DNA from: Enterobacter sp. R4-368
GTDB taxonomy: Bacteria > Pseudomonadota > Gammaproteobacteria > Enterobacterales > Enterobacteriaceae
Direction of reading: 5' to 3'
DNA length: 64,000 nt
NCBI RefSeq assembly: GCF_000410515.1
Contig: NC_021500.1
Coordinates: 620,001-684,000 of the forward strand
Shown: piece after piece, positions 1 to 64,000 of the stretch
How positions within the stretch are numbered: position 1 is the stretch's first letter
Layout: every line of letters begins with the position of its first letter
Position numbers and translations under genes: made by a program
The notes under the pieces: model-generated
The model's input: only the letters and a program-made list of their open reading frames with translations
Databases searched by the model: none
Told to the model about the DNA's origin: nothing

Positions 1-1
1 G

Positions 2-553
2 ATTGAGATCAGTAGTGTCTGGATGGATATCGATACCGTCGATTTCCGCACCGAACCCTTCGATTGCGCCATTCTGCTGGGTAACGGCCATTTTGGTGAG
101 TACACGCAAAGCCTGCGCTTATTTGATGAGTGGTTGATCCCGCTCTGCGCCCCGGCGCTTAAAGCGCTGGCGCAACGCGAGCTGAGCAGTTGCGCCTTGA
201 TCCATCCGTCGCGCGATCGCCGCGACTGGCGGCGCTGGCAAGCCGGGAGCGGTTTATTTCCCACGCTCGTCCCTGGCGGCGGCGCGGTTTTTGACACGCT
301 GGAACAAGCCTACCAGGCGGCGATCGGTGGTCATGGCGTGGCGGTCGGCGATCTGCTGCTCAGCCTGCCCGCCCTGGCGCAAAATCAGCTAACGCTGCCC
401 TTCCCGCAAGCAATAAGCACTGGCGACAGTTACTGGCTGGTGTGGCCCAAAGATTCGCCGCGCAAAAAGAATATTGACCGTCTGGGCGAATTCCTGCTCA
501 CCGCCGTCCCGGTCGATTTCCCGCCGGAGGTGGAGCTATTAAAACAGCGATAG
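2..553 (+). CDS. LysR-family transcriptional regulator, C-terminal part (5' end outside window)
   Basis: The frame is open from base 2 and ends at a stop at 553, so only the C-terminal 183 or so residues are present. They form the co-inducer-binding half of a LysR-type regulator: the VDFRTEPFDCAI segment, the strand with LIPLCAP and the terminal YWLVWPKDSPRKKNIDRLGEF stretch fit GcvA-like LysR proteins, in which these elements line the effector cleft. The N-terminal winged helix lies outside the window. No target can be named. The next gene (ynfD-like) is 86 bp downstream with its own ribosome-binding site, so the two need not be cotranscribed. Confidence 0.8.
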   Translation: MEISSVWMDIDTVDFRTEPFDCAILLGNGHFGEYTQSLRLFDEWLIPLCAPALKALAQRELSSCALIHPSRDRRDWRRWQAGSGLFPTLVPGGGAVFDTLEQAYQAAIGGHGVAVGDLLLSLPALAQNQLTLPFPQAISTGDSYWLVWPKDSPRKKNIDRLGEFLLTAVPVDFPPEVELLKQR

Positions 554-639
554 CGGCTTATTCAGATGATTCAGATATTTACCTTTTGCAGCCATCGCAG
601 GTGCTAAGCTTAGTGCGGGTAAAACAGAAGGAGACGAGG

Positions 640-921
640 ATGCATTATTCACGTTGGCTTTGCGCATTACTGCTGGTGGGTGCTGTGCCGGCGTTCGCCG
701 CGCCGGACTCATGCGAACGGGTTAAAACCGATATTCAGCAACGTATTATCAATAATGGCGTGCCGGAAACGGGATTTACGCTAACCATCGTGCCTAATGA
801 TCAGGCTGACCAGGCAGGTTCGCAGGTCGTCGGTCATTGCGCCAATGACACCTACAAAATTCTCTACACCCGCAACAGCGGCGCCGCTCAGCAGAGCGAA
901 GAAAGCGCCGGCGCGCAGTAA
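640..921 (+). CDS. ynfD: DUF1161 periplasmic protein, YnfD-like
   Basis: A 93-residue protein with a clear Sec signal peptide (MHYSRWLCALLLVGAVPAFA, cut before APD). The mature part carries two cysteines (SCERVK and GHCAND) and the INNGVPETGF / TLTIVPND pattern of the DUF1161 family (E. coli YnfD). The ATG at 640 is chosen because an AAGGAG ribosome-binding sequence lies just upstream and the signal peptide begins there; an upstream in-frame start would add a non-signal extension. A strong terminator follows at once, so the gene looks monocistronic. Its function is unknown; a periplasmic disulfide-stabilised protein is inferred. In E. coli this family member also lies next to the ynfEFGH-dmsD operon. 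Confidence 0.85.
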   Translation: MHYSRWLCALLLVGAVPAFAAPDSCERVKTDIQQRIINNGVPETGFTLTIVPNDQADQAGSQVVGHCANDTYKILYTRNSGAAQQSEESAGAQ

Positions 922-924
922 ATA

Positions 925-953
925 AAATCCCCCTTCATTTCAGGGGGATTTCC
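925..953 (+). terminator. Rho-independent terminator after ynfD
   Basis: A perfect 9-bp stem (926-934 with 942-950, AATCCCCCT/AGGGGGATT) with a 7-nt loop begins 4 bp after the ynfD stop. The following T-tract is short (TT then CCC), so strength is moderate. Confidence 0.75.
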
Positions 954-959
954 CTCAAC

Positions 960-973
960 TTGATCACGCTTAA
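960..973 (+). promoter_or_regulatory. Possible FNR site upstream of the DMSO-reductase operon
   Basis: TTGAT-CACG-CTTAA matches the FNR consensus TTGAT-N4-ATCAA with one perfect and one degenerate half site (8 of 10). It lies about 100 bp upstream of the first gene of a pathway that is FNR-activated in E. coli. The match is imperfect, so this is a candidate only. Confidence 0.4.
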
Positions 974-1072
974 GATTCTTCTACTCCCTAATGATTAACA
1001 TGATCACTTCATTAGCCTGCTTTTAATACACCAGGCAATTTCTTTTTATTATAAAAAATAATGGAGTGAGCT

Positions 1073-3511
1073 ATGTCCGATAGTGAATACCAGGGAGGGA
1101 TCAGCCGACGAACGTTGGTGAAATCCACCGCTTTAGGATCGCTTGCGCTGGCCGCCGGGAGTTTTTCCCTGCCCTTTGGCCTGCGTTCTGCCGCCGCTGC
1201 CGTGCAACAGGCGATGCAACCCGCGCCAGACAAAGTGGTGTGGGGAGCCTGTTCGGTCAACTGCGGTAGCCGCTGCGCGCTGCGTTTGCACGTCCGTGAC
1301 AATGAAGTTTACTGGGTCGAAACCGATAATACCGGCGAGGATATCTACGGCAATCATCAGGTACGCGCCTGCCTGCGCGGCCGTTCTATTCGCCGCCGCA
1401 TTAACCACCCGGATCGCCTGAACTACCCCATGAAACGCGTCGGTAAACGTGGAGAAGGCAAGTTTGAACGTATCAGCTGGGACGAAGCACTGGATACTAT
1501 CGCCAACAGTTTGAAAGACGTGGTGCAAAAATACGGCAACGAAGCGGTCTACATTAATTACTCCTCCGGCATTGTCGGCGGCAACATTACCCGCTCTTCC
1601 CCTTCGGCGTCGATTATTGCCCGCCTGATGGCGATGTATGGCGGTTTTCTCAACCAGTACGGCACTTACAGCACCGCGCAAATCTCCTGTGCGATGCCTT
1701 ACACCTACGGTTCCAACGACGGTAACAGCACCTCGGATATCGAAAACACCAAACTGGTGGTGATGTTCGGTAACAACCCGGCGGAAACCCGCATGAGCGG
1801 CGGCGGCATTACCTATTTCCTCGAGCAGGCGCGTGAACGCTCAAATGCGCGGATGATCGTTATCGATCCGCGTTATACCGACACGGCCGCCGGACGCGAA
1901 GATGAGTGGGTGCCCATTCGTCCAGGTACCGATGCCGCGCTGGTTGCCGGTATGGCGTGGGTGCTGATTAACGAAAACCTCGTCGACCAGGCGTTTCTGG
2001 ATAAATATTGCGTCGGCTACGACGAAAAAACGCTGCCTGCCGATGCGCCCGCCAACAGCCATTACAAAGCCTATATTCTCGGCCAGGGCGAAGACCGCAT
2101 CGCTAAAACACCGCAGTGGGCATCGCGTATCACCGGTATTCCCGCCGATAAAATCATCAAACTGGCGCGGGAAATTGGCAGCGCCAAACCGGCTTATATC
2201 TGCCAGGGCTGGGGGCCGCAGCGCCAGGCCAATGGCGAACTGACCTCACGCGCCATTGCCATGTTGCCGATCCTCACGGGTAACGTCGGCATCAACGGCG
2301 GCAACAGCGGCGCGCGTGAATCCACCTACACCATCACCATTGAACGTATGCCGATGCCGGAAAACCCGGTGAAAACCTCGATTTCGTGCTTTACCTGGAC
2401 CGATGCCATTGCGCGCGGCCCGGAGATGACCGCCAAACGCGACGGTGTGCGCGGCAAAGATAAGCTTGATGTGCCGATTAAATTTATCTGGAACTATGCC
2501 GGAAACACCATTACCAACCAGCACGGCGATATCAACCGCACTCACGACATTCTGCAGGACGACAGCAAGTGCGAAATGATCGTGGTCATTGAGAACTTTA
2601 TGACCTCATCGGCGATGTATGCCGACATTCTGCTGCCAGATTTGATGACCGTCGAACAGGAAGACATTATCCCCAATGATTATGCCGGGAACATGGGCTA
2701 CCTGATTATCCTCCAGCCCGTCACCGCGCCGAAGTTCGAACGTAAACCGATTTACTGGATAACCAGCGAAATCGCTCGCCGCCTGGGACCGGATATTTAC
2801 CAGAAATTTACCGAAGGCCGTACGCAGGAAGAGTGGCTGAAATACCTGTACGCCAAAATGGTCGCCAAAGATCCACAGCTGCCCGCTTATGAAGACCTGA
2901 AAGCGATGGGTATTTATAAGCGCAAAGATCCGAACGGCCACTTTGTTGCCTATAAAAAATTCCGCGACGACCCGATCGCCAACCCGCTGAAAACCCCCTC
3001 CGGCAAAATTGAAATTTACTCCAGCAAGCTGGCGGAAATTGCCAACAGTTGGGAACTGGATAAAGACGAAGTGATTAGTCCGCTGCCGGTTTACGCCTCA
3101 ACCTTTGAAGGCTGGGACGATCCGGCGCGCGAAAAATTCCCGCTGCAATTATTCGGTTTTCACTACAAAGCACGCACCCACTCCAGCTACGGCAACATCG
3201 ATGTGTTGCAGGAAGCGTGTCGCCAGGAGGTGTGGATCAACCCGATCGACGCCGAACGGCGCGGGATCAAACAGGGCGACATGGTGCGCGTCTTTAACGA
3301 CCGCGGGGAAGTCCGTATCGCCGCGAAAGTGACGCCGCGCATCATGCCGGGCGTCAGCGCCATGGGCCAGGGGGCCTGGCATCAGGCCAGTATGGACGGC
3401 GATCGCATTGACCACGGCGGCTGCGTGAACACGCTGACCACGCACCGGCCTTCGCCGCTGGCGAAAGGCAACCCGCAGCACACCAATCTGGTCGATATTC
3501 AAAAGGTTTAA
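1073..3511 (+). CDS. ynfE: DMSO reductase-family molybdopterin catalytic subunit (YnfE/DmsA type)
   Basis: An 812-residue molybdoenzyme subunit of anaerobic respiration, expected to reduce S- or N-oxides (YnfE/DmsA) on the periplasmic side. The N-terminus has a Tat signal (SRRTLVK, then a hydrophobic stretch ending SAAAA). The Fe-S motif starts at WGACSVNCGSRC and ends at VRACLRG; ISWDEALDTI and the C-terminal dinucleotide-binding domain (ERRGIKQGDMVRVFNDRGEV) are typical of the family. Length agrees with E. coli YnfE/YnfF (about 808) and DmsA (814). A GGAGTGAG ribosome-binding site precedes ATG 1073. E. coli has two tandem paralogues (ynfE, ynfF); here there is only one. It leads an operon with the Fe-S, membrane and chaperone genes. 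Confidence 0.93.
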   Translation: MSDSEYQGGISRRTLVKSTALGSLALAAGSFSLPFGLRSAAAAVQQAMQPAPDKVVWGACSVNCGSRCALRLHVRDNEVYWVETDNTGEDIYGNHQVRACLRGRSIRRRINHPDRLNYPMKRVGKRGEGKFERISWDEALDTIANSLKDVVQKYGNEAVYINYSSGIVGGNITRSSPSASIIARLMAMYGGFLNQYGTYSTAQISCAMPYTYGSNDGNSTSDIENTKLVVMFGNNPAETRMSGGGITYFLEQARERSNARMIVIDPRYTDTAAGREDEWVPIRPGTDAALVAGMAWVLINENLVDQAFLDKYCVGYDEKTLPADAPANSHYKAYILGQGEDRIAKTPQWASRITGIPADKIIKLAREIGSAKPAYICQGWGPQRQANGELTSRAIAMLPILTGNVGINGGNSGARESTYTITIERMPMPENPVKTSISCFTWTDAIARGPEMTAKRDGVRGKDKLDVPIKFIWNYAGNTITNQHGDINRTHDILQDDSKCEMIVVIENFMTSSAMYADILLPDLMTVEQEDIIPNDYAGNMGYLIILQPVTAPKFERKPIYWITSEIARRLGPDIYQKFTEGRTQEEWLKYLYAKMVAKDPQLPAYEDLKAMGIYKRKDPNGHFVAYKKFRDDPIANPLKTPSGKIEIYSSKLAEIANSWELDKDEVISPLPVYASTFEGWDDPAREKFPLQLFGFHYKARTHSSYGNIDVLQEACRQEVWINPIDAERRGIKQGDMVRVFNDRGEVRIAAKVTPRIMPGVSAMGQGAWHQASMDGDRIDHGGCVNTLTTHRPSPLAKGNPQHTNLVDIQKV

Positions 3512-3521
3512 GGAGTAGCCG

Positions 3522-4139
3522 ATGACAACCCAGTATGGATTTTTTATCGATTCTGCCCGGTGCACCGGTTGTAAAACCTGCGAACTGGCCTGTAAAGATT
3601 ACAAAGACTTAACCCCGGATGTCAGTTTCCGCCGCGTGTATGAATACGCGGGCGGTAACTGGCAGGAAGATAACGGCGTCTGGCAGCAAAACGTCTTTGC
3701 GTATTATCTGTCGATTTCCTGCAACCATTGTGAAGATCCGGCGTGCACCAAAGTCTGCCCGAGCGGTGCAATGCATAAGCGGGAAGACGGGTTTGTGGTG
3801 GTGGACGAAGATGTCTGCATCGGTTGTCGCTACTGCCATATGGCCTGCCCGTACGGCGCGCCGCAATACAATGCGTCAAAAGGTCATATGACCAAATGCG
3901 ACGGCTGTTATGACCGCGTTGCAGAAGGGAAAAAGCCCATCTGCGTGGAATCCTGCCCGCTGCGCGCGCTCGATTTCGGCCCGATTGACGAATTGCGTAA
4001 GCAACATGGCGAACTGGCCGCTATCGCCCCGCTTCCGGCATCGCACTTCACGAAGCCCAATATTGTCATCAAACCAAACGCCAACAGCCGCCCGACGGGG
4101 GATACCACCGGCTATCTGGCAAACCCGCAGGAGGTGTGA
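3522..4139 (+). CDS. ynfG: DMSO reductase-type electron-transfer subunit with four [4Fe-4S] clusters
   Basis: A 205-residue ferredoxin-like subunit that passes electrons from the membrane anchor to the molybdopterin subunit. Cysteine clusters are visible in order: CTGCKTCELAC near the N-terminus, CNHCEDPACTKVC, CIGCRYCHMAC and a final CDGC...CVESC, the pattern of DmsB/YnfG, which bind four 4Fe-4S centres. Length matches E. coli YnfG/DmsB (205). It starts 10 bp after the catalytic-subunit stop behind a GGAG site, and the membrane subunit begins 1 bp after its own stop, so the three are cotranscribed. Confidence 0.95.
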   Translation: MTTQYGFFIDSARCTGCKTCELACKDYKDLTPDVSFRRVYEYAGGNWQEDNGVWQQNVFAYYLSISCNHCEDPACTKVCPSGAMHKREDGFVVVDEDVCIGCRYCHMACPYGAPQYNASKGHMTKCDGCYDRVAEGKKPICVESCPLRALDFGPIDELRKQHGELAAIAPLPASHFTKPNIVIKPNANSRPTGDTTGYLANPQEV

Positions 4140-4140
4140 G

Positions 4141-4998
4141 ATGGGAAACGGATGGCATGAATGGCCGCTGGTTCTGTTTACGGTGCTCGGTCAGTGCGTG
4201 GTGGGCGGATTGATTGTGACTGGCTTCGTCTGGATGAACGCCAGAGATGACAATAGCGGCCAGGTGCGGATTGTCCGCAGCCAGTTTTTGCTCTGGGTGT
4301 TGATGGGCATCGGTTTTATCGCCTCAATGATGCACCTCGGTTCACCGCTGCGCGCGTTTAACTCGCTAAACCGCATTGGCGCCTCGTCACTGAGTAATGA
4401 AATTGCCGCCGGATCGCTGTTTTTCGCCGTCGGCGGTTTCTGGTGGCTGCTGGCCTGGCTTGGCAAACTGCCAGCCGCACTGGGGCGCGGCTGGCTGATT
4501 ATCAGCATGGTGCTGGGGGGACTGTTTGTCTGGGCGATGACGCAGGTTTACCAGATTGATACCGTGCCGACCTGGCATAACGGCTACACCACCGCCGCAT
4601 TTTTCCTCACTATGTTGACGGGCGGGCCGCTGCTGGCGGCGTTGCTGCTGCGGCTGGCGGGTATGCGTTTTCCGGCCCCGCGTTTTGCCGCCATCAGCGT
4701 TGCGGCACTTATCGCAAGCGTTGCCGTGGTAATGTTGCAGAGCATGCAGCTTGGCGAAACCCACAGCTCAGTGCAGCAAGCGGTCGCGCTGGTGCCGGAT
4801 TACGCCCTGTTGCAGGTGGTGCGTTTACTGCTGGTCGCCCTCGGTCTCGGTTGCTGGATCTGTCCGCTTGTAATGCGCAGACAGCCGAAAGCCAGCAGCT
4901 TGCTGGTCGGCGTTGTGCTGGTGGTAGCCGGTGAAATCATTGGCCGTGGTCTGTTTTACGGCCTGCATATGACCGTTGGCGTTGCCGTCGCGGGTTAA
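4141..4998 (+). CDS. ynfH: DMSO reductase-type membrane anchor subunit
   Basis: A 285-residue integral membrane protein with about eight hydrophobic segments, matching DmsC/YnfH in length. It should oxidise menaquinol and feed the Fe-S subunit. The start MGNGWHEWPLVLFTVLGQ is the typical DmsC-family N-terminus (GWHEWPLV..FT) and is preceded by GGAGG inside the end of ynfG. An alternative start far upstream would overlap ynfG in another frame and is rejected. A GC-rich hairpin follows before dmsD. Confidence 0.93.
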   Translation: MGNGWHEWPLVLFTVLGQCVVGGLIVTGFVWMNARDDNSGQVRIVRSQFLLWVLMGIGFIASMMHLGSPLRAFNSLNRIGASSLSNEIAAGSLFFAVGGFWWLLAWLGKLPAALGRGWLIISMVLGGLFVWAMTQVYQIDTVPTWHNGYTTAAFFLTMLTGGPLLAALLLRLAGMRFPAPRFAAISVAALIASVAVVMLQSMQLGETHSSVQQAVALVPDYALLQVVRLLLVALGLGCWICPLVMRRQPKASSLLVGVVLVVAGEIIGRGLFYGLHMTVGVAVAG

Positions 4999-5005
4999 TC
5001 ACAAT

Positions 5006-5027
5006 GCGCGGGGAAACCCGCGCTTTT
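5006..5027 (+). promoter_or_regulatory. GAAA-tetraloop hairpin between ynfH and dmsD
   Basis: A 7-bp all-GC stem (GCGCGGG/CCCGCGC, 5006-5012 with 5017-5023) closes a GAAA tetraloop and is followed by TTTT, 11 bp before the dmsD start codon. It may partly terminate transcription or protect the upstream mRNA, giving less chaperone than enzyme; this role is inferred. Confidence 0.55.
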
Positions 5028-5038
5028 CAGGAGAAAGC

Positions 5039-5650
5039 ATGACGGACGCAACCCGCGAGTCTTTTATTTTTACCGCCCGCGTGCTGGGCGCCCTTTTTTA
5101 CTATCCGCCGGAGAGCGAACCCTCCGCGCCGCTCGTCGCCGCGCTACGCAGTCGCGAGTGGCTGGAACAGTGGCCTTTACCACAAGAGGCGCTTATTCCG
5201 CTGGCAGAGGCGTTTGCGCAACCATGTGACGAGCCGCTAAATGAGGCCTGGCAACGATTGTTGATCGGCCCGTGGGCGCTACCCGCGCCGCCGTGGGGTT
5301 CGGTCTGGCTGGATAAAGAGAGCGTGTTATTTGGCGACTCGACGCTGGCGCTGCGCCAGTGGATGCGCGACAACAATATTGCGTTCAATAGCGGGCAAAA
5401 CGAGCCGGAAGATCACTTCGGCACCTTGCTGCTGATGGCGGCGTGGCTGGTGGAACAAGGCAAAAACAACACCTGCGATCAATTACTGGCCTGGCATCTG
5501 CTGCCGTGGAGCGGGCGGTTTCTTGCCGAGTTCTGTGATAACGCGCAGCACCCTTTTTTCATGGCACTCGGGCAACTGGCGCAATTAACGCTGGCGCAGT
5601 GGCAAGAGCAGTTGCTTATTCCGGTGGCGCAAAAAACGCTGTTTCGCTAA
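5039..5650 (+). CDS. dmsD: Tat proofreading chaperone DmsD
   Basis: A 203-residue cytoplasmic chaperone of the TorD/DmsD family (E. coli DmsD, 204). It binds the twin-arginine leader of the catalytic subunit until the molybdenum cofactor is inserted. Typical features are FTARVLGALFYYPP near the N-terminus, GPWALPAPPWGSVWLD in the middle, and EPEDHFGTLLLMAAWL, the family signature helix. ATG 5039 is preceded by CAGGAGA. The last 30 codons are repeated in mutated form at 12866-12965, inside the neighbouring toxin island. In E. coli clcB follows; here the island does. Confidence 0.93.
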   Translation: MTDATRESFIFTARVLGALFYYPPESEPSAPLVAALRSREWLEQWPLPQEALIPLAEAFAQPCDEPLNEAWQRLLIGPWALPAPPWGSVWLDKESVLFGDSTLALRQWMRDNNIAFNSGQNEPEDHFGTLLLMAAWLVEQGKNNTCDQLLAWHLLPWSGRFLAEFCDNAQHPFFMALGQLAQLTLAQWQEQLLIPVAQKTLFR

Positions 5651-5782
5651 CGCATCTATTTCAGATGCGCTGAGGAAAATCTAAAAGCAGAAAAGATCCT
5701 GTACATCGGGTACTAACAGTAAAAGCCAGGCTGCTGTGTATTTTCCACAGAGTGCCTGTTTCGTGTCTAATGCCTGAAACGT

Positions 5783-5827
5783 AAAAACAAGTATGCCTCC
5801 CTGAATCATTGATTAACTCCGGGAGGC
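5783..5827 (-). terminator. Possible terminator of the first TccC/Rhs gene
   Basis: GCCTCCC (5795-5801) pairs with GGGAGGC (5821-5827) around a 19-nt loop, and on the minus strand the stem is followed within a few bases by TTGTTTTT. It lies 20 bp past the stop of the minus-strand toxin gene. The large loop makes it uncertain. Confidence 0.4.
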
Positions 5828-5846
5828 TATCATGGCAGTGCAAAAT

Positions 5847-8630
5847 TTAATCGGCACTATAAATTTTATTAACAGGATATTTTTTTCTCACCACATGCCT
5901 TATTTCAGAAAAGGTTATAGGATCAAAAGCTTCGTTTTTCCTTCTTTTTTCAAGATTGGCCCATGGTCTTTTGTTATAATCCTCAGATTCAACACGACTG
6001 CCATCAAAGAACATCATAAAATCCACCTCTTTAATCGGCGAACTACCGCTATATACCCAGTCCAGCCCTAATTTAGAAAGCTTTCTGAAAAAAACATTTT
6101 TTAGAGCATAAGAAACCATTTCCAGATTAAACTTAGCGCCTTGCATGTTATCGATTCTCTCCATTTTCTTATAGCCGGCTTTATCGCTTTTTTTAAACTC
6201 TTTCGCAAAATCCTCCATTGCTTCTTTAAACGGCACTTGTACGACGCCTATTCGAGTAAATAAGTTTCCCTGGTCGTCCCTGTAGTTTTTCGCTAACGAT
6301 TGCAGCAACGTATTTTTTTTACTCTTCGCTTTCATATACTCTGATAAAGAAAAATATTTATAATTTTTCTTTAAAAACGCAGACCAACTACTTAATAATT
6401 GCTTAGCATAATCGTCCGATAATGCAGGATTTTCTTTCTGTAGGCTTTTTATATTCGCGGAACCTACTGGAAGCCCTTTTTTAATTTTGGGGGCAGTTTC
6501 ATGTAAATTTTTAAAGTCAATATTAAATGCGACATTAAGCGAATCTATTCTTAAATGCCCACTTTCCCCTCTTATCTTAAGGTATTCTTCTCTTGAGGAT
6601 TCTGTACCATAAATTAAATTGACACTGGAACTAGCATTACCACCATTGTCTATATAACTGCCCGGATTATTATGAACCATTCTGAACAGATTCAGCCCGT
6701 CCACCGTCCCCGCAGGATCCGCGCTCAGCCACCGTCCCGCCCACGGCTGATAATAGCGGTAGCCGTAGTAATACAGCCCGGTGGCGTCCTGCTCTTTACC
6801 TGAATAGCGGATGGTCTTGTAATCCGCCTCCAGCTGGCTGCGCGCGGCAAACAGCGCCGTACCGCCAAACGGGTAATACTCCTCCTGGCTGATAAGCTCG
6901 CCGCTGGCGTCCACTTCGAGGCTGCTGCTGCCGGTGAGGTTGTCGTAGCTGTAGCGAGTCTGGTCATTGCTGATGCCTTCAGGCTGCCCGCTCTCCCAGT
7001 GCAGCACTCGTACCTGGGCGCGTCCGGCCACGCCGACGGTTATCACCTGTAACGCCTCTGTGGCGCTGCTGCGCAGTTCCAGACCCGGCAGATAAACCAC
7101 CCGTCTGGTCTGCGTGCTGTTGCCGGTCAGCTGCGAGGTGATTTTCACGATGCGCTGGCTGCTGGCGTCGTAACGGTAACGTTCGCTGTCGTCCGCGGCA
7201 CCACTGCGGGTGACGGGCGTGACCTGCTGAAGTTCCTGACGCGCCGTCCACAGCAGGCTCTGCCCCGGTAAAAGCTGTTGCTGCTGGCCACCGGCAGTGA
7301 ACAGCGCCTCCACATCCGCCGGGTTTTCCGTAAACGTGCTGAGCACCGCCCGGTTGCTGCGGTCGGATACGGTGATGCTGGTGGTGTAGTTGTTGCCGGA
7401 TGCGGGCGCGCTGTGCTGAATTTTCGTCAGATTACCGGCGTTATCGTAGTTGTAAGTGCGGGAGTAGTTCGTGTACGTGGCGTTATCGAAGGAGGTGACA
7501 TCAGGCAGGTTACTGTTCTGCTGTACCACATTTGCCATTTCGCGTCCGCTGGCGCTGACCAGCTGGTACAGGCTGTCGTAGGCGTAGTGATTTTCGGGAA
7601 CCACTTTCTGATTTCGCCAGAAACGCGTCTCCTCAGCATCATTAGTAATCACCAGCACATTGCCCACCGGGTCGTACTCGTAGCGCAGGTCCTGCAGCAC
7701 TTTTGCCGGTGTCATACGTTCCGTTTTAATGCCAACAAGGCGCTGCGTTTCCGCTTCATACGAATATGTGGTCACCACGCCGTTGCCGTGCTCCTCGCGC
7801 AGCTTCTGCCCGGCAGCGGACCAGGTCAGGGATTTCACAATTACCTGCTCGGAACCGCCACTGACTGTCAGCCAGCTGCCTTTCAGCAGCCCCGCCACGT
7901 CATAGGCCACGCGCTGCATATTACCTCTGGCATCGGTGGTGGTGAGGACATTCCCGGCCGCGTCCACCGTGCTGGTTGTGGTGTGGGTTTCGCCCGCCAG
8001 CAGGTCGTTCCACGCGGAAGCATCCGCACCCTGCCAGTCTGCGTCGGTATCGTCCGGCAACAGCTGGCGGGTGACGGCAAGCGGTACGCCGCTCAGGGAA
8101 ATACTGGTTGTAGAAAGCAAACCTGCCGGGTCATAGTGGCTGACAGGCTGGCCGGCAAGATTGTGGCTCTGTTCATCCACTGAATTCCCACTCCAGATAA
8201 ATCGTTCAGTGACTTTTCCCTGCCCGGTAATGCTGAGCAACCGCCCCGGCAGGTCTGCTGCTTCATACTGAAAAGTGCGGGTAACGGCGGCGCTGCGGTC
8301 ATTCTCTGGACCAATATTGCTGACCTGCAAAAACGCCCGCCCGGAGGCGTCATTCAGGGCAACCGTGGTTCCGGCATCGGCACTCTGCGTACGCAGCGGC
8401 GCGCCGTTCAGGTCGGGGAGATAACTGAAATTCGCCCGCCCGGCGGCATACAGACGCGGGTCAGCACTTTGTGACGGTAAACCGCGCGCGTCAAACTGAT
8501 GGCGGATGATACGCTCATCGGTGGTGTCCGGCGTTTCCGGATGGCGGTGATAAACGATGTCACGCACCGCCAGGCCACGGTTATCCAGCACCGTGACCGA
8601 CGGGGTTTTACTGTAAAGGGAAAGACTCAT
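5847..8630 (-). CDS. TccC-type Rhs toxin shell protein with a C-terminal tip of unknown activity
   Basis: A 927-residue RHS-repeat protein of the Tc-toxin C-component type (TccC of Photorhabdus/Yersinia). The start MSLSLYSKTPSVTVLDNRGLAVRD, YD-type repeats, REEHGNGVVTTYSYE and the core terminus YYYGYRYYQPWAGRWLSADPAG (D638) are TccC hallmarks. In this family the Rhs/YD shell encloses the toxic C-terminus, which is cut off by an aspartyl autoprotease at the core end. The core is about 95% identical by eye to the second copy at 13459-16284. Residues about 666-927 form a variable, A+T-rich, lysine-rich tip, ending PITFSEIRHVVRKKYP, which I do not recognise. The usual final DxDG of the core reads DNGG here. 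No TcA or TcB gene is in the window. Confidence 0.85.
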   Translation of the reverse strand: MSLSLYSKTPSVTVLDNRGLAVRDIVYHRHPETPDTTDERIIRHQFDARGLPSQSADPRLYAAGRANFSYLPDLNGAPLRTQSADAGTTVALNDASGRAFLQVSNIGPENDRSAAVTRTFQYEAADLPGRLLSITGQGKVTERFIWSGNSVDEQSHNLAGQPVSHYDPAGLLSTTSISLSGVPLAVTRQLLPDDTDADWQGADASAWNDLLAGETHTTTSTVDAAGNVLTTTDARGNMQRVAYDVAGLLKGSWLTVSGGSEQVIVKSLTWSAAGQKLREEHGNGVVTTYSYEAETQRLVGIKTERMTPAKVLQDLRYEYDPVGNVLVITNDAEETRFWRNQKVVPENHYAYDSLYQLVSASGREMANVVQQNSNLPDVTSFDNATYTNYSRTYNYDNAGNLTKIQHSAPASGNNYTTSITVSDRSNRAVLSTFTENPADVEALFTAGGQQQQLLPGQSLLWTARQELQQVTPVTRSGAADDSERYRYDASSQRIVKITSQLTGNSTQTRRVVYLPGLELRSSATEALQVITVGVAGRAQVRVLHWESGQPEGISNDQTRYSYDNLTGSSSLEVDASGELISQEEYYPFGGTALFAARSQLEADYKTIRYSGKEQDATGLYYYGYRYYQPWAGRWLSADPAGTVDGLNLFRMVHNNPGSYIDNGGNASSSVNLIYGTESSREEYLKIRGESGHLRIDSLNVAFNIDFKNLHETAPKIKKGLPVGSANIKSLQKENPALSDDYAKQLLSSWSAFLKKNYKYFSLSEYMKAKSKKNTLLQSLAKNYRDDQGNLFTRIGVVQVPFKEAMEDFAKEFKKSDKAGYKKMERIDNMQGAKFNLEMVSYALKNVFFRKLSKLGLDWVYSGSSPIKEVDFMMFFDGSRVESEDYNKRPWANLEKRRKNEAFDPITFSEIRHVVRKKYPVNKIYSAD

Positions 8631-8889
8631 GGAATACTCCGTTAGATGTTAGGCAACCAAAATGGTCACCGAAAGTATAGTTGACGGCCTCTGCAAAGTT
8701 TGTCGGATTTGATTTATATGTATTATCTGGCTCACCAGGGGTGAGTCCTATACAAAAGCAGCTGTCGATCAACATTAATTAAATATCACGACTCATATTT
8801 CCCGCGTCATTTTATATTAACAACACCACTAAATATAGCTAATCACCCCAACAAGATAACCAACTATCAGTAGAATTACGCAGCAGGAA
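8631..8889. other. Intergenic region upstream of the first TccC/Rhs gene
   Basis: A+T-rich and without a supportable gene. It should hold the promoter of the minus-strand toxin gene, but I see no convincing -35/-10 pair or known operator. Confidence 0.4.
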
Positions 8890-9582
8890 TCACTGCGGTA
8901 TAAATATATTTTTTAATATATTTATAGTTCGCTTCAGCCGCGATAAATTCTGGTTTCTTCTCCAGAAATGGAGGGGGATGATATCTATCAAGAAAGAGCC
9001 CATGAAATGGGCACGCTTGAACCCATTCGATTTTACAACGTCTGCTATGCGAAATTTTATTCCCGACGGGAATAAAACCTCACCCTCATGCGGTAATGCT
9101 GATGATGGTGCAATCCAATGCCCCCTGGCAGCTGCTGGAGCATCCAGGATAAGAAGATGCGTGTTTAAAAAAGGCAACCCAATTGATGCGCTGGCGTAAT
9201 TTTCCTGTTCAATTTCATTACCAACCGTTGAATACAGCGCTTCATCCTTAGCACCTTCTGGATAATCAAAGCCAATACCACGAAAAAGGAGTCGGCCATA
9301 TTTTTTCGTTTGTTGGATGTTTCGCCAAATCAGACTTTAAGGAATTTTCGAACAATGTCATGCTTTTATTAAAAGCCCCCCAGAAAAGAAATTTGTTTTT
9401 AATAAATCCCAATTTATAAATTCCCGCTTTAAAACTTTATGCTATTTCTGACTTAAATCACCTGTTCTAAGGCGCTGATTAATAAGAGCGTAACTCTTAG
9501 TAGTATATAATTCCACTGCAGCCTGCTCACCATATTTCAGCCCCATCTTTTTAGCCGTTGGTAGACGGCGTGGAAATTCCCT
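8890..9582 (-). pseudogene. Decayed ADP-ribosyltransferase toxin tip of a third TccC/Rhs gene, cut by an IS
   Basis: Read on the minus strand from the IS edge at 9582, the sequence gives KKMGLKYGEQAAVELYTTKSY followed by ALINQRLRTGD, then stops. A second frame gives NKSMTLFENSLKSDLAKHPTNE, and a third gives LFRGIGF, ENYASASIG and HEGEVLFPSGIKFRI. Together these are the ordered motifs of an R-S-E class ADP-ribosyltransferase: the YT..SY..IN..LR helix, the arginine (RG), the STS-like strand (SAS) and the ExE motif (EGE before VLFP). At least one stop and two frame changes lie between them, one probably an extra T near 9285. It is inferred to be the rest of the Rhs fragment at 12333-12872, separated by the mobile block. 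Confidence 0.72.
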
Positions 9583-10739
9583 TGACCCTGACCCGAAATC
9601 CTGCGCCATTCAGAAACAGAATGCCGGCATGATCTACACTCCCTATACGGAAGTGGGGCCGATGAAAAAATCACGATTCACCGAAGAGCAGATTGTTTTG
9701 CCCTGAAGCAAGCGGAACTGGGGGCGTCCGTGCCGGAGGTCTGCCGTAAGCTGGGTATTTCCGATGCCACGTTCTATACGTGGCGCAAGAAATATGGCGG
9801 GATTTCGCCCTCAGAACTGAAGCACATGCGTCAGTTGGAAGAGGAAAACCTGCGGCTGACGAAACGGGTGGCCGATCTGAGCCTCGACAAGACCATGCTG
9901 CAGGATGTGCTGGCAAAAAAGAGCTGACGCTGGCGCGTCTGCGCGAATGGGTCCGGGGCCCGCAGGCACACTACAGTGCCAGTGAGAGGCAGGTCTGTTT
10001 TGCGCTACGGATCAGCCGCAGCTCTTTCCGCTACCGCTCTGTGGCGGCCGATGACAGCGCCCTGCGCCTGCGTATCCGCGAGATAACCGAAACCCGGGTT
10101 CACTATGGTTACCGCAGGGTTCACGTCATGCTCAGGCGGGAGGGCTGGGGGGAGAATCATAAACGCATTTACCGACTCTACAGCGAGCAGGGCCTGTCCC
10201 TGCGTCTCAAACGTCCCCATCGTAATAAGTCGGCGCAGCGCCGCCGGCTGCGTCTGCTGACGGTTATCGATTTGTTCACACGCGAATGTCTGGGGATCTG
10301 CGTTAGCCAGAATCTGCGCGCAACGGAGGTTGCGGAAATGCTGAACACCACTGCGCTCAGACGTCCCTTACCACAGTTGCTGAAAACCGATAACGGCTCT
10401 GAATTTGCAGGGAAAATGCTAGGTAAATGGGTGTATGAACGAGGGATCCGTATCGATTTCTCCCGACCGGGAACACCGACGGACAATGCCACGGTGGAGC
10501 CGTTCAATGGCTTGCTGCGACAGGAATGTCTGAACGCGAACTAGTTCATGTCCCTGGAGGATGCGCGGTGCAAAATCGAGGCCTGGCGCATACACTATAA
10601 TCAGAGGCGTCCCCATTCTGCACTGGGCTGGATGACCCCGTCCGAATTCGCTGAGAAGTCTGCCGGTTGCCAGAATATGCAGCCAACATGAAGCCGGTTA
10701 TTCCTGATTACGACTGGATCATATTCGGGGTCAGGGTCA
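9583..10739 (+). mobile_element. IS3-family insertion sequence, defective
   Basis: The element is bounded by imperfect inverted ends: TGACCCTGACCCGAAATC at 9583 and the complement of TGACCCTGACCCCGAATATG ending at 10739. It carries an IS3-type orfA/orfB pair. It is about 1,157 bp, shorter than expected because of an internal orfB deletion. No target-site duplication is visible at its two edges. The left end lies inside the ADP-ribosyltransferase tip; a 45-bp copy of its right end recurs inverted at 12288-12332 beyond a diguanylate cyclase gene. Confidence 0.85.
9662..10691 (+). pseudogene. IS3-family transposase orfA-orfB, inactivated three ways
   Basis: orfA starts MKKSRFTEEQIV at 9662, then loses one T in a run near 9700, giving a stop. 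The rest (LKQAELGASVPEVCRKLGISD, then ATFYTWRKKYGG and a leucine-rich helix ending LAKK) is in another frame. orfB (from about 9920: LTLARLREWVRGPQAHYSASER) contains the HTH_21 part but has lost the roughly 27 residues between RRRL and RLLTVIDLF, which hold the first catalytic Asp of the DDE triad. The second Asp (KTDNGSEF) and the Glu (ATVEPFNG) remain. A TGG-to-TAG change at 10542-10544 then cuts the last 48 codons, whose sequence (FMSLEDARCKIEAWR) is still readable. The element cannot transpose by itself. Confidence 0.85.
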
Positions 10740-11041
10740 ACAGTCAAAATGCCCTGACAACCGCTCATTGAATCGCTACGGGTTATGCTGGCACCCCACC
10801 CCCACCAACCCGACGTTTTGTCAGCGATTCAGTGATGTTTAACTTTCTACTAAAAGAGGGGGTTGTGAGCTGAAAGGCTGCGACAGGAGAAAAGCAGGCG
10901 TGATCACATGTCGTGCGCCGCGTAGCAAGCAGGCGGTCAATTATCGTTTGAACTATATTGTTCTAATGACGTGGAAGGCTCAGCCAGTCTGGATGCAGTC
11001 AACGTAGCTGGCATAAAGCAAGTATATCTCTGCGAGGCCGT
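10740..11041. other. Non-coding stretch between IS end and diguanylate cyclase gene
   Basis: About 300 bp with no gene that can be supported. It presumably carries the promoter of the cyclase gene. No ribosomal, tRNA or repeat signature is seen. Confidence 0.4.
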
Positions 11042-11998
11042 ATGAAATTTCCAGGAATCCCCGAAAATGAAGAAGAACGATTAAAGTCTCTCCATCTGGC
11101 AGACCTGCTTGATACAGGTGCCGATGAACGTTTTGATCGTTTAACTCGCCTTGCAAAAAAGGTCTTCCAGGTGCCTGTCGTACTAATAAGCCTGCTTGAT
11201 CGCGAGCGCCAATGGTTGCTTGCATGTGAGGGGCTGGGTATTAAGGAAACGCCCCGTAACATCTCTTTTTGTGGTCATGCCATTTTGCAGGAAGGCCCCT
11301 TTATTGTTAACGACGCAGCTAATGATGAACGCTTCCATGATAACCCTCTGGTGACGGGTGAGCCTTACATCAGATTCTATGCAGGCTACCCGGTACATCT
11401 GCCTGATGGACAGGTAGCAGGTACGCTTTGTCTGATCAATACCACCCCCCGTGGCTTTAACGACGATGATATTGCCTCACTCAAGGATTTAGCCTTTATT
11501 CTGGAAGATGAATTCAGGGTGATTGGAATGGCCATGACAGATAGCCTGACAGGTATCGCTAATCGTCGTGGCTTTTACAGGACGGGGGAAAAACGATTCC
11601 GCAGCCTTGCTAAAGATAATGCGGCATTTAGCCTTATCTTTTTTGATCTGGATAGATTCAAACCTATCAACGATCTATGGGGGCACGCTGAAGGTGATGA
11701 AGTATTAAAAGTATTCTCAGCGCTGTTGCACCAACATCTTGGTGCCGGAGATATCGTAGGACGTCTTGGTGGGGATGAATTCGCCGTTCTCGTTACGCAG
11801 CAGGCTCATGCTGATGCTTTCTTGAACAATCTCCGCAAGAGTGTGGATGAGTACAACAAAAAATCGGGTAAGCCGTACAACATTAATTATTCCTTTGGAA
11901 TGTTGCATAGTGACGCGCGTCGTTACCAGTCGCTGGGGGAGATGCTTAAAGAGAGCGACGAGGTGATGTACTCCGCAAAGCGTCGTAAGAGGATATAA
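11042..11998 (+). CDS. GAF-GGDEF diguanylate cyclase
   Basis: A 318-residue soluble protein. Residues about 20-160 form a GAF domain (VPVVLISLLDRERQWLLA, ISFCGHAI, GTLCLIN), the sensory half of this common pairing. Residues about 165-318 are a GGDEF domain with an intact active site (RLGGDEFAVL, GGDEF at 243-247) and DLDRFKPIND for metal and substrate binding, so it should make cyclic di-GMP. The inhibitory RxxD site, which sits five residues before GGDEF, reads GAGD, so product inhibition is probably lost. There is no signal peptide or membrane helix. The gene lies between an IS right end and an inverted copy of that end, which suggests it arrived as cargo. Confidence 0.88.
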   Translation: MKFPGIPENEEERLKSLHLADLLDTGADERFDRLTRLAKKVFQVPVVLISLLDRERQWLLACEGLGIKETPRNISFCGHAILQEGPFIVNDAANDERFHDNPLVTGEPYIRFYAGYPVHLPDGQVAGTLCLINTTPRGFNDDDIASLKDLAFILEDEFRVIGMAMTDSLTGIANRRGFYRTGEKRFRSLAKDNAAFSLIFFDLDRFKPINDLWGHAEGDEVLKVFSALLHQHLGAGDIVGRLGGDEFAVLVTQQAHADAFLNNLRKSVDEYNKKSGKPYNINYSFGMLHSDARRYQSLGEMLKESDEVMYSAKRRKRI

Positions 11999-12287
11999 GC
12001 GCACATCTTTCATAACTTGTCCTCATGCGTTCAGTAACAGGTGAGCGGAAACAGATTCCGCTCGTTCTTTCATCATTCTCCCCTTCTCTCTGCATGTTTG
12101 TTACTGCACGAAGCCCACATCACCATCATCTGGACAGCGGATAATTCGGGGGTAAATACGCCGCCGAACACCGGTAATCAGATGCAGCCAGTGCTGCCAA
12201 ACCCGGTGATTGTGGATCCGCTACCGGATAATACGGGTGACCTGCTCCCCATTGATTAATACACCGCGATGTTAGTAATGTTTTATA
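11999..12287. other. Region after the cyclase gene, with a possible protein-tail remnant
   Basis: No intact gene. A plus-strand frame ending at 12259 reads NSGVNTPPNTGNQMQPVLPN and then PVIVDPLPDNTGDLLPID, a Pro/Asn/Asp-rich tail resembling the ends of large secreted proteins. It lacks a convincing start and may be a remnant carried in with the cargo. Confidence 0.3.
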
Positions 12288-12332
12288 TGACCCTGACCCC
12301 GAATATGATCCAGTCGTAATCAGGAATAACCG
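12288..12332 (-). mobile_element. Inverted 45-bp remnant of the IS3 right end
   Basis: The 45 bases from TGACCCTGACCCC to AATAACCG are an exact reverse complement of the right end of the IS at 9583-10739. The terminus faces the diguanylate cyclase gene and the interior is deleted where it meets the Rhs fragment. With the complete copy this makes a composite-transposon-like arrangement around the cyclase gene. Confidence 0.88.
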
Positions 12333-12872
12333 TGCAGCTTCGTAGTGCCCGAGCTCTTCATGAAGACGCGTTGCTGTATCCAACGCTCAGGCATTTGCTG
12401 GTGCCATTCCGTCGGGATCGTGCATTGTCACTGGGTTATTCTGTACAATCCTGAACAGATTCAGCACGTCCACCGTGCCTGTCGGATCTGCGGAAAGCCA
12501 TCTACCCGTCCACGGCAGGTAATAGCGGTATCCATAGTAATAAAGCCCGGTTTCGTCCTGCTCCTTGCCGGAATAACGAATCGTTTTGTAATCCACCTCC
12601 AGCTGGCTGCGCGCGGCGAATAACGCAGTACCGCCGAACGGGTAATACTCTTCCTGACTGATTAGCTCGCCACTGCTGTCTATTTCCAGACTGCTGCTGC
12701 CGGTGAGGTTGTCGTAACTGTAACGAATCTGATTATTGGCGAAACCGGTGTACAGGCCGCTTTCCCAGTGCAGCACCTGTACCTGTGCGCGACCGGCAAT
12801 GCCGACGGTTATCACCTTGAGAGTTTCCGCGCTGCTGCGCAGTTCCAGTCCCGGCAGATAAATCACCCGTTT
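12333..12872 (-). pseudogene. TccC/Rhs core fragment (third copy)
   Basis: From about 12872 the minus strand encodes RVIYLPGLELRSS, EEYYPFGGTALFAARSQLE, YYYGYRYYLPWTGRW and LSADPTGTVDVLNLFRIVQN, ending DPDG: the last 145 or so residues of a TccC core, clearly homologous to both full copies. After MAPANA a TGA interrupts the frame, but the same frame continues ALDTATRLHEELGHYEAARL up to the IS remnant at 12332. The N-terminal two thirds are missing: the core is joined at a CACCC microhomology to a dmsD fragment. The missing C-terminal tip is best explained by the ADP-ribosyltransferase remnant at 8890-9582. Confidence 0.8.
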
Positions 12873-12965
12873 TTCACCGCACTGGGGCAACTTGCGCGGC
12901 TTGCGCTCGCGGAGTGACAATCGCAGTTGCTTATTCCGATGGCGCAAAAACCGCTGTTTCGCTAA
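12866..12965 (+). pseudogene. Displaced 3' end of dmsD
   Basis: The plus strand reads FTALGQLARLALAE-stop-QSQLLIPMAQKPLFR, which matches the last 30 residues of the resident DmsD (MALGQLAQLTLAQWQEQLLI, ending VAQKTLFR). A TGG-to-TGA change breaks it. At the left edge the rhs and dmsD sequences share CACCC, which suggests end-joining at microhomology. Because it lies in the same orientation as dmsD 7.2 kb away, the two dmsD ends bracket the toxin block as direct repeats. Confidence 0.8.
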
Positions 12966-12971
12966 AAATAC

Positions 12972-13001
12972 AAAACGGAACGTCTTAAGACGTTCCGTTT
13001 T
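12972..13001 (+). terminator. Strong palindromic terminator after the dmsD fragment
   Basis: A 30-bp perfect palindrome (AAAACGGAACGTCTT and its complement) follows the displaced dmsD stop by 6 bp and ends in TTTT. It has A-tract and T-tract on both sides, so it can work in both directions. The resident dmsD does not have this hairpin, so the fragment brought its own downstream sequence. Confidence 0.8.
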
Positions 13002-13458
13002 AAAGAAATGGTGAATGATTATCCACCACACGCCATTTGTCATGTCAAAAATATTCTTTATGCTTCAACGTTTATAAATGACTAATTAGAGATATTGCAT
13101 TTTATGTGAAAACTATGCAGTAATTCGCAATCATGTTTTTTATTAAAGCATGGGTTTAGCAACCGCTACAAAATAGCGCCTCTTTCCAATATTTAACCTG
13201 CTCACTAGAAAATCATCTAACTAAATACCGCAAAACTACGCAAAATATAGCCAAAAATCCATCCATCGAGACTTAAAACAACGCCTGAAAAAAATAAGCT
13301 TTGCACTAATAAAATAGAAATCAGGAACTTTACGTTATATCAGTACACAAACGATCTTCATAAAATGGTCAACCATCAGATATGTCCCGCCATTTTTATA
13401 CGAACGTCTCTCTAACCACCAGTATGTAGTGTGGCTAGAGAGGTATCATTATAATAAA
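13002..13458. other. A+T-rich intergenic region with a hairpin at 13408-13442
   Basis: No gene is supported. CTCTCTAACCAC (13408-13419) pairs with GTGGCTAGAGAG (13431-13442) with one mismatch, just downstream of the minus-strand toxin stop. It lacks a T-tract, so it may stabilise the mRNA 3' end more than terminate. Confidence 0.4.
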
Positions 13459-16284
13459 TTAATGCGTTACACTTGGGCGCCTGAAGTTACGCGCTTTTTG
13501 GTTCACAAACTGTCTATATAATTCTTTTTTATCCCTGTTTTTTTGCGTTGAGTAAAAAAGCAAAGCTGTTGCATGTGCAAATGTATCAGCATTTGTTTGA
13601 GCTAAACGCTCATAGTCTTGTACTGAAGCCTGGTAAAACGTAGTTTGCTGTTCTTCAGGAACTTCCCCTCTGGCAAGTAAATAAAGCGGATGATAACTTA
13701 ATTCATTAGGCTTTTCCTTATATGCGGTTACATAAATAACATCTTTGGTATTTGCCACTGCATGTGAAAACTCATGAATGACTGCGGTTACTGGAAAGTT
13801 TTTTCCGAAGCGTGCCTCATGTTTTTTTATGGCTCCTTTGTTAAATTCCATATATTTCAAATTTTTTAAATTCTTGTAATTTTTATTAATTTCAGAAACT
13901 TTGTTTTTCTTTTCTTTTACATCCAAATCCAGAGATTTCGCTCTCGCCAGAGTTTGTATATATTTAGTATATTCAATCGAAGCAACCTTATTTACTCTTG
14001 CAACAATATTTTCATCATCAATAATTTTCGCATTTTTTGAGGCATCAAACTCCCTGGCGTAAAAAATAGCACCTTCTATCATTGACTTCCAGATATTGAT
14101 TGTTTGTGCGGAGGCGTTTCCATATAATGCTTCTGCAACCTCAGTAATAGCCGTTGATTTTCCCTCATTCAAAGTATCGAGAGCGCCTTCAAGAAATTTC
14201 GTTGCTTTTTTAATAGTGTGCTGAATTTTAGATTCAAAAGAGAAAGAGAAAGAGAAAGAGAAAGAGAAAGAAAATTTCCCATCACTATCACTCAGAGTCA
14301 TTGGGTTATTTCGTACCATTCTGAAAAGGTTTAATCCATCCACCGACCCTGCCGGATCAGCCGAGAGCCACCGTCCCGCCCACGGCTGATAATAGCGGTA
14401 GCCGTAGTAATAAAGCCCGGTTGCATCCTGCTCCTTGCCGGAATAACGAATCGTTTTGTAATCCGCCTCCAGCTGGCTGCGCGAGGTGAATAACGCCGTG
14501 CCGCCGAACGGGTAATACTCCTCCTGGCTGATAAGTTCGCCACTGCTGTCCACTTCGAGGCTGCTGCTGCCGGTGAGGTTGTCGTAGCTGTAGCGCACCG
14601 CGTCATTGCTGATGCCTTCAGGCTGCCCGCTTTCCCAGTGCAGCACCCGCACCTGCGCGCGTCCGGCCACGCCGACGGTTATCACCTGTAATTCTTCGGC
14701 TGCGCTGCTGCGCAGTTCCAGACCCGGCAGGTAAACCACCCGTCTGGTCTGCGTGCCGTTGCCGGTCAGCTGCGAGGTGATTTTCACGATGCGCTGGCTG
14801 GCGGCATCGTAGCGGTAACGTTCGCTGTCGTCCGCTGCACCACTGCGGGTGACGGGCGTGACCTGCTGCAGTTCCTGACGTGCCGTCCACAGCAGGCTCT
14901 GCCCCGGTAAAAGCTGTTTCTGCTGACCACCGGCAGTGAACAGCGCCTCCACATCCGCCGGGTTTTCGGTGAGTGTGCTGATTACCGCCCGGTTGCTGCG
15001 GTCGGATACGGTGATGCTGGTGGTGTAGTTATTGCCGGATGCGGGCGCGCTGTGCTGAATTTTCGTCAGATTACCGGCGTTATCGTAGTTGTAAGTGCGG
15101 GAGTAGTTCGTGTACGTGGCGTTATCGAAGGAGGTGACATCAGGCAGGTTACTGTTCTGCTGTACCACATTTGCCATTTCGCGTCCGCTGGCGCTGACCA
15201 GCTGGTACAGGCTGTCGTAGGCGTAGTGATTTTCGGGAACCACTTCCTGATTGCGCCAGAAACGCGTCTCCTCAGCATCACTGGTGATGACCAGCACATT
15301 GCCCACCGGGTCGTACTCGTAGCGCAGGTCCTGCAGCACTTTTGCCGGTGTCATACGTTCCGTTTTAATGCCAACAAGGCGCTGCGTTTCCGCTTCATAC
15401 GAATATGTGGTCACCACGCCGTTGCCGTGCTCCTCGCGCAGCTTCTGCCCGGCAGCGGACCAGGTCAGGGATTTCACAATTACCTGCTCGGAACCGCCAT
15501 TCACCGTCAGCCAGCTGCCTTTCAGCAGCCCTGCCACGTCATAGGCCACGCGCTGGATATTACCTTTCGCATCGGTGGTGGTGAGTACATTCCCGGCGGC
15601 GTCCACCGTGCTGGTTGTGGTGTGGGTTTCGCCCGCCAGCAGGTCGTTCCACGCGGAAGCATCCGCGCCCTGCCAGTCTGCTTCGGCATCGTCCGGAAGC
15701 AACTGGCGGGTGACGGCAAGCGGCACGCCGCTCAGGGAAATGCTGGTCGTTGAGAGCAAACCTGCCGGGTCGTAGTGGCTGACAAGCTGACCGGCAAGAT
15801 TGTGGCTCTGTTCATCTGCGGAATGACCGCCCCGGGCGAACCGCTCCGTGACGCGCGCGCTGTCGCCGGCAACCTGCTCGGTAATGCTGAGCAACCGCCC
15901 CGGCAGGCCTGCACCTTCATACTGAAAAGTGCGGGTGATGGCGGCACTACGGTCATTCCCTGAGCCAATATTGCTGACCAGCAAAAACGCCCGCCCGGAG
16001 GCGTCATTCAGGGCAACCGTGGTTCCGGCATCGGCACTTTGCGTGCGCAGCGGCGCGCCGTTCAGGTCGGGGACATAACTGAAATTCGCCCGCCCGGCGG
16101 CATACAGATGCGGGTCGGCACTTTGTGACGGCAAACCGCGCGCATCAAACTGATGGCGGGTGATGCGCTCGTCGGTGGTGTCCGGCGTTTCCGGATGGCG
16201 GTGATACGTGATGTCGCGCACCGCCAGGCCACGGTTATCCAGCACCGCAACCTGGGGCGTTTTACTGTATAGGGATATACTCAT
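13459..16284 (-). CDS. TccC-type Rhs toxin with a C-terminal M35-like zinc metallopeptidase tip
   Basis: A 941-residue Tc-toxin C-component-like Rhs protein. The core (1 to about 669) has the TccC start MSISLYSKTPQVAVLDNRGL, YD repeats and the terminus RWLSADPAG (D643)...LSDSDG with the family's closing DxDG. The tip (about 670-941) opens with a (Phe-Ser) repeat. It carries AVIHEFSHAVANTKDVIY, an HExxH zinc motif (837-841) with Asp 848 seven residues on, and later TNADTFAHATALLFYS. HExxH + Asp + NADxxA is the layout of aspzincin (M35, lysine-specific metalloendopeptidase) enzymes. The inferred role is delivery of a protease into a target cell. The tip is A+T-rich compared with the core. No TcA/TcB partner and no obvious immunity gene lie beside it. 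Confidence 0.85.
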   Translation of the reverse strand: MSISLYSKTPQVAVLDNRGLAVRDITYHRHPETPDTTDERITRHQFDARGLPSQSADPHLYAAGRANFSYVPDLNGAPLRTQSADAGTTVALNDASGRAFLLVSNIGSGNDRSAAITRTFQYEGAGLPGRLLSITEQVAGDSARVTERFARGGHSADEQSHNLAGQLVSHYDPAGLLSTTSISLSGVPLAVTRQLLPDDAEADWQGADASAWNDLLAGETHTTTSTVDAAGNVLTTTDAKGNIQRVAYDVAGLLKGSWLTVNGGSEQVIVKSLTWSAAGQKLREEHGNGVVTTYSYEAETQRLVGIKTERMTPAKVLQDLRYEYDPVGNVLVITSDAEETRFWRNQEVVPENHYAYDSLYQLVSASGREMANVVQQNSNLPDVTSFDNATYTNYSRTYNYDNAGNLTKIQHSAPASGNNYTTSITVSDRSNRAVISTLTENPADVEALFTAGGQQKQLLPGQSLLWTARQELQQVTPVTRSGAADDSERYRYDAASQRIVKITSQLTGNGTQTRRVVYLPGLELRSSAAEELQVITVGVAGRAQVRVLHWESGQPEGISNDAVRYSYDNLTGSSSLEVDSSGELISQEEYYPFGGTALFTSRSQLEADYKTIRYSGKEQDATGLYYYGYRYYQPWAGRWLSADPAGSVDGLNLFRMVRNNPMTLSDSDGKFSFSFSFSFSFSFESKIQHTIKKATKFLEGALDTLNEGKSTAITEVAEALYGNASAQTINIWKSMIEGAIFYAREFDASKNAKIIDDENIVARVNKVASIEYTKYIQTLARAKSLDLDVKEKKNKVSEINKNYKNLKNLKYMEFNKGAIKKHEARFGKNFPVTAVIHEFSHAVANTKDVIYVTAYKEKPNELSYHPLYLLARGEVPEEQQTTFYQASVQDYERLAQTNADTFAHATALLFYSTQKNRDKKELYRQFVNQKARNFRRPSVTH
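14239..14272 (-). repeat. Hexanucleotide repeat encoding (Phe-Ser)n at the core-tip junction
   Basis: Five full units of AGAGAA plus a partial one, read on the minus strand as alternating Phe and Ser codons directly after the DSDG core end. Units of six bases change linker length without shifting the frame. Confidence 0.9.
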
Positions 16285-16380
16285 AAGATTCTCCGCTTAA
16301 ATTGTCTACTTTTGCATCAAATGCAATAAAGAGTATAAGCGGAGAAACAGGAACAGCGAGCTGTGAACGAACGGCCCGCG

Positions 16381-17076
16381 TCAGGCCAGAATACGGTCGG
16401 CAACTAACATGCCAGTCGCCATTTGCAGATTGATGTATTGCGCCAGATCACGCTGTTCCGGGCGCGGCAAATACGGCAATTCACCGACCAGCGGCGCGGG
16501 AAGTTTTTTGCTCAGCACATTGATAATTTCGGCATAGTGCGCAAGCCCCGGATTGATGCGGTTCGCCACCCAGCCAATCAGCGGTAAGCCGTCGCTGGCG
16601 ATGGCCTGCGCGGTCAGCAAGGCGTGGTTAAGACACCCTTCCTGAATACCCACCACCATAACCACCGCCATCTGCTCCTGCACCACCCACTCCGAAAGCG
16701 GGCGTAAGTCATTCATTAAGCTACGCCAGCCGCCAGTGCCTTCCACAACCACGTGATCGACGCGATTGCAGAGATCAGCCAGGCCATTCGATAACAGGGT
16801 GTAATTGATGGGGCAACTGTGCGCGACGCTGCTCTCTTCTTCGCTTAATGCGATGGGGTTGACCGCCTGGTAAGGCAGCTCCAGTGACGAAACGCTTTGC
16901 AACACCAGCGCGTCTTTATTGCGCAGCCCTTCCGGCGTCTCTTTGCTCCCTTTGGCAACAGGCTTGTAACCCGCCACCGTTTTACCACTGGCTGCCAGCG
17001 CCTGGAGTAGCGCGCGGGACGCCACTGTCTTCCCGACAGAAGTGTCTGTACCCGTTACAAAGAAACGCTTAAGCAT
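16381..17076 (-). CDS. bioD2: Dethiobiotin synthetase-like ATPase BioD2 (YnfK)
   Basis: A 231-residue cytoplasmic protein of the dethiobiotin synthetase family (E. coli YnfK/BioD2, 231). The ATP-binding P-loop GTDTSVGKT (residues 9-17), KPVAKGSKETPEG and the VVEGTGGW segment are conserved. Known BioD converts 7,8-diaminopelargonate, CO2 and ATP to dethiobiotin; the physiological role of this second copy is less clear. ATG 17076 is preferred over the adjacent GTG because it matches the family start MLKRFF. In E. coli it is followed, as here, by the divergently unrelated mlc gene on the same strand. No terminator was seen. Confidence 0.92.
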   Translation of the reverse strand: MLKRFFVTGTDTSVGKTVASRALLQALAASGKTVAGYKPVAKGSKETPEGLRNKDALVLQSVSSLELPYQAVNPIALSEEESSVAHSCPINYTLLSNGLADLCNRVDHVVVEGTGGWRSLMNDLRPLSEWVVQEQMAVVMVVGIQEGCLNHALLTAQAIASDGLPLIGWVANRINPGLAHYAEIINVLSKKLPAPLVGELPYLPRPEQRDLAQYINLQMATGMLVADRILA

Positions 17077-17201
17077 CACTCATCCCACCGTTGTTCTACG
17101 AAAATATAAACCAGGAAAATAATTCAGTGGGGAAAGTCTAAGGTAACTGCCTGGGGGCAAGATTGAGGTAGCGCAATTTTTATGGCAACAGTGTAAAAAT
17201 G

Positions 17202-18422
17202 TTACCCCTGCAACAAACGGATAAGTAAAGATCCGTTATACATCGCGTCTTTTACCAGCGCCGCACCGGCCATGGTGCCTTGGTTGGTAAATTGCGTGCT
17301 TTCCACGCTAATGTGCTGGCTGTATGCGGGCAACGCCTGCTGGCGAATGCACGCGGCAATGGCGGGAAAAAGCACGTCTGCCGCTTTGCTGAGCGGCGAT
17401 CCAATCAGTATTTTTTGCGGGTTGAACAAATTCACCATGATGGCCAGAATGCGTCCAATGTTCGCACCCACGCCGCTAATGATATCTTTCGCCAATAAAT
17501 CGCCCTGCTGCGCAGCCTGGCAGAGCCACTCCACGGTCAGCGGTTTTTGGTGCAGCATCGAACTCATTGACTGGCTCATGCGCAACTGCGCCAGTTCCAG
17601 CACGCTCTCGACGCTGGCGATGGTTTCAAGGCAACCGTGGTTGCCGCAATAACAGCGTTTGCCGTAGGGATCAACCTGCGTGTGGCCAATCTCCACCAGG
17701 CTGCTGCTTCCCGCATGCAACAAGCGCCCGTCAGTAATAACCCCCGCCCCAACGTTGTGATCGATAACCACCTGGATCACATCCCTTGCTCCGCGCGACG
17801 CGCCAAACAGGGCTTCGGCCATCGTCCATGCGCTGATGTCATGCTGGACATACACCGGCACGCCAGTGTGCTTTTCCAGCGCTTCACCCAGCGGCATATC
17901 TTTAACATCGTCATAAAAGGGCATGCGATGAACGATACCATTTTCGGTATCAATAATGCCGGGCAGCGTAATCGCGATGGCGGTCAAACGTTCCAGTTTG
18001 TTCTGATGGCGGGTAAAGAAGCGGTCAATATGCAGAATAATGCGATCCAGCAGCGGTAGTTCATCCACCAGCGCTAACTCAAGGCGGTCTTCGACGACCA
18101 GTTTGCTGCTCAGATCGCGCAGGGAAAGAAAGATCTCTTCCCGGCTGATGCGCAAAGAAAGGTAGTGCCAGGCTTCGGTCTCAACCACCAGCCCGACCGC
18201 CGGACGCCCGCGGCTGCCAGGCTCCTGGATTTCCGTCTCCTGCACCAGGTGGGCTTCGAGCATTTCACGTACTATTTTCGTAATACTGGCCGGAGCAAGT
18301 TGCGCCAGGCGTGAGAGATCGATGCGCGATACCGGGCCAAGCTGATCAATCAGGCGGTATACCGCCCCCGCATTGGTCTGCTTTATTTGATCAATATGCC
18401 CAGGCTGACTATCAGCAACCAC
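17202..18422 (-). CDS. mlc: Mlc (DgsA), glucose-responsive ROK-family repressor
   Basis: A 406-residue repressor of PTS and sugar-uptake genes (ptsG, manXYZ, malT in E. coli), released from DNA when bound by dephosphorylated EIICB-Glc. It has an N-terminal winged helix (LIDQLGPVSRIDLSRLAQL, then ASITKIVREML), the zinc-site cysteines CYCGNHGC and the ROK glucokinase-like fold. GTG 18422 (protein starting VVADSQPGHIDQ) is chosen because it gives exactly the E. coli length and N-terminus and follows an AGGGAG site; the frame remains open 20 codons further upstream. Confidence 0.95.
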   Translation of the reverse strand: MVADSQPGHIDQIKQTNAGAVYRLIDQLGPVSRIDLSRLAQLAPASITKIVREMLEAHLVQETEIQEPGSRGRPAVGLVVETEAWHYLSLRISREEIFLSLRDLSSKLVVEDRLELALVDELPLLDRIILHIDRFFTRHQNKLERLTAIAITLPGIIDTENGIVHRMPFYDDVKDMPLGEALEKHTGVPVYVQHDISAWTMAEALFGASRGARDVIQVVIDHNVGAGVITDGRLLHAGSSSLVEIGHTQVDPYGKRCYCGNHGCLETIASVESVLELAQLRMSQSMSSMLHQKPLTVEWLCQAAQQGDLLAKDIISGVGANIGRILAIMVNLFNPQKILIGSPLSKAADVLFPAIAACIRQQALPAYSQHISVESTQFTNQGTMAGAALVKDAMYNGSLLIRLLQG

Positions 18423-18551
18423 CTCTGACTCCCTTATTTTCACGCTTCGAAATAAACGTTCGGCTATGGTGAAACACTTCACTGGTCGCCGTCAAATATT
18501 TACCCCGGCGTGTGATTTACAGCACATTTTGCAATGACTTATGTGCAAAAT

Positions 18552-19448
18552 TTATCCGTCAGCAGCGGTGATCAACTGCTGCTTAAAGCGGGCGGCAGCG
18601 CTGCCCTGCTCATGATGTTTTGACCAGACTAACCACATTTCTGATACCGCATCCGCTTCAATAATCGGCACCCAGCGCATTTCCGTTAGCTGCACACGCC
18701 GGAATGACGCCGGTAAAATCGACACCCCTAACCCGGCCGCCACCAGGCCGATAATGGTCATCGCTTCGCCCACTTCCTGCGTAATCGTTGGCGCCAGCTG
18801 ATAACGGCGCATCAGGCCGAGGATCTCGTCATACAGACCAGTACCAACATGCGGATCGAAAAAGACAAACGGCTCCTGTGCCAGTTCCACCAGCGACACC
18901 GCCGAACGCGCCGCTAAAGGATGATCTTTGTGGATCATCGCCAGCAACGGCTCACGCAGGATCACATCCCAGGCCAGCGTCTCCGGCAACGGCGTGTTAC
19001 GCATCAGTCCCAAATCCAGCAGCCCTTCATTGAGCGGTGAAATTTGTTCGCGGGTGTTGATTTCGCGTGTCTGGATATGTACATCCGGGTAACGCTGGCG
19101 GAACGAAGAGAGCGTGTCGGAGACCGCTTTTATGAACGGTGCGGAGGAGGTAAAACCAATGCGCAGCTCCCCGGTTTCCCCCTGGTGTAGTCGCATGGCG
19201 CGTGCGGCGGCTTCATCGACCTGGCTTAAAATTTGCCGACTATCTGCCAGAAACTGCCGCCCGGCAGGCGTGAGTGACACACTACGGTTGGTGCGGGCAA
19301 GCAAGCGCGCACCAACTTGTTGTTCAAGGATCTGAATTTGCTGGCTTAACGGCGGCTGCGAGATATTCAGCCGCGCCGCCGCATGACCAAAATGCAGCTC
19401 CTCGGCAACGGCAATAAAGTAACGTAAATGACGCAGTTCAATATTCAT
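18552..19448 (-). CDS. ynfL: LysR-family regulator YnfL
   Basis: A 298-residue LysR-type regulator (E. coli YnfL, 297). The N-terminal helix-turn-helix (ELRHLRYFIAVAEELHFGHA, then RLNISQPPLSQQI) is followed by a BenM/CatM-like effector domain (RIGFTSSAPF, GLMRNTPLPE, VGEAMTIIGLVAAGLGVSIL). It is divergent from ynfM with 120 bp between, the usual layout for a LysR protein controlling its neighbour. That target is an inference; two T-n11-A style boxes may lie there but I cannot define one firmly. Confidence 0.93.
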   Translation of the reverse strand: MNIELRHLRYFIAVAEELHFGHAAARLNISQPPLSQQIQILEQQVGARLLARTNRSVSLTPAGRQFLADSRQILSQVDEAAARAMRLHQGETGELRIGFTSSAPFIKAVSDTLSSFRQRYPDVHIQTREINTREQISPLNEGLLDLGLMRNTPLPETLAWDVILREPLLAMIHKDHPLAARSAVSLVELAQEPFVFFDPHVGTGLYDEILGLMRRYQLAPTITQEVGEAMTIIGLVAAGLGVSILPASFRRVQLTEMRWVPIIEADAVSEMWLVWSKHHEQGSAAARFKQQLITAADG

Positions 19449-19568
19449 ATTTAATACATATTATTTGAGATTATTAATATATTAGACAGAATATTGCCAC
19501 TTTCATACCCTTAGCGACGTGGTAAGCCCGTCACCAAAATCACGGGTATAAAACGTTAAGGATCTCCA

Positions 19569-20819
19569 GTGAGTCGTACAACAACCGTTGACACCGGGCC
19601 GGCAAGCGTCGTCGACGAAAAACCAGTCTCTTTGCCGGGACAATTTATCAAACGTGGTACACCCCAATTTATGCGCGTCACGCTGGCGCTCTTTTCCGCC
19701 GGGTTAGCGACATTCGCCCTGCTGTACTGTGTTCAGCCCATTTTACCGGTGCTGTCACAGGAGTTTGGGGTCTCTCCGGCCAGCAGCAGTATTTCCCTCT
19801 CGATCTCCACCGCCATGCTGGCGATTGGTCTGCTGTTTACCGGCCCGCTTTCTGACGCCATCGGGCGAAAAAAAGTGATGGTCACCGCGCTGCTGCTGGC
19901 ATCGTGCTGCACATTATTGTCAACCATGATGACCAGCTGGCACGGCATCCTGGTGATGCGCGCGTTGATTGGGTTATCGCTCAGCGGCGTTGCGGCCGTT
20001 GGCATGACCTATTTAAGCGAAGAGATCCACCCCAGTTTTGTTGCCTTCTCAATGGGGCTGTATATCAGCGGCAACTCCATCGGCGGCATGAGCGGACGCC
20101 TGCTGAGCGGCGTGTTTACCGACTTTTTTAACTGGCGTATCGCGCTGGCGGTGATTGGCTGCTTTGCGCTGGCTTCCGCACTGATGTTCTGGCGGATCCT
20201 GCCCGAATCACGCCATTTCCGCCCGACCTCGCTGCGGCCAAAAACGCTGTTTATCAATTTCCGCCTGCACTGGCGCGACCAGGGATTGCCGCTGTTGTTT
20301 CTGGAAGGCTTTTTGCTGATGGGCTCGTTCGTCACCCTGTTTAACTACATCGGTTACCGCCTGATGCAATCGCCGTGGATGCTGAGCCAGGCGGTGGTGG
20401 GGCTGCTTTCCGTTGCCTATTTGACGGGCACATGGAGTTCGCCGAAAGCCGGGGTGATGACCAATAAATACGGGCGCGGGCCGGTGATGGTTGGCGCTAC
20501 CGCCATCATGCTGCTGGGGTTGTTGCTCACGCTGTTCTCAACGCTGGGGCTGATTTTCATCGGTATGCTGCTGTTTACCGCAGGCTTCTTTGCCGCCCAT
20601 TCCGTTGCCAGTAGCTGGATTGGCCCGCGCGCGCGACGCGCCAAAGGCCAGGCCTCGTCGCTCTACTTATTTAGCTACTATCTCGGCTCCAGCGTGGCAG
20701 GGACATTAGGCGGCGTGTTCTGGCACAGCTATGGCTGGAACGGCGTCGGCGGTTTTATCGCCGCCATGCTGGTGATTGCTATCCTGGTAGGAAGCAGGCT
20801 CCACTCTCGCCTGCACTGA
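19569..20819 (+). CDS. ynfM: Major facilitator transporter YnfM
   Basis: A 416-residue inner-membrane transporter with 12 predicted helices, close to E. coli YnfM (417). The loop-2 motif GPLSDAIGRKKVMV and the second-half equivalent (YGRGPVMV) are standard MFS signatures. The GTG start at 19569 gives the conserved MSRTTTVD N-terminus and follows AAGGATCTCC. Its substrate is not known; some reports link the family to arabinose or drug efflux, which the sequence cannot settle. Divergent from ynfL. Confidence 0.93.
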   Translation: MSRTTTVDTGPASVVDEKPVSLPGQFIKRGTPQFMRVTLALFSAGLATFALLYCVQPILPVLSQEFGVSPASSSISLSISTAMLAIGLLFTGPLSDAIGRKKVMVTALLLASCCTLLSTMMTSWHGILVMRALIGLSLSGVAAVGMTYLSEEIHPSFVAFSMGLYISGNSIGGMSGRLLSGVFTDFFNWRIALAVIGCFALASALMFWRILPESRHFRPTSLRPKTLFINFRLHWRDQGLPLLFLEGFLLMGSFVTLFNYIGYRLMQSPWMLSQAVVGLLSVAYLTGTWSSPKAGVMTNKYGRGPVMVGATAIMLLGLLLTLFSTLGLIFIGMLLFTAGFFAAHSVASSWIGPRARRAKGQASSLYLFSYYLGSSVAGTLGGVFWHSYGWNGVGGFIAAMLVIAILVGSRLHSRLH

Positions 20820-20836
20820 TGCCGCGATAGTTAACG

Positions 20837-20863
20837 GCCCTGCGCATGCAGGGCTTTTTTTTT
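20837..20863 (+). terminator. Rho-independent terminator of ynfM
   Basis: GCCCTGC-GCAT-GCAGGGC (20837-20854), a perfect 7-bp stem, is followed by nine T. Confidence 0.92.
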
Positions 20864-20881
20864 ACTCTGTGCTTGTGTGTG

Positions 20882-20974
20882 TTAAAACAGACTCAAAATC
20901 GACGCCGCGCCCATTAATTCCCGCACCGCATCAAGCGCCAGCAGAGCAAATATTACCCAGACAAAAGGATTCAT
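20882..20974 (-). CDS. 30-residue putative membrane peptide
   Basis: A minus-strand frame encodes MNPFVWVIFALLALDAVREL followed by MGAASILSLF: one hydrophobic helix with an acid-basic DAVRE centre, like many small enterobacterial membrane proteins. There is no strong ribosome-binding site upstream (AGTAATATT), and I do not recognise the family, so it is tentative. It lies between the ynfM terminator and the peptidase gene. Confidence 0.45.
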   Translation of the reverse strand: MNPFVWVIFALLALDAVRELMGAASILSLF

Positions 20975-21107
20975 AATATTACTGCGTTACGCGTTGGTAT
21001 TGGTTATTTAAATAGATTATTCCTATTATGATACAGTTCAGGAAAAGTATTGAATAACTACTACTTTTAGGTGGTTACACGATCACACGCTAAAAATCAG
21101 AGGCATT

Positions 21108-22592
21108 ATGGACAAGCATAACTATCACCAGCTCACCCGCACTTTCCTGCGCCTGTCGCGCTTTTCACACCTCGCTTCGATTGCCAGCTGGGATATGTTT
21201 GCCATGATGCCGCCAGGCGGTAGCGCAGCACGCGGCGAAGCGCTGGCAGAGTTAAGTGTCCTGCGCCACCAGATCCTGACCGATAAACAGGTGGGCGAGT
21301 GGATCGCCAACGCGCGGCAAGAAGATCTGGACGATATTGAGCAGGCCAACCTGCGCGAAATTGAACGGCACTACCAGGAAGCGGCACTGCTGCCGGAATC
21401 GCTGGTTGAAGCGCAGTCGCTGGCGGGCAGCAAATGTGAGCACGCCTGGCGCACACAGCGTCCGGCCAATGACTGGACAGGCTTTTCAGCCAACCTGAAA
21501 GAGGTGGTTAAACTGGCGCGTGAAGAGGCCAGACTGCGGGCCGCCGCGAAAGGGTGTTCACCGTACGATGCGCTGCTGGATAAATTCGAGCCGGATATGA
21601 CCAGCGCCCGCCTTGATGAACTGTTTGGCGAAGTAAAATCCTGGCTGCCGGATCTGCTGAAAAAAGCGGTGGCAAAACAGGAGCAGCAAGCATTGATAGC
21701 ACCGCAGGGGCCGTTCCCGATTGCCGACCAGCGCGAACTGGGTTTGCAGGCGATGAAGGAACTCGGTTTCGACTTTAACGGTGGGCGGCTCGATGTCAGC
21801 GCCCATCCTTTCTGCGGCGGCGTTCCGGAAGATGTTCGTATTACCACGCGTTACGATGAAAATGAGTTGTTGAGCGCGCTGTTCGGCGTGGTACATGAAA
21901 CCGGCCATGCGCGTTATGAACAAAATCTGCCGCGCAGCTGGCCGGGGCAGCCGATTGCGCTGGCACGTTCCACGGCGATTCATGAATCACAAAGCCTGTT
22001 TTTTGAAATGCAGTTAGGCCGCAGCGAGGCTTTCCTGCGCCGTCTGCAACCGGCCATTATTGAACGTTTCGGGATGCAACCGGCGTTTGAAGCGCGCAAC
22101 TTTGTCGCCTGGAACCAGCGCGTAAAACCGGGTTATATCCGTGTCGATGCGGACGAAGTGAGTTACCCGGCGCATGTGATCCTGCGTTATGAGATTGAAC
22201 GCGCGCTGATCGACGGCGAGATTGAGGTTGACGATATTCCGGGGTTGTGGAATGAAAAAATGCAGGCCTGGCTGGGGCTTTCCACCGAAGGCAACTACCG
22301 CAACGGCTGTATGCAGGACATTCACTGGACCGATGGCGGCTTTGGTTATTTCCCGTCGTATACACTCGGTGCCATGTATGCCGCGCAACTGTTCCACGCC
22401 GCGCGAACCGCGCTGCCAGGGCTGGATGAGGCGATTGCCGCAGGCGATCTTACGGCGCTCTTTGACTGGCTGCGACAAAATATCTGGCAGCACGGCAGCC
22501 GCTTCAGTACCGCGCAGCTTATTCAGAATGCCACCGGCGAAGCGCTAAACGCCGACTATTTCCACCAGCATCTTCTCCGCCGTTACCTCTGA
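21108..22592 (+). CDS. M32-family carboxypeptidase (Taq type)
   Basis: A 494-residue cytoplasmic metallocarboxypeptidase, matching the usual M32 length of about 500. The zinc motif HETGH is at 263-267 in VVHETGHARYEQNLP. The family signatures ISCAHPF-like (VSAHPFCGGVPEDVRITTRY), ESQSLFFE (providing the third zinc ligand Glu) and TLGAMYAAQLF are present. It should trim C-terminal residues, but not Pro, from peptides. It stands alone between ynfM and asr, where E. coli K-12 has no such gene, so it is an insertion relative to that order. Confidence 0.92.
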   Translation: MDKHNYHQLTRTFLRLSRFSHLASIASWDMFAMMPPGGSAARGEALAELSVLRHQILTDKQVGEWIANARQEDLDDIEQANLREIERHYQEAALLPESLVEAQSLAGSKCEHAWRTQRPANDWTGFSANLKEVVKLAREEARLRAAAKGCSPYDALLDKFEPDMTSARLDELFGEVKSWLPDLLKKAVAKQEQQALIAPQGPFPIADQRELGLQAMKELGFDFNGGRLDVSAHPFCGGVPEDVRITTRYDENELLSALFGVVHETGHARYEQNLPRSWPGQPIALARSTAIHESQSLFFEMQLGRSEAFLRRLQPAIIERFGMQPAFEARNFVAWNQRVKPGYIRVDADEVSYPAHVILRYEIERALIDGEIEVDDIPGLWNEKMQAWLGLSTEGNYRNGCMQDIHWTDGGFGYFPSYTLGAMYAAQLFHAARTALPGLDEAIAAGDLTALFDWLRQNIWQHGSRFSTAQLIQNATGEALNADYFHQHLLRRYL

Positions 22593-22637
22593 TACACCCG
22601 CGCCGGAGCGGCAGTTCCGGCGTGGTTCCTCGCTCTG

Positions 22638-22651
22638 TACATTACGTTACA
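22638..22651 (+). promoter_or_regulatory. RstA box in the asr promoter
   Basis: TACATTACGTTACA matches the published RstA consensus TACATNTNGTTACA at all but one fixed position. It lies about 118 bp before the asr start codon. asr is a known RstA target in enterics, and rstA itself is at 60076 in this window. Confidence 0.75.
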
Positions 22652-22755
22652 CGCCGAAACCAATCACTCACGGAAGGCGTTTAATTACAGGGATATAGTT
22701 CTTTCAACGGCCCCGCAGTGGGGTTGAATGAAGAAACCAATTCGAGGATATCGGA

Positions 22756-23091
22756 ATGAAAAAAGTATTAGCTCTGGTTGTTGCCGCTGCTCTGGGTCTG
22801 TCTTCTGCTGCTTTCGCTGCTGACACCGCTACTTCTACCCAGGCTCCGGCTGCTGCTCCGGCAGCAACGACCGCTGCACCGGCTGCCACCACTAAAGCTG
22901 CACCGGCTAAAAAAGTGCACAAAAAACACAAAAAAGCCGTTGAGCAGAAAGCTCAGGCCGCAAAAGTGAAAAAACATCACAAAAAAGCAGCTAAACCAGC
23001 TGTAGAGCAGAAAGCTCAGGCTGCGAAAAAACACCACAAAAAACACGTTAAACACACTGCGACCAAACCGGCTGCACAACCGGCTGCATAA
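22756..23091 (+). CDS. asr: Acid shock protein Asr
   Basis: A 111-residue periplasmic protein with signal peptide [21 protein letters not shown] and a mature part of Ala/Pro/Thr followed by Lys/His-rich repeats. VEQKAQAAK occurs twice and KKHHKK three times, typical of Asr (102 residues in E. coli). The basic repeats are thought to buffer or shield periplasmic proteins at low pH. It is preceded by GAGGATATCGG. Strong induction by acid through RstA is expected from the upstream box. Codon use is highly biased, consistent with bursts of expression. Confidence 0.95.
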
Positions 23092-23138
23092 GTAAACGTG
23101 TCTGATACCGGCGTTCGTATCAGAACGCTGTGACAAGT

Positions 23139-23172
23139 CGGCGCTGAACCCTTAGGGTGAAGCGCCGTTTTT
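23139..23172 (+). terminator. Terminator between asr and ydgU
   Basis: CGGCGCT (23139-23145) pairs with AGCGCCG (23161-23167), with an inner ACCC/GGGT pairing, then TTTTT. It separates asr from ydgU, so ydgU is expressed by read-through or its own promoter. Confidence 0.85.
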
Positions 23173-23185
23173 CTCTGGAGGGCCT

Positions 23186-23272
23186 ATGATGCTGCGACGT
23201 TATCGTTTTGAAGTCATTCTGGCGATGTTAATCATCTGCGCACTGATTGCCGTCCGCTTTTATCTTTATTAA
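23186..23272 (+). CDS. ydgU: Small membrane protein YdgU
   Basis: A 28-residue peptide, MMLRRYRFEVILAMLIIC followed by ALIAVRFYLY, made of a basic head and one transmembrane helix. The RYRFE...RFYL pattern and its place right after asr match E. coli YdgU (27 residues), an acid-associated small membrane protein. GGAGGG lies 5 bp before the first ATG. The second ATG could also be used. Confidence 0.82.
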   Translation: MMLRRYRFEVILAMLIICALIAVRFYLY

Positions 23273-23371
23273 TGTAGCACGCTGATTTTACTCCCACTTT
23301 CTGCTCGTCCCGTCTATATTTGTTTACCTGGGCTTACGTTAATAATCATAATTACCCCACCAGAGTGTGAT

Positions 23372-24202
23372 ATGCGAAAAACCGTTGTGCTGTTGCTGGG
23401 ACCGCTGTTTTTGTTTTCCGCTGTTGGACATGCTGACGATGGCGGCGATGACGCGATAAGCGCCCGTGATGTGAAAACGCTCTTTTTTGGTCATGATGAC
23501 AGGGTGTCTGTTACTACCCCTACCAAAGCGCCGTGGGATGCGATTGGTCAGCTGGAAACCGCCAGCGGCAATCTGTGCACAGCTACGCTTATCTCGCCGC
23601 ACCTGGCATTAACCGCCGGGCACTGCCTGTTAACACCGCCGCGCGGCAAAGCGGACAAAGCCGTAGCGCTGCGCTTTGTTTCGCAACGAGGCAGCTGGCG
23701 GTATGAAATTCACGGTATCGAAGGCCGTGTCGATCCGTCGCTCGGCCACCGCCTGAAAGCCGACGGCGATGGCTGGATTGTTCCCTCTTCTGCCGCGCCC
23801 TGGGATTTCGGGCTGATCGTGTTACGGTATCCCCCTTCCGGCATTACGCCGCTGCCGATCTTTGTCGGCGATAAAGATGAACTCACCGCCGCATTAAAAG
23901 CGACCGACCGTAAAGTCACGCAGGCGGGCTACCCGGAAGATCATCTTGATAGCCTGTTCAGCCACCAGGATTGTGTCGTCACCGGCTGGGCGCAAAATAG
24001 CGTATTGTCACACCAGTGCGATACGCTGCCCGGCGACAGCGGTTCGCCACTGATGTTAAAAACCGATGCGGGCTGGCAGTTGATTGCCGTGCAAAGCTCG
24101 GCGCCGGCGGCGAAAGATCGCTGGCGCGCCGACAACCGCGCCATTTCGGTTACCGGTTTTCGTGACAAACTGGAAGCGCTGGCAAAAGAGGCAGACGAGT
24201 AA
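23372..24202 (+). CDS. ydgD: Trypsin-like periplasmic serine protease YdgD
   Basis: A 276-residue protein with a signal peptide ([21 protein letters not shown]) and a chymotrypsin-fold protease domain. The catalytic triad is visible: His84 in LTAGHCLL, Asp145 in [10 protein letters not shown] and Ser223 in GDSGSPL. Disulfide-forming cysteines flank the triad. E. coli YdgD (273) is the orthologue by order and size; its substrate is unknown. It is acid- or stress-linked only by neighbourhood. Confidence 0.93.
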
Positions 24203-24203
24203 T

Positions 24204-26366
24204 TCAGCCCTTTCGCAGCAAAGGTAACTGCAAAATATCCTTAATCGGCATCGGTTCGCTGAAATAGTACCCCTGCAGCTGGTCGCAGCCGGCCAGCCGC
24301 AGCAGCTTCATCTGCTTCTCGTTTTCCACACCTTCCGCCACCACCTGCATGCCCAGCGCGCTGGCAATACGGATCGTACCGCTCACCAGCGCCGAGGCTT
24401 GTTCATCGTCATCCACCAGCCCGGCCAGCGATTTATCAATTTTGATGGTGTCGAAATTAAAGCGCCGCAGGTAACCAATACTCGAATAACCCGTCCCGAA
24501 ATCATCCAGCGCAACCGCCGTGCCCAACGCTTTCAGATTGGCGATGGCCGAACGGGCGCGCTCCGGGTTTTCCAGCACGTAGGTTTCCGTCACCTCCAGT
24601 TGTAAGCGGTGCGCCGGAAACAGGCAGGTTTCCAGCACCCGCGCCACTTTGTCTTCAAATTCCGGGTCGCGAAATTGCGCAGGTGAGATATTAACCGACA
24701 ATTTCAGATGATTAAGCTGCTGCAAATCGCTGCAGGCGCGGCGCAGCACAAACTGTCCGAGTGCGTAGATAAGCCCGCTGGTTTCGGCGACCGGGATAAA
24801 GTCATCCGGCTTGAGTTCGCCATCCGGGCGGCGCGGCCAGCGCGCCAGCGCTTCAACGCCAATCATCGTCTGGCTTTGCGCGTCGACAATCGGTTGATAC
24901 CAGACATCAAACTCATCGCGCTCCAGTCCGTCACGGATGTCATTCTCAATCATTAATTGCCGTTCACGCGCGCTGTTCAGCTCTGCGTCATAGTGGGTCA
25001 TTCGCGCTTTGCCGGTAATTTTTGAGTGATACATGGCGATATCCGCGCGGCGAAACAACTCTGAACTGGAGCACTCCAGCAGCGTACCGCTGGCAATACC
25101 GATGCTGGCACCAATATGGATAGTACGTTTGCCAATGCGCACGGGCATCTCAAGGTAGCGCAACACGTTATGCGCAAAATCGTCGGCTTTTTCCAGTGAC
25201 CACGGGCCGCTGAGCGTCATGGCGAATTCATCACCGCCCATTCGCGCCAGCATGCCGCCGGTCGGCACTTTCTGCCGTAGCGTATCGGCGATAGTCACAA
25301 TCAACCGGTCACCAACATCGTGGCCATATATGTCATTCACGTCTTTGAAGCCGTCGAGATCGATAAACACCACGCTGATCATTTCGGGATCGCCCATTGC
25401 GCTCAGGTTATCGAGATGTTCAATCAGCGCGCGGCGGTTAGGCAAACGGCTCAGCCAGTCCGTCAGGGCGATTTTGCGCGCCAGCTTTTCCCCACGCGCC
25501 AGTTTGTAAAGCCCGGCGCTGCTGAGGGCGATAAACAGCAGGATCAACCCCGCCGCTAACGCGGCTATCTGGCGGATATTGGCCGCTGCCGCCTGCGCGG
25601 CCTCCGCGCCGGGTAAATGCGGCGTCCAGCTCAGATATCCCAGCGTTTCACCTGCCGAACCGCGCAGCGGTATGCTGGCTACGCCGGCATGTCGCGCCTG
25701 CAAGCGCAAGTCATCAATCTGAAAGGTCGTTCCCAGATCGCTGAGGAGCTTCGCATTGAGATGGCGGGTGATCACCAGGTAGCGGCGCGTCTCGTCATAA
25801 ACGTTAAGCCGCCCGCTCGCCGGGCGAATAAGCCCGATACTGACAAATGCCACCCCTTCGCGGGTGCGGGTGATCCCCGCGAAAACCTCTTTTCCCGCGC
25901 GCAGCGGCTCGCTGTTATCACGAATCAGCGCGGCCAGTCCGTCACCAAAAAACGCGAGATTAGGCCCGGTAAAAGGCTGGCTGCGAAACGCCCCCCACAG
26001 CACGGCGAACTTCTCATCCAGCACAAAGGTACCGTCGTACAGGTTATTGATTTTAAAACCCGAACCCCAGGTGCTGTATAACCATGCGCTATCCAGCTGA
26101 GGACGATACGCTTCCTTAACCGCTTCATCCCAGACAGCGTTATCAATGACCAGCGACCGGGTCCGGTTTACCGCCGTCTGAATCGCCCCCTGCACAGACA
26201 GCGCGGTGCGGTGTTCATCAATTTCATTGGCCTTGGTGCTAATGAGGTGCAGCGAAAGATAAAGCAGCGCGACGACGGAAACAATCAGTCCGATGCCGGC
26301 CATAAAGAGCATGACAAACAGCGTCCTTGCCGTGGGGAGATTACGCCAGCTTAACGGATTAAACAT
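24204..26366 (-). CDS. CHASE4-GGDEF-EAL membrane protein (cyclic-di-GMP turnover)
   Basis: A 720-residue protein. The start at 26366 (MFNPLSWRNLPTARTLFVML) is used because AAGGGACGG precedes it and a transmembrane helix follows. The periplasmic sensor is CHASE4-like (RTRSLVIDNAVWDEAV, AFFGDGLAALI), ended by a second helix (IAALAAGLILLFIAL). The GGDEF domain keeps its site (ARMGGDEFAMT), and the EAL domain has GVEALARW, DDFGTGYSSIGYLR and VAEGVEN, so both cyclase and phosphodiesterase motifs are intact. Which activity dominates cannot be read from sequence. It ends 1 bp from the convergent ydgD. Confidence 0.92.
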   Translation of the reverse strand: MFNPLSWRNLPTARTLFVMLFMAGIGLIVSVVALLYLSLHLISTKANEIDEHRTALSVQGAIQTAVNRTRSLVIDNAVWDEAVKEAYRPQLDSAWLYSTWGSGFKINNLYDGTFVLDEKFAVLWGAFRSQPFTGPNLAFFGDGLAALIRDNSEPLRAGKEVFAGITRTREGVAFVSIGLIRPASGRLNVYDETRRYLVITRHLNAKLLSDLGTTFQIDDLRLQARHAGVASIPLRGSAGETLGYLSWTPHLPGAEAAQAAAANIRQIAALAAGLILLFIALSSAGLYKLARGEKLARKIALTDWLSRLPNRRALIEHLDNLSAMGDPEMISVVFIDLDGFKDVNDIYGHDVGDRLIVTIADTLRQKVPTGGMLARMGGDEFAMTLSGPWSLEKADDFAHNVLRYLEMPVRIGKRTIHIGASIGIASGTLLECSSSELFRRADIAMYHSKITGKARMTHYDAELNSARERQLMIENDIRDGLERDEFDVWYQPIVDAQSQTMIGVEALARWPRRPDGELKPDDFIPVAETSGLIYALGQFVLRRACSDLQQLNHLKLSVNISPAQFRDPEFEDKVARVLETCLFPAHRLQLEVTETYVLENPERARSAIANLKALGTAVALDDFGTGYSSIGYLRRFNFDTIKIDKSLAGLVDDDEQASALVSGTIRIASALGMQVVAEGVENEKQMKLLRLAGCDQLQGYYFSEPMPIKDILQLPLLRKG

Positions 26367-26473
26367 TGGCCGTCCCTTACTGGTGTCGAGGGAAACAGAG
26401 GTGTGGGGAGATAGTATCCTAAGCCTGATACCGCCCGCGAATTTCATTGCCCACAAACGTGGGCAACTTAACA

Positions 26474-26803
26474 TTAGGCGAGTTTTATCAGTGTCATACC
26501 GACAATCAGCAGAGCCAGACCAAGCCAGCCTTTATAATTCAGGCGCTGCCCAAAGAGCACCCAGCCGGCGGCGAGCGTGGCGACAATGCCAAACCCGCCC
26601 CACAGTGCATACGCCACCGCGAGATCGATACCTTTCACCGCCTGCGATAAGGCGCTAAATGCCGCTAACACAGCGAAAAGGGAAGCGAAACCATACCACT
26701 TGCGGCGAAAACCGTCTGAGAACTTTAAAAAGATGTTCGCTGCGATCTCCAGCACAATCGCCATTGCCAGCCACAGGCCGTGAACCCACTCAAACTGCAG
26801 CAT
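26474..26803 (-). CDS. mdtI: Spermidine export protein MdtI (SMR family)
   Basis: A 109-residue four-helix SMR protein, exactly the length of E. coli Mdt[17 protein letters not shown] holds the membrane glutamate required for proton-coupled transport, and [11 protein letters not shown] and [11 protein letters not shown] are conserved. It works as a heterodimer with MdtJ to export spermidine. Its start overlaps the mdtJ end by 14 bp, implying translational coupling. Confidence 0.95.
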
Positions 26804-27146
26804 GGTTACGCTCCTGACGCACGGCTTTGCGCGTCCCGGATTTGATCAACACAATGCCCAGTACCAGCGTAGCCAGACCGGCGGCTTTCAGCGTCGATAA
26901 TGGTTCATCGAAAAGAAAGACGCTACAAATAGTAATTATGAATATGCCAACGCCTTCCCATAATGCGTACGCCACGCCGAGGGCTATTTTTTTAACCGCG
27001 AATGACAGAAAAATATACGACAGTGCAATCATCACCAGCATTAAAATAAAACCGGTGTGACTATCACTAATACTTGCCCATTTCATCGACAACGTGCCGG
27101 TTATTTCAGCAACAATCGCCAGGGCTAATAAAATCCAGTAAATCAT
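26790..27146 (-). CDS. mdtJ: Spermidine export protein MdtJ (SMR family)
   Basis: A 118-residue SMR partner of MdtI (E. coli MdtJ, 121). [21 protein letters not shown] carries the essential glutamate in helix 1; [12 protein letters not shown] is the helix-3 signature. It is the first gene of the mdtJI pair and starts behind a CAGGAGAAAAAA site. In E. coli the pair is induced by spermidine. Confidence 0.95.
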
Positions 27147-27484
27147 TTTTTTCTCCTGCTTGAGAACATACTTTCCTGCGGCTTACCGAACGACGGGAAA
27201 CCGGAAAAACAACGATGTCAGCCGGGCACAACGTGCCAGCTCAGGCAGAGAGAAAACTACAGCGCAGAGCGCCAGTACTGGTCATCTGCCAGCAGGCAGC
27301 AGGAAGAAAACGGGAGGGAAGAATCAGGTTTTAAGACGCTGAACAGAATGTCCATATAATTACAATTATCCGCAAATTGCTTCTCATCGTAGCGGAAATA
27401 AATTGTCCTCAGTAGTTAAACACCGCCCTTTTTTATCACAGGCTAAGATTTTACTCAAAGTCTTTGCACTTCTTTACGACAAAC
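27147..27484. other. Intergenic region upstream of mdtJI
   Basis: Contains the presumed mdtJI promoter. I see no gene, RNA or repeat that can be supported; short open frames here have no ribosome-binding site. Confidence 0.4.
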
Positions 27485-27519
27485 AAAAACGCCGCCATAA
27501 ATTTCCAGACGGCGTTTTT
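27485..27519 (-). terminator. Terminator of the AI-2E family permease gene
   Basis: AAAAACGCCG (27485-27494) pairs with CGGCGTTTTT (27510-27519): a 10-bp stem with T-tract on the minus strand, 8 bp after the stop. Confidence 0.9.
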
Positions 27520-27527
27520 AAATATTA

Positions 27528-28601
27528 TTACGCTTGTTTTTCTGTATTCGCCCGCGACTGCGCCAGCAAATTCCATGAGGTAATAAACAGCGCGGCAATC
27601 ATTGGCCCCAGCACAAAACCGTTAATGCCAAAGAACTGCAGCCCGCCGAGCGTAGTAAGCAGGATCAGGTAGTCCGGCATGCGGGTATCTTTTCCCACCA
27701 GCAGCGGGCGCAACAGATTGTCAGCCAGCCCCACCACAATCACGAAGTAGAGTGTCAGAACAGTCGCCGTGACCAGCTCGCCGGTTGAATAGAGAAAGAT
27801 CACCGCCGGGACCCAGACAATCGCCGTCCCCACTGCCGGGATCAGCGACAAAAACGCCATTAACGTCGCCCACAGCAGGCTGCCGTTGAACCCGGCAAAC
27901 CAGAAACCGATACCGCCCAGCGCCCCCTGCACAATGGCCACGACCAGCGTGCCTTTTACCGTTGCGCGCGCCACACCGGCGAATTTCAGAAACAGGCGGC
28001 GTTTGATGGTCGCCGACAGCGGCACCACGTCGTAGATTTTGCGCACCAGTTCTGCGCCATCTTTCAGTAAAAAGAACAGTAAATAGACCATCAAACAGAA
28101 GCCGACCGTAATTCCCAGCGTGCCTTTGCCGATCAGTACCGCGCTGCCCGCCAGATAGCGCCCAACGCTCAGCGCCACGCCGGAGAGTTTTTCGCGGATC
28201 GCGGCGACCGAATCGAAATCATTTTCACGCAGCGAATTTTTTGCCCACTCCGGCAGATGCGCGATCCCGTCGCTTAACAACTGCGGCAAATCGGTGCCGT
28301 TATTCTGCAACCGCTGGTACAGACTATTGACCTCCACGGCGATCGAGGAGAGCACCATCATCAACGGAATAAAGACAATCACGCAGATCAGCAACACGGT
28401 GATAAGCGATGCCACGCCGTTGCGCCCACCGAGCAGCGCCGATAAACGCATGCGCAGCGGGTAAAAAATCAGCGCCAGGATCACCGCCCAGATAATGGCG
28501 GAGTAGTAAGGCTGGATCAGGCTGAAAAACGCCAGACTGACCAGTAATAACAGAATGATAAAAAAGAAATTATTACTTTTAAGTGTCGTCATCCGGGACA
28601 T
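27528..28601 (-). CDS. AI-2E family (PerM-like) membrane permease
   Basis: A 357-residue inner-membrane protein with the 7-8 helix layout of the AI-2E family. The central PLSATIKRRLFLKFAGVARA and the GTLVVAIVQGALGGIGFWFAG helix, then LIPAVGTAIVWVPAVIFLY and ADNLLRPLLVG, are family signatures. It sits where E. coli has tqsA, but the sequence resembles YhhT/YdiK-type members more than TqsA, so no symbol is given. The substrate is unknown. It is single, with its own terminator. Confidence 0.85.
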   Translation of the reverse strand: MSRMTTLKSNNFFFIILLLLVSLAFFSLIQPYYSAIIWAVILALIFYPLRMRLSALLGGRNGVASLITVLLICVIVFIPLMMVLSSIAVEVNSLYQRLQNNGTDLPQLLSDGIAHLPEWAKNSLRENDFDSVAAIREKLSGVALSVGRYLAGSAVLIGKGTLGITVGFCLMVYLLFFLLKDGAELVRKIYDVVPLSATIKRRLFLKFAGVARATVKGTLVVAIVQGALGGIGFWFAGFNGSLLWATLMAFLSLIPAVGTAIVWVPAVIFLYSTGELVTATVLTLYFVIVVGLADNLLRPLLVGKDTRMPDYLILLTTLGGLQFFGINGFVLGPMIAALFITSWNLLAQSRANTEKQA

Positions 28602-28687
28602 CCAATGGGGAAACTGCCCACCAGTGTAGAGCGTTACCCATTGATTGTAAAAACAGAGCCGCCTCAGGTAGCAGAGCCGTTTCGCTG

Positions 28688-30295
28688 TCAGGGTGCCATC
28701 ACGGCGACGTTGTTGTCAGCGCCCTCAACGGCGCATTCACCCATTTGTTTTACCTGTGCCAGAAGATTTTCTATCTCAGAAAAAGCTAATGCTTTGGAAA
28801 AATACCAGCCCTGTGCACAGGATTCCGGCAAATTGCCTTGCAAAAAAAGATGCTGCGCTTCATTTTCGACGCCTTCGAAAACGATAATGCGTGGCATATC
28901 TTTAAACATCGCAATAAGACCAGGCAGAATATGGCGGTTAATGGACTGTGTACCGATAGAATCCGTTATTGATTTATCAATTTTTATTTCATCTACATCC
29001 AGCATGGACAGCCATTTTAAATTGGAATAACCGGTACCGAAATCATCCAGCGCAAATAACACACCATGCTCTTTATATAAACATATTGACTGCATAATAT
29101 CTTCTATGCGACCACTCTGCCTTTCAGTGATTTCCAGCATGATATGTTTCCCTGCCACGCCTTCTTGTTGCAGGGTATCGATAAGCCGCTGATAAAACGT
29201 TTTTGAACAGATATCTGAACAACTGACGTTTATGCTTAGCGTGATATCTTTTTCTCTCAACGCAGCACCACACTCTTTGATCGCATGTTCAACAACGTAA
29301 AGACTTATCTTATTAATCAAGCCATTTTCTTCTGCCAGCGGAATGAAAATATCCGGGCCGATATTTCCCATTTGTTTATCATTCCAGCGCAACAGCACTT
29401 CGACACCGATGATACTTTTATCTTTTACCCGGTAAAGCGGCTGATAAACAAAATGCAACTCTTTATTAATAATGGCATTTTCTAATCGGGTTAATAATGA
29501 CTGGTTCTCATGCTGATTTTTATTGATTAACGCGCCAATAATCAACCCCACCAACGAGGCGACGCAAAAGAGGAAAAGAAGAATATAGCCGTTGTTATTA
29601 AACACGAAAGAGTGTCTGACGCCAGCCACAACGCAGATATCATGCCGCGCATCACATGACTTTTCAGTAATAAAAAAGAGTTCATGCACTTTACCATGCT
29701 CTATATTTTCGAGCAGCGATGTATTATTGCCTACGCGGAAAAAATGTTGTTTGTGGTTGTAGTCTCCGACCACCGCATTAAAACCCCAGCGGATAGAATC
29801 TTCGCGAAAACGGGTGAAAGCGAAAGGTGACACTGTAACAGAAAAATTATTATTATAAACGACATCCGCAGTGATATTGCTCTCAATCAGTGCATCAAAC
29901 ACCCATGTATAACTGCCTCTGCTCACTTTGTTTTTGAACACATTGAGAGACAACGGCGCAGCATATTTCCCCCACAGCGCGGAACAGATTATTCTGCCGT
30001 CTTCAACATAGCCAATATCTTTGATCAGCGGATAAGGCCATAAGCGTTTTCTTAACGCGTGCAAATAGGGATCGCTACACGGAGTGTAGACGGAAAACTC
30101 TTCGCGTAATGCGTTGATTTCGCGGACCTGAAGAATAATATTATCGCTGCGGGCAAGTATCGATTCGGCATAATCTTCTACTTTTTCCTGGATAAAAGCA
30201 TAGTAGGCGACTTGCGCAACAATATAGAAAAAAGCAAAAGATAATAATAACGCTGCTATATATATGGAAACGCCTTTTTTCAGCACCTTTATCAT
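28688..30295 (-). CDS. CSS-motif EAL phosphodiesterase (cyclic-di-GMP)
   Basis: About 535 residues starting MIKVLKKGVSIY. Two transmembrane helices flank a periplasmic CSS domain (ICSALWG, with a second Cys in CDARHDICVVAG), a disulfide switch sensing the envelope redox state in E. coli Pde proteins. The EAL domain reads GVEVLLRWNDK (EVL variant), LSINVSCSDI, LEITERQ, DDFGTGYSNLKWL and VFEGVENE, keeping the metal ligands and catalytic residues, so it is probably an active phosphodiesterase. The next in-frame Met upstream (codon -8) is an alternative start. It is unlinked to its neighbours by operon. Confidence 0.9.
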   Translation of the reverse strand: MIKVLKKGVSIYIAALLLSFAFFYIVAQVAYYAFIQEKVEDYAESILARSDNIILQVREINALREEFSVYTPCSDPYLHALRKRLWPYPLIKDIGYVEDGRIICSALWGKYAAPLSLNVFKNKVSRGSYTWVFDALIESNITADVVYNNNFSVTVSPFAFTRFREDSIRWGFNAVVGDYNHKQHFFRVGNNTSLLENIEHGKVHELFFITEKSCDARHDICVVAGVRHSFVFNNNGYILLFLFCVASLVGLIIGALINKNQHENQSLLTRLENAIINKELHFVYQPLYRVKDKSIIGVEVLLRWNDKQMGNIGPDIFIPLAEENGLINKISLYVVEHAIKECGAALREKDITLSINVSCSDICSKTFYQRLIDTLQQEGVAGKHIMLEITERQSGRIEDIMQSICLYKEHGVLFALDDFGTGYSNLKWLSMLDVDEIKIDKSITDSIGTQSINRHILPGLIAMFKDMPRIIVFEGVENEAQHLFLQGNLPESCAQGWYFSKALAFSEIENLLAQVKQMGECAVEGADNNVAVMAP

Positions 30296-30503
30296 TTTGA
30301 ATACCTTTATGCAGACCACCCCGCGCTGGCGGTCTGCCTGTCATCAATCCCTTTTGCAGAAAATTATTGGCAACATCCTGGTTACTTTATCGCTTCCGGC
30401 GCTGAAAAATCCTGCATGCGCCCCACTCTCCTTATCGGCGCTTTTGGCATTTACTTTAAAGACATCTCGCCCTGGCGCGTGATGTCCCCTCCTGGCACCT
30501 CCA

Positions 30504-33500
30504 TTAATGGCGTCTTTCTTTATCCAGCAGCAGGCTGAACGCCGCCGGTAAAACGGTAAGCGTCACCAGCGTGGCGACAACCAGCCCGCCGATAATTGCA
30601 TAGGCCATTGGCCCCCAGAACACCTGATGTGAAATCGGGATCATGCCCAAAATGGCGGCACATGCCGTCAGCATAATCGGGCGGGCGCGGTGTTCTGCGG
30701 CAGCCACAATCGCCTCGTTCGCAGCCATCCCCTGCGCCAGATTGCTGTCCACTTCGCTTATCAAAATGACGGCGTTGCGAATAATCATCCCCGCCAGCGC
30801 AATCACGCCAAGCAAGGCGACAAACCCCATCGGCGTGCCGGTCGGCAGCATCGCCAGCACAATGCCAGGCAAACCAAAAGGTGCCATCAACAGCGCCAGC
30901 AACATGCGGGAAAAACGCTGCAACTGGAGCATTAACAACACCAGCATCACGATAAGCGTCACCGGTAACACCGCGTAAACCGAGCCATTCCCCTTTGCCG
31001 ATTCCGCTACCGTGCCGCCCTCTTCGATCCGGTATCCTGCAGGCAGTTGCGCACGCAGTTTATCCACCGCCGGGCGCAGGCCAGCCGACAGATTTTCGGC
31101 ACTCACACCGGGTGCCAGATCGGTTTGCACCGTAATAAACGGCAGCCGCTGGCGACGCCAGATAACCGGATCGTCCACACCCCAGCCCACGGTTGCCACT
31201 TCGTTCAGCGGAATTTTCGTGCCGTTAGCGCCAGGCAACATCAGTGTCGATAACGTGCCGATATCCAGCCGTTCACGCTCGTTGCCACGGAGAACCACAT
31301 CCACCAGCCGATCATTATCCCGCACCGTGGTTACCGTACGCCCGGACCAGACCGTATTCAGCATTTGTGCAATGCTCTGCGACGAAACCCCTGCCGCCCG
31401 CGCCGCAGTCTGGTTCACCTGCAACGTGATGGTTCTTTCCGGTTCACCAGCGGTCAAATTCACTTCGCGGGCAAGCGATGAGGTGCCAATGTCACTCGCC
31501 AGCCGACGCGCGAACTGTTGTACCCTGGCATAATCCGGCCCGCTCACCCGGTATTTCACTGGCCACCCTACCGGCGGCCCTAACTCCAGCGGCGAAACGC
31601 GCGTGGTAAACCCGGCGAACTGGCTTTCCAGCACGCTGTCCAGTTGCTGGCGCAGGCGATCGCGCGCCGCTAAATCTTTTGCCACCACCACCAGTTGCGC
31701 CGTGTTTTCGTTATCGCGCAGGACATCCATCGGCAGATAAAAACGTATCGCGCCGGAGCCGACATAGGTCGTGTAGTGATCAATATCCTTGTTACCGTTC
31801 AACACCTTTTCCAGCCGTTCGACTTGCTTTTCTGTTTCCAGTTGCGCGGTATTAGCGGGCTGCGACAGGCTGACCAGCAATTCGGGGCGATCCGAGGCCG
31901 GGAAAAACTCCCCGTGCATTCGGGTGGCACCCACGCACGCCAGCGCCAGCGCCACCACCGCGAGGCCAATGGTCATTAAGCGGTGGCGCAGCGCGCGCGC
32001 CAGTAAGGCCTGGTAGGCACGCGCCAGGCGTCCGCTACCTTTGCTGTGGCTTTCTATTCTGGCGGGCAGCAGCCAGGCCCCGGTCAACGGCGAGAACAGG
32101 ATCGCCACCACCCATGAGCAAAGTAGCGCTATCAGCACCACGGCAAATAACGAAAAGCAGTACTCCCCGGCGCTGGAGGCGGCAAACCCGACTGGAATGA
32201 AACCGGCGATCATCACCAGCGTCCCGGTAAGCATAGGAAACGCGGTGGTTTTAAAGGCGTAGGTAGCGGCGCTTTTGCGCGATTCGCCGGCTTCCAGCCT
32301 GGCGACCATGGTTTCGACGGTGATCATGGCATCATCCACCAGCAGGCCAAGTGCAATGATCAGCGCGCCCAGAGAAATCCGCTGCAAGCCAATACCGGCC
32401 AGCATCATTCCGGCAAACGTCATCGCCAGCACCAGCGGGATGGCGGCGGCCACCACCAGCCCTGCCCGCATCCCCAGCGAGACAAATGAAACAGCCAGCA
32501 CAATCAGCACCGCTTCGACAAGCACCCGCACAAAGCCGCTAACCGCATCACTCACCACCGCGGATTGATCGGCGACTTTTGTCATCTCTATGCCGTGGGG
32601 CAACTGGGTTTTAATCTCTGCCATCCTGGCGTTGAGCGCCTGGCCGAAACGCAGCATGTTGCCGGTGGAGGCCATAGAAATGGCCAGCCCCATCGCAGGC
32701 TGACCGTTGACACGAAACACCGGCGCTGGCGGTTCGGCAAGCTGGCGGCTCACGGTGGCGATATCGGTCAGGGGAATATAGCGATCGTTGATATGCAGGG
32801 TAACCGCCCGCAGGCTCTCTTCCGTAGTCAGCGCGCCGCTAACCCGCAGCGCAACGTTATCCTGCCCGGTACGAATAATCCCGGCTGGCTCGACGGCATT
32901 TTGCGCATTGAGTGCATCGCTCACCTGCTGGATATCCAGCCCCATGCCAGCCAGTTGCCGGGGAGAAAACGCAATGACGATCTGCTCCTGCTGTTCGCCC
33001 AGCAGAGTGATTCTGCCAATATCATGCACTGACATCAGGTCGCGGCGAATATCTTCCACCCGATCGCGCAGTTCACGCGCCGTGTAGCCATCCGCCGTGA
33101 AGCCATAAATCGTGCCGAACGTATCATCAAATTCGTCATTTACCGCCGGTCCCTGCACACCCTGCGTTAGCGAAGGCGCAATGTCCTGCATCTTTTTGCG
33201 CACCTGATACCAGATGTCCGGCACTTGCGCCGGCGGGGTGTCATCGCGCAGATTTACATAGATAACGGCGCTGCCAGCCCGGCTTTCGCTTTCGATGTAA
33301 TCCAGCCACGGGATCTCCTGTAATTTTTTTTCCAGTACATCTGTGACCAGCCGGGTAGTGTCGGTAACCGTAGCGCCAGGCCACTGCGCGGAGACCACCG
33401 CCGTCTTGATGGTAAACGCCGGATCTTCAGTGCGCGGCAGGTTTTCATAACAGAGGATGCCGGTGGCGATAACCAGCATCATAAAAAAGCTCACCAGTTG

Positions 33501-33560
33501 CTGGTGTTCAAGCGCCCAGGCAGAAAGATTAAAGCGCGGTTTGGTTTCAACAGAGCTCAT
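30504..33560 (-). CDS. RND-family efflux pump, inner-membrane subunit
   Basis: A 1018-residue RND transporter with 12 predicted helices and two large periplasmic domains. EDPAFTIKTAVVSAQWPGA, the TM4 proton-relay pair in LIIALGLLVDDAMITVETMV and the C-terminal GMIPISHQVFWGPMAYAIIG are characteristic. It resembles the VexF/OqxB-like small-RND pumps with adaptor, more than AcrB. The preceding adaptor gene overlaps it by 4 bp (ATGA), so they are one operon. There is no outer-membrane factor here, so it presumably uses TolC. The substrates are unknown. Confidence 0.92.
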   Translation of the reverse strand: MSSVETKPRFNLSAWALEHQQLVSFFMMLVIATGILCYENLPRTEDPAFTIKTAVVSAQWPGATVTDTTRLVTDVLEKKLQEIPWLDYIESESRAGSAVIYVNLRDDTPPAQVPDIWYQVRKKMQDIAPSLTQGVQGPAVNDEFDDTFGTIYGFTADGYTARELRDRVEDIRRDLMSVHDIGRITLLGEQQEQIVIAFSPRQLAGMGLDIQQVSDALNAQNAVEPAGIIRTGQDNVALRVSGALTTEESLRAVTLHINDRYIPLTDIATVSRQLAEPPAPVFRVNGQPAMGLAISMASTGNMLRFGQALNARMAEIKTQLPHGIEMTKVADQSAVVSDAVSGFVRVLVEAVLIVLAVSFVSLGMRAGLVVAAAIPLVLAMTFAGMMLAGIGLQRISLGALIIALGLLVDDAMITVETMVARLEAGESRKSAATYAFKTTAFPMLTGTLVMIAGFIPVGFAASSAGEYCFSLFAVVLIALLCSWVVAILFSPLTGAWLLPARIESHSKGSGRLARAYQALLARALRHRLMTIGLAVVALALACVGATRMHGEFFPASDRPELLVSLSQPANTAQLETEKQVERLEKVLNGNKDIDHYTTYVGSGAIRFYLPMDVLRDNENTAQLVVVAKDLAARDRLRQQLDSVLESQFAGFTTRVSPLELGPPVGWPVKYRVSGPDYARVQQFARRLASDIGTSSLAREVNLTAGEPERTITLQVNQTAARAAGVSSQSIAQMLNTVWSGRTVTTVRDNDRLVDVVLRGNERERLDIGTLSTLMLPGANGTKIPLNEVATVGWGVDDPVIWRRQRLPFITVQTDLAPGVSAENLSAGLRPAVDKLRAQLPAGYRIEEGGTVAESAKGNGSVYAVLPVTLIVMLVLLMLQLQRFSRMLLALLMAPFGLPGIVLAMLPTGTPMGFVALLGVIALAGMIIRNAVILISEVDSNLAQGMAANEAIVAAAEHRARPIMLTACAAILGMIPISHQVFWGPMAYAIIGGLVVATLVTLTVLPAAFSLLLDKERRH

Positions 33561-34711
33561 GGCTGCAGCTCTCCCGGCGTCACTTTTTCACCGGCGCGCA
33601 GTTTGCTTACGCCTGCGGTGATAACCCGGTCACCCGCACTGATGCCGGTTGCAATCACCGCAGACGAGGCGGTGTAGCTCGCAAGCGTGACCGTCCGAAG
33701 CTGCGCCTGCGACTGTTTGTCGATGACAAAGACCGCCGGCTGGTCGCCGACGCGGCTCAACGCCGAGGCGGGCACCACAAAGCCGGGCGATGTCGCCACC
33801 GGAATATCAACGGTGGCGCTGGCACCCAGTGCCATCGCCGCTGGTGGGGACTGAAGCGTCAGCCTGACCTGCCATGTGCGCGTTTGCGGATCGGCCTGCG
33901 GGCTGATATCACGCAATACGCCGGTGGTTTTCTGCGTGGGATCGGCCAGCAGCGCGACCGAAAACAGGTGCGTTCTTACTGCCTGCGCGGGCAGTAATTG
34001 CGGATCGGCGATAGCAAAAACCACATCGCGCGCGTCGCTGGTCGCCAGCGTGAAGATGCTTTCCCCGGCGCTGACCACTTGTCCTGCAGAGGCGTTAACG
34101 CGGGTGATAACGCCATCGGCAGGCGCGGTCAGTTGGGTCCAGGCCAGATTATCCCGGGCATTGCGCACTGCTGCAGCGCTGCTTTTAAGGCGGGATGCGG
34201 CAGACTGCCAGTCGGCACGGGCGCTATCAAGCTGCGTGCGGGCGATCGCGCCGGAGGGCATCAGTTTCTGCATCCGGTTCAGGTTCAGCGCGGCAAGCTG
34301 TTCGGCGGCGCGGGCGCTTTCCATATCGGCGGTGGCGCTGGCCAGTTGGTTCTTGCCGGTTTCACTTTCCAGCGTGGCGAGTACCTGCCCGGCATGTACG
34401 CGCGCGCCGATATCCACCGGCCGGCTGATCATGCGTCCATCCAGCCGGAAAGCCAGCACCGTTTCATCATGGGCGTGGATCTCGCCGGTTCGTACCGTGC
34501 CCGGATTCGGCGACGCCTGCGCGACTACCAGATAACGCACAGGCCTGGGCGGTGCGGCGTGGTCTGTTTTTTTCTCTCCGCACCCCGTCAACAGCGGAAT
34601 GACCGCCGCCGTAACCAGTAATGGAAGCAGAGCGAGGAAGGATAAAGCGCGTGCCGCATTAAAAAGGTGGTGCAGGCTTTGACGAAAATAATCGGTGAAT
34701 TGTTCTGACAT
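33557..34711 (-). CDS. RND periplasmic adaptor (membrane fusion protein)
   Basis: About 384 residues starting MSEQFTDYFRQSL, with one N-terminal helix and a Cys in LLTGCGEKK that fits a lipoprotein box. The biotinyl-lipoyl halves (DIGARVHAGQVLATLESE and PADGVITRVNASAGQVVSAG) are joined by a coiled coil (ASATADMESARAAEQLAALN) and followed by a beta-barrel domain. It links the RND pump to an outer-membrane channel. It is the first gene of the pump operon, 49 bp from the divergent or upstream sensor-kinase end. Confidence 0.92.
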   Translation of the reverse strand: MSEQFTDYFRQSLHHLFNAARALSFLALLPLLVTAAVIPLLTGCGEKKTDHAAPPRPVRYLVVAQASPNPGTVRTGEIHAHDETVLAFRLDGRMISRPVDIGARVHAGQVLATLESETGKNQLASATADMESARAAEQLAALNLNRMQKLMPSGAIARTQLDSARADWQSAASRLKSSAAAVRNARDNLAWTQLTAPADGVITRVNASAGQVVSAGESIFTLATSDARDVVFAIADPQLLPAQAVRTHLFSVALLADPTQKTTGVLRDISPQADPQTRTWQVRLTLQSPPAAMALGASATVDIPVATSPGFVVPASALSRVGDQPAVFVIDKQSQAQLRTVTLASYTASSAVIATGISAGDRVITAGVSKLRAGEKVTPGELQP

Positions 34712-34789
34712 GACGCCACTCCGGATCGGTAATGGCGCCATTTAACGTGGCGTGCGTCGAGAATCACTCCACGTTTCGTCAAGAATTCA

Positions 34790-35986
34790 TCAAGAGTGCA
34801 ATTTTTTTTCGCCGCGACCATCCACAGGGAGAGTGATGCTGATCCGTAATCCGCCTTTTTCGGGCAGCGCCGCGCTGATACTGCCGCCGTGGGCAACACA
34901 TATCGCCCGCGCGATAGAAAGCCCCAGCCCGCTGCCGCCGGAATGCCTGGCACGGGAGGTTTCCGCGCGGGTAAAGCGATCGAACATGATTGGCAGAAAA
35001 TCGCTTTCCACGCCCGGTCCGTCATCCTCAAAATCGATCCGCCACGCGCTCCCCTGCTGACTGAGGTGGATCGCAAGCTGGCCGCCCCGCCGGCCATAGC
35101 GCAGCGCATTTTCCATCAGCACGATAAAGACCTGCCCCAGCCGGAACGCATCGCCAGTAAACAGCGAAGAGGAACGGGACGTCAGCGCCATAGTTATTCC
35201 CGCGGCATCAGCCTGCGGTTTCAGCCAGGCGAGCTGCTCGGCTAACAGATCTTCCAGCGACAGCGGCTGAAGATTAAGCGTCAATTGACCGGCATCGGCC
35301 AGCGAAAGCAGATGCAACTCATCCGTGAGGCGGCTCAGGTGCTGTAGCTGTTTCATCACCATCCCCAGTTGTTGCTGGCTGGGTTCAAAGACGCCATCAA
35401 GCATCCCTTGCAGGCGACCAATGGCGGCGGTGAGCGGAGAACGCAGCTCGTGCGCCATCGCAACGTGCGACGCGCGCAACTCCCGGTCGTAGCGCGCCAG
35501 TTGACGGGTCATGTCATTAAAATCGCTGACAAAACGAACCACTTCGGCGGGCGCATCTTTTACCAGGTCCGCCTGGCGGCCAAATTCGCCTTGCGTGACT
35601 TCATCGGCCGCTTCGCGCAGGTGGCTGAACTGTAAAGAGAGTGGCCGGGCGTAACGTAGCCCCATAATCACAATAAAGGGGATCATCACCAGTACCAGCA
35701 CGCCCACCATGATCCAGTCGGCCGAGGCGATGGAGGGCTTCGAATAGCTTATCCCCCACCATTTATCGACGATCTCATGGAAACGCACCGGGTTCGCCTG
35801 CGGGTTGTCCAGCAGGGCGAGGTACTCCGCCTTCACCGCAGACGGCATATCATGCAAAACCCAGAAGTTTTGCACGGCGCAACGCAGCCACATACACAGG
35901 GCAATGACAATAACAGTGCCGATAGCCAGCGCGATGATGCGCGCGCAAATCCAGCGCCACAGCGATTGATGAGCACGATTTTTCAT
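34790..35986 (-). CDS. Sensor histidine kinase of the pump-linked two-component system
   Basis: A 398-residue membrane kinase: two helices (about 12-36 and 91-110) flank a small periplasmic loop. Then come HAMP (RYARPLSLQFSHLREAADEV), the phospho-acceptor His179 in HVAMAHELRSPLTAA, and ATP-binding N, G1 and G2 boxes (LMENALRYGRRGGQ, DDGPGV, GGSGLGLSIA). It overlaps its response regulator by 4 bp and is followed 79 bp on by the adaptor-RND genes on the same strand. This fits control of the pump, as in BaeSR/AdeSR systems, though that is inferred. Confidence 0.92.
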   Translation of the reverse strand: MKNRAHQSLWRWICARIIALAIGTVIVIALCMWLRCAVQNFWVLHDMPSAVKAEYLALLDNPQANPVRFHEIVDKWWGISYSKPSIASADWIMVGVLVLVMIPFIVIMGLRYARPLSLQFSHLREAADEVTQGEFGRQADLVKDAPAEVVRFVSDFNDMTRQLARYDRELRASHVAMAHELRSPLTAAIGRLQGMLDGVFEPSQQQLGMVMKQLQHLSRLTDELHLLSLADAGQLTLNLQPLSLEDLLAEQLAWLKPQADAAGITMALTSRSSSLFTGDAFRLGQVFIVLMENALRYGRRGGQLAIHLSQQGSAWRIDFEDDGPGVESDFLPIMFDRFTRAETSRARHSGGSGLGLSIARAICVAHGGSISAALPEKGGLRISITLPVDGRGEKKLHS

Positions 35987-36678
35987 GGCTGGCGGAACCT
36001 GTATCCAATACCGCGCACATTCGCTAAAACGCCGGTAACACCCGCGTTTTCCAGCTTTTTGCGCAAGTTGTAGACATGCGTATCGACCACGCGCTCCAGC
36101 GCTTCGCTCTCCGGCAAACAGTGTTCCAGCAAGTGCTGGCGGGAAAAGGGCAATGTCGGGTGGCGCATCAGCGTTATCAGAATAGAAAACTCCGTTGGCG
36201 TCAGTTCCAGGCTGCGCACACTGTTTTCAGCCTGGGTGACCGTTGCGGTGATGGAGACAGTATCCACCTCCAGCGTCTGCCAGCGGAGCACCTCTTCCTG
36301 CGTGTTCGTTCGTTTACTGCGCCGCAGCACCGCCTGCACGCGTGCCACCACTTCGCCAGGGTGATACGGTTTCACCACATAATCATCGGCCCCGTATCGC
36401 AGCGCCCCTATGCGCTCAGAAGTATCCCCCATGGCGGTGACCATGATCACCGGGACATCGTTAATGCGCCGCAGCGCCGCCAGCACCTCGGTGCCATTCA
36501 TGCCCGGCAACATGATATCCAGTAAGATCAGATCAGGTTTCCAGCGCTGCGCCATGTCCAGCCCTGTCAGCCCATCTCCGGCCAGCGAAACGTCATAGTT
36601 TTCACGTCGCAGATAGGCTTCCAGTACGCTGGCCGCATCGGCATCATCTTCAATCACAAGCACTCTACGGGATATCAT
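35983..36678 (-). CDS. OmpR/PhoB-family response regulator of the pump-linked system
   Basis: A 231-residue regulator with an N-terminal receiver (acidic pocket EDD at 10-12, phospho-acceptor Asp54 in LLDIMLPGMNG, conserved Lys in VVKPY) and a winged-helix DNA-binding domain (LELTPTEFSILITLM, VVDTHVYNLRKKLE, RGIGYRFRQP). It is transcribed first, divergently from the MipA-like gene, with 118 bp between, so one promoter region may serve both. Cognate kinase follows with an ATGA overlap. Confidence 0.93.
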   Translation of the reverse strand: MISRRVLVIEDDADAASVLEAYLRRENYDVSLAGDGLTGLDMAQRWKPDLILLDIMLPGMNGTEVLAALRRINDVPVIMVTAMGDTSERIGALRYGADDYVVKPYHPGEVVARVQAVLRRSKRTNTQEEVLRWQTLEVDTVSITATVTQAENSVRSLELTPTEFSILITLMRHPTLPFSRQHLLEHCLPESEALERVVDTHVYNLRKKLENAGVTGVLANVRGIGYRFRQP

Positions 36679-36796
36679 TTGCTTACCTTGACCATTTCTT
36701 AATAATTCCCTGACCGTTTATTGATATGACCTGTCTATATTCCTTGTCAGGACATGGCGAACCTTCGCCGCAGCATACTACCCCACCCAGCGAGAT

Positions 36797-37591
36797 GTGA
36801 TGATGATAATGAGAAAAACCGTGTTGTATAGCGCCTGTCCCCTGCTGGCTCTGTTTGCCTCCACAGCCAGAGCCGACGACGCCCCCGCCGTGCAAAACGG
36901 AGTGACGGTGGGCATTGGCGGGGAATATGCCCCGCGCTACAGCGGTTCAGACAAGCAACGTGTGCAGGTGGTTCCGGTAATTCAGATCCGCGATAATGCG
37001 CTCTTTTTTGATTCGCAAAAAGGGCTGGGTTATGACCTGCAAACCGACAATGGTTTTTATCTGGAACATACGCTGGGTTATGCGTCAGGCCGCGCCGATC
37101 GTGATTCTGGCTGGCGGGACGGCGCGGAAAACTTAAAAGGCATGGGCAATATTGACGCCACGCTGAATACCGCGCTGGCGGTTGGCTGGCAAGCCACAGA
37201 CTGGCTGGTGCTGGAAAGCAAAGCCACCCTGCCACTTACCGACAGCCAGGGGGTGCAGTATCAGGCGTCCCTCACCTTGCTGCCGGTGCAGACCACCCGC
37301 GATACGCTGGCTTTCCAGTCTGCCGCGCTGTTTGGCGATAGCCGATATATGAACACGTTTTACGGTGTCAGCCAAAAGCAAAGTCTGCGTTCCGGCTATG
37401 CGCGCTACCACGCAGAACAGGGATTTTATGGGATCGATAATAGCCTGACGTGGAGCCATCAATTTGATGCCCACTGGGGAACATTGCTGAGCGCCAATTA
37501 CACATGGCTGAACGATCACGCGGCTGACAGCCCAATTGTGCTGCGCCGTAACCAAAGCTCAGCGGTCATTGCCATTACGTATACTTTTTGA
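36797..37591 (+). CDS. MipA/OmpV-family outer-membrane protein
   Basis: About 264 residues (or 260 if the ATG at 36809 is used). A signal peptide (MRKTVLYSACPLLALFASTARA) is followed by a beta-barrel of amphipathic strands: VGIGGEYAPRYSGSDKQRVQ, GLGYDLQTDNGFYLEHTLGY and the final aromatic strand SSAVIAITYTF, which is typical of outer-membrane insertion. MipA/OmpV members act as porin- or MltA-interacting-type barrels; the role here is unknown. Divergent position to the regulator-kinase-pump block hints at control by the same regulator. Confidence 0.88.
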   Translation: MMMIMRKTVLYSACPLLALFASTARADDAPAVQNGVTVGIGGEYAPRYSGSDKQRVQVVPVIQIRDNALFFDSQKGLGYDLQTDNGFYLEHTLGYASGRADRDSGWRDGAENLKGMGNIDATLNTALAVGWQATDWLVLESKATLPLTDSQGVQYQASLTLLPVQTTRDTLAFQSAALFGDSRYMNTFYGVSQKQSLRSGYARYHAEQGFYGIDNSLTWSHQFDAHWGTLLSANYTWLNDHAADSPIVLRRNQSSAVIAITYTF

Positions 37592-37605
37592 AAGGTGCGG
37601 GAAAA

Positions 37606-37698
37606 ATGGACAAAAACGATTATCAGTTTCTGGCAAAAATATGGTTTGCCTGTGGTGTCGTTTATCTGGCGGCTTATCTGACCTATATCAGCAGTTAA
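37606..37698 (+). CDS. 30-residue putative membrane peptide after mipA
   Basis: MDKNDYQFLAKIWFACG then VVYLAAYLTYISS: one hydrophobic helix behind a charged head. It starts 14 bp after the MipA stop behind AAAGGTGCGGG, so it is likely cotranscribed. I do not recognise a family. Too short for routine gene calling. Confidence 0.6.
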   Translation: MDKNDYQFLAKIWFACGVVYLAAYLTYISS

Positions 37699-38168
37699 CC
37701 GTAAAAATACTGTTGCAGTAGCCATAGTGAATGCCGCGCTGGATAGAGAACGCCGTGCGGCATACCAAAGCGACCATATCTGTCTGGTTTGATGTATTTC
37801 TTATGCAATAATTCTGAAGTACTTACTTAGGTGATTATTTATTCTCTGGCAATAAATATTGCTCTGTAGATCGGTGCGTTACGGTTTATTGCCGCCATAC
37901 ATTTTATTTACGCGGTTTCTCTCCTCAGTGATATTTCTTTAATTTACGTTAACAATATCAATTTCATTCAAAAAAATTGCTGCATCAAAATTATACAATA
38001 TATCAACGATCGATCACCTTACAATTGATAGATATAAACTATTGCTTTTCATTTTTATTAAGATTTTAACGATCGATCACTAATCAATACCTTCTCATGG
38101 CCGATAAAACGTAGATGCCGACCGCTATAGCGGCCAGGCATGCAGATAAATTTCACTAAGGGAAGACC
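37699..38168. other. Long regulatory region upstream of the chemoreceptor gene
   Basis: 470 bp, A+T-rich, with no gene. It holds two exact 13-bp direct repeats (next entry) and, at 38113-38140, a nested inverted repeat (ATGCC...GGCAT around CCGCTATAGCGG) in the presumed 5' leader, 30 bp before the start codon. Confidence 0.55.
38005..38080. repeat. Pair of 13-bp direct repeats (AACGATCGATCAC)
   Basis: The same 13 bases occur at 38005-38017 and 38068-38080, 63 bp apart, close to six helical turns. Each contains the palindrome GATCGATC. Spacing and position 90-160 bp before the chemoreceptor start suggest a pair of protein-binding sites. Confidence 0.75.
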
Positions 38169-39740
38169 ATGGAAAATACAACAACGATCGGTAAGCCAAA
38201 GGGTATAAGTATCAGAAATAAGATAATGCTATCTTTCGGGATATTATTATTGTTATTACTTTTTATTGCCGGAAATGCGATTTACCGGCTTGATGAGGCG
38301 AAAAATAAAATATCCAAAATCGTGACTGAAGATTACCCGACCACCGCGCTGGGTAATAATTTAATCCGCGATGTTAATGGTTCAACGACGCTGTTTCTTA
38401 ATGCGATCATTGAAAAAGATGCAGCTAAAAAAGCACAGTTGATTACAGACCTTGCCGCCAGGTCTGAACAAATAAGCGAACTGTATAAACAGCTGAATAA
38501 ACAGGCTGATGATGATGCGTCGCAGACTCTGTTAGAGAAAATCACCGCCGCGCGCAGTCTTTATATTCAGTCCCGTAGCAAAGTGATTGGCAATATACAA
38601 ACCAATCCTGACGCCGCCATGACGGAATATACAACCAATACGCGTAATTATGAAAGTCAGTATATTGAGAAGATTAATAACTTTATCAGCCTGCAACGGG
38701 ATGAAATGCAAACGTCATATAGTGATTTCTTGCATGATTACAATCTGAGCCGGATGGTGATGATCTTCATTACCCTCATCTGTTTTATATTCGGCATTAT
38801 TATGGCAATCATTATTTCACGTGCCATTGTTGGCCCTATCAAACATGCCGTTGATGCGGCGATCAGGATCGCGAAAGGCGATCTGGGCACCGAGATAAAA
38901 GTCACCTCAAAAGACGAAACGGGGCTGCTGACAGGCGCAATCGGCCACATGCAGGAGGAGCTGAAAAAAATTGTTCTGGAGATCCGCAGCGGCGCGGAAA
39001 ATATTGCCACTGGCGCATCGCAGATCATGGCCGGCACACGCGATTTATCTGCCCGTACGGAAGAACAAGCGAGTTCCATTGAGCAAACTGCCGCCTCCAT
39101 GGAGCAAATCTCTTCAACGGTTAAGAATACGGGTGATAATACGGCAAATGCGTCGCAGCTTTCTGCAAGAGCCAGTGACGCGGCGAAAGATAACGGCAAA
39201 TTGATGACCTCGCTGACGCAGGAAATTCACAATATCAGCAGCTCGGCGGACAAAATGTCTGACATCATTAACTTGATTGATTCTATCGCCTTCCAGACCA
39301 ATATCCTGGCGCTTAACGCCGCGGTTGAAGCAGCTCGCGCAGGTGAACATGGCAAAGGGTTTGCCGTGGTGGCGCAGGAAGTTCGCAATCTGGCGCAGAA
39401 AACGGCGAATTCGTCGAAAGATATCCGGGCGCTGATTGAAAACTCGACACAGCAGAGCGTACGCGGCCTGGAGATGGTGCGTCAGGTGAACGGTAAAATG
39501 GACGAAATGGTCGAGAACGTGGATAACGTCTCCAGTATTCTGAAAGAGATCGAACAAGCGAGCCTCGAACAGAGTGACGGCGTACAGCAAATCAACATTG
39601 CGATCGGCCAGATTGATACCACTACCCAGCAAAATGCGGCGCTGGTCGAAGAGTCGGTTGCCGCGTCTGAAATGCTCAACGAACAAGCCAGAGTGATGAA
39701 AGAGTTGGTGAGCGTTTTCAGGGTTCCGGCGAGCGTTTGA
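38169..39740 (+). CDS. Methyl-accepting chemotaxis protein
   Basis: A 523-residue chemoreceptor. TM1 is about residues 20-40, followed by a four-helix-bundle periplasmic sensor (about 45-190), TM2 about 195-215, HAMP (RAIVGPIKHAVDAAIRIAKG) and a signalling domain whose tip reads IAFQTNILALNAAVEAARAG. Methylation-type Glu/Gln segments occur (TRDLSARTEEQASSIEQTAA). The C-terminus ends FRVPASV and lacks the NWETF-type pentapeptide that tethers CheR in Tar/Tsr. The ligand is unknown. It has a GGAAG site and its own long upstream region. Confidence 0.94.
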   Translation: MENTTTIGKPKGISIRNKIMLSFGILLLLLLFIAGNAIYRLDEAKNKISKIVTEDYPTTALGNNLIRDVNGSTTLFLNAIIEKDAAKKAQLITDLAARSEQISELYKQLNKQADDDASQTLLEKITAARSLYIQSRSKVIGNIQTNPDAAMTEYTTNTRNYESQYIEKINNFISLQRDEMQTSYSDFLHDYNLSRMVMIFITLICFIFGIIMAIIISRAIVGPIKHAVDAAIRIAKGDLGTEIKVTSKDETGLLTGAIGHMQEELKKIVLEIRSGAENIATGASQIMAGTRDLSARTEEQASSIEQTAASMEQISSTVKNTGDNTANASQLSARASDAAKDNGKLMTSLTQEIHNISSSADKMSDIINLIDSIAFQTNILALNAAVEAARAGEHGKGFAVVAQEVRNLAQKTANSSKDIRALIENSTQQSVRGLEMVRQVNGKMDEMVENVDNVSSILKEIEQASLEQSDGVQQINIAIGQIDTTTQQNAALVEESVAASEMLNEQARVMKELVSVFRVPASV

Positions 39741-39979
39741 CTTTGAACGAACACGATTCGCAGTAAAACGGTGGTGATGAATACGTCGCCGTAAATCGGC
39801 GACGTGCGCAACAATCATAGCGTCGGCTGGTCTCCTGCCAGCCGACGCCAATTCCCGTTTCAACGTCAGCCACGGCATCGCCACTCTTTTCCGGCGCGGA
39901 TGAGACGCCGCCAACAGGCACGAAAATGCTCGTAAATACCCTTATTTTTACAGGTTCAACGCGTGAAACCGCCACACCG
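39741..39979. other. Intergenic stretch between chemoreceptor and unknown gene
   Basis: No supported gene. GTCGCCGTAAATCGGCGAC near 39785-39803 forms a 7-8 bp hairpin that may be the chemoreceptor terminator, but it lacks a T-tract. Confidence 0.35.
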
Positions 39980-40249
39980 TTACGGTTTCCATTGACACTC
40001 CAGACCGCAAACCGTCCGGATGAAGTTGCACAGCGCTTGCGCGCCTTCAGCAATAGTTGGAAAGGTTGCCGAATGGTAGATACCTTCGCCATCTGCGCCG
40101 AACAGATGTTGATACTCCGGCTTAACATCGATGGAAGTGAACCGCTTTAGGGTCTCGCGATTACAACGAATGCGGTAGCCATTTTTAAAGCGTTGCAGCA
40201 TATGCACACCGGTGGTGGAATTACCGGTGCTTCTGGCAATATTTAACAT
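39980..40249 (-). CDS. Hypothetical 89-residue protein
   Basis: MLNIARSTGNSTTGVHMLQR then FKNGYRIRCNRETLKRF and ending CNFIRTVCGLECQWKP: a basic, cysteine-containing protein. A strong site, AAGGAG, lies 8 bp before the ATG, which argues that it is real. No signal peptide or membrane helix. I do not recognise the family. Convergent with the chemoreceptor gene and divergent from umuD. Confidence 0.62.
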   Translation of the reverse strand: MLNIARSTGNSTTGVHMLQRFKNGYRIRCNRETLKRFTSIDVKPEYQHLFGADGEGIYHSATFPTIAEGAQALCNFIRTVCGLECQWKP

Positions 40250-40504
40250 CTACGCCTCTCCTTAATACGCGAAAAATAGTAACCCTCACATTACTGAATT
40301 TCTGATGCTGTGCTATTTCCCTGCATTTTTTGGCAACAAGTAATCCGGTGTTGTACGCCGGGTTATTAAGCCAGTGGTTTTAAAATGATATTGGTAAGGG
40401 CCATCAATATAGAATGGCAACGTTTTCAGCTAAATTCTTTGCTACTTCAAACATTTCCTGAATGCGGCCCGCTTCGCCTCTTGATCAGTGACAGAATTTA
40501 GCAA

Positions 40505-40524
40505 TACTGTATATAAACACAGTT
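40505..40524 (+). promoter_or_regulatory. LexA box of umuDC
   Basis: TACTGTATATAAACACAGTT fits the LexA consensus CTG-N10-CAG with the usual AT-rich centre, 17 bp before the umuD start. It implies induction by DNA damage through RecA-driven LexA cleavage. Confidence 0.93.
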
Positions 40525-40540
40525 AACCAGGTTCATCATC

Positions 40541-40975
40541 ATGCAGTTCATCCCATCGACCGAGAGTGATCGCCTCATTCCCCTTCCGCTCTTTGCTGAG
40601 CGCGTTCCTTGTGGCTTCCCAAGCCCGGCGCAGGATTATGTCGAAGAGCGGCTTGATTTAAACAAACTGGTGGTTAAACACCCCAGCGCGACTTACTTTG
40701 TCAGGGTAAGCGGGGATTCGATGATCGGTGCGGGGATTAGCGATGGTGATTTGCTGGTGGTTGATCGCTCATTAACCCCAGTGCACGGTGATATTGTTGT
40801 TGCGGCGGTTGCCGGGGAATTCACGGTGAAGGAGTTGCGGACCCGCCCTGTTCTCCAGCTCATCCCGCATAATGTTCATTATGCGCCGATTGTTTTCCAG
40901 GCCGAGGAAGAGTTGCAGATCTTTGGCGTCGTGACATTTACGTTGAAGTCAAATCGACATGTTCGCGCTTGTTGA
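40541..40975 (+). CDS. umuD: UmuD, polymerase V manager protein
   Basis: A 144-residue LexA-like self-cleaving protein (E. coli, 139). The cleavage site Cys24-Gly25 lies in VPCGFPSP; catalytic Ser60 in SGDSM and Lys97 in TVKEL are in place. After RecA-stimulated cleavage, UmuD'2 joins UmuC to form Pol V. The C-terminus overlaps umuC by 17 bp, typical of the operon. A few extra residues (HVRAC) at the end come from that overlap. Confidence 0.95.
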
Positions 40976-42221
40976 TGTGAATAACTTCTACGCCTCCTGC
41001 GAGACGCTGTTTCGCCCGGATCTGCAGGGGAAACCTGTCGTTGTCGTGTCCAACAACGATGGGTGCATTATTTCGCGATCGCGTGAGGCAAAGGACCTGG
41101 GCATAGACATGGCTGCGCCTTATTTCAAAATCAAAGATGAGCTTCATCGTCAGCGCGTGACGGTGTTTAGCTCAAATTATGCGCTGTATGCCGACCTCAG
41201 CAATCGTGTCATGTCGACGCTGGTTGAAATCACCCCCTCCGTCGAGCTTTATTCTATTGATGAGGCTTTTATCGATCTGTCTGGCGTATCAAACTGTATT
41301 TCACTTGAGGCATTCGGCCATCAGATCCGTAATCAGATTTTGAAAAATACCGGGCTGACAACGGGCGTTGGCATTGCCCCAACGAAAACCCTCGCCAAGG
41401 TGGCCAATTATGCCGCCAAAAGATGGGCCAGCGCCGGGGGAGTTGTGGATATTTCCTCCCGGGAGCGGCAACGTAAGTTACTGTTTCACGTGCCGATACA
41501 TGAGGTCTGGGGCGTGGGACGTCGCATCAGTAAAAAGCTGGCGTTAATGGGCATTGAAAATGCGCTGCAACTTGCCGACAGTTCAACCTGGGTTATCCGT
41601 AAACACTTCAATGTTGTGCTGGAACGAACCGTGCGGGAACTGCGCGGCGAATCATGTCTGGCATTTGATGAATTTCCCCCCACCAAGCAGCAAATTATCT
41701 GTAGCCGCTCTTTTGGCAAGCGGATCACGCAGTATTCAGATATGCATCAGGCCATTTGCGCCTATGCTGAACGCGCGGCAGAGAAGTTACGCGCGGAACA
41801 TCAGTTCTGCCGCTTCATCAGCGTCTTTATTCGTACCAGCCCGCATGCGGATAATCGTATTTACTACGGAAATCAGGCATCCGTGACGTTGATGACGCCG
41901 ACTAATGATACGCGCGACATTATCCGTGCTGCGACAAGCTCGCTGGATCAGATATGGCGGGAGGGGCATCGCTATATGAAGGCTGGCGTGATGCTTTCAG
42001 ATTTTTTCAGCAGCGGCGTTGCCCAACTCAATCTGTTTGATGAGAATCGCCCCTACGCGAACAGCGCAGCGCTGATGGAAACCATTGATCGTTTAAATAC
42101 ATCGGGGAGAGGAAGCGTCTGGTTTGCAGGACAGGGAATTGAAAAAAACTGGGCGATGAAACGCGACATGCTTTCCCCCGCCTACACCACACGCTATTCC
42201 GATCTGCCTGTCGTGAAATAA
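40959..42221 (+). CDS. umuC: UmuC, Y-family DNA polymerase V catalytic subunit
   Basis: A 420-residue Y-family polymerase. [15 protein letters not shown] carries the first catalytic Asp and steric gate, and [12 protein letters not shown] carries the second pair (Asp-Glu). The little-finger domain follows, and QLNLFDE near the C-terminus is a beta-clamp-binding motif. It copies past lesions at the cost of mutations under SOS control. Length agrees with E. coli UmuC (422). Confidence 0.95.
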
Positions 42222-42260
42222 AGACCGTACAGAAACCATAACCGACCGCGATTTTCATCA

Positions 42261-42290
42261 ACAAATGCGCCGACAGACTGGCGCATTTGT
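42261..42290. terminator. Hairpin between convergent umuC and fabV
   Basis: ACAAATGCGCC (42261-42271) pairs with GGCGCATTTGT (42280-42290), a perfect 11-bp stem. It lies 39 bp from the umuC stop and 14 bp from the fabV stop, so it may end both transcripts. The T-tracts are weak. Confidence 0.65.
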
Positions 42291-42304
42291 CATATCAGGC
42301 ATGC

Positions 42305-43498
42305 TTATGCATGGCTGTACTCTTTTACCAGCTGGCGCAGATCCAGCTCAGAGGAGTAGTCCACGTCCGGCATTGAGAAGCCATTCAGCGCGTAAAACTC
42401 GGCAAGATACCCGGCAAAGTCACCAACGGTTTTAAAGTTCTCGGTGGTGACCCGTTTTCTTAGCAACTCCACGGCTTGCTGAACATCCGGGCGCAGCTCG
42501 AAATCATCAAGGCGGATCCGCCGCTCCTCATCCGTTACGACGTTGCCCATTGGTGGGTAAAGGTGGTTCAACATCAGCCTGTGCATCTGCTCGATGCAGG
42601 TTTCATGCAACCGCTTCTGCTTCATTACCTTGTACAGCAAGGTAATATATAACGGAAACATAGGGATAAAGGCGCTGGCTTTGGTCACCAGCGCTTTGCA
42701 CACCACCGCATAGGCATGACCATTAATGCGCTGGAGCTGTGCGTCAAGCTGGTCGGCTGTTGCGTGCAGATGGGCTTTCGCCGCGCCTAACGCGCCCTCT
42801 TTATAGAGCGGCCACGTTGATTTCGGGCCAGTATAAGAGTACGCCACCGTTTTGAACCCCTCAGCCAGCACACCAGCCGCCGATAACATATCAATCCAGC
42901 GTTGCCAGTCTTCCCCACCCATAACTTTTACCGTATCGGCAAGTTGTTGTTCGGTCACCGGTTCCAGCGTTTGATTCACCATCTTGCGGGTTTCCAGGTC
43001 AAAACCCGGGCCGGAAAAGGCTTGCCCGCGCACGCCAAGCGTCGAGGTGTAGCGCGTACCATCCGGGCAAATTCGCACGCCAGAGGCAACCGAATAGACA
43101 AGCAGATCAATGCTGCCGCCAAACTCCTGCTTGATGTACGCAATCACGTCGTTGCGGGTCGTATCGGAAAAAGCATCCGCGATAAAATTTTTCGCGATAA
43201 GCCCTTTCTCATGCGCCCGGCGACGAAAAAAAATATTGTTATACCATCCGGCGCTGCCTATACCTTTTTCGCCCGGACTTTTTTCAAATGAAACGCCAAT
43301 CGTATCGGCACCGCCACCAAAGGCCACCGCAATGCGTGAGGCCAGCCCATATCCGGAAGAGGCACCAATCACCAACACCTTGCGCGGACCATAGATTTCC
43401 CCATGCGACTCAACATAGTTAATTTGTTTATCAATGCCCTGGCGTAAACCTTCAGGATGGCAGTTTTTAGCCACATTGCCTTGAATAATAAGCTCCAT
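42305..43498 (-). CDS. fabV: FabV/Ter-type trans-2-enoyl-CoA (ACP) reductase
   Basis: A 397-residue single-chain reductase of the FabV/TER family (about 400). The NAD-binding motif is GASSGYGLASRIAVAFG (46-62), and the catalytic Tyr232-x8-Lys241 lies in the conserved segment 220-241 (YSYTGPKSTW, LYKEGALGAAK). Family members reduce crotonyl-CoA or enoyl-ACP with NADH, essentially one way. Beside thiolase, PhaB, PhaJ, Ptb and Buk genes, crotonyl-CoA to butyryl-CoA is the natural assignment; a second role as a triclosan-tolerant enoyl-ACP reductase is possible. The ATG shares its A with the stop of phaJ (TGATG), so the two are coupled. Confidence 0.92.
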   Translation of the reverse strand: MELIIQGNVAKNCHPEGLRQGIDKQINYVESHGEIYGPRKVLVIGASSGYGLASRIAVAFGGGADTIGVSFEKSPGEKGIGSAGWYNNIFFRRRAHEKGLIAKNFIADAFSDTTRNDVIAYIKQEFGGSIDLLVYSVASGVRICPDGTRYTSTLGVRGQAFSGPGFDLETRKMVNQTLEPVTEQQLADTVKVMGGEDWQRWIDMLSAAGVLAEGFKTVAYSYTGPKSTWPLYKEGALGAAKAHLHATADQLDAQLQRINGHAYAVVCKALVTKASAFIPMFPLYITLLYKVMKQKRLHETCIEQMHRLMLNHLYPPMGNVVTDEERRIRLDDFELRPDVQQAVELLRKRVTTENFKTVGDFAGYLAEFYALNGFSMPDVDYSSELDLRQLVKEYSHA

Positions 43499-43938
43499 CA
43501 GTTCACCTCCTCAGCCAGCGCTTTTTCCAGCGGCGGCAGAACGACGGCTTCACCGACAATAACCTTATCCCCATGCTGATTGGTGCACGTGGTTTTGAGC
43601 CGCACCCGGTTTTTTTCGCAATTAATCGCGATAACTTCCGCCGTCGCCGTAATCGTATCGCCAATAAATGTTGGCTTAATAAATTTGAGATCCTGGCCAA
43701 GATAAATAGAACCGTTGCCGGGCAGTTTATTAGCAATTACCGCCGAGATGAGCCCACTTACCAAAATACCATGAACAACACGTTGCCCGAATATACTTTC
43801 CCGCCCTGCACTCTCATCCAGATGAACGGGATTGGTATCGCCAGATGCCAATGCAAAATCTGCGACGTCATTATCCGTCAATGTTTTTTTAAACTCTGCA
43901 CACTGACCAATATGCAAATTGTGGATTGAATTAACCAT
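43498..43938 (-). CDS. phaJ: PhaJ-type (R)-specific enoyl-CoA hydratase (MaoC domain)
   Basis: A 146-residue hot-dog-fold protein. The hydratase-2 motif DFALASGDTNPVHLDESAG holds the catalytic Asp34 and His39, and FGQRVVHGILVSGLIS follows, as in Aeromonas PhaJ. It interconverts (R)-3-hydroxybutyryl-CoA and crotonyl-CoA. ATG 43938 is used: AAGGACG lies before it and it gives the usual family length; the open frame extends 37 codons further without family likeness. It is the first gene of the minus-strand pair with fabV and is divergent from the thiolase operon. Confidence 0.9.
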   Translation of the reverse strand: MVNSIHNLHIGQCAEFKKTLTDNDVADFALASGDTNPVHLDESAGRESIFGQRVVHGILVSGLISAVIANKLPGNGSIYLGQDLKFIKPTFIGDTITATAEVIAINCEKNRVRLKTTCTNQHGDKVIVGEAVVLPPLEKALAEEVN

Positions 43939-44464
43939 AAAGCACACGTCCTTTTCAGATATATTTTGAAAGCGTTTAACGGAAGCATTTAGAGAAACAA
44001 CTAATTGTATCCATATACACCTTTTTCCCCCAACCTCGTCAACCCCCATAGAATTGTCATTAGCTATAAGAATGGATTTATATTTATCTTTTCAGATACA
44101 GAGTATGTGTAAACTGCCCCTTAAATTAGATTTTTTACTTAAGTCGAAAATTGCCATACAGCGCCACCCCCGTAGCTACCCGAGGAGAAGAAAGCGTTTT
44201 ATCAATAAGATACCTCCGGTGCCAACAAGAAAGATCTACACGCAATCCTTATTAAAGTTTAAGAAAAAGATCATGGCCAATGAATTAATGATGAATGAAA
44301 AAACCACCAGGCAAATGCAGTAAATAAGGTTAATTACAGAAAAATAAGAAACATTGTAATTTTAACGCCATTGTTAACAACTTTTAAGTATTGACGCATA
44401 TCAATACTGTAGAAAAATCTCTGCGCATTAATAGTTGAATCATTTAAATCAAAAGGTAATACAA
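43939..44464. other. Divergent regulatory region of the butyrate genes
   Basis: 526 bp between phaJ and the thiolase gene, A+T-rich and with no supported gene. It carries the FNR-like box at 44391-44404. An in-frame TTGACG with a weak -10 about 17-19 bp further (near 44045-44010, minus strand) may start the phaJ-fabV transcript, but this is a weak match. The open frame at 44054-44323 is basic, lacks a ribosome-binding site and is not called. Confidence 0.55.
44391..44404 (+). promoter_or_regulatory. FNR box of the butyrate operon
   Basis: TTGAC-GCAT-ATCAA matches the FNR consensus TTGAT-N4-ATCAA at nine of ten positions. A -10-like ATTAAT lies at 44427-44432, which places the start near 44439 and the box centre at -41.5, the class II activator position. 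A very similar box (TTGACCAATATCAA) stands before fnr itself. Confidence 0.78.
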
Positions 44465-45652
44465 ATGAAGGACACGGATATTGTCGTTCTTGATTGTGCA
44501 AGAACTGCTATCAGCGTACTAAATGGATCGCTTGCTGAAATTAGTGCGCCGCAATTAGGCGCCACGGTGATTAAAGCGCTTCTGAAAAAAACAGGTATTG
44601 CAGCAAAAGAGATCGATGAAGTTATTATCGGCCAGGTACTTACCGCAGGCAGCGGGCAAAACCCGGCGCGCCAGACGTTAATTCAGGGAGGTATTCCTGT
44701 CGATGTTCCGGCACTAACAATTAATAAAGTGTGTGGTTCGGGGTTAAAAGCGCTGCAACTGGCATGGCAGGCGCTGAAATGTGGTGATGCCGAATTAATT
44801 ATTGCCGGAGGGCAAGAAAGTATGAGCCAGGCACCGCATGTTTTACCCCATTCACGTAACGGCATGAAAATGGGTAACTGGCCAATGCTGGACAGCATGG
44901 TGAAGGATGGCCTCTGGGATGCTTTTCATGATTATCACATGGGGATCACCGCCGAGAATGTGGCCGAAAAATATGCGATCACACGTGAAGAACAGGATGC
45001 TTTCGCCCTTGCGTCACAACACAAAGCGGCAATCGCGTTAGAAACGCATCATTTTGCCAGTGAAATTGTTCCGGTTGACATCACCCGCCCCCGTAAAGAA
45101 CCCGTCCTGTTTGATACCGATGAATTTCCCCGTCCGCAAACATCGCGTGAAGGTTTAGCCAAACTCCGACCAGCCTTTAAAACCGATGGCACCGTTACCG
45201 CCGGTAATGCCTCTGGCGTTAATGATGGTGCAGCAATGGTTATCCTGGCAACGGCGAAAAAAGCGCGTGAGCTGGGGATCAAGCCGCAGGCCAGGATCGT
45301 GGCGTTCGGTACTTCAGGCGTCTTGCCAGAAATAATGGGAACCGGCCCCATCACGGCATCTCGTCATGCGCTAACCAGGTCGAACTGGCAGGTTGATGAG
45401 TTGGATCTTATCGAAGCCAATGAAGCCTTCGCCGCTCAGGCCATCGCCGTCAACCGGGAAATGGGCTGGGATCTCTCCAGAGTGAATGTCAATGGCGGCG
45501 CGATTGCGCTCGGCCACCCTATCGGTGCATCCGGCACGCGAATTTTTGTCTCTTTGCTCCATGAAATGCAGCGCAGAAAAAGCAAAAAAGGTCTGGCAAC
45601 GCTGTGCATCGGCGGTGGTATGGGTATCGCCGTCACCGTCGAAATGGAATAA
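44465..45652 (+). CDS. phaA: Acetyl-CoA C-acetyltransferase (thiolase, PhaA/Thl type)
   Basis: A 395-residue biosynthetic thiolase that joins two acetyl-CoA into acetoacetyl-CoA. The nucleophile Cys90 lies in NKVCGSGLKAL, and His351 in GHPIGASG and Cys381 in CIGGGMG complete the active site; all match the classical C89/H348/C378 set. ATG 44465 follows AAAGGTAAT; an upstream ATG would add ten residues without homology. First gene of a plus-strand operon phaA-phaB-ptb-buk-(67-residue gene). No PHA synthase gene is present, so a polymer role is unlikely here. Confidence 0.94.
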   Translation: MKDTDIVVLDCARTAISVLNGSLAEISAPQLGATVIKALLKKTGIAAKEIDEVIIGQVLTAGSGQNPARQTLIQGGIPVDVPALTINKVCGSGLKALQLAWQALKCGDAELIIAGGQESMSQAPHVLPHSRNGMKMGNWPMLDSMVKDGLWDAFHDYHMGITAENVAEKYAITREEQDAFALASQHKAAIALETHHFASEIVPVDITRPRKEPVLFDTDEFPRPQTSREGLAKLRPAFKTDGTVTAGNASGVNDGAAMVILATAKKARELGIKPQARIVAFGTSGVLPEIMGTGPITASRHALTRSNWQVDELDLIEANEAFAAQAIAVNREMGWDLSRVNVNGGAIALGHPIGASGTRIFVSLLHEMQRRKSKKGLATLCIGGGMGIAVTVEME

Positions 45653-45686
45653 CGCCGCGATGAAGAATGTTATTTAACGTGAGGAA

Positions 45687-46430
45687 ATGATGATGGGTAA
45701 AGTTGCGCTTGTGACCGGTGGGATCCGCGGTATTGGTGGAAAAATCAGCCTTCGCTTTCTGCTGGAGCATTACCAGGTTATCGCCATTGATACGGATGCG
45801 GATCGCCTGAAAGAGTGGGTTGAGATCCAGCGAGAAGCAGGGTTTGCCAAAGCCGACGCTATTCGCTGTGACGTCAGCGATTACGCGCAGTGTCAGGACA
45901 CGGTCGGTACACTGCTGAAGCAATATGGTCATATCGATGTTCTGGTAAACAACGCGGGTATTACCCGCGATGCAACCTTTAAAAAAATGGATAAATCGCA
46001 ATGGGATGCGGTTATTCAGGTCAATCTGAACAGCATGTTCAATATGACCAAACCCGTTCTGGATAACATGCTGGCTAACCAGCGCGGGCGCATCATTAAT
46101 ATATCGTCGATAAATGGTCAGAAAGGACAGTTTGGCCAGACTAATTATTCTGCCGCCAAAGCGGGTGTGCATGGTTTCACGAAAGCACTGGCGCAGGAGG
46201 TAGCACGTAAAAATATTACCGTTAATACCATCTCCCCTGGCTACATCAACACCGAGATGATGCAGGCCATCCCCACCGATGTACTGGAAGCTATTGTGGC
46301 GCAAATTCCCGTTGGTCGCCTCGGCGAAGCCGATGAAATCGCCGAACTGGCCCTGTATCTCGCCAGTGATAAGGCCGGGTTTATTACCGGCTCCAATATT
46401 GCCATCAATGGCGGCCAGCATATGTATTAA
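45687..46430 (+). CDS. phaB: Acetoacetyl-CoA reductase, PhaB type
   Basis: A 247-residue short-chain dehydrogenase. It has the TGGIRGIGG nucleotide-binding loop, NNAG (88-91) and the Ser-Tyr-Lys active site in INISSINGQKGQFGQTNYSA followed by AKAG (Tyr154, Lys158). The NGQKGQFGQTNYS block is typical of PhaB, which makes (R)-3-hydroxybutyryl-CoA with NADPH, rather than of FabG. Three ATG codons in a row follow GAGGAA; the third may be the true start. It is 34 bp after the thiolase stop. The (R) product is the substrate of the divergent PhaJ. Confidence 0.92.
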   Translation: MMMGKVALVTGGIRGIGGKISLRFLLEHYQVIAIDTDADRLKEWVEIQREAGFAKADAIRCDVSDYAQCQDTVGTLLKQYGHIDVLVNNAGITRDATFKKMDKSQWDAVIQVNLNSMFNMTKPVLDNMLANQRGRIINISSINGQKGQFGQTNYSAAKAGVHGFTKALAQEVARKNITVNTISPGYINTEMMQAIPTDVLEAIVAQIPVGRLGEADEIAELALYLASDKAGFITGSNIAINGGQHMY

Positions 46431-46502
46431 AGATATGCCATTTCCGGGCCTCACCGGTGATACATCTGGTGAGGCAATATTGGGGACTCAGGATTTTTTA
46501 TC

Positions 46503-47393
46503 ATGCTTGAAAAATTAAGTTCGTTTGTTGAGCTTGCGCGCAGGAAAAGGCCGAAAATAATTGCCGTTGCCGCAGCAGAAGATTCTCATGCACTCGAAGC
46601 CATTAAGTGGATCAGAAATGACGGGCTGGCAGAGGCCATTCTGATTGGTTGCCGGGATAAAATAACCTCGCTCGCCGAACATCTTAAATTTGATATCAGC
46701 CATATCGAAATAATTGATATTCCAGATAAAACAGAAGCCTGCAAAGCGGCGGTGAGCGTCGTTAAATCCGGGCGAGCGCATATTTTAATGAAAGGACTTG
46801 TCGATAGCGCCATTTATTTGCGAGCGATTTTAAATAAAGAGACTGGCATTGCGGCATCGCGGCTTGTCACGCAATTAGCGTTTATCGAAAGCCCGCATTA
46901 TCACAAGCTGTTTGCAATCACTGATGCCGGTATCACTATTACACCTGATCAGCGAGATAAAGCCACGATGATTGCCCAGTCGGTTAATGTTCTGCATCAG
47001 GTTGGTATTGCGGTGCCCAAAGTCGCGCTGATTGCCGCCGTTGAGCATATTACGCCTGCAATCGCCGCTACCGTGGATGCCGCGGCGCTGAGCGGCATCG
47101 CTTATGATAACTGTATTGTTGAAGGGCCGCTGTCCATCGATCTGGCTTTTAATAAAGAATCCTGCCGACATAAAGGGTTGCATTCGCAGGTCGGCGGCGA
47201 TATTGACCTGGCCATCCTTCCGGATATCAACAGCGCCAATGTCTTTTATAAAACGGTGATGCAGCTTGGCGGAGCATTGAGCGCAAGCACACTGACGGGA
47301 ACAACAAAACCGGTGGTATTTACCTCGCGATCAGACAGCGCTAAAACAAAATATTTTGCTATTGCTTGTGCGATATCTCAATGCAAGGACTGA
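46503..47393 (+). CDS. ptb: Phosphate butyryltransferase
   Basis: A 296-residue Pta/Ptb-fold acyltransferase that swaps CoA for phosphate on butyryl-CoA. Its length is that of Ptb (about 300), shorter than Pta. VAVAAAEDSHALEAI, ILMKGLVDSA, the EGPLSIDLAFNKESC strand and GDIDLAILPDINSANVFYK are the family blocks. It starts 72 bp after phaB and ends 2 bp before the kinase start, so the last two enzymes are tightly coupled. The sequence does not exclude other short acyl-CoA substrates. Confidence 0.93.
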   Translation: MLEKLSSFVELARRKRPKIIAVAAAEDSHALEAIKWIRNDGLAEAILIGCRDKITSLAEHLKFDISHIEIIDIPDKTEACKAAVSVVKSGRAHILMKGLVDSAIYLRAILNKETGIAASRLVTQLAFIESPHYHKLFAITDAGITITPDQRDKATMIAQSVNVLHQVGIAVPKVALIAAVEHITPAIAATVDAAALSGIAYDNCIVEGPLSIDLAFNKESCRHKGLHSQVGGDIDLAILPDINSANVFYKTVMQLGGALSASTLTGTTKPVVFTSRSDSAKTKYFAIACAISQCKD

Positions 47394-47395
47394 CT

Positions 47396-48466
47396 ATGTA
47401 TATTTTGGTGATAAATCCAGGTTCAACGTCTACAAAAATTGCGGTATATAACAACCGCACGCAGCTTATTTACCGCACATTTAACCATGATGAAAAAGAG
47501 ATGGCGGCTTTTTCCACGATTCTGGATCAAAAAGCCTTTCGCAAGCAGATTATTCTCGACATATTGCAGGAACATGGTTTTCGCTTAAATGACATTGATA
47601 TATTTATCGGGCGCGGTGGTCTGGTTCGTCATTTGCAAAGCGGCGTTTATCGTATTAATGATGACTATATTCACGATGCCAGTGTCGGCCTGAACGGTGA
47701 ACATGCTTCTAATCTGGGTGCCATATTGGCCTGGGAACTCGCGCGGGCGGTAAATAAAGAAGAGATGGCGTATACCGTTGATCCTGTCGTCGTCGACGAA
47801 TATGACCCGATAGCAAAAATATCCGGAATGCCGGAGATTTCACGCGTTGGAGCTTTTCACGCGCTGAATCAAAAAGCTGTCGCGCACCGTTATGCCACGG
47901 AAACAAACCGCCCCTATTCCACGCTTAAATTGATCGTGGCCCACTTAGGTGGCGGCATCAGCGTGGGCGCTCACCGCGAAGGTCGTATTGTGGATGTGAA
48001 TTCAGCCCTGGGCGGCGATGGGCCATTCTCGCCGGAACGCGCAGGCCGCCTTCCCAGCTATGAATTATTAAAACTGTGCTTTTCAGGGCAGTACACGTAT
48101 GCGCAATTGAAGAAGAAGTTGATTGGCGAAGGCGGCGTATATGGTTATCTCGGCACCAAGGATATCCGTGACGTTGAGCAACAGATTATGGATGGGAATA
48201 AAAAAGCGCAGGACATTCTGGAAGCCATGGCCTACCAGATAGCCAAAGAGATCGCCTCGTGCGCCGCCGTACTGGAGGGTTGGGTCGATGCCATCATCAT
48301 TACCGGCGGCATCGCCTATAACAGAAGAATTGTCGAACTTATTCGTCAGCGCGTCAGTTTTATTACATCTGAAATCGTCGTTTATCCTGGTGAGGATGAA
48401 ATGTTCGCGCTGGCCGATGGTGTACTGGCAGCGATGGAAGGTCAAAGGGAGTTAGTCGAATACTGA
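47396..48466 (+). CDS. buk: Butyrate kinase
   Basis: A 356-residue ASKHA-fold acyl kinase, the family's usual length. LVINPGSTSTKIAVY is the phosphate-binding start, followed by AHLGGGISVGAHREGRIVDV (substrate and Mg site) and IITGGIAYNRRIVELI. It turns butyryl phosphate and ADP into butyrate and ATP. ATG 47396 follows AAGGACTGACT and is preferred to an upstream start inside ptb. It is 11 bp from the small gene that follows. Confidence 0.94.
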   Translation: MYILVINPGSTSTKIAVYNNRTQLIYRTFNHDEKEMAAFSTILDQKAFRKQIILDILQEHGFRLNDIDIFIGRGGLVRHLQSGVYRINDDYIHDASVGLNGEHASNLGAILAWELARAVNKEEMAYTVDPVVVDEYDPIAKISGMPEISRVGAFHALNQKAVAHRYATETNRPYSTLKLIVAHLGGGISVGAHREGRIVDVNSALGGDGPFSPERAGRLPSYELLKLCFSGQYTYAQLKKKLIGEGGVYGYLGTKDIRDVEQQIMDGNKKAQDILEAMAYQIAKEIASCAAVLEGWVDAIIITGGIAYNRRIVELIRQRVSFITSEIVVYPGEDEMFALADGVLAAMEGQRELVEY

Positions 48467-48476
48467 AGAGGTATTA

Positions 48477-48680
48477 ATGATGGGTAAAAAGAATATTGCA
48501 TTGTTTCCAAATCAAATCTCCGTGACGAAATCTAATGGCAATGTATGCCTGCACATCGATTTCAACGATGGACAGGAGGATATTTCAATTGAGCTGAATA
48601 GTTCGGAGGCAGAACATCTTTCAAGCGCGCTGGGTACCCGGCAAAATGAAATTCTTATTGCGGCCGAATATGCCGATTAA
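48477..48680 (+). CDS. 67-residue protein of unknown function at the end of the butyrate operon
   Basis: MMGKKNIALFPNQISVTKSN begins a small protein with alternating hydrophobic and polar residues (VCLHIDFNDGQEDISIELNS) and an acidic C-terminus ending AAEYAD. No signal peptide, membrane helix or recognisable domain. GAGG at 48470 precedes two ATG codons. It is the last gene before the operon terminator, 11 bp after buk, so it is cotranscribed. A regulator or stabilising partner is possible but cannot be read from the sequence. Confidence 0.75.
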   Translation: MMGKKNIALFPNQISVTKSNGNVCLHIDFNDGQEDISIELNSSEAEHLSSALGTRQNEILIAAEYAD

Positions 48681-48688
48681 AAAAACAA

Positions 48689-48719
48689 CGGGAACCGGTC
48701 TGGTTCCCGCCTTTTATTT
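48689..48719. terminator. Terminator of the butyrate operon
   Basis: CGGGAACC (48689-48696) pairs with GGTTCCCG (48702-48709), 5-nt loop, followed by CCTTTTATTT. It lies between the convergent operon end and ydaL and may serve both. Confidence 0.88.
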
Positions 48720-48757
48720 ATCATTCGCAAACTAATTACCCGACACCACCGCGATCT

Positions 48758-49321
48758 TCAACGGCTGCGTTTCGCATGCCGTTCCCAGTTATCCTGCTTC
48801 GCCTGCTCAGATTTGCGGATCGCAACATAGCAAGCGCCACTTCCGCCGTGGTGCGGCAGCGCGGTGCAAAACGCCTGAACCTCATCGAATTCAGGTAGCC
48901 AGCGCGCCAGATAACTCCGAATGATATTCGCATGCGAACCGTCTTCACGCGCTTTACCATGAATGATAAGCACATTGCGTAGCCCATCCTGGCGCGCATG
49001 ATACATAAAACGAAACACCATTTGTCGGCACTGTTCAACCGGCTGGCGCAGTAAGTTCAGGCTTGCCTGTTGGCCATATTTTCCCTGGCGCAATTTATCA
49101 AGCACCCCTTGCTGCAGGCCTTCTCGTTTGAACTCCAGCGGTGAATCAAGCGGCACGATATCAAGAAACCCGGTGGTCAGAAAGTTGTCGAGTTGCAGCG
49201 TGTCGACGCGTTGTAGCGTGCGCGAATTGTGGCTCGGTTGCCAGTGCACATCGGCACTGCGCTTCAGGGGTTGGACATCTTCCATGGCGTCAAGGAAAAG
49301 CAATTTGTCGTCAGGGTTCAT
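48758..49321 (-). CDS. ydaL: Smr-domain protein YdaL
   Basis: A 187-residue protein, the exact size of E. coli YdaL. The N-terminal MNPDDKLLFLDAMEDVQPLK block and the Smr domain (LRNVLIIHGKAREDGSHANI, then TALPHHGGSGACYVAIRK) are conserved. Smr domains are DNA- or RNA-nicking modules of the MutS2 type. The E. coli neighbours abgTBAR, which usually stand between ydaL and ogt, are absent. Confidence 0.93.
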   Translation of the reverse strand: MNPDDKLLFLDAMEDVQPLKRSADVHWQPSHNSRTLQRVDTLQLDNFLTTGFLDIVPLDSPLEFKREGLQQGVLDKLRQGKYGQQASLNLLRQPVEQCRQMVFRFMYHARQDGLRNVLIIHGKAREDGSHANIIRSYLARWLPEFDEVQAFCTALPHHGGSGACYVAIRKSEQAKQDNWERHAKRSR

Positions 49322-49844
49322 AGGGCAGTCCTCCGGCTACTTCAGCCCCCGTACTATAGCTGGCAGGGCCTGCGCTCACAATGCCTGGTGGCAAAATGGC
49401 TTTTGCACCCGAAAAAAATAATAGCGAATGGTTCTCCTGGACGATATTCCAATAACATCACTCTTAGTAATGTTATGAAAAACTCAACTTAAGAAAAATT
49501 AATATTCTGAATTTCAGTTAAATTAACGTGAAATCAATCACCAATTCTTACTGGAAATATGATGAAGGAACGCTATAACTATATTTACCGCGCAAGGATG
49601 AAAATGCATAAAATAACGAACGGATGCGCTGCTGTGTGTACTGTAGAGCCTGACGGATGTCGGCAGGCTCTATTTTTTTATTCGCGAAATAAGCGCAATA
49701 TATCATCTATTAAATAATGCATACTTCGCTGGCTATTATTTCACCAGCTTATTTCTTTACCCAGAATATAGTCTCTTTCGGGGTATAGCAGCATCGCTGG
49801 ACGTTTGGTAAATTGGCGCCGTTGCCCACTGAAAAGGATGCCAG
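49322..49844. other. Intergenic region between ydaL and ogt, with an orphan terminator
   Basis: 523 bp without a supported protein gene. A short frame at 49559-49717 runs through the terminator and has no family likeness. The orphan terminator suggests a small RNA (see next entry). Confidence 0.5.
49644..49679 (+). terminator. Strong terminator with no gene before it; candidate small-RNA end
   Basis: TAGAGCCTG (49644-49652) pairs with CAGGCTCTA (49664-49672), a perfect 9-bp stem, followed by seven T. A TATGAT hexamer at 49558-49563 could be a -10. A transcript of about 110 nt is possible. Confidence 0.65.
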
Positions 49845-50360
49845 ATGCTGACTTTACTTGAAGATAATATTTCCACGCCGCTTGGCCCGCTTTGGGTGCT
49901 GTGCGATGAACAATTCCAGCTTCGCGCGGTTGAATGGGAAGAACACAGCGATCGGATGGTTGAGTTATTAAATATCCACTATCGCCGGGAGGGTTACCAG
50001 CGCGTGGCAGCGCATAATCCGGGCGGGCTAAGCCAAAAATTGCAGGACTATTTTGACGGCGATCTGGCAGTGATTGAAACTCTGCCGACGGCAACTGGCG
50101 GCACGCCTTTTCAGCGCGACGTGTGGCAAGCGCTACGCACCATCCCCTGTGGTCAGGTCATGCATTATGGTCAACTGGCGGTAAAACTAGGACGTGCAGG
50201 TGCCGCGCGTGCGGTCGGCGCAGCGAATGGTTCAAATCCGGTGAGTATTGTCGTGCCCTGCCATCGCGTTATCGGCAGTAACGGCACAATGACGGGATAT
50301 GCGGGCGGCGTGCAGCGAAAAGAGTGGTTGCTACGCCATGAAGGGTATCTTCTATTGTGA
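49845..50360 (+). CDS. ogt: Ogt, O6-alkylguanine-DNA alkyltransferase
   Basis: A 171-residue suicide repair protein, same length as E. coli Ogt. The acceptor Cys139 lies in [26 protein letters not shown] and the helix-turn-helix arginine segment ([14 protein letters not shown]) are typical. It moves methyl groups from O6-methylguanine or O4-methylthymine onto the cysteine. It precedes fnr, as in E. coli. Confidence 0.96.
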
Positions 50361-50363
50361 GAA

Positions 50364-50387
50364 AAAACGCACATTTAGCGTTCTTTT
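50364..50387 (+). terminator. Weak terminator after ogt
   Basis: AACGC-ACATTTA-GCGTT (50366-50382) then CTTTT, immediately after the ogt stop. The 5-bp stem is short. Confidence 0.45.
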
Positions 50388-50535
50388 CACCCTCTTTTGT
50401 GGTAAAAGCCTTAGCGAAATGATGGAATTTCAAAGAGATGGTGCAATGTCATCTCTTTTCATTTCTGCCTCCCGTTTTATAAATCGTGAATTGACGTTTT
50501 ACCGGGCTTACGCGGCCAGTAAAAAGCTGTTAAAA

Positions 50536-50549
50536 TTGACCAATATCAA
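50536..50549 (+). promoter_or_regulatory. FNR autoregulatory box before fnr
   Basis: TTGACCAATATCAA, nine of ten consensus positions, lies 21 bp upstream of the fnr start codon. In E. coli fnr is repressed by its own product at an equivalent site. Confidence 0.88.
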
Positions 50550-50569
50550 TTACGGCGTTGAGCAGACCT

Positions 50570-51322
50570 ATGATCCCGGAAAAGCGAATTATACGACGCA
50601 TTCAGTCTGGCGGTTGTGCAATCCATTGCCAGGATTGCAGCATTAGCCAGCTTTGCATCCCCTTTACTCTTAATGAACACGAGCTGGATCAGCTCGATAA
50701 CATCATTGAGCGTAAAAAGCCCATCCAGAAAGGTCAGACTTTGTTCAAAGCCGGGGATGAATTGAAATCGCTGTACGCTATCCGCTCCGGTACGATCAAA
50801 AGCTACACCATTACTGAACAGGGCGACGAGCAGATCACAGGTTTCCATCTGGCGGGTGATTTGGTGGGCTTTGATGCCATTGGTACTGGCCATCATCCGA
50901 GCTTCGCGCAGGCTCTTGAAACATCGATGGTCTGTGAAATCCCGTTCGAAACGCTGGATGACCTCTCGGGTAAAATGCCCAATCTGCGTCAGCAGATGAT
51001 GCGTTTGATGAGCGGCGAGATCAAAGGCGATCAGGATATGATCCTGCTGCTTTCGAAGAAAAATGCAGAAGAACGCCTGGCGGCATTTATTTATAACCTC
51101 TCACGCCGTTTTGCACAGCGCGGTTTCTCCCCGCGTGAATTCCGCCTGACGATGACGCGTGGCGACATCGGCAACTATCTGGGTCTGACGGTGGAAACCA
51201 TCAGCCGTCTGTTAGGCCGTTTCCAGAAGAGCGGCATGCTGGCGGTGAAAGGAAAATATATCACCATTGAAAATAGCGACATGCTGGCGCAACTGGCCGG
51301 TCATGCGCGTAACGTTGCCTGA
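50570..51322 (+). CDS. fnr: FNR, oxygen-sensing global regulator
   Basis: A 250-residue CRP/FNR-family regulator, almost identical in reading to E. coli FNR. Cys20, Cys23 and Cys29 ([11 protein letters not shown]) plus the later Cys in SMVCEIPFE bind the oxygen-labile 4Fe-4S cluster. The recognition helix is [13 protein letters not shown]. The ATG at 50570 matches the E. coli start MIPEKRI. It is the likely activator of the DMSO-reductase operon and, from its box, of the butyrate operon. Confidence 0.97.
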
Positions 51323-51466
51323 TTTTTTCCCCGCCTGATATCCCCTTTGCCGGGTCATTAATTTATCTGATTTATTGATCTGGCGAAGGCTTTCCCCTGT
51401 TTCATTCAGCACTTATGGGTTATCTTTTACTGACAGACTGTGGTGACAGATGTAAGGAGACCCTGT

Positions 51467-52417
51467 ATGGCTAAGTATCAGAATATGTTGGTCGCCATCG
51501 ATCCCAATCAGGACGATCAGCCAGCGTTACGACGTGCTGTGTATTTGCATCAACGGATTGGCGGCCGCATTAAAGCGTTTTTGCCTATCTATGACTTCTC
51601 TTACGAAATGACCACCCTTCTGTCCCCAGACGAGCGTACCGCAATGCGCCAGGGCGTCATCAGCCAGCGCACCGCGTGGATCCGCGAACAGGCGAAATAC
51701 TATATCGACGCGGGTGTGCCAATCGAAATCAAAGTGGTCTGGCACAATCGTCCCTTCGAAGCCATTATTCAGGAAGTTCTGGCAGGTGGACACGATTTAC
51801 TGCTGAAAATGACCCACCAGCATGACAAACTGGAATCCGTTATTTTTACGCCGACCGACTGGCATCTGCTGCGTAAATGCCCGTGCCCAGTGTGGATGGT
51901 GAAAGACCAACCCTGGCCGGAAGCCGGACGTGCAGTGGTCGCAGTCAACCTTGCCAGCGAAGAGATTTACCACAACTCGCTGAATGAAAAGCTGGTCAAA
52001 GAGACGCTGCAACTGGCCGAACAGGTAAACCACACCGAAGTTCATCTCGTTGGCGCTTACCCGGTGACGCCTATCAACATCGCGATTGAACTGCCGGAAT
52101 TCGATCCCAGCGTATACAACGACGCCATTCGCGGTCAGCACTTGCTGGCAATGAAAGCGTTACGGCAGAAATTTGGCATTGATGAAAAACTCACGCATGT
52201 GGAAAAAGGGTTACCCGAAGAGGTGATCCCGGATCTGGCTGAACATCTGCAGGCAGGGATTGTCGTGCTTGGCACCATCGGGCGCACCGGTATCTCCGCC
52301 GCCTTCCTTGGCAACACCGCCGAGCAGGTGATTGATCATCTGCGCTGCGATCTACTGGTCATTAAACCGGATGAGTACCAGACGCCTGTCGAACTGGACG
52401 ACGACGAAGACGATTAA
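51467..52417 (+). CDS. uspE: UspE, tandem universal stress protein
   Basis: A 316-residue protein with two Usp domains in tandem ([20 protein letters not shown], and the second ending [20 protein letters not shown]), equal in length to E. coli UspE. ATG 51467 follows AAGGAGA. Usp proteins bind ATP or lipid ligands under stress and growth arrest. It follows fnr in the usual enteric order. Confidence 0.95.
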
Positions 52418-52423
52418 ACAAGC

Positions 52424-52447
52424 AACCCGCCGCAAGGCGGGTTTTTT
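52424..52447 (+). terminator. Terminator of uspE
   Basis: AACCCGCC-GCAA-GGCGGGTT (52424-52443), a perfect 8-bp stem with a tetraloop, followed by TTTT; it reaches the last codons of the convergent channel gene. Confidence 0.92.
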
Positions 52448-53558
52448 ATACGGCCGTTTGTTCCCCCTGTGGCTCTGCGGGTGGCGTTTCGACAGCCACT
52501 CCCCCTTTCACCACTACGCACGGCAGCGCCAGCTCAATCTCCTCTGCGGCGAGATGTTCCATGATGCGGATATTGATTTCTTGCTGGATATCCATGTAGG
52601 TGTTGTAGTCCGCCGAGTTGACGATATGCACCACTTCAAAATTCAGCCGATCGGTACCAAACCCGAGGAAATGGGCGCGGTCAAAGCGCGTGTTGCCAAC
52701 ATCAGTGATGATGCTACGCACCATCTCGCCGACTTTACGCAGCTTTTCCGGCGGCGTAGTGAGCGCCAGACCAAAAGTGAAGACGATGCGCCGGGTCTGC
52801 ATACGTTTGTAGTTATGAAGCGTTTGCTGAAGCAGGATGGCGTTACCGCAGACGATTTGTTCCCCGCTCAGGCTACGAATACGCGTCGTTTTCAGGCCAA
52901 TATGCTCAATGGTGCCGGCAACGTCGCCGAAAACGACAAAGTCACCAATCTCAAAAGGTTTATCAAAACCGATAGAAAGCGAGGCGAAAACATCGCTGAG
53001 AATGGTTTGTACCGCCAGCGCAATGGCGATACCGCCCACGCCAAGGCTGGCGACCAGCGCGGTAATGTTGACCCCGACATTCGCCAGAATCGATAGCAGC
53101 ATCATCGTCCACAGCATCATGCGCAGCAGCAGACCCGCAATCACCATGGTGACCGGGTTTTTACTGGTATTGGGCGAATACATTAAGTGACGCATCCACG
53201 ACACCACGCCCTGATCAAGCCAGAGGGCGATTTGGATCGCCAGCACTAAAAACCAGGCGTGCCCGAGCGTGTTAAACAGGTGATCGGGGAGATCGACAAA
53301 CCGCAGGCTGAAGAGTAACGCCGCCACAAAGAGCAGGAATTTGCTGGTGCGTCTGAGCATATCCACCACAACATGCTGCAGCCTGCCGACGCCGCTCTGC
53401 TTTTCACTCCAGTTACGCGCGCCTTTCAGCACCATATTCAGTAAGTAGGTGAACAGCCAGTAGACAACCAGCGTAACAATAACCACCGTGGCAAGACCAA
53501 TCCAGAATGATGGCAGCATCACTATGGATATGAAGTCAAAACGTGACAAAAACGTCAT
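52446..53558 (-). CDS. MscS-family mechanosensitive channel
   Basis: A 370-residue membrane protein with four to five helices and the MscS pore helix and beta domain (ALVASLGVGGIAIALAVQTI, LSDVFASLSIGFDKPFEIGD). The VVFGDVAGTIEHIGLKTTRI segment is the family cytoplasmic beta-domain. It opens under membrane tension to release solutes. Although it occupies the E. coli ynaI position, the sequence is not YnaI-like (which has a different N-terminus), so no symbol is given. Convergent with uspE. Confidence 0.88.
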   Translation of the reverse strand: MTFLSRFDFISIVMLPSFWIGLATVVIVTLVVYWLFTYLLNMVLKGARNWSEKQSGVGRLQHVVVDMLRRTSKFLLFVAALLFSLRFVDLPDHLFNTLGHAWFLVLAIQIALWLDQGVVSWMRHLMYSPNTSKNPVTMVIAGLLLRMMLWTMMLLSILANVGVNITALVASLGVGGIAIALAVQTILSDVFASLSIGFDKPFEIGDFVVFGDVAGTIEHIGLKTTRIRSLSGEQIVCGNAILLQQTLHNYKRMQTRRIVFTFGLALTTPPEKLRKVGEMVRSIITDVGNTRFDRAHFLGFGTDRLNFEVVHIVNSADYNTYMDIQQEINIRIMEHLAAEEIELALPCVVVKGGVAVETPPAEPQGEQTAV

Positions 53559-53623
53559 CCTTCCTCCTCATAAAAAACATGAAGATAAAAGTATAGACAC
53601 TCTGCTTTCGTCCACGCGGACCA

Positions 53624-53651
53624 AAAAAAACCGCTCCGAAGAGCGGTTTTT
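53624..53651. terminator. Bidirectional terminator downstream of pntB
   Basis: CCGCTC (53631-53636) pairs with GAGCGG (53641-53646) around CGAA, with AAAA/TTTT extension on both sides. It lies just past pntB (minus). Confidence 0.88.
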
Positions 53652-53664
53652 CAGGCGGTACGCA

Positions 53665-55056
<1,392 letters not shown>

Positions 55057-55063
55057 TTACCCC

Positions 55064-57095
<2,032 letters not shown>

Positions 57096-58040
57096 ATGAA
57101 GCTTAAGTACACCCTCCTGGCGTCAGCACTTCTCTCGGCAATGGCATTTACCGCCAACGCAGCGACAGAGTTAACACCGGAGCAAGCGGCAGCGGTAAAA
57201 CCTTACGATCGCATCGTGATCACCGGCCGTTTTAATGCCATTGGCGACGTCGTTAACGCAGCATCCAAACGCGCGGATAAAGAAGGTGCCGCATCATTTT
57301 ACGTTGTTGATACCTCCGACGCGGGCAACAGCGGTAATCAGCGCGCCACGGTCGATTTATACAAGGCTGACGCAGCAAAAGCGGAGCGTCCTGCTTTCCG
57401 TGTTATTAACGGCGTGACCGAGTTACCTAAAGATCAAGCAATTGCGCTTCAGCCGTACGATACGGTGACCGTTCAGGGTTTCTTCCGCACCCAGCCGGAA
57501 GTGAACGACGCAATTACTAAAGCCGCCAAAGAGAAAGGCGCAGCCTCTTTCTTTATTGTTCGCCAAGTAGATGCTAACCAGGGCGGCAACCAGATCGTCA
57601 CGGCCTTCATCTATAAAGCCGACGCGAAAAAACGCGTTATCCAGAGCGCGGATGCTATCCCGCGTGACTCGGATGCTGGCCGCGCCGCGCTGGCAAAAGG
57701 CGGAGAAGAAGCCAAAAAAGTTGAGATCCCAGGCGTCGCCAGCGATGCGACAGCGGGCGTTGGTGTAGGTCGTTTCTTCGAAACTCAGTCGTCTTCCGGC
57801 GGTCGTTACAGTGTCACGCTGCCTGACGGAACAAAGATTGAAGAGGTGAATAAAATCACCGCCGCGCAGATGGTGCCTTTCGACAGCATCAAGTTCACCG
57901 GCAACTATGGCAACATGACGGAGATCTCTTACCAGGTCGCCAAACGTGCCGCGCAGAAAGGTGCTAAGTACTATCACATCACCCGCCAGTGGTCAGAAAG
58001 TGGTAACAACATGACCATCAGCGCCGATCTGTATAAATAA
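57096..58040 (+). CDS. ydgH: YdgH/BhsA/McbA-family periplasmic protein
   Basis: A 314-residue protein with signal peptide MKLKYTLLASALLSAMAFTANA. Three repeats of the DUF1471/YdgH-BhsA-McbA-like fold are visible, each starting with a KPYDRIVITGRFNAIGD-type strand (also LQPYDTVTVQGFF and MVPFDSIKFTGNY). The third ends YYHITRQWSESGNNMTISAD. Equal in length to E. coli YdgH (314). The family lies in the periplasm or outer membrane and takes part in stress and biofilm responses; the exact role is unknown. Confidence 0.94.
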   Translation: MKLKYTLLASALLSAMAFTANAATELTPEQAAAVKPYDRIVITGRFNAIGDVVNAASKRADKEGAASFYVVDTSDAGNSGNQRATVDLYKADAAKAERPAFRVINGVTELPKDQAIALQPYDTVTVQGFFRTQPEVNDAITKAAKEKGAASFFIVRQVDANQGGNQIVTAFIYKADAKKRVIQSADAIPRDSDAGRAALAKGGEEAKKVEIPGVASDATAGVGVGRFFETQSSSGGRYSVTLPDGTKIEEVNKITAAQMVPFDSIKFTGNYGNMTEISYQVAKRAAQKGAKYYHITRQWSESGNNMTISADLYK

Positions 58041-58056
58041 TCTGCATTTATGAATC

Positions 58057-58080
58057 AGGCGGCTACGGCCGCCTTTTTTA
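58057..58080 (+). terminator. Terminator of ydgH
   Basis: AGGCGGC-TACG-GCCGCCT (58057-58074) then TTTTT: a perfect 7-bp stem. Confidence 0.9.
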
Positions 58081-58232
58081 TTTTTTTACCCTTTTTCGTA
58101 AAATTGTCGTCCCCCCTCATTGCATGGTCCGTCGACTCTCCGTAAAATCCCGCGCCTTAGTGATATCCACCATATTTATGCGCCACGGCAAAATAATTAT
58201 TCTGGATTAGTTGCTTTTTTGACAGGATAACC

Positions 58233-59615
58233 ATGGAAAAGAAACTTGGCCTTAGCGCATTAACTGCGCTGGTTTTAAGCTCAATGCTGGGCGCTGGTGT
58301 TTTCAGCCTGCCACAAAATATGGCGGAAGTTGCCAGCCCGGCGGCGCTGATCATTGGTTGGATGATCACCGGGGCGGGGATTTTATTGCTCGCTTTTGCC
58401 ATGCTGATCCTGACCCGTATTCGCCCGGATCTGGATGGCGGCATATTCACTTACGCCCGTGAAGGTTTTGGTGAGCTGATTGGCTTTTGTTCGGCCTGGG
58501 GCTACTGGCTGTGCGCGGTTATCGCCAACGTCTCTTATCTGGTTATCGTCTTTTCCGCCCTGAGTTTCTTTACCGACACGCCATCGTTGCGCCTGTTTGG
58601 CGATGGCAACACCTGGCAGTCGATTGTTGGCGCATCCGCACTATTGTGGATTGTGCATGCGCTGGTTCTGCGCGGCGTACAAACCGCGGCGAGTATCAAT
58701 CTGGCAGCGACGCTGGCGAAACTGGTACCGCTCGGGCTGTTTATTGTGCTGGCGGCGCTGGCCTTTAACCTCGACAAATTCCGCCTTGATTTCAGCGGCA
58801 TCGAGCTGGGCGTTCCAGTATGGGAACAGGTGAAAAACACCATGCTGATCACCCTGTGGGTATTTATTGGCGTCGAAGGCGCGGTTGTGGTTTCTGCCCG
58901 GGCGCGCAATAAGCACGATGTTGGCCGCGCCACACTGCTCGCCGTGCTGGCTGCGCTGACCGTCTACCTGCTGGTTACCCTGCTTTCGCTCGGCGTCGTC
59001 CCGCGCCCGGAACTGGCGGAAATGCGTAATCCGTCAATGGCCGGTCTGATGGTGAAACTGCTGGGAAGCTGGGGAGAAGTCATTATCGCGGCAGGTTTGA
59101 TTGTCTCCGTCTGCGGCGCGTACCTGAGCTGGACGATTATGGCGGCGGAAGTGCCGTTGCTGGCCGCAACGCATAAAGCGTTTCCGAAGATCTTCGCACG
59201 GCAGAATAAAAACAATGCACCTGCTGCCTCGTTGTGGCTGACCAATATTAGCGTGCAGGTTTGTCTGGTGCTGATTTGGCTCACCGGTTCGGATTACAAC
59301 ACGCTGCTGACCATCGCGTCAGAGATGATTCTGGTGCCCTATTTCCTTGTCGGCGCATTCCTGTGGAAGATCGCGCAGCGTCCTTTGCACCAGGCGGTGG
59401 CGATTGGCGCTTGCCTGTATGGCTTGTGGCTGCTGTACGCATCCGGTCCGATGCATTTATTGCTGTCGGTGGTGCTCTACGCACCGGGACTGCTGGTGTT
59501 TATGTACGCCCGTCGCACACATGAGATGACGGAAATGCTCAAACAGCATGAAAAAGCGCTGATTGGTGCCTTGTTAATCGCCGCCGTTCCCGCCACCTGG
59601 ATGCTGATGCGCTAA
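58233..59615 (+). CDS. ydgI: Putative arginine/ornithine antiporter-type permease YdgI
   Basis: A 460-residue APC-superfamily permease with 12 helices; equal in length to E. coli YdgI/ArcD. MEKKLGLSALTALVLSSMLG then AGVFSLPQNMAEVASPAALI is the basic amino-acid antiporter N-terminus. The true substrate is not known; no arginine deiminase genes are in the window, so the assignment is from homology only. Its stop overlaps the convergent ydgC end by 4 bp, which leaves no room for folM. Confidence 0.9.
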   Translation: MEKKLGLSALTALVLSSMLGAGVFSLPQNMAEVASPAALIIGWMITGAGILLLAFAMLILTRIRPDLDGGIFTYAREGFGELIGFCSAWGYWLCAVIANVSYLVIVFSALSFFTDTPSLRLFGDGNTWQSIVGASALLWIVHALVLRGVQTAASINLAATLAKLVPLGLFIVLAALAFNLDKFRLDFSGIELGVPVWEQVKNTMLITLWVFIGVEGAVVVSARARNKHDVGRATLLAVLAALTVYLLVTLLSLGVVPRPELAEMRNPSMAGLMVKLLGSWGEVIIAAGLIVSVCGAYLSWTIMAAEVPLLAATHKAFPKIFARQNKNNAPAASLWLTNISVQVCLVLIWLTGSDYNTLLTIASEMILVPYFLVGAFLWKIAQRPLHQAVAIGACLYGLWLLYASGPMHLLLSVVLYAPGLLVFMYARRTHEMTEMLKQHEKALIGALLIAAVPATWMLMR

Positions 59616-59947
59616 TGCAGACGGCTCCAGCAATAAATTAACAACCAGGCGCTGAGGCTCCAGCAAATAACCGCACAGCCCAGCGCCGGCCAGACCCGCA
59701 TCAAACCGGTGAAATACCAGAGCGACAGTAAATAGATAAAATAGGGAATAATCGCCCACATGCCGAACACGATCGTGGTGCGCAGCGCTTCAACGCCACG
59801 CTCGGTGGCGACAATATAGTGCGCAATCAGCGCGAAAGTCGGAAATAACGGGATTAACCCGGCGATATAGTAATTTTTTGTTTTGGCCAGCAGACCAATC
59901 AACACCACCACCAGCGCCCCGATAGCCGCTTTAATCACCAACCCCAT
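59612..59947 (-). CDS. ydgC: GlpM-family inner-membrane protein YdgC
   Basis: A 111-residue protein with four transmembrane helices (MGLVIKAAIGALVVVLIGLL ...), exactly the E. coli YdgC length and start. GlpM-family members affect alginate or membrane functions in Pseudomonas; the enteric role is unknown. It is divergent from rstA with about 130 bp between. Confidence 0.92.
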   Translation of the reverse strand: MGLVIKAAIGALVVVLIGLLAKTKNYYIAGLIPLFPTFALIAHYIVATERGVEALRTTIVFGMWAIIPYFIYLLSLWYFTGLMRVWPALGCAVICWSLSAWLLIYCWSRLH

Positions 59948-60075
59948 GATTTTCCCTTTATCACTGCAACAACAACGACCTACAGCATAACGGAAGCCTC
60001 TTCGTTTAGAAAAGATTAATGGCAGCTTATAGCAAGGCGGTGTATGTTGACGTTTTTGAACAATCGCGATGGCTT

Positions 60076-60798
60076 ATGAATAAGATCGTTTTTGTGGAAG
60101 ATGACCCGGAAGTGGGCGCACTGATTGCCGCTTATCTGGGCAAACACGATATGGACGTCATTGTCGAACCCCGTGGCGATCGCGCCGAAGAGGTGATCGC
60201 CCGCGAAAAACCCGAACTGGTGCTGCTGGATATCATGCTGCCCGGGAAAGATGGCATGACCTTGTGCCGCGACCTGCGTAACCAGTGGAGCGGCCCGATT
60301 GTGCTGCTCACCTCGCTGGACAGTGATATGAACCACATTCTTTCACTGGAGATGGGCGCCAACGATTACATTCTGAAAACCACGCCGCCCGCCGTATTGC
60401 TGGCGCGTCTGCGTTTGCATTTGCGCCAGCGCAGTACTGTGAATACCGTCGCCGAACCCGCCACGCCCTCGCTGAAACAGCATAAGACAATCAGCTTCGG
60501 CACCTTGTCTATCGATCCGGTTAACCGCCAGGTGTTGCTGGCCGGGCAACAAGTCGCCCTCTCCACCGCCGATTTCGAATTGCTGTGGGAATTAGCGACC
60601 CATGCTGGGCAGATTATGGACCGCGATGCGCTGCTGAAAAACTTACGTGGTGTAAGCTACGATGGCATGGATCGCAGCGTTGATGTGGCGATTTCCCGTC
60701 TGCGTAAAAAATTGCTCGACAGCGCAACGGAACCCTACCGTATTAAAACCGTGCGCAACAAAGGCTATCTGTTTGCCCCGCATGCGTGGGACAACTAA
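60076..60798 (+). CDS. rstA: RstA, response regulator of the RstBA system
   Basis: A 240-residue OmpR/PhoB-type regulator (E. coli, 239). The receiver has the acidic pair EDD and phospho-acceptor Asp52 in LLDIMLPGKDG, and the C-terminal winged helix ends VRNKGYLFAPHAWDN. ATG 60076 gives the family N-terminus MNKIVFVEDD; an upstream start would add 19 residues without match. The system is PhoP- and acid-linked in E. coli and drives asr, whose box is at 22638. Confidence 0.95.
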   Translation: MNKIVFVEDDPEVGALIAAYLGKHDMDVIVEPRGDRAEEVIAREKPELVLLDIMLPGKDGMTLCRDLRNQWSGPIVLLTSLDSDMNHILSLEMGANDYILKTTPPAVLLARLRLHLRQRSTVNTVAEPATPSLKQHKTISFGTLSIDPVNRQVLLAGQQVALSTADFELLWELATHAGQIMDRDALLKNLRGVSYDGMDRSVDVAISRLRKKLLDSATEPYRIKTVRNKGYLFAPHAWDN

Positions 60799-60819
60799 AA
60801 CGCAAAACCAGGTGTCGCT

Positions 60820-62115
60820 ATGAAAAAGCTGTTCGTCCAGTTTTACCTTTTGCTGTTCGTCTGCTTTCTGGTCATGACGATGCTGGTGGGTCTGGTTTAT
60901 AAATTCACCGCCGAGCGCGCTGGCCGCCAGTCCCTTGACGACCTGATGAAAAGCTCGCTGTACCTGATGCGTAGCGAGCTGCGCGAGATCCCGCCCAATC
61001 AATGGGCCAGAACCCTGAAGGAGCTGGATCTCAATCTGTCGTTTAATCTGCGCATTGAGCCAATGAGCAAATACACGCTGGAACCACGTCCGGCGCAACG
61101 GCTGCGCGAAGGCGATATCGTGGCGCTTGATTCGGAATACACCTTTATCCAGCGTATTCCCCGCAGCCATTATGTTTTGGCGGTCGGCCCGGTGCCGTAT
61201 CTCTTTTTCCTGCATGAAACGCGGCTGCTGGATATGGGATTGATGGCGCTAATTGCTATCTCTCTCGCCTTCCCGGTATTTATCTGGATGCGCCCGCACT
61301 GGCAGGAGATGTTGCGGCTTGAATCGGCAGCACAACGCTTCGGCGAGGGGCATTTAGAGGAGCGCATTCATTTTGACAGTGCCTCGAGTTTTGAGCGGCT
61401 CGGCATCGCCTTTAACCAGATGGCGGACAATATCAATGCGCTGATTGCCAGTAAAAAGCACCTTATAGACGGCATAGCCCACGAACTGCGCACGCCGCTG
61501 GTCAGGCTGCGTTACCGGCTGGAGATGAGCGAAAACCTCAGCGAAACCGAGCATGCGGCGTTAAATCGCGATATCGGGCAACTGGAAGCGCTGATTGAAG
61601 AGTTGCTGACTTACGCCCGTCTCGATCGCCCGCAGACCGAACTGAAACTCACCTCCCCGGATCTACCGGCGTGGTTCAGCAGTTACCTTGACGATGCGCG
61701 CAGCATGAACCCGCAGCACACCTTTTTGCTGGCAACAACGCCGGGTGAAGATTATGGCGCGCTGGATATGCGTCTGATGGAGCGCGTTCTGGATAATCTG
61801 GTGAATAACGCCCTGCGTTACAGCCAGCAAACGATAAAAGTCACCTTACAACGCGAAGGTTCACAAGCCTGCATGATCGTTGAAGATGATGGCCCCGGTA
61901 TTGCGCCCGAAGAGCGCGAACGCGTGTTTGAGCCCTTTGTTCGCCTCGATCCCAGCCGCGACCGCGCGACCGGCGGCTGCGGGTTAGGGCTGGCGATTGT
62001 GCATTCCATCGCGCAGGCTTTCGGCGGCGAAGTCAGTTGCGCGCAGAGCGAGCTGGGCGGCGCGAAATTTTCTTTCCACTGGCCAATTTACCACCACATT
62101 GTTTTGCCCTCCTGA
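60820..62115 (+). CDS. rstB: RstB, sensor kinase of the RstBA system
   Basis: A 431-residue membrane histidine kinase (E. coli, 433). Two helices (about 5-28 and 137-158) flank a periplasmic domain, HAMP follows, then His221 in IDGIAHELRTPLVRL and the ATP-binding boxes (NNALRYSQQ, DDGPGIA, GGCGLGLAIVHS). It starts 21 bp after rstA and both lie upstream of tus. Confidence 0.95.
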   Translation: MKKLFVQFYLLLFVCFLVMTMLVGLVYKFTAERAGRQSLDDLMKSSLYLMRSELREIPPNQWARTLKELDLNLSFNLRIEPMSKYTLEPRPAQRLREGDIVALDSEYTFIQRIPRSHYVLAVGPVPYLFFLHETRLLDMGLMALIAISLAFPVFIWMRPHWQEMLRLESAAQRFGEGHLEERIHFDSASSFERLGIAFNQMADNINALIASKKHLIDGIAHELRTPLVRLRYRLEMSENLSETEHAALNRDIGQLEALIEELLTYARLDRPQTELKLTSPDLPAWFSSYLDDARSMNPQHTFLLATTPGEDYGALDMRLMERVLDNLVNNALRYSQQTIKVTLQREGSQACMIVEDDGPGIAPEERERVFEPFVRLDPSRDRATGGCGLGLAIVHSIAQAFGGEVSCAQSELGGAKFSFHWPIYHHIVLPS

Positions 62116-62162
62116 CCATTAACCGTACAGTGGCCTGCTCCCGGCGACTGTGCTATAAATAT

Positions 62163-62179
62163 AAGTATGTTGTAACTAA
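62163..62179 (+). promoter_or_regulatory. TerB-type replication terminator site in the tus promoter
   Basis: AAGTATGTTGTAACTAA matches the Ter core (consensus AGNATGTTGTAACTAA), 11 bp before the tus start. Bound Tus blocks replication forks from one side and represses tus, as known for E. coli TerB. No other Ter site was found in the window. Confidence 0.94.
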
Positions 62180-62190
62180 TGGAGTAAACA

Positions 62191-63120
62191 ATGGCTGCCT
62201 TAGATTTGATCGAACGCCTTAACACCACCTTCCGGCAGCTGGAACAGGAACTGGCTGCGCTAAAAACCGAGTTAGCAGAGTGCCGGTTAATGGCCGCGCG
62301 CGTATTTAGCCTGCCGGATATCCCCAAAGGCGCGGAACACAACCCGCTTACCGCGATCCATGTCGAACAACATCTTGGTCAGCAGGCGGCAGCGCTTGCC
62401 CTCAATCATTTCACCCATTTATTTATTCAGCAGCAGTCGGAAAACCGCAGCAGCAAAGCCGCTGTGCGGCTGCCGGGCGTTATCTGCTACCAGGCAAATG
62501 AGGCCACGCTTAGCGCGCTGGCTGAACGCATCAGCACCGTGAACGCGCTGAAATCAACCTTTGAACGGATAGTCACTCAGGAATCGGGGCTGGCCCCTGC
62601 GGCCCGGTTTGAATGGGTTCACCGCCATCTGCCGGGGCTTATCACCTTAAATGCTTACCGGACACTGACGGCCATTCGCGCACCGGCAACCATCCGTTTT
62701 GGCTGGGCGAATAAGCATATTATTAAAAACCTGACCCGCGATGAGGTACTGGCGCAACTGGAAAAAAGCCTGAAATCCCCGCGCGCCGTTTCTGCATGGA
62801 CGCGAGAAGAGTGGCTGGGACGTATTGAACAGGAGTACAACGATATCGCCGCCCTGCCAACACAGGCGCGGCTGAAAATCAAACGTCCGGTGAAAGTGCA
62901 GCCCATTGCCCGCGTCTGGTATGCCGGTTCACAAAAGCAGGTGCAATATGCCTGTCCGACACCGCTTATCACGCTGATTTCAGAAGAGAATGGAGGAACC
63001 GTTCCGGATATTGGCGAGCTGCTGGATTACAACGCGGAAACTATTCAACACCGCTATAAACCGCAGGCGCAGCCGCTGACGCTGATCATCCCGCGGCTGC
63101 ACCTGTATCTGGCGGGTTAA
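62191..63120 (+). CDS. tus: Tus, replication termination protein
   Basis: A 309-residue DNA-binding protein, the same length as E. coli Tus. It binds Ter sites as a monomer and stops the replicative helicase from the non-permissive side. [20 protein letters not shown] and the C-terminal [19 protein letters not shown] are family blocks. Its stop overlaps that of the convergent fumC by 4 bp. Confidence 0.96.
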
Positions 63121-64000
63121 GCCTGTTTCAAACTGCCAACCATCGATTCCGGACGCACCCAGCTGTCAAACTCGGCTTCCGTCAGGTAGCCGAGCGCCAG
63201 CGCAGAAGCTTTTAGCGTCAGCCCCTCTTTATGCGCTTTTTTGGCAATTTCCGCCGCCTTGTCATAGCCGATATGGGTATTCAGTGCGGTCACCAGCATC
63301 AAAGACTCATTTAGCAGTTGATCAATACGCTCGCGGTTGGGTTCAATCCCCACGGCGCAATGCTCGTTAAAGCTCTCCATGCCGTCCGCCAGCAGACGCA
63401 CCGATTGCAGGAAATTATGGATAACCATCGGGCGGAAAACGTTCAGCTCAAAGTTGCCGGATGCGCCACCAATATTCACCGCCACATCATTGCCCAGCAC
63501 CTGGCAGCATAGCATGGTCATCGCTTCGCACTGTGTGGGGTTAACTTTACCCGGCATGATCGAGCTACCCGGTTCGTTTTCCGGGATAGCGATTTCGCCG
63601 ATACCACACCGCGGGCCAGAGGCGAGCCAGCGCACATCGTTAGCGATTTTCATTAATGAAGAGGCCAGCCCTTTCAGCGCGCCATGGGCATGCACCAGTG
63701 CATCGCAGGTCGCCAGCGCTTCAAATTTGTTGGGCGCGGTAATAAACGGTTGTCCGGTAAAACTGGCCAGCTCTTGCGCCACGCGCACGGCGTATTCCGG
63801 GTGCGTATTCAGCCCGGTGCCCACGGCGGTGCCGCCAAGCGCCAGTTCGCTCAGATGCGGCAAGCTTTGTTCGATATGTTTAAGGTTATGCTCAAGCATC
63901 GCCACCCAGCCGGAGATCTCCTGGCCCAGCGTCAGCGGCGTCGCGTCCTGCAAATGTGTACGGCCGATTTTGACAATACCGGCAAACGCGGTGGCTTTCT
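63117..64000 (-). CDS. fumC: Fumarase C, partial (5' end outside window)
   Basis: The C-terminal 295 or so residues of a class II fumarase. [15 protein letters not shown] is the fumarase/aspartase signature with the catalytic serine, and [16 protein letters not shown] is conserved. It converts fumarate and malate in the TCA cycle, oxygen-stable. Reading is open past the right edge; in E. coli fumA follows upstream on the same strand, which here lies outside. Confidence 0.96.

Follow-up and report, generated by a model that had tools for sequence, protein, structure and literature searches.

A predicted (R)-route cassette for butyrate fermentation in Kosakonia

The six-gene locus and its enzymes

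The DNA analyzed here, a stretch of 64,000 nucleotides (the window), belongs to a host genome that falls within Kosakonia, close to both K. pseudosacchari and K. quasisacchari. Six genes, all intact in the ORF list of the window, were found at the positions given by the first-pass annotation, which had placed them within 6.4 kb and described their catalytic residues as intact; ORFs, family models, and a check of the residues agree with this description. The stop codon of phaJ and the start codon of fabV overlap by one base.

42305..43498, minus strand: fabV, FabV/Ter-family enoyl reductase
43498..43938, minus strand: phaJ, MaoC-type (R)-specific enoyl-CoA hydratase (in the ORF list the frame opens upstream, at 44049)
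44391..44404, plus strand: FNR-type site TTGACGCATATCAA, 74 bp 5′ of the phaA ATG
44465..45652, plus strand: phaA/thl, acetyl-CoA acetyltransferase (biosynthetic thiolase; in the ORF list the frame opens 30 bp upstream, at a TTG)
45687..46430, plus strand: phaB, acetoacetyl-CoA reductase (SDR)
46503..47393, plus strand: ptb, phosphate butyryltransferase-like phosphotransacylase
47396..48466, plus strand: buk, butyrate kinase
48477..48680, plus strand: ORF of 67 codons 3′ of buk, of doubtful membership in the cluster

The end originally assigned to the cluster, 48720, encloses the six genes and also takes in the 67-codon ORF. It is doubtful that this ORF is a real gene: its frame is open also in K. 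pseudosacchari, its dN/dS is 0.96, and a family search with it returned no match.

Buk exceeds the cut-off of NCBIfam model TIGR02707 (482.8 versus 289.1 bits), and FabV, which contains the Y232-x8-K241 motif, exceeds two NCBIfam cut-offs (523 versus 403 and 459.7 versus 400 bits). PhaB, with catalytic residues Y154 and K158 plus S141, exceeds the cut-off of the acetoacetyl-CoA reductase model TIGR01829 (342.2 versus 302.1) and those of two FabG-type NCBIfam subfamily models (311.2 versus 269 and 261.9 versus 222). The thiolase carries C90, H351, and C381, and among the best 25 of 53 matching NCBIfam models it exceeds only the general TIGR01930 cut-off. The top NCBIfam models for Ptb are both phosphate butyryltransferases, and both score under their cut-offs (293.5 versus 399, and 277.7 versus 410.5 for TIGR02706); by these matches, the protein encoded next to buk appears nearest to the phosphate butyryltransferase kind. 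The Ptb scores and the FabG-type matches of PhaB count against the reading favored below. PhaJ retains D34 and H39 and exceeds the Pfam MaoC cut-off, while falling under every NCBIfam cut-off. Every step from acetyl-CoA to butyrate is encoded together, with Ptb and PhaJ assigned by closest family and context. Hbd, Crt, and Bcd-EtfAB are not among the six genes, which represent the SDR, MaoC, and FabV families instead.

The solved structures most closely related to the window FabV are a FabV (366 bits), CA_C0462 (360), and TDE_0597 (354), and because solved FabV and Ter structures score alike, the two types are not separable by sequence, which weighs against the reading favored below; nor would a predicted fold distinguish them. 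FabVs described in the literature reduce crotonyl-CoA, and for one a strong preference for NADH is reported (PMC3198815). By analogy, the window enzyme would convert crotonyl-CoA to butyryl-CoA with NADH. Strand beta-2 of PhaB ends in an acidic residue in the cofactor loop, which suggests that this enzyme likewise uses NADH; the residue is present in all five PhaBs aligned from six-gene loci and is lacking in the Scandinavium and Lentisphaerota PhaBs described below. Use of NADH by both reductases is thus suggested by the published behavior of FabV together with the cofactor loop of PhaB.

FabI is encoded elsewhere in the genome, at 95%, which would leave FabV free of a housekeeping role and available for crotonyl-CoA. 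Given this FabI, and the finding that FabV occurs in the genus only alongside buk, a housekeeping FabV was judged unlikely. The absence of a PHA synthase, noted earlier for this locus, extends to the whole genome, where neither PF07167 nor TIGR01836 gave a match (in 14 control genomes, PF07167 was over its cut-off in one and TIGR01836 in none). PHA synthesis of the PHB (phaCAB) type was rejected on this basis.

Distribution and conservation of the cluster

The six genes are clustered together in eight genomes, the window's included. The order of the six genes is kept in all eight, seven of which are Kosakonia and one (G128) a member of another genus, and this conservation excludes a chance grouping. 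The encoded proteins are 66-99% identical to those of the window. The loci occupy three genomic places. The cassette has probably been transferred horizontally. In one species pair, the dN/dS ratios of the six genes range from 0.044 to 0.076 (phaJ, 0.054; fabV, 0.044), compared with 0.008-0.074 for smrA, ogt, and fnr. The six genes are under strong purifying selection and are kept as a unit.

FabV is widespread, occurring in 281 of 394 genomes of the order (E ≤ 1e-80), and second FabVs of 52-56% identity lie without nearby cassette genes in all five genomes inspected (G409, G464, G522, G565, and G700). These two observations would fit a FabV that serves as a back-up enoyl-ACP reductase, of the triclosan type or for stress, amid a loose set of acyl-CoA genes with no joint function. 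Against this, buk (E below 1e-190) and fabV co-occur in the same seven of 15 Kosakonia genomes, FabV being missing from the other eight; fabV and phaJ are joined by their one-base overlap; and the cassette FabVs form a distinct clade (100/99) that is widely separated from a five-row clade formed by other FabVs. We consider a back-up role hardly credible. A point against the reading favored below is that the five cassette-free FabVs lie nearer to the cassette clade than does the five-row clade. A FabV-like match was also seen in an Aeromonas caviae record, at a place that carries no annotation.

PhaJ matches were found in 25 of the 394 genomes, the window's own included. Among the other 24, four neighborhoods were inspected, and FabV adjoins PhaJ in two (G545 and G567) and does not in G466 and G422; in G422, a PhaB-like gene lies ~2 kb from PhaJ. 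Two members of genus g174 have PhaJ and FabV next to a thiolase, a FabG-type reductase, and a CoA-transferase, which favors the butyrate reading. The genomes G193, G494, and G748 each have a Buk-Ptb pair (Buk, 36-42%); these were set aside, as the 11-18 kb examined around them showed no thiolase match. The class holds two weaker Buk matches, in G866 and G982.

On plasmids, 194 records match the six-gene DNA and none covers more than 80% of it. The best coverage, 54%, belongs to plasmid pSg66741_1 of Scandinavium goeteborgense, which carries phaA-phaB-ptb-buk (55-64%) with neither phaJ nor fabV adjacent; the S. goeteborgense genome G055 gave no match for phaJ (E ≤ 1e-25) or fabV (E ≤ 1e-80). 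Carriage by E. coli was rejected: two of 5,426 genomes match phaB-ptb-buk DNA, with the best place accounting for 12% of the query, and both strains are named phbCAB and evidently engineered.

An FNR-type site and the choice between products

An exact FNR-type site (the TTGAY form of the TTGAT-N4-ATCAA type) lies 5′ of phaA in all seven Kosakonia loci, which represent two lineages with differing flanking DNA. The window has one further exact site, immediately 5′ of fnr. When one mismatch is allowed, the window holds 12 FNR-like sites against 8.2 expected, so that such sites are not enriched. In G128, Scandinavium, G079, and the Lentisphaerota strain, no site of this type precedes phaA, even when one mismatch is allowed. 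Candidate −10 boxes match at only 4/6 bases, in several registers, and in a test for the class II position the center of the site falls at approximately −40.5 to −44.5, depending on which register of this weak box is used. The lack of enrichment, the loci without a site, and the weak −10 boxes count against the reading favored below. In the window, the site is 74 bp from phaA versus about 450 bp from phaJ. FNR would be expected to turn on phaA-phaB-ptb-buk.

The site bears on the direction of the pathway, as it indicates an anaerobic role. Ptb and Buk are reversible enzymes, and they might instead activate butyrate or related acids, with the remaining enzymes oxidizing or condensing them; FabV/Ter enzymes, however, are known as NADH-linked reductases, and an acyl-CoA dehydrogenase is not among the six genes. 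Although Ptb-Buk activated propionate in E. coli (PMC9118988), uptake appears very unlikely.

The main rival product is (R)-3-hydroxybutyrate. Relatives with phaA-phaB-ptb-buk only, such as the Scandinavium plasmid, suggest that this core can also yield the hydroxy acid, and the core might do mainly that in Kosakonia, making ATP, with phaJ-fabV constituting a side branch or giving partial butyrate. The proximity of the FNR-type site to phaA rather than phaJ is in keeping with such an arrangement. So is the engineered phbA-phbB-ptb-buk route of Gao et al. (2002), which comprises the same four activities as the core and the Scandinavium plasmid locus, stops at the hydroxy acid because PhaJ and FabV are lacking, and gave (R)-3-hydroxybutyrate at 12 g/L in E. 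coli, as recounted in PMC7147478. Arguing for butyrate, all eight six-gene loci carry phaJ and fabV along with the core, these two genes are equally constrained, and the acidic cofactor-loop residue sets the aligned PhaBs of six-gene loci apart from those of Scandinavium and Lentisphaerota. We regard (R)-3-hydroxybutyrate as an improbable main product.

The predicted fermentation and its relatives

We consider it likely that the locus is a horizontally moved cassette for fermentation of acetyl-CoA to butyrate via the (R)-route, without Bcd-EtfAB, and probably induced without oxygen. In this pathway PhaA would join two acetyl-CoA, PhaB would carry out the reduction giving (R)-3-hydroxybutyryl-CoA, PhaJ would dehydrate this to crotonyl-CoA, FabV would act as a trans-2-enoyl-CoA reductase to form butyryl-CoA, and Ptb and Buk would convert the latter to butyrate, with a gain of one ATP. 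Should both reductases be NADH-linked, the route would consume precisely the 2 NADH that glycolysis yields from each glucose, with acetyl-CoA arising via pyruvate formate-lyase; the stoichiometry is glucose to butyrate plus 2 formate, with 3 ATP. The complete butyrate pathway claimed at first is supported by the gene set, FabI, the lack of a PhaC match, selection, and the FNR-type site; butyrate as product, substrate preferences, and cofactor use are predictions from sequence.

Butyrate fermentation is usually seen as a trait of strict anaerobes with flavin-based Bcd-EtfAB, and the (R)-route to butyrate is known mostly from engineered bacteria. With the clostridial Thl-Hbd-Crt-Bcd-EtfAB-Ptb-Buk pathway, the window locus shares its start, net chemistry, and Ptb-Buk ending with one ATP, but it uses PhaB and PhaJ via the (R)-hydroxyacyl-CoA and FabV in place of Bcd-EtfAB. 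Reverse beta-oxidation engineered in E. coli employs the same thiolase-PhaB-PhaJ-Ter chain, there with TdTer, and ends in thioesterases or other steps, Ptb-Buk appearing in other designs (PMC9118988); unlike it, the window locus is natural and chromosomal, with a FabV-type reductase and an FNR-type site.

The locus is not wholly unreported: a 2022 survey names K. sacchari, of the same genus as the window host, as the only proteobacterial genome there with a butyrate pathway (PMC9403272). Sections 14, 15, and 19 of that survey describe Hbd/Crt/Bcd-EtfAB rather than the (R)-route and give no gene list for K. sacchari.

Thiolase-Ptb-Buk in relatives is accompanied by PhaB only, by PhaB-PhaJ-FabV, or by acetoacetate decarboxylase, and these loci look modular. 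PhaB alone would lead to (R)-3-hydroxybutyrate (Scandinavium plasmid), PhaB-PhaJ-FabV to butyrate (Kosakonia and G128), and acetoacetate decarboxylase to acetone (G079, G707, and Lentisphaerota zth2). A broader view, to which we give an even chance, is that these are mobile acetoacetyl-CoA fermentation cassettes of Gammaproteobacteria and at least one Lentisphaerota strain, in which an ATP-making thiolase-Ptb-Buk core is combined with exchangeable product modules, the Kosakonia cassette being under FNR control and the butyrate-type PhaB shifted towards NADH. Metagenome screens requiring bcd-etfAB would overlook a six-gene (R)-route cluster of this kind. The host, a relative of E. coli, is facultative and genetically tractable, and a natural six-gene version of the route would provide a ready cassette for study in laboratory E. 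coli. If the butyrate reading is correct, evolution arrived at a route that metabolic engineers built, and butyrate (or 3-hydroxybutyrate) would join the products of plant-associated enterobacteria.

A six-gene cluster between umuC and smrA

The genome from which the window derives (5.16 Mb in 2 contigs) is that of a Kosakonia; the six proteins of the locus are 94-99% identical to their counterparts in K. pseudosacchari JM-387 and K. quasisacchari WCHEs120001. All six genes lie between umuC and smrA, on opposing strands:

ending at 42221: umuC, left edge of the locus
42305-43498, minus strand: fabV
43498-43938, minus strand: phaJ
44465-45652, plus strand: phaA
45687-46430, plus strand: phaB
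46503-47393, plus strand: ptb
47396-48466, plus strand: buk
48758-49321, reverse strand: smrA, right edge of the locus

The first-pass annotation had read these genes as a route from acetyl-CoA to butyrate, and its observation of the gene set is confirmed: the reading frames are open in all six, the catalytic residues that it named are present throughout, and FabV, PhaB and Buk score above the cut-off in curated models, PhaB passing two FabG-type models as well. The names given to Ptb, PhaJ and the exact type of thiolase are putative, being drawn only from the closest family and from context. The nearest solved structures are those of FabV/Ter enzymes and acetoacetyl-CoA reductases, together with a phosphate butyryltransferase and butyrate kinase 2.

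In a single pairwise comparison with K. pseudosacchari, using Nei-Gojobori counts from our own script, dN/dS was 0.044 for fabV, 0.054 for phaJ, 0.058 for both phaA and phaB, 0.076 for ptb and 0.053 for buk. Values for the comparison genes smrA, ogt and fnr were 0.074, 0.046 and 0.008, and that for a small ORF following buk was 0.96. The neighbouring genes ogt, fnr and uspE are presumed to be such by recognition. A McaS/IsrA small RNA (72.5 bits) lies between smrA and ogt at 49589-49681 on the plus strand. Elsewhere in the window, a 941-aa protein with a divergent C-terminal tip, RHS-type by eye, is adjoined by a shorter ORF, likewise RHS-type by eye, whose C-terminus differs (13459-16284 and 12387-13043, minus strand).

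Distribution, genomic sites and modular relatives

Among 15 Kosakonia genomes searched for buk and fabV, seven carry buk (E below 1e-190), the remaining eight yielding only weak acetate-kinase-like matches; fabV is found in the same seven and in none of the eight that lack buk. In each of the seven, the six genes are adjacent and in the same divergent order. Four of these loci (type A: the window, G007, G008 and G010) occupy the umuC-smrA interval. The other three (type B: G004, G009 and G011), with proteins 69-83% identical to those of the window, share one common site away from umuC-smrA, which we take to be flanked by genes for a LacI-type regulator and an ABC transporter binding protein. 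G128, a genome of a different genus, has all six genes (66-73% identity) between what are presumably ftsP- and dkgA-like genes.

The umuC-smrA site is without insert in 11 Kosakonia genomes; umuC directly adjoins smrA in four of the five that were inspected, and the fifth, G004, has umuC fragments only. Because the cluster occupies three sites and is patchily spread, these observations speak for horizontal transfer of the cassette, with loss and rearrangement as the alternative. In samples, rather than full counts, that include the window's own genome, Buk was matched in 6 of 392 Enterobacteriaceae genomes (E<=1e-30; two of the six are Kosakonia), 5 of 394 from the order (E<=1e-50) and 3 of 340 from the class (E<=1e-100).

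A thiolase-Ptb-Buk core recurs with differing partners, the products of which can be predicted from gene content only. On plasmid pSg66741_1 of Scandinavium goeteborgense the core is joined by PhaB only, and PhaJ and FabV had no match in that genome at the limits used. In genomes G079 and G707 the partners of the core are acetoacetate decarboxylase and an acetate-CoA-ligase-like enzyme, and Lentisphaerota strain zth2 adds PhaB and a second dehydrogenase to these. In G545 and G567, PhaJ-FabV occurs with a thiolase, a FabG-type reductase and a CoA-transferase. Three comparison loci contain the following genes:

L089, 6729-12886: thiolase, ptb, buk, acetoacetate decarboxylase, acetate-CoA-ligase-like enzyme
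L048, 4891-10987: the same cluster type
L078, 3119-9899: thiolase, FabG-type reductase, LysR-like regulator, CoA-transferase, PhaJ, FabV

The first two resemble loci for fermentation to acetone or acetoacetate, and the third is possibly a butyrate route with a CoA-transferase ending.

FabV, PhaB and predicted cofactor preference

The window's genome encodes a FabI that is 95% identical to that of E. coli, and FabV should therefore be dispensable for fatty acids. According to PMC3198815, one FabV has a strong preference for NADH, and crotonyl-CoA is reduced by FabVs. In a tree of 48 FabV rows, 46 of them different, the eight cassette FabVs form a single clade (100/99), well separated from another clade in which five other FabV rows group; the other 35 rows lie nearer the cassette clade and include CoA-transferase-linked FabVs as well as many of the order's second FabVs. 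Cassette genes were found near none of five of these second FabVs inspected over about 7 kb on each side. Since these second FabVs stand without cassette genes, FabV type alone is no proof of a butyrate role, which here rests on linkage. The second FabVs of the cassette-like group at L097 and L124-L128 have none of the cassette genes nearby.

In all five PhaBs aligned from the eight six-gene loci, strand beta-2 has an aspartate at its end (AIDTD, AFDND, AVDID), as in the FabG-type reductase of G567; the PhaBs of Scandinavium (AVATN) and of the Lentisphaerota strain (AVGTN) have no aspartate there. As a general rule, an acidic residue at this position favours NADH in this enzyme family. The redox and ATP balance of the proposed route follows from known biochemistry.

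An FNR-type site and the predicted capacity for butyrate

The exact pattern TTGAY-N4-ATCAA occurs at two places in the 64-kb window:

44391-44404: FNR-type site preceding phaA
50536-50549, plus strand: FNR-type site just upstream of an fnr-like gene (50558-51322)

A site before fnr fits FNR autoregulation. In all seven Kosakonia loci an exact site precedes phaA; it lies at -74 in type A (four loci) and at -77 in type B (three loci), and these are two lineages that do not count as seven separate cases. When the 526-bp upstream region was shuffled by mononucleotide, 87 of 20,000 shuffles contained such a site. Several results count against FNR control. Across the whole window, one-mismatch FNR-like sites are not enriched (12 versus 8.2 expected). 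The -10 boxes of the loci are weak. Even with one mismatch allowed, no FNR-type site was found before phaA in G128, Scandinavium, G079 or the Lentisphaerota strain (0/4); the clusters of Scandinavium and G079 are instead adjoined by a gene whose product has a winged-helix (HTH_46) domain.

A 2022 survey (PMC9403272) predicts a butyrate pathway for K. sacchari, the sole proteobacterial genome in its set to be given one. In the sections consulted, the enzymes named are Hbd, Crt and Bcd-EtfAB, and FabV is not mentioned. What is already in print is thus the bare prediction for one species. The gene set, the (R)-route through PhaB and PhaJ, the FNR-type site, the three genomic sites and the modular relatives were not found in print among the matches listed, in a search outside which most subscription journals lay. 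By title, literature on PhaB, PhaJ and Ptb with butyrate concerned engineering, biopolymers or secondary metabolites, and the one match for Scandinavium with butyrate was, by its title, a species description. The first-pass reading of the locus as butyrate-forming holds at the level of genes, the formation of butyrate itself being a prediction from sequence; the evidence supports the locus as a genetic capacity for butyrate formation.
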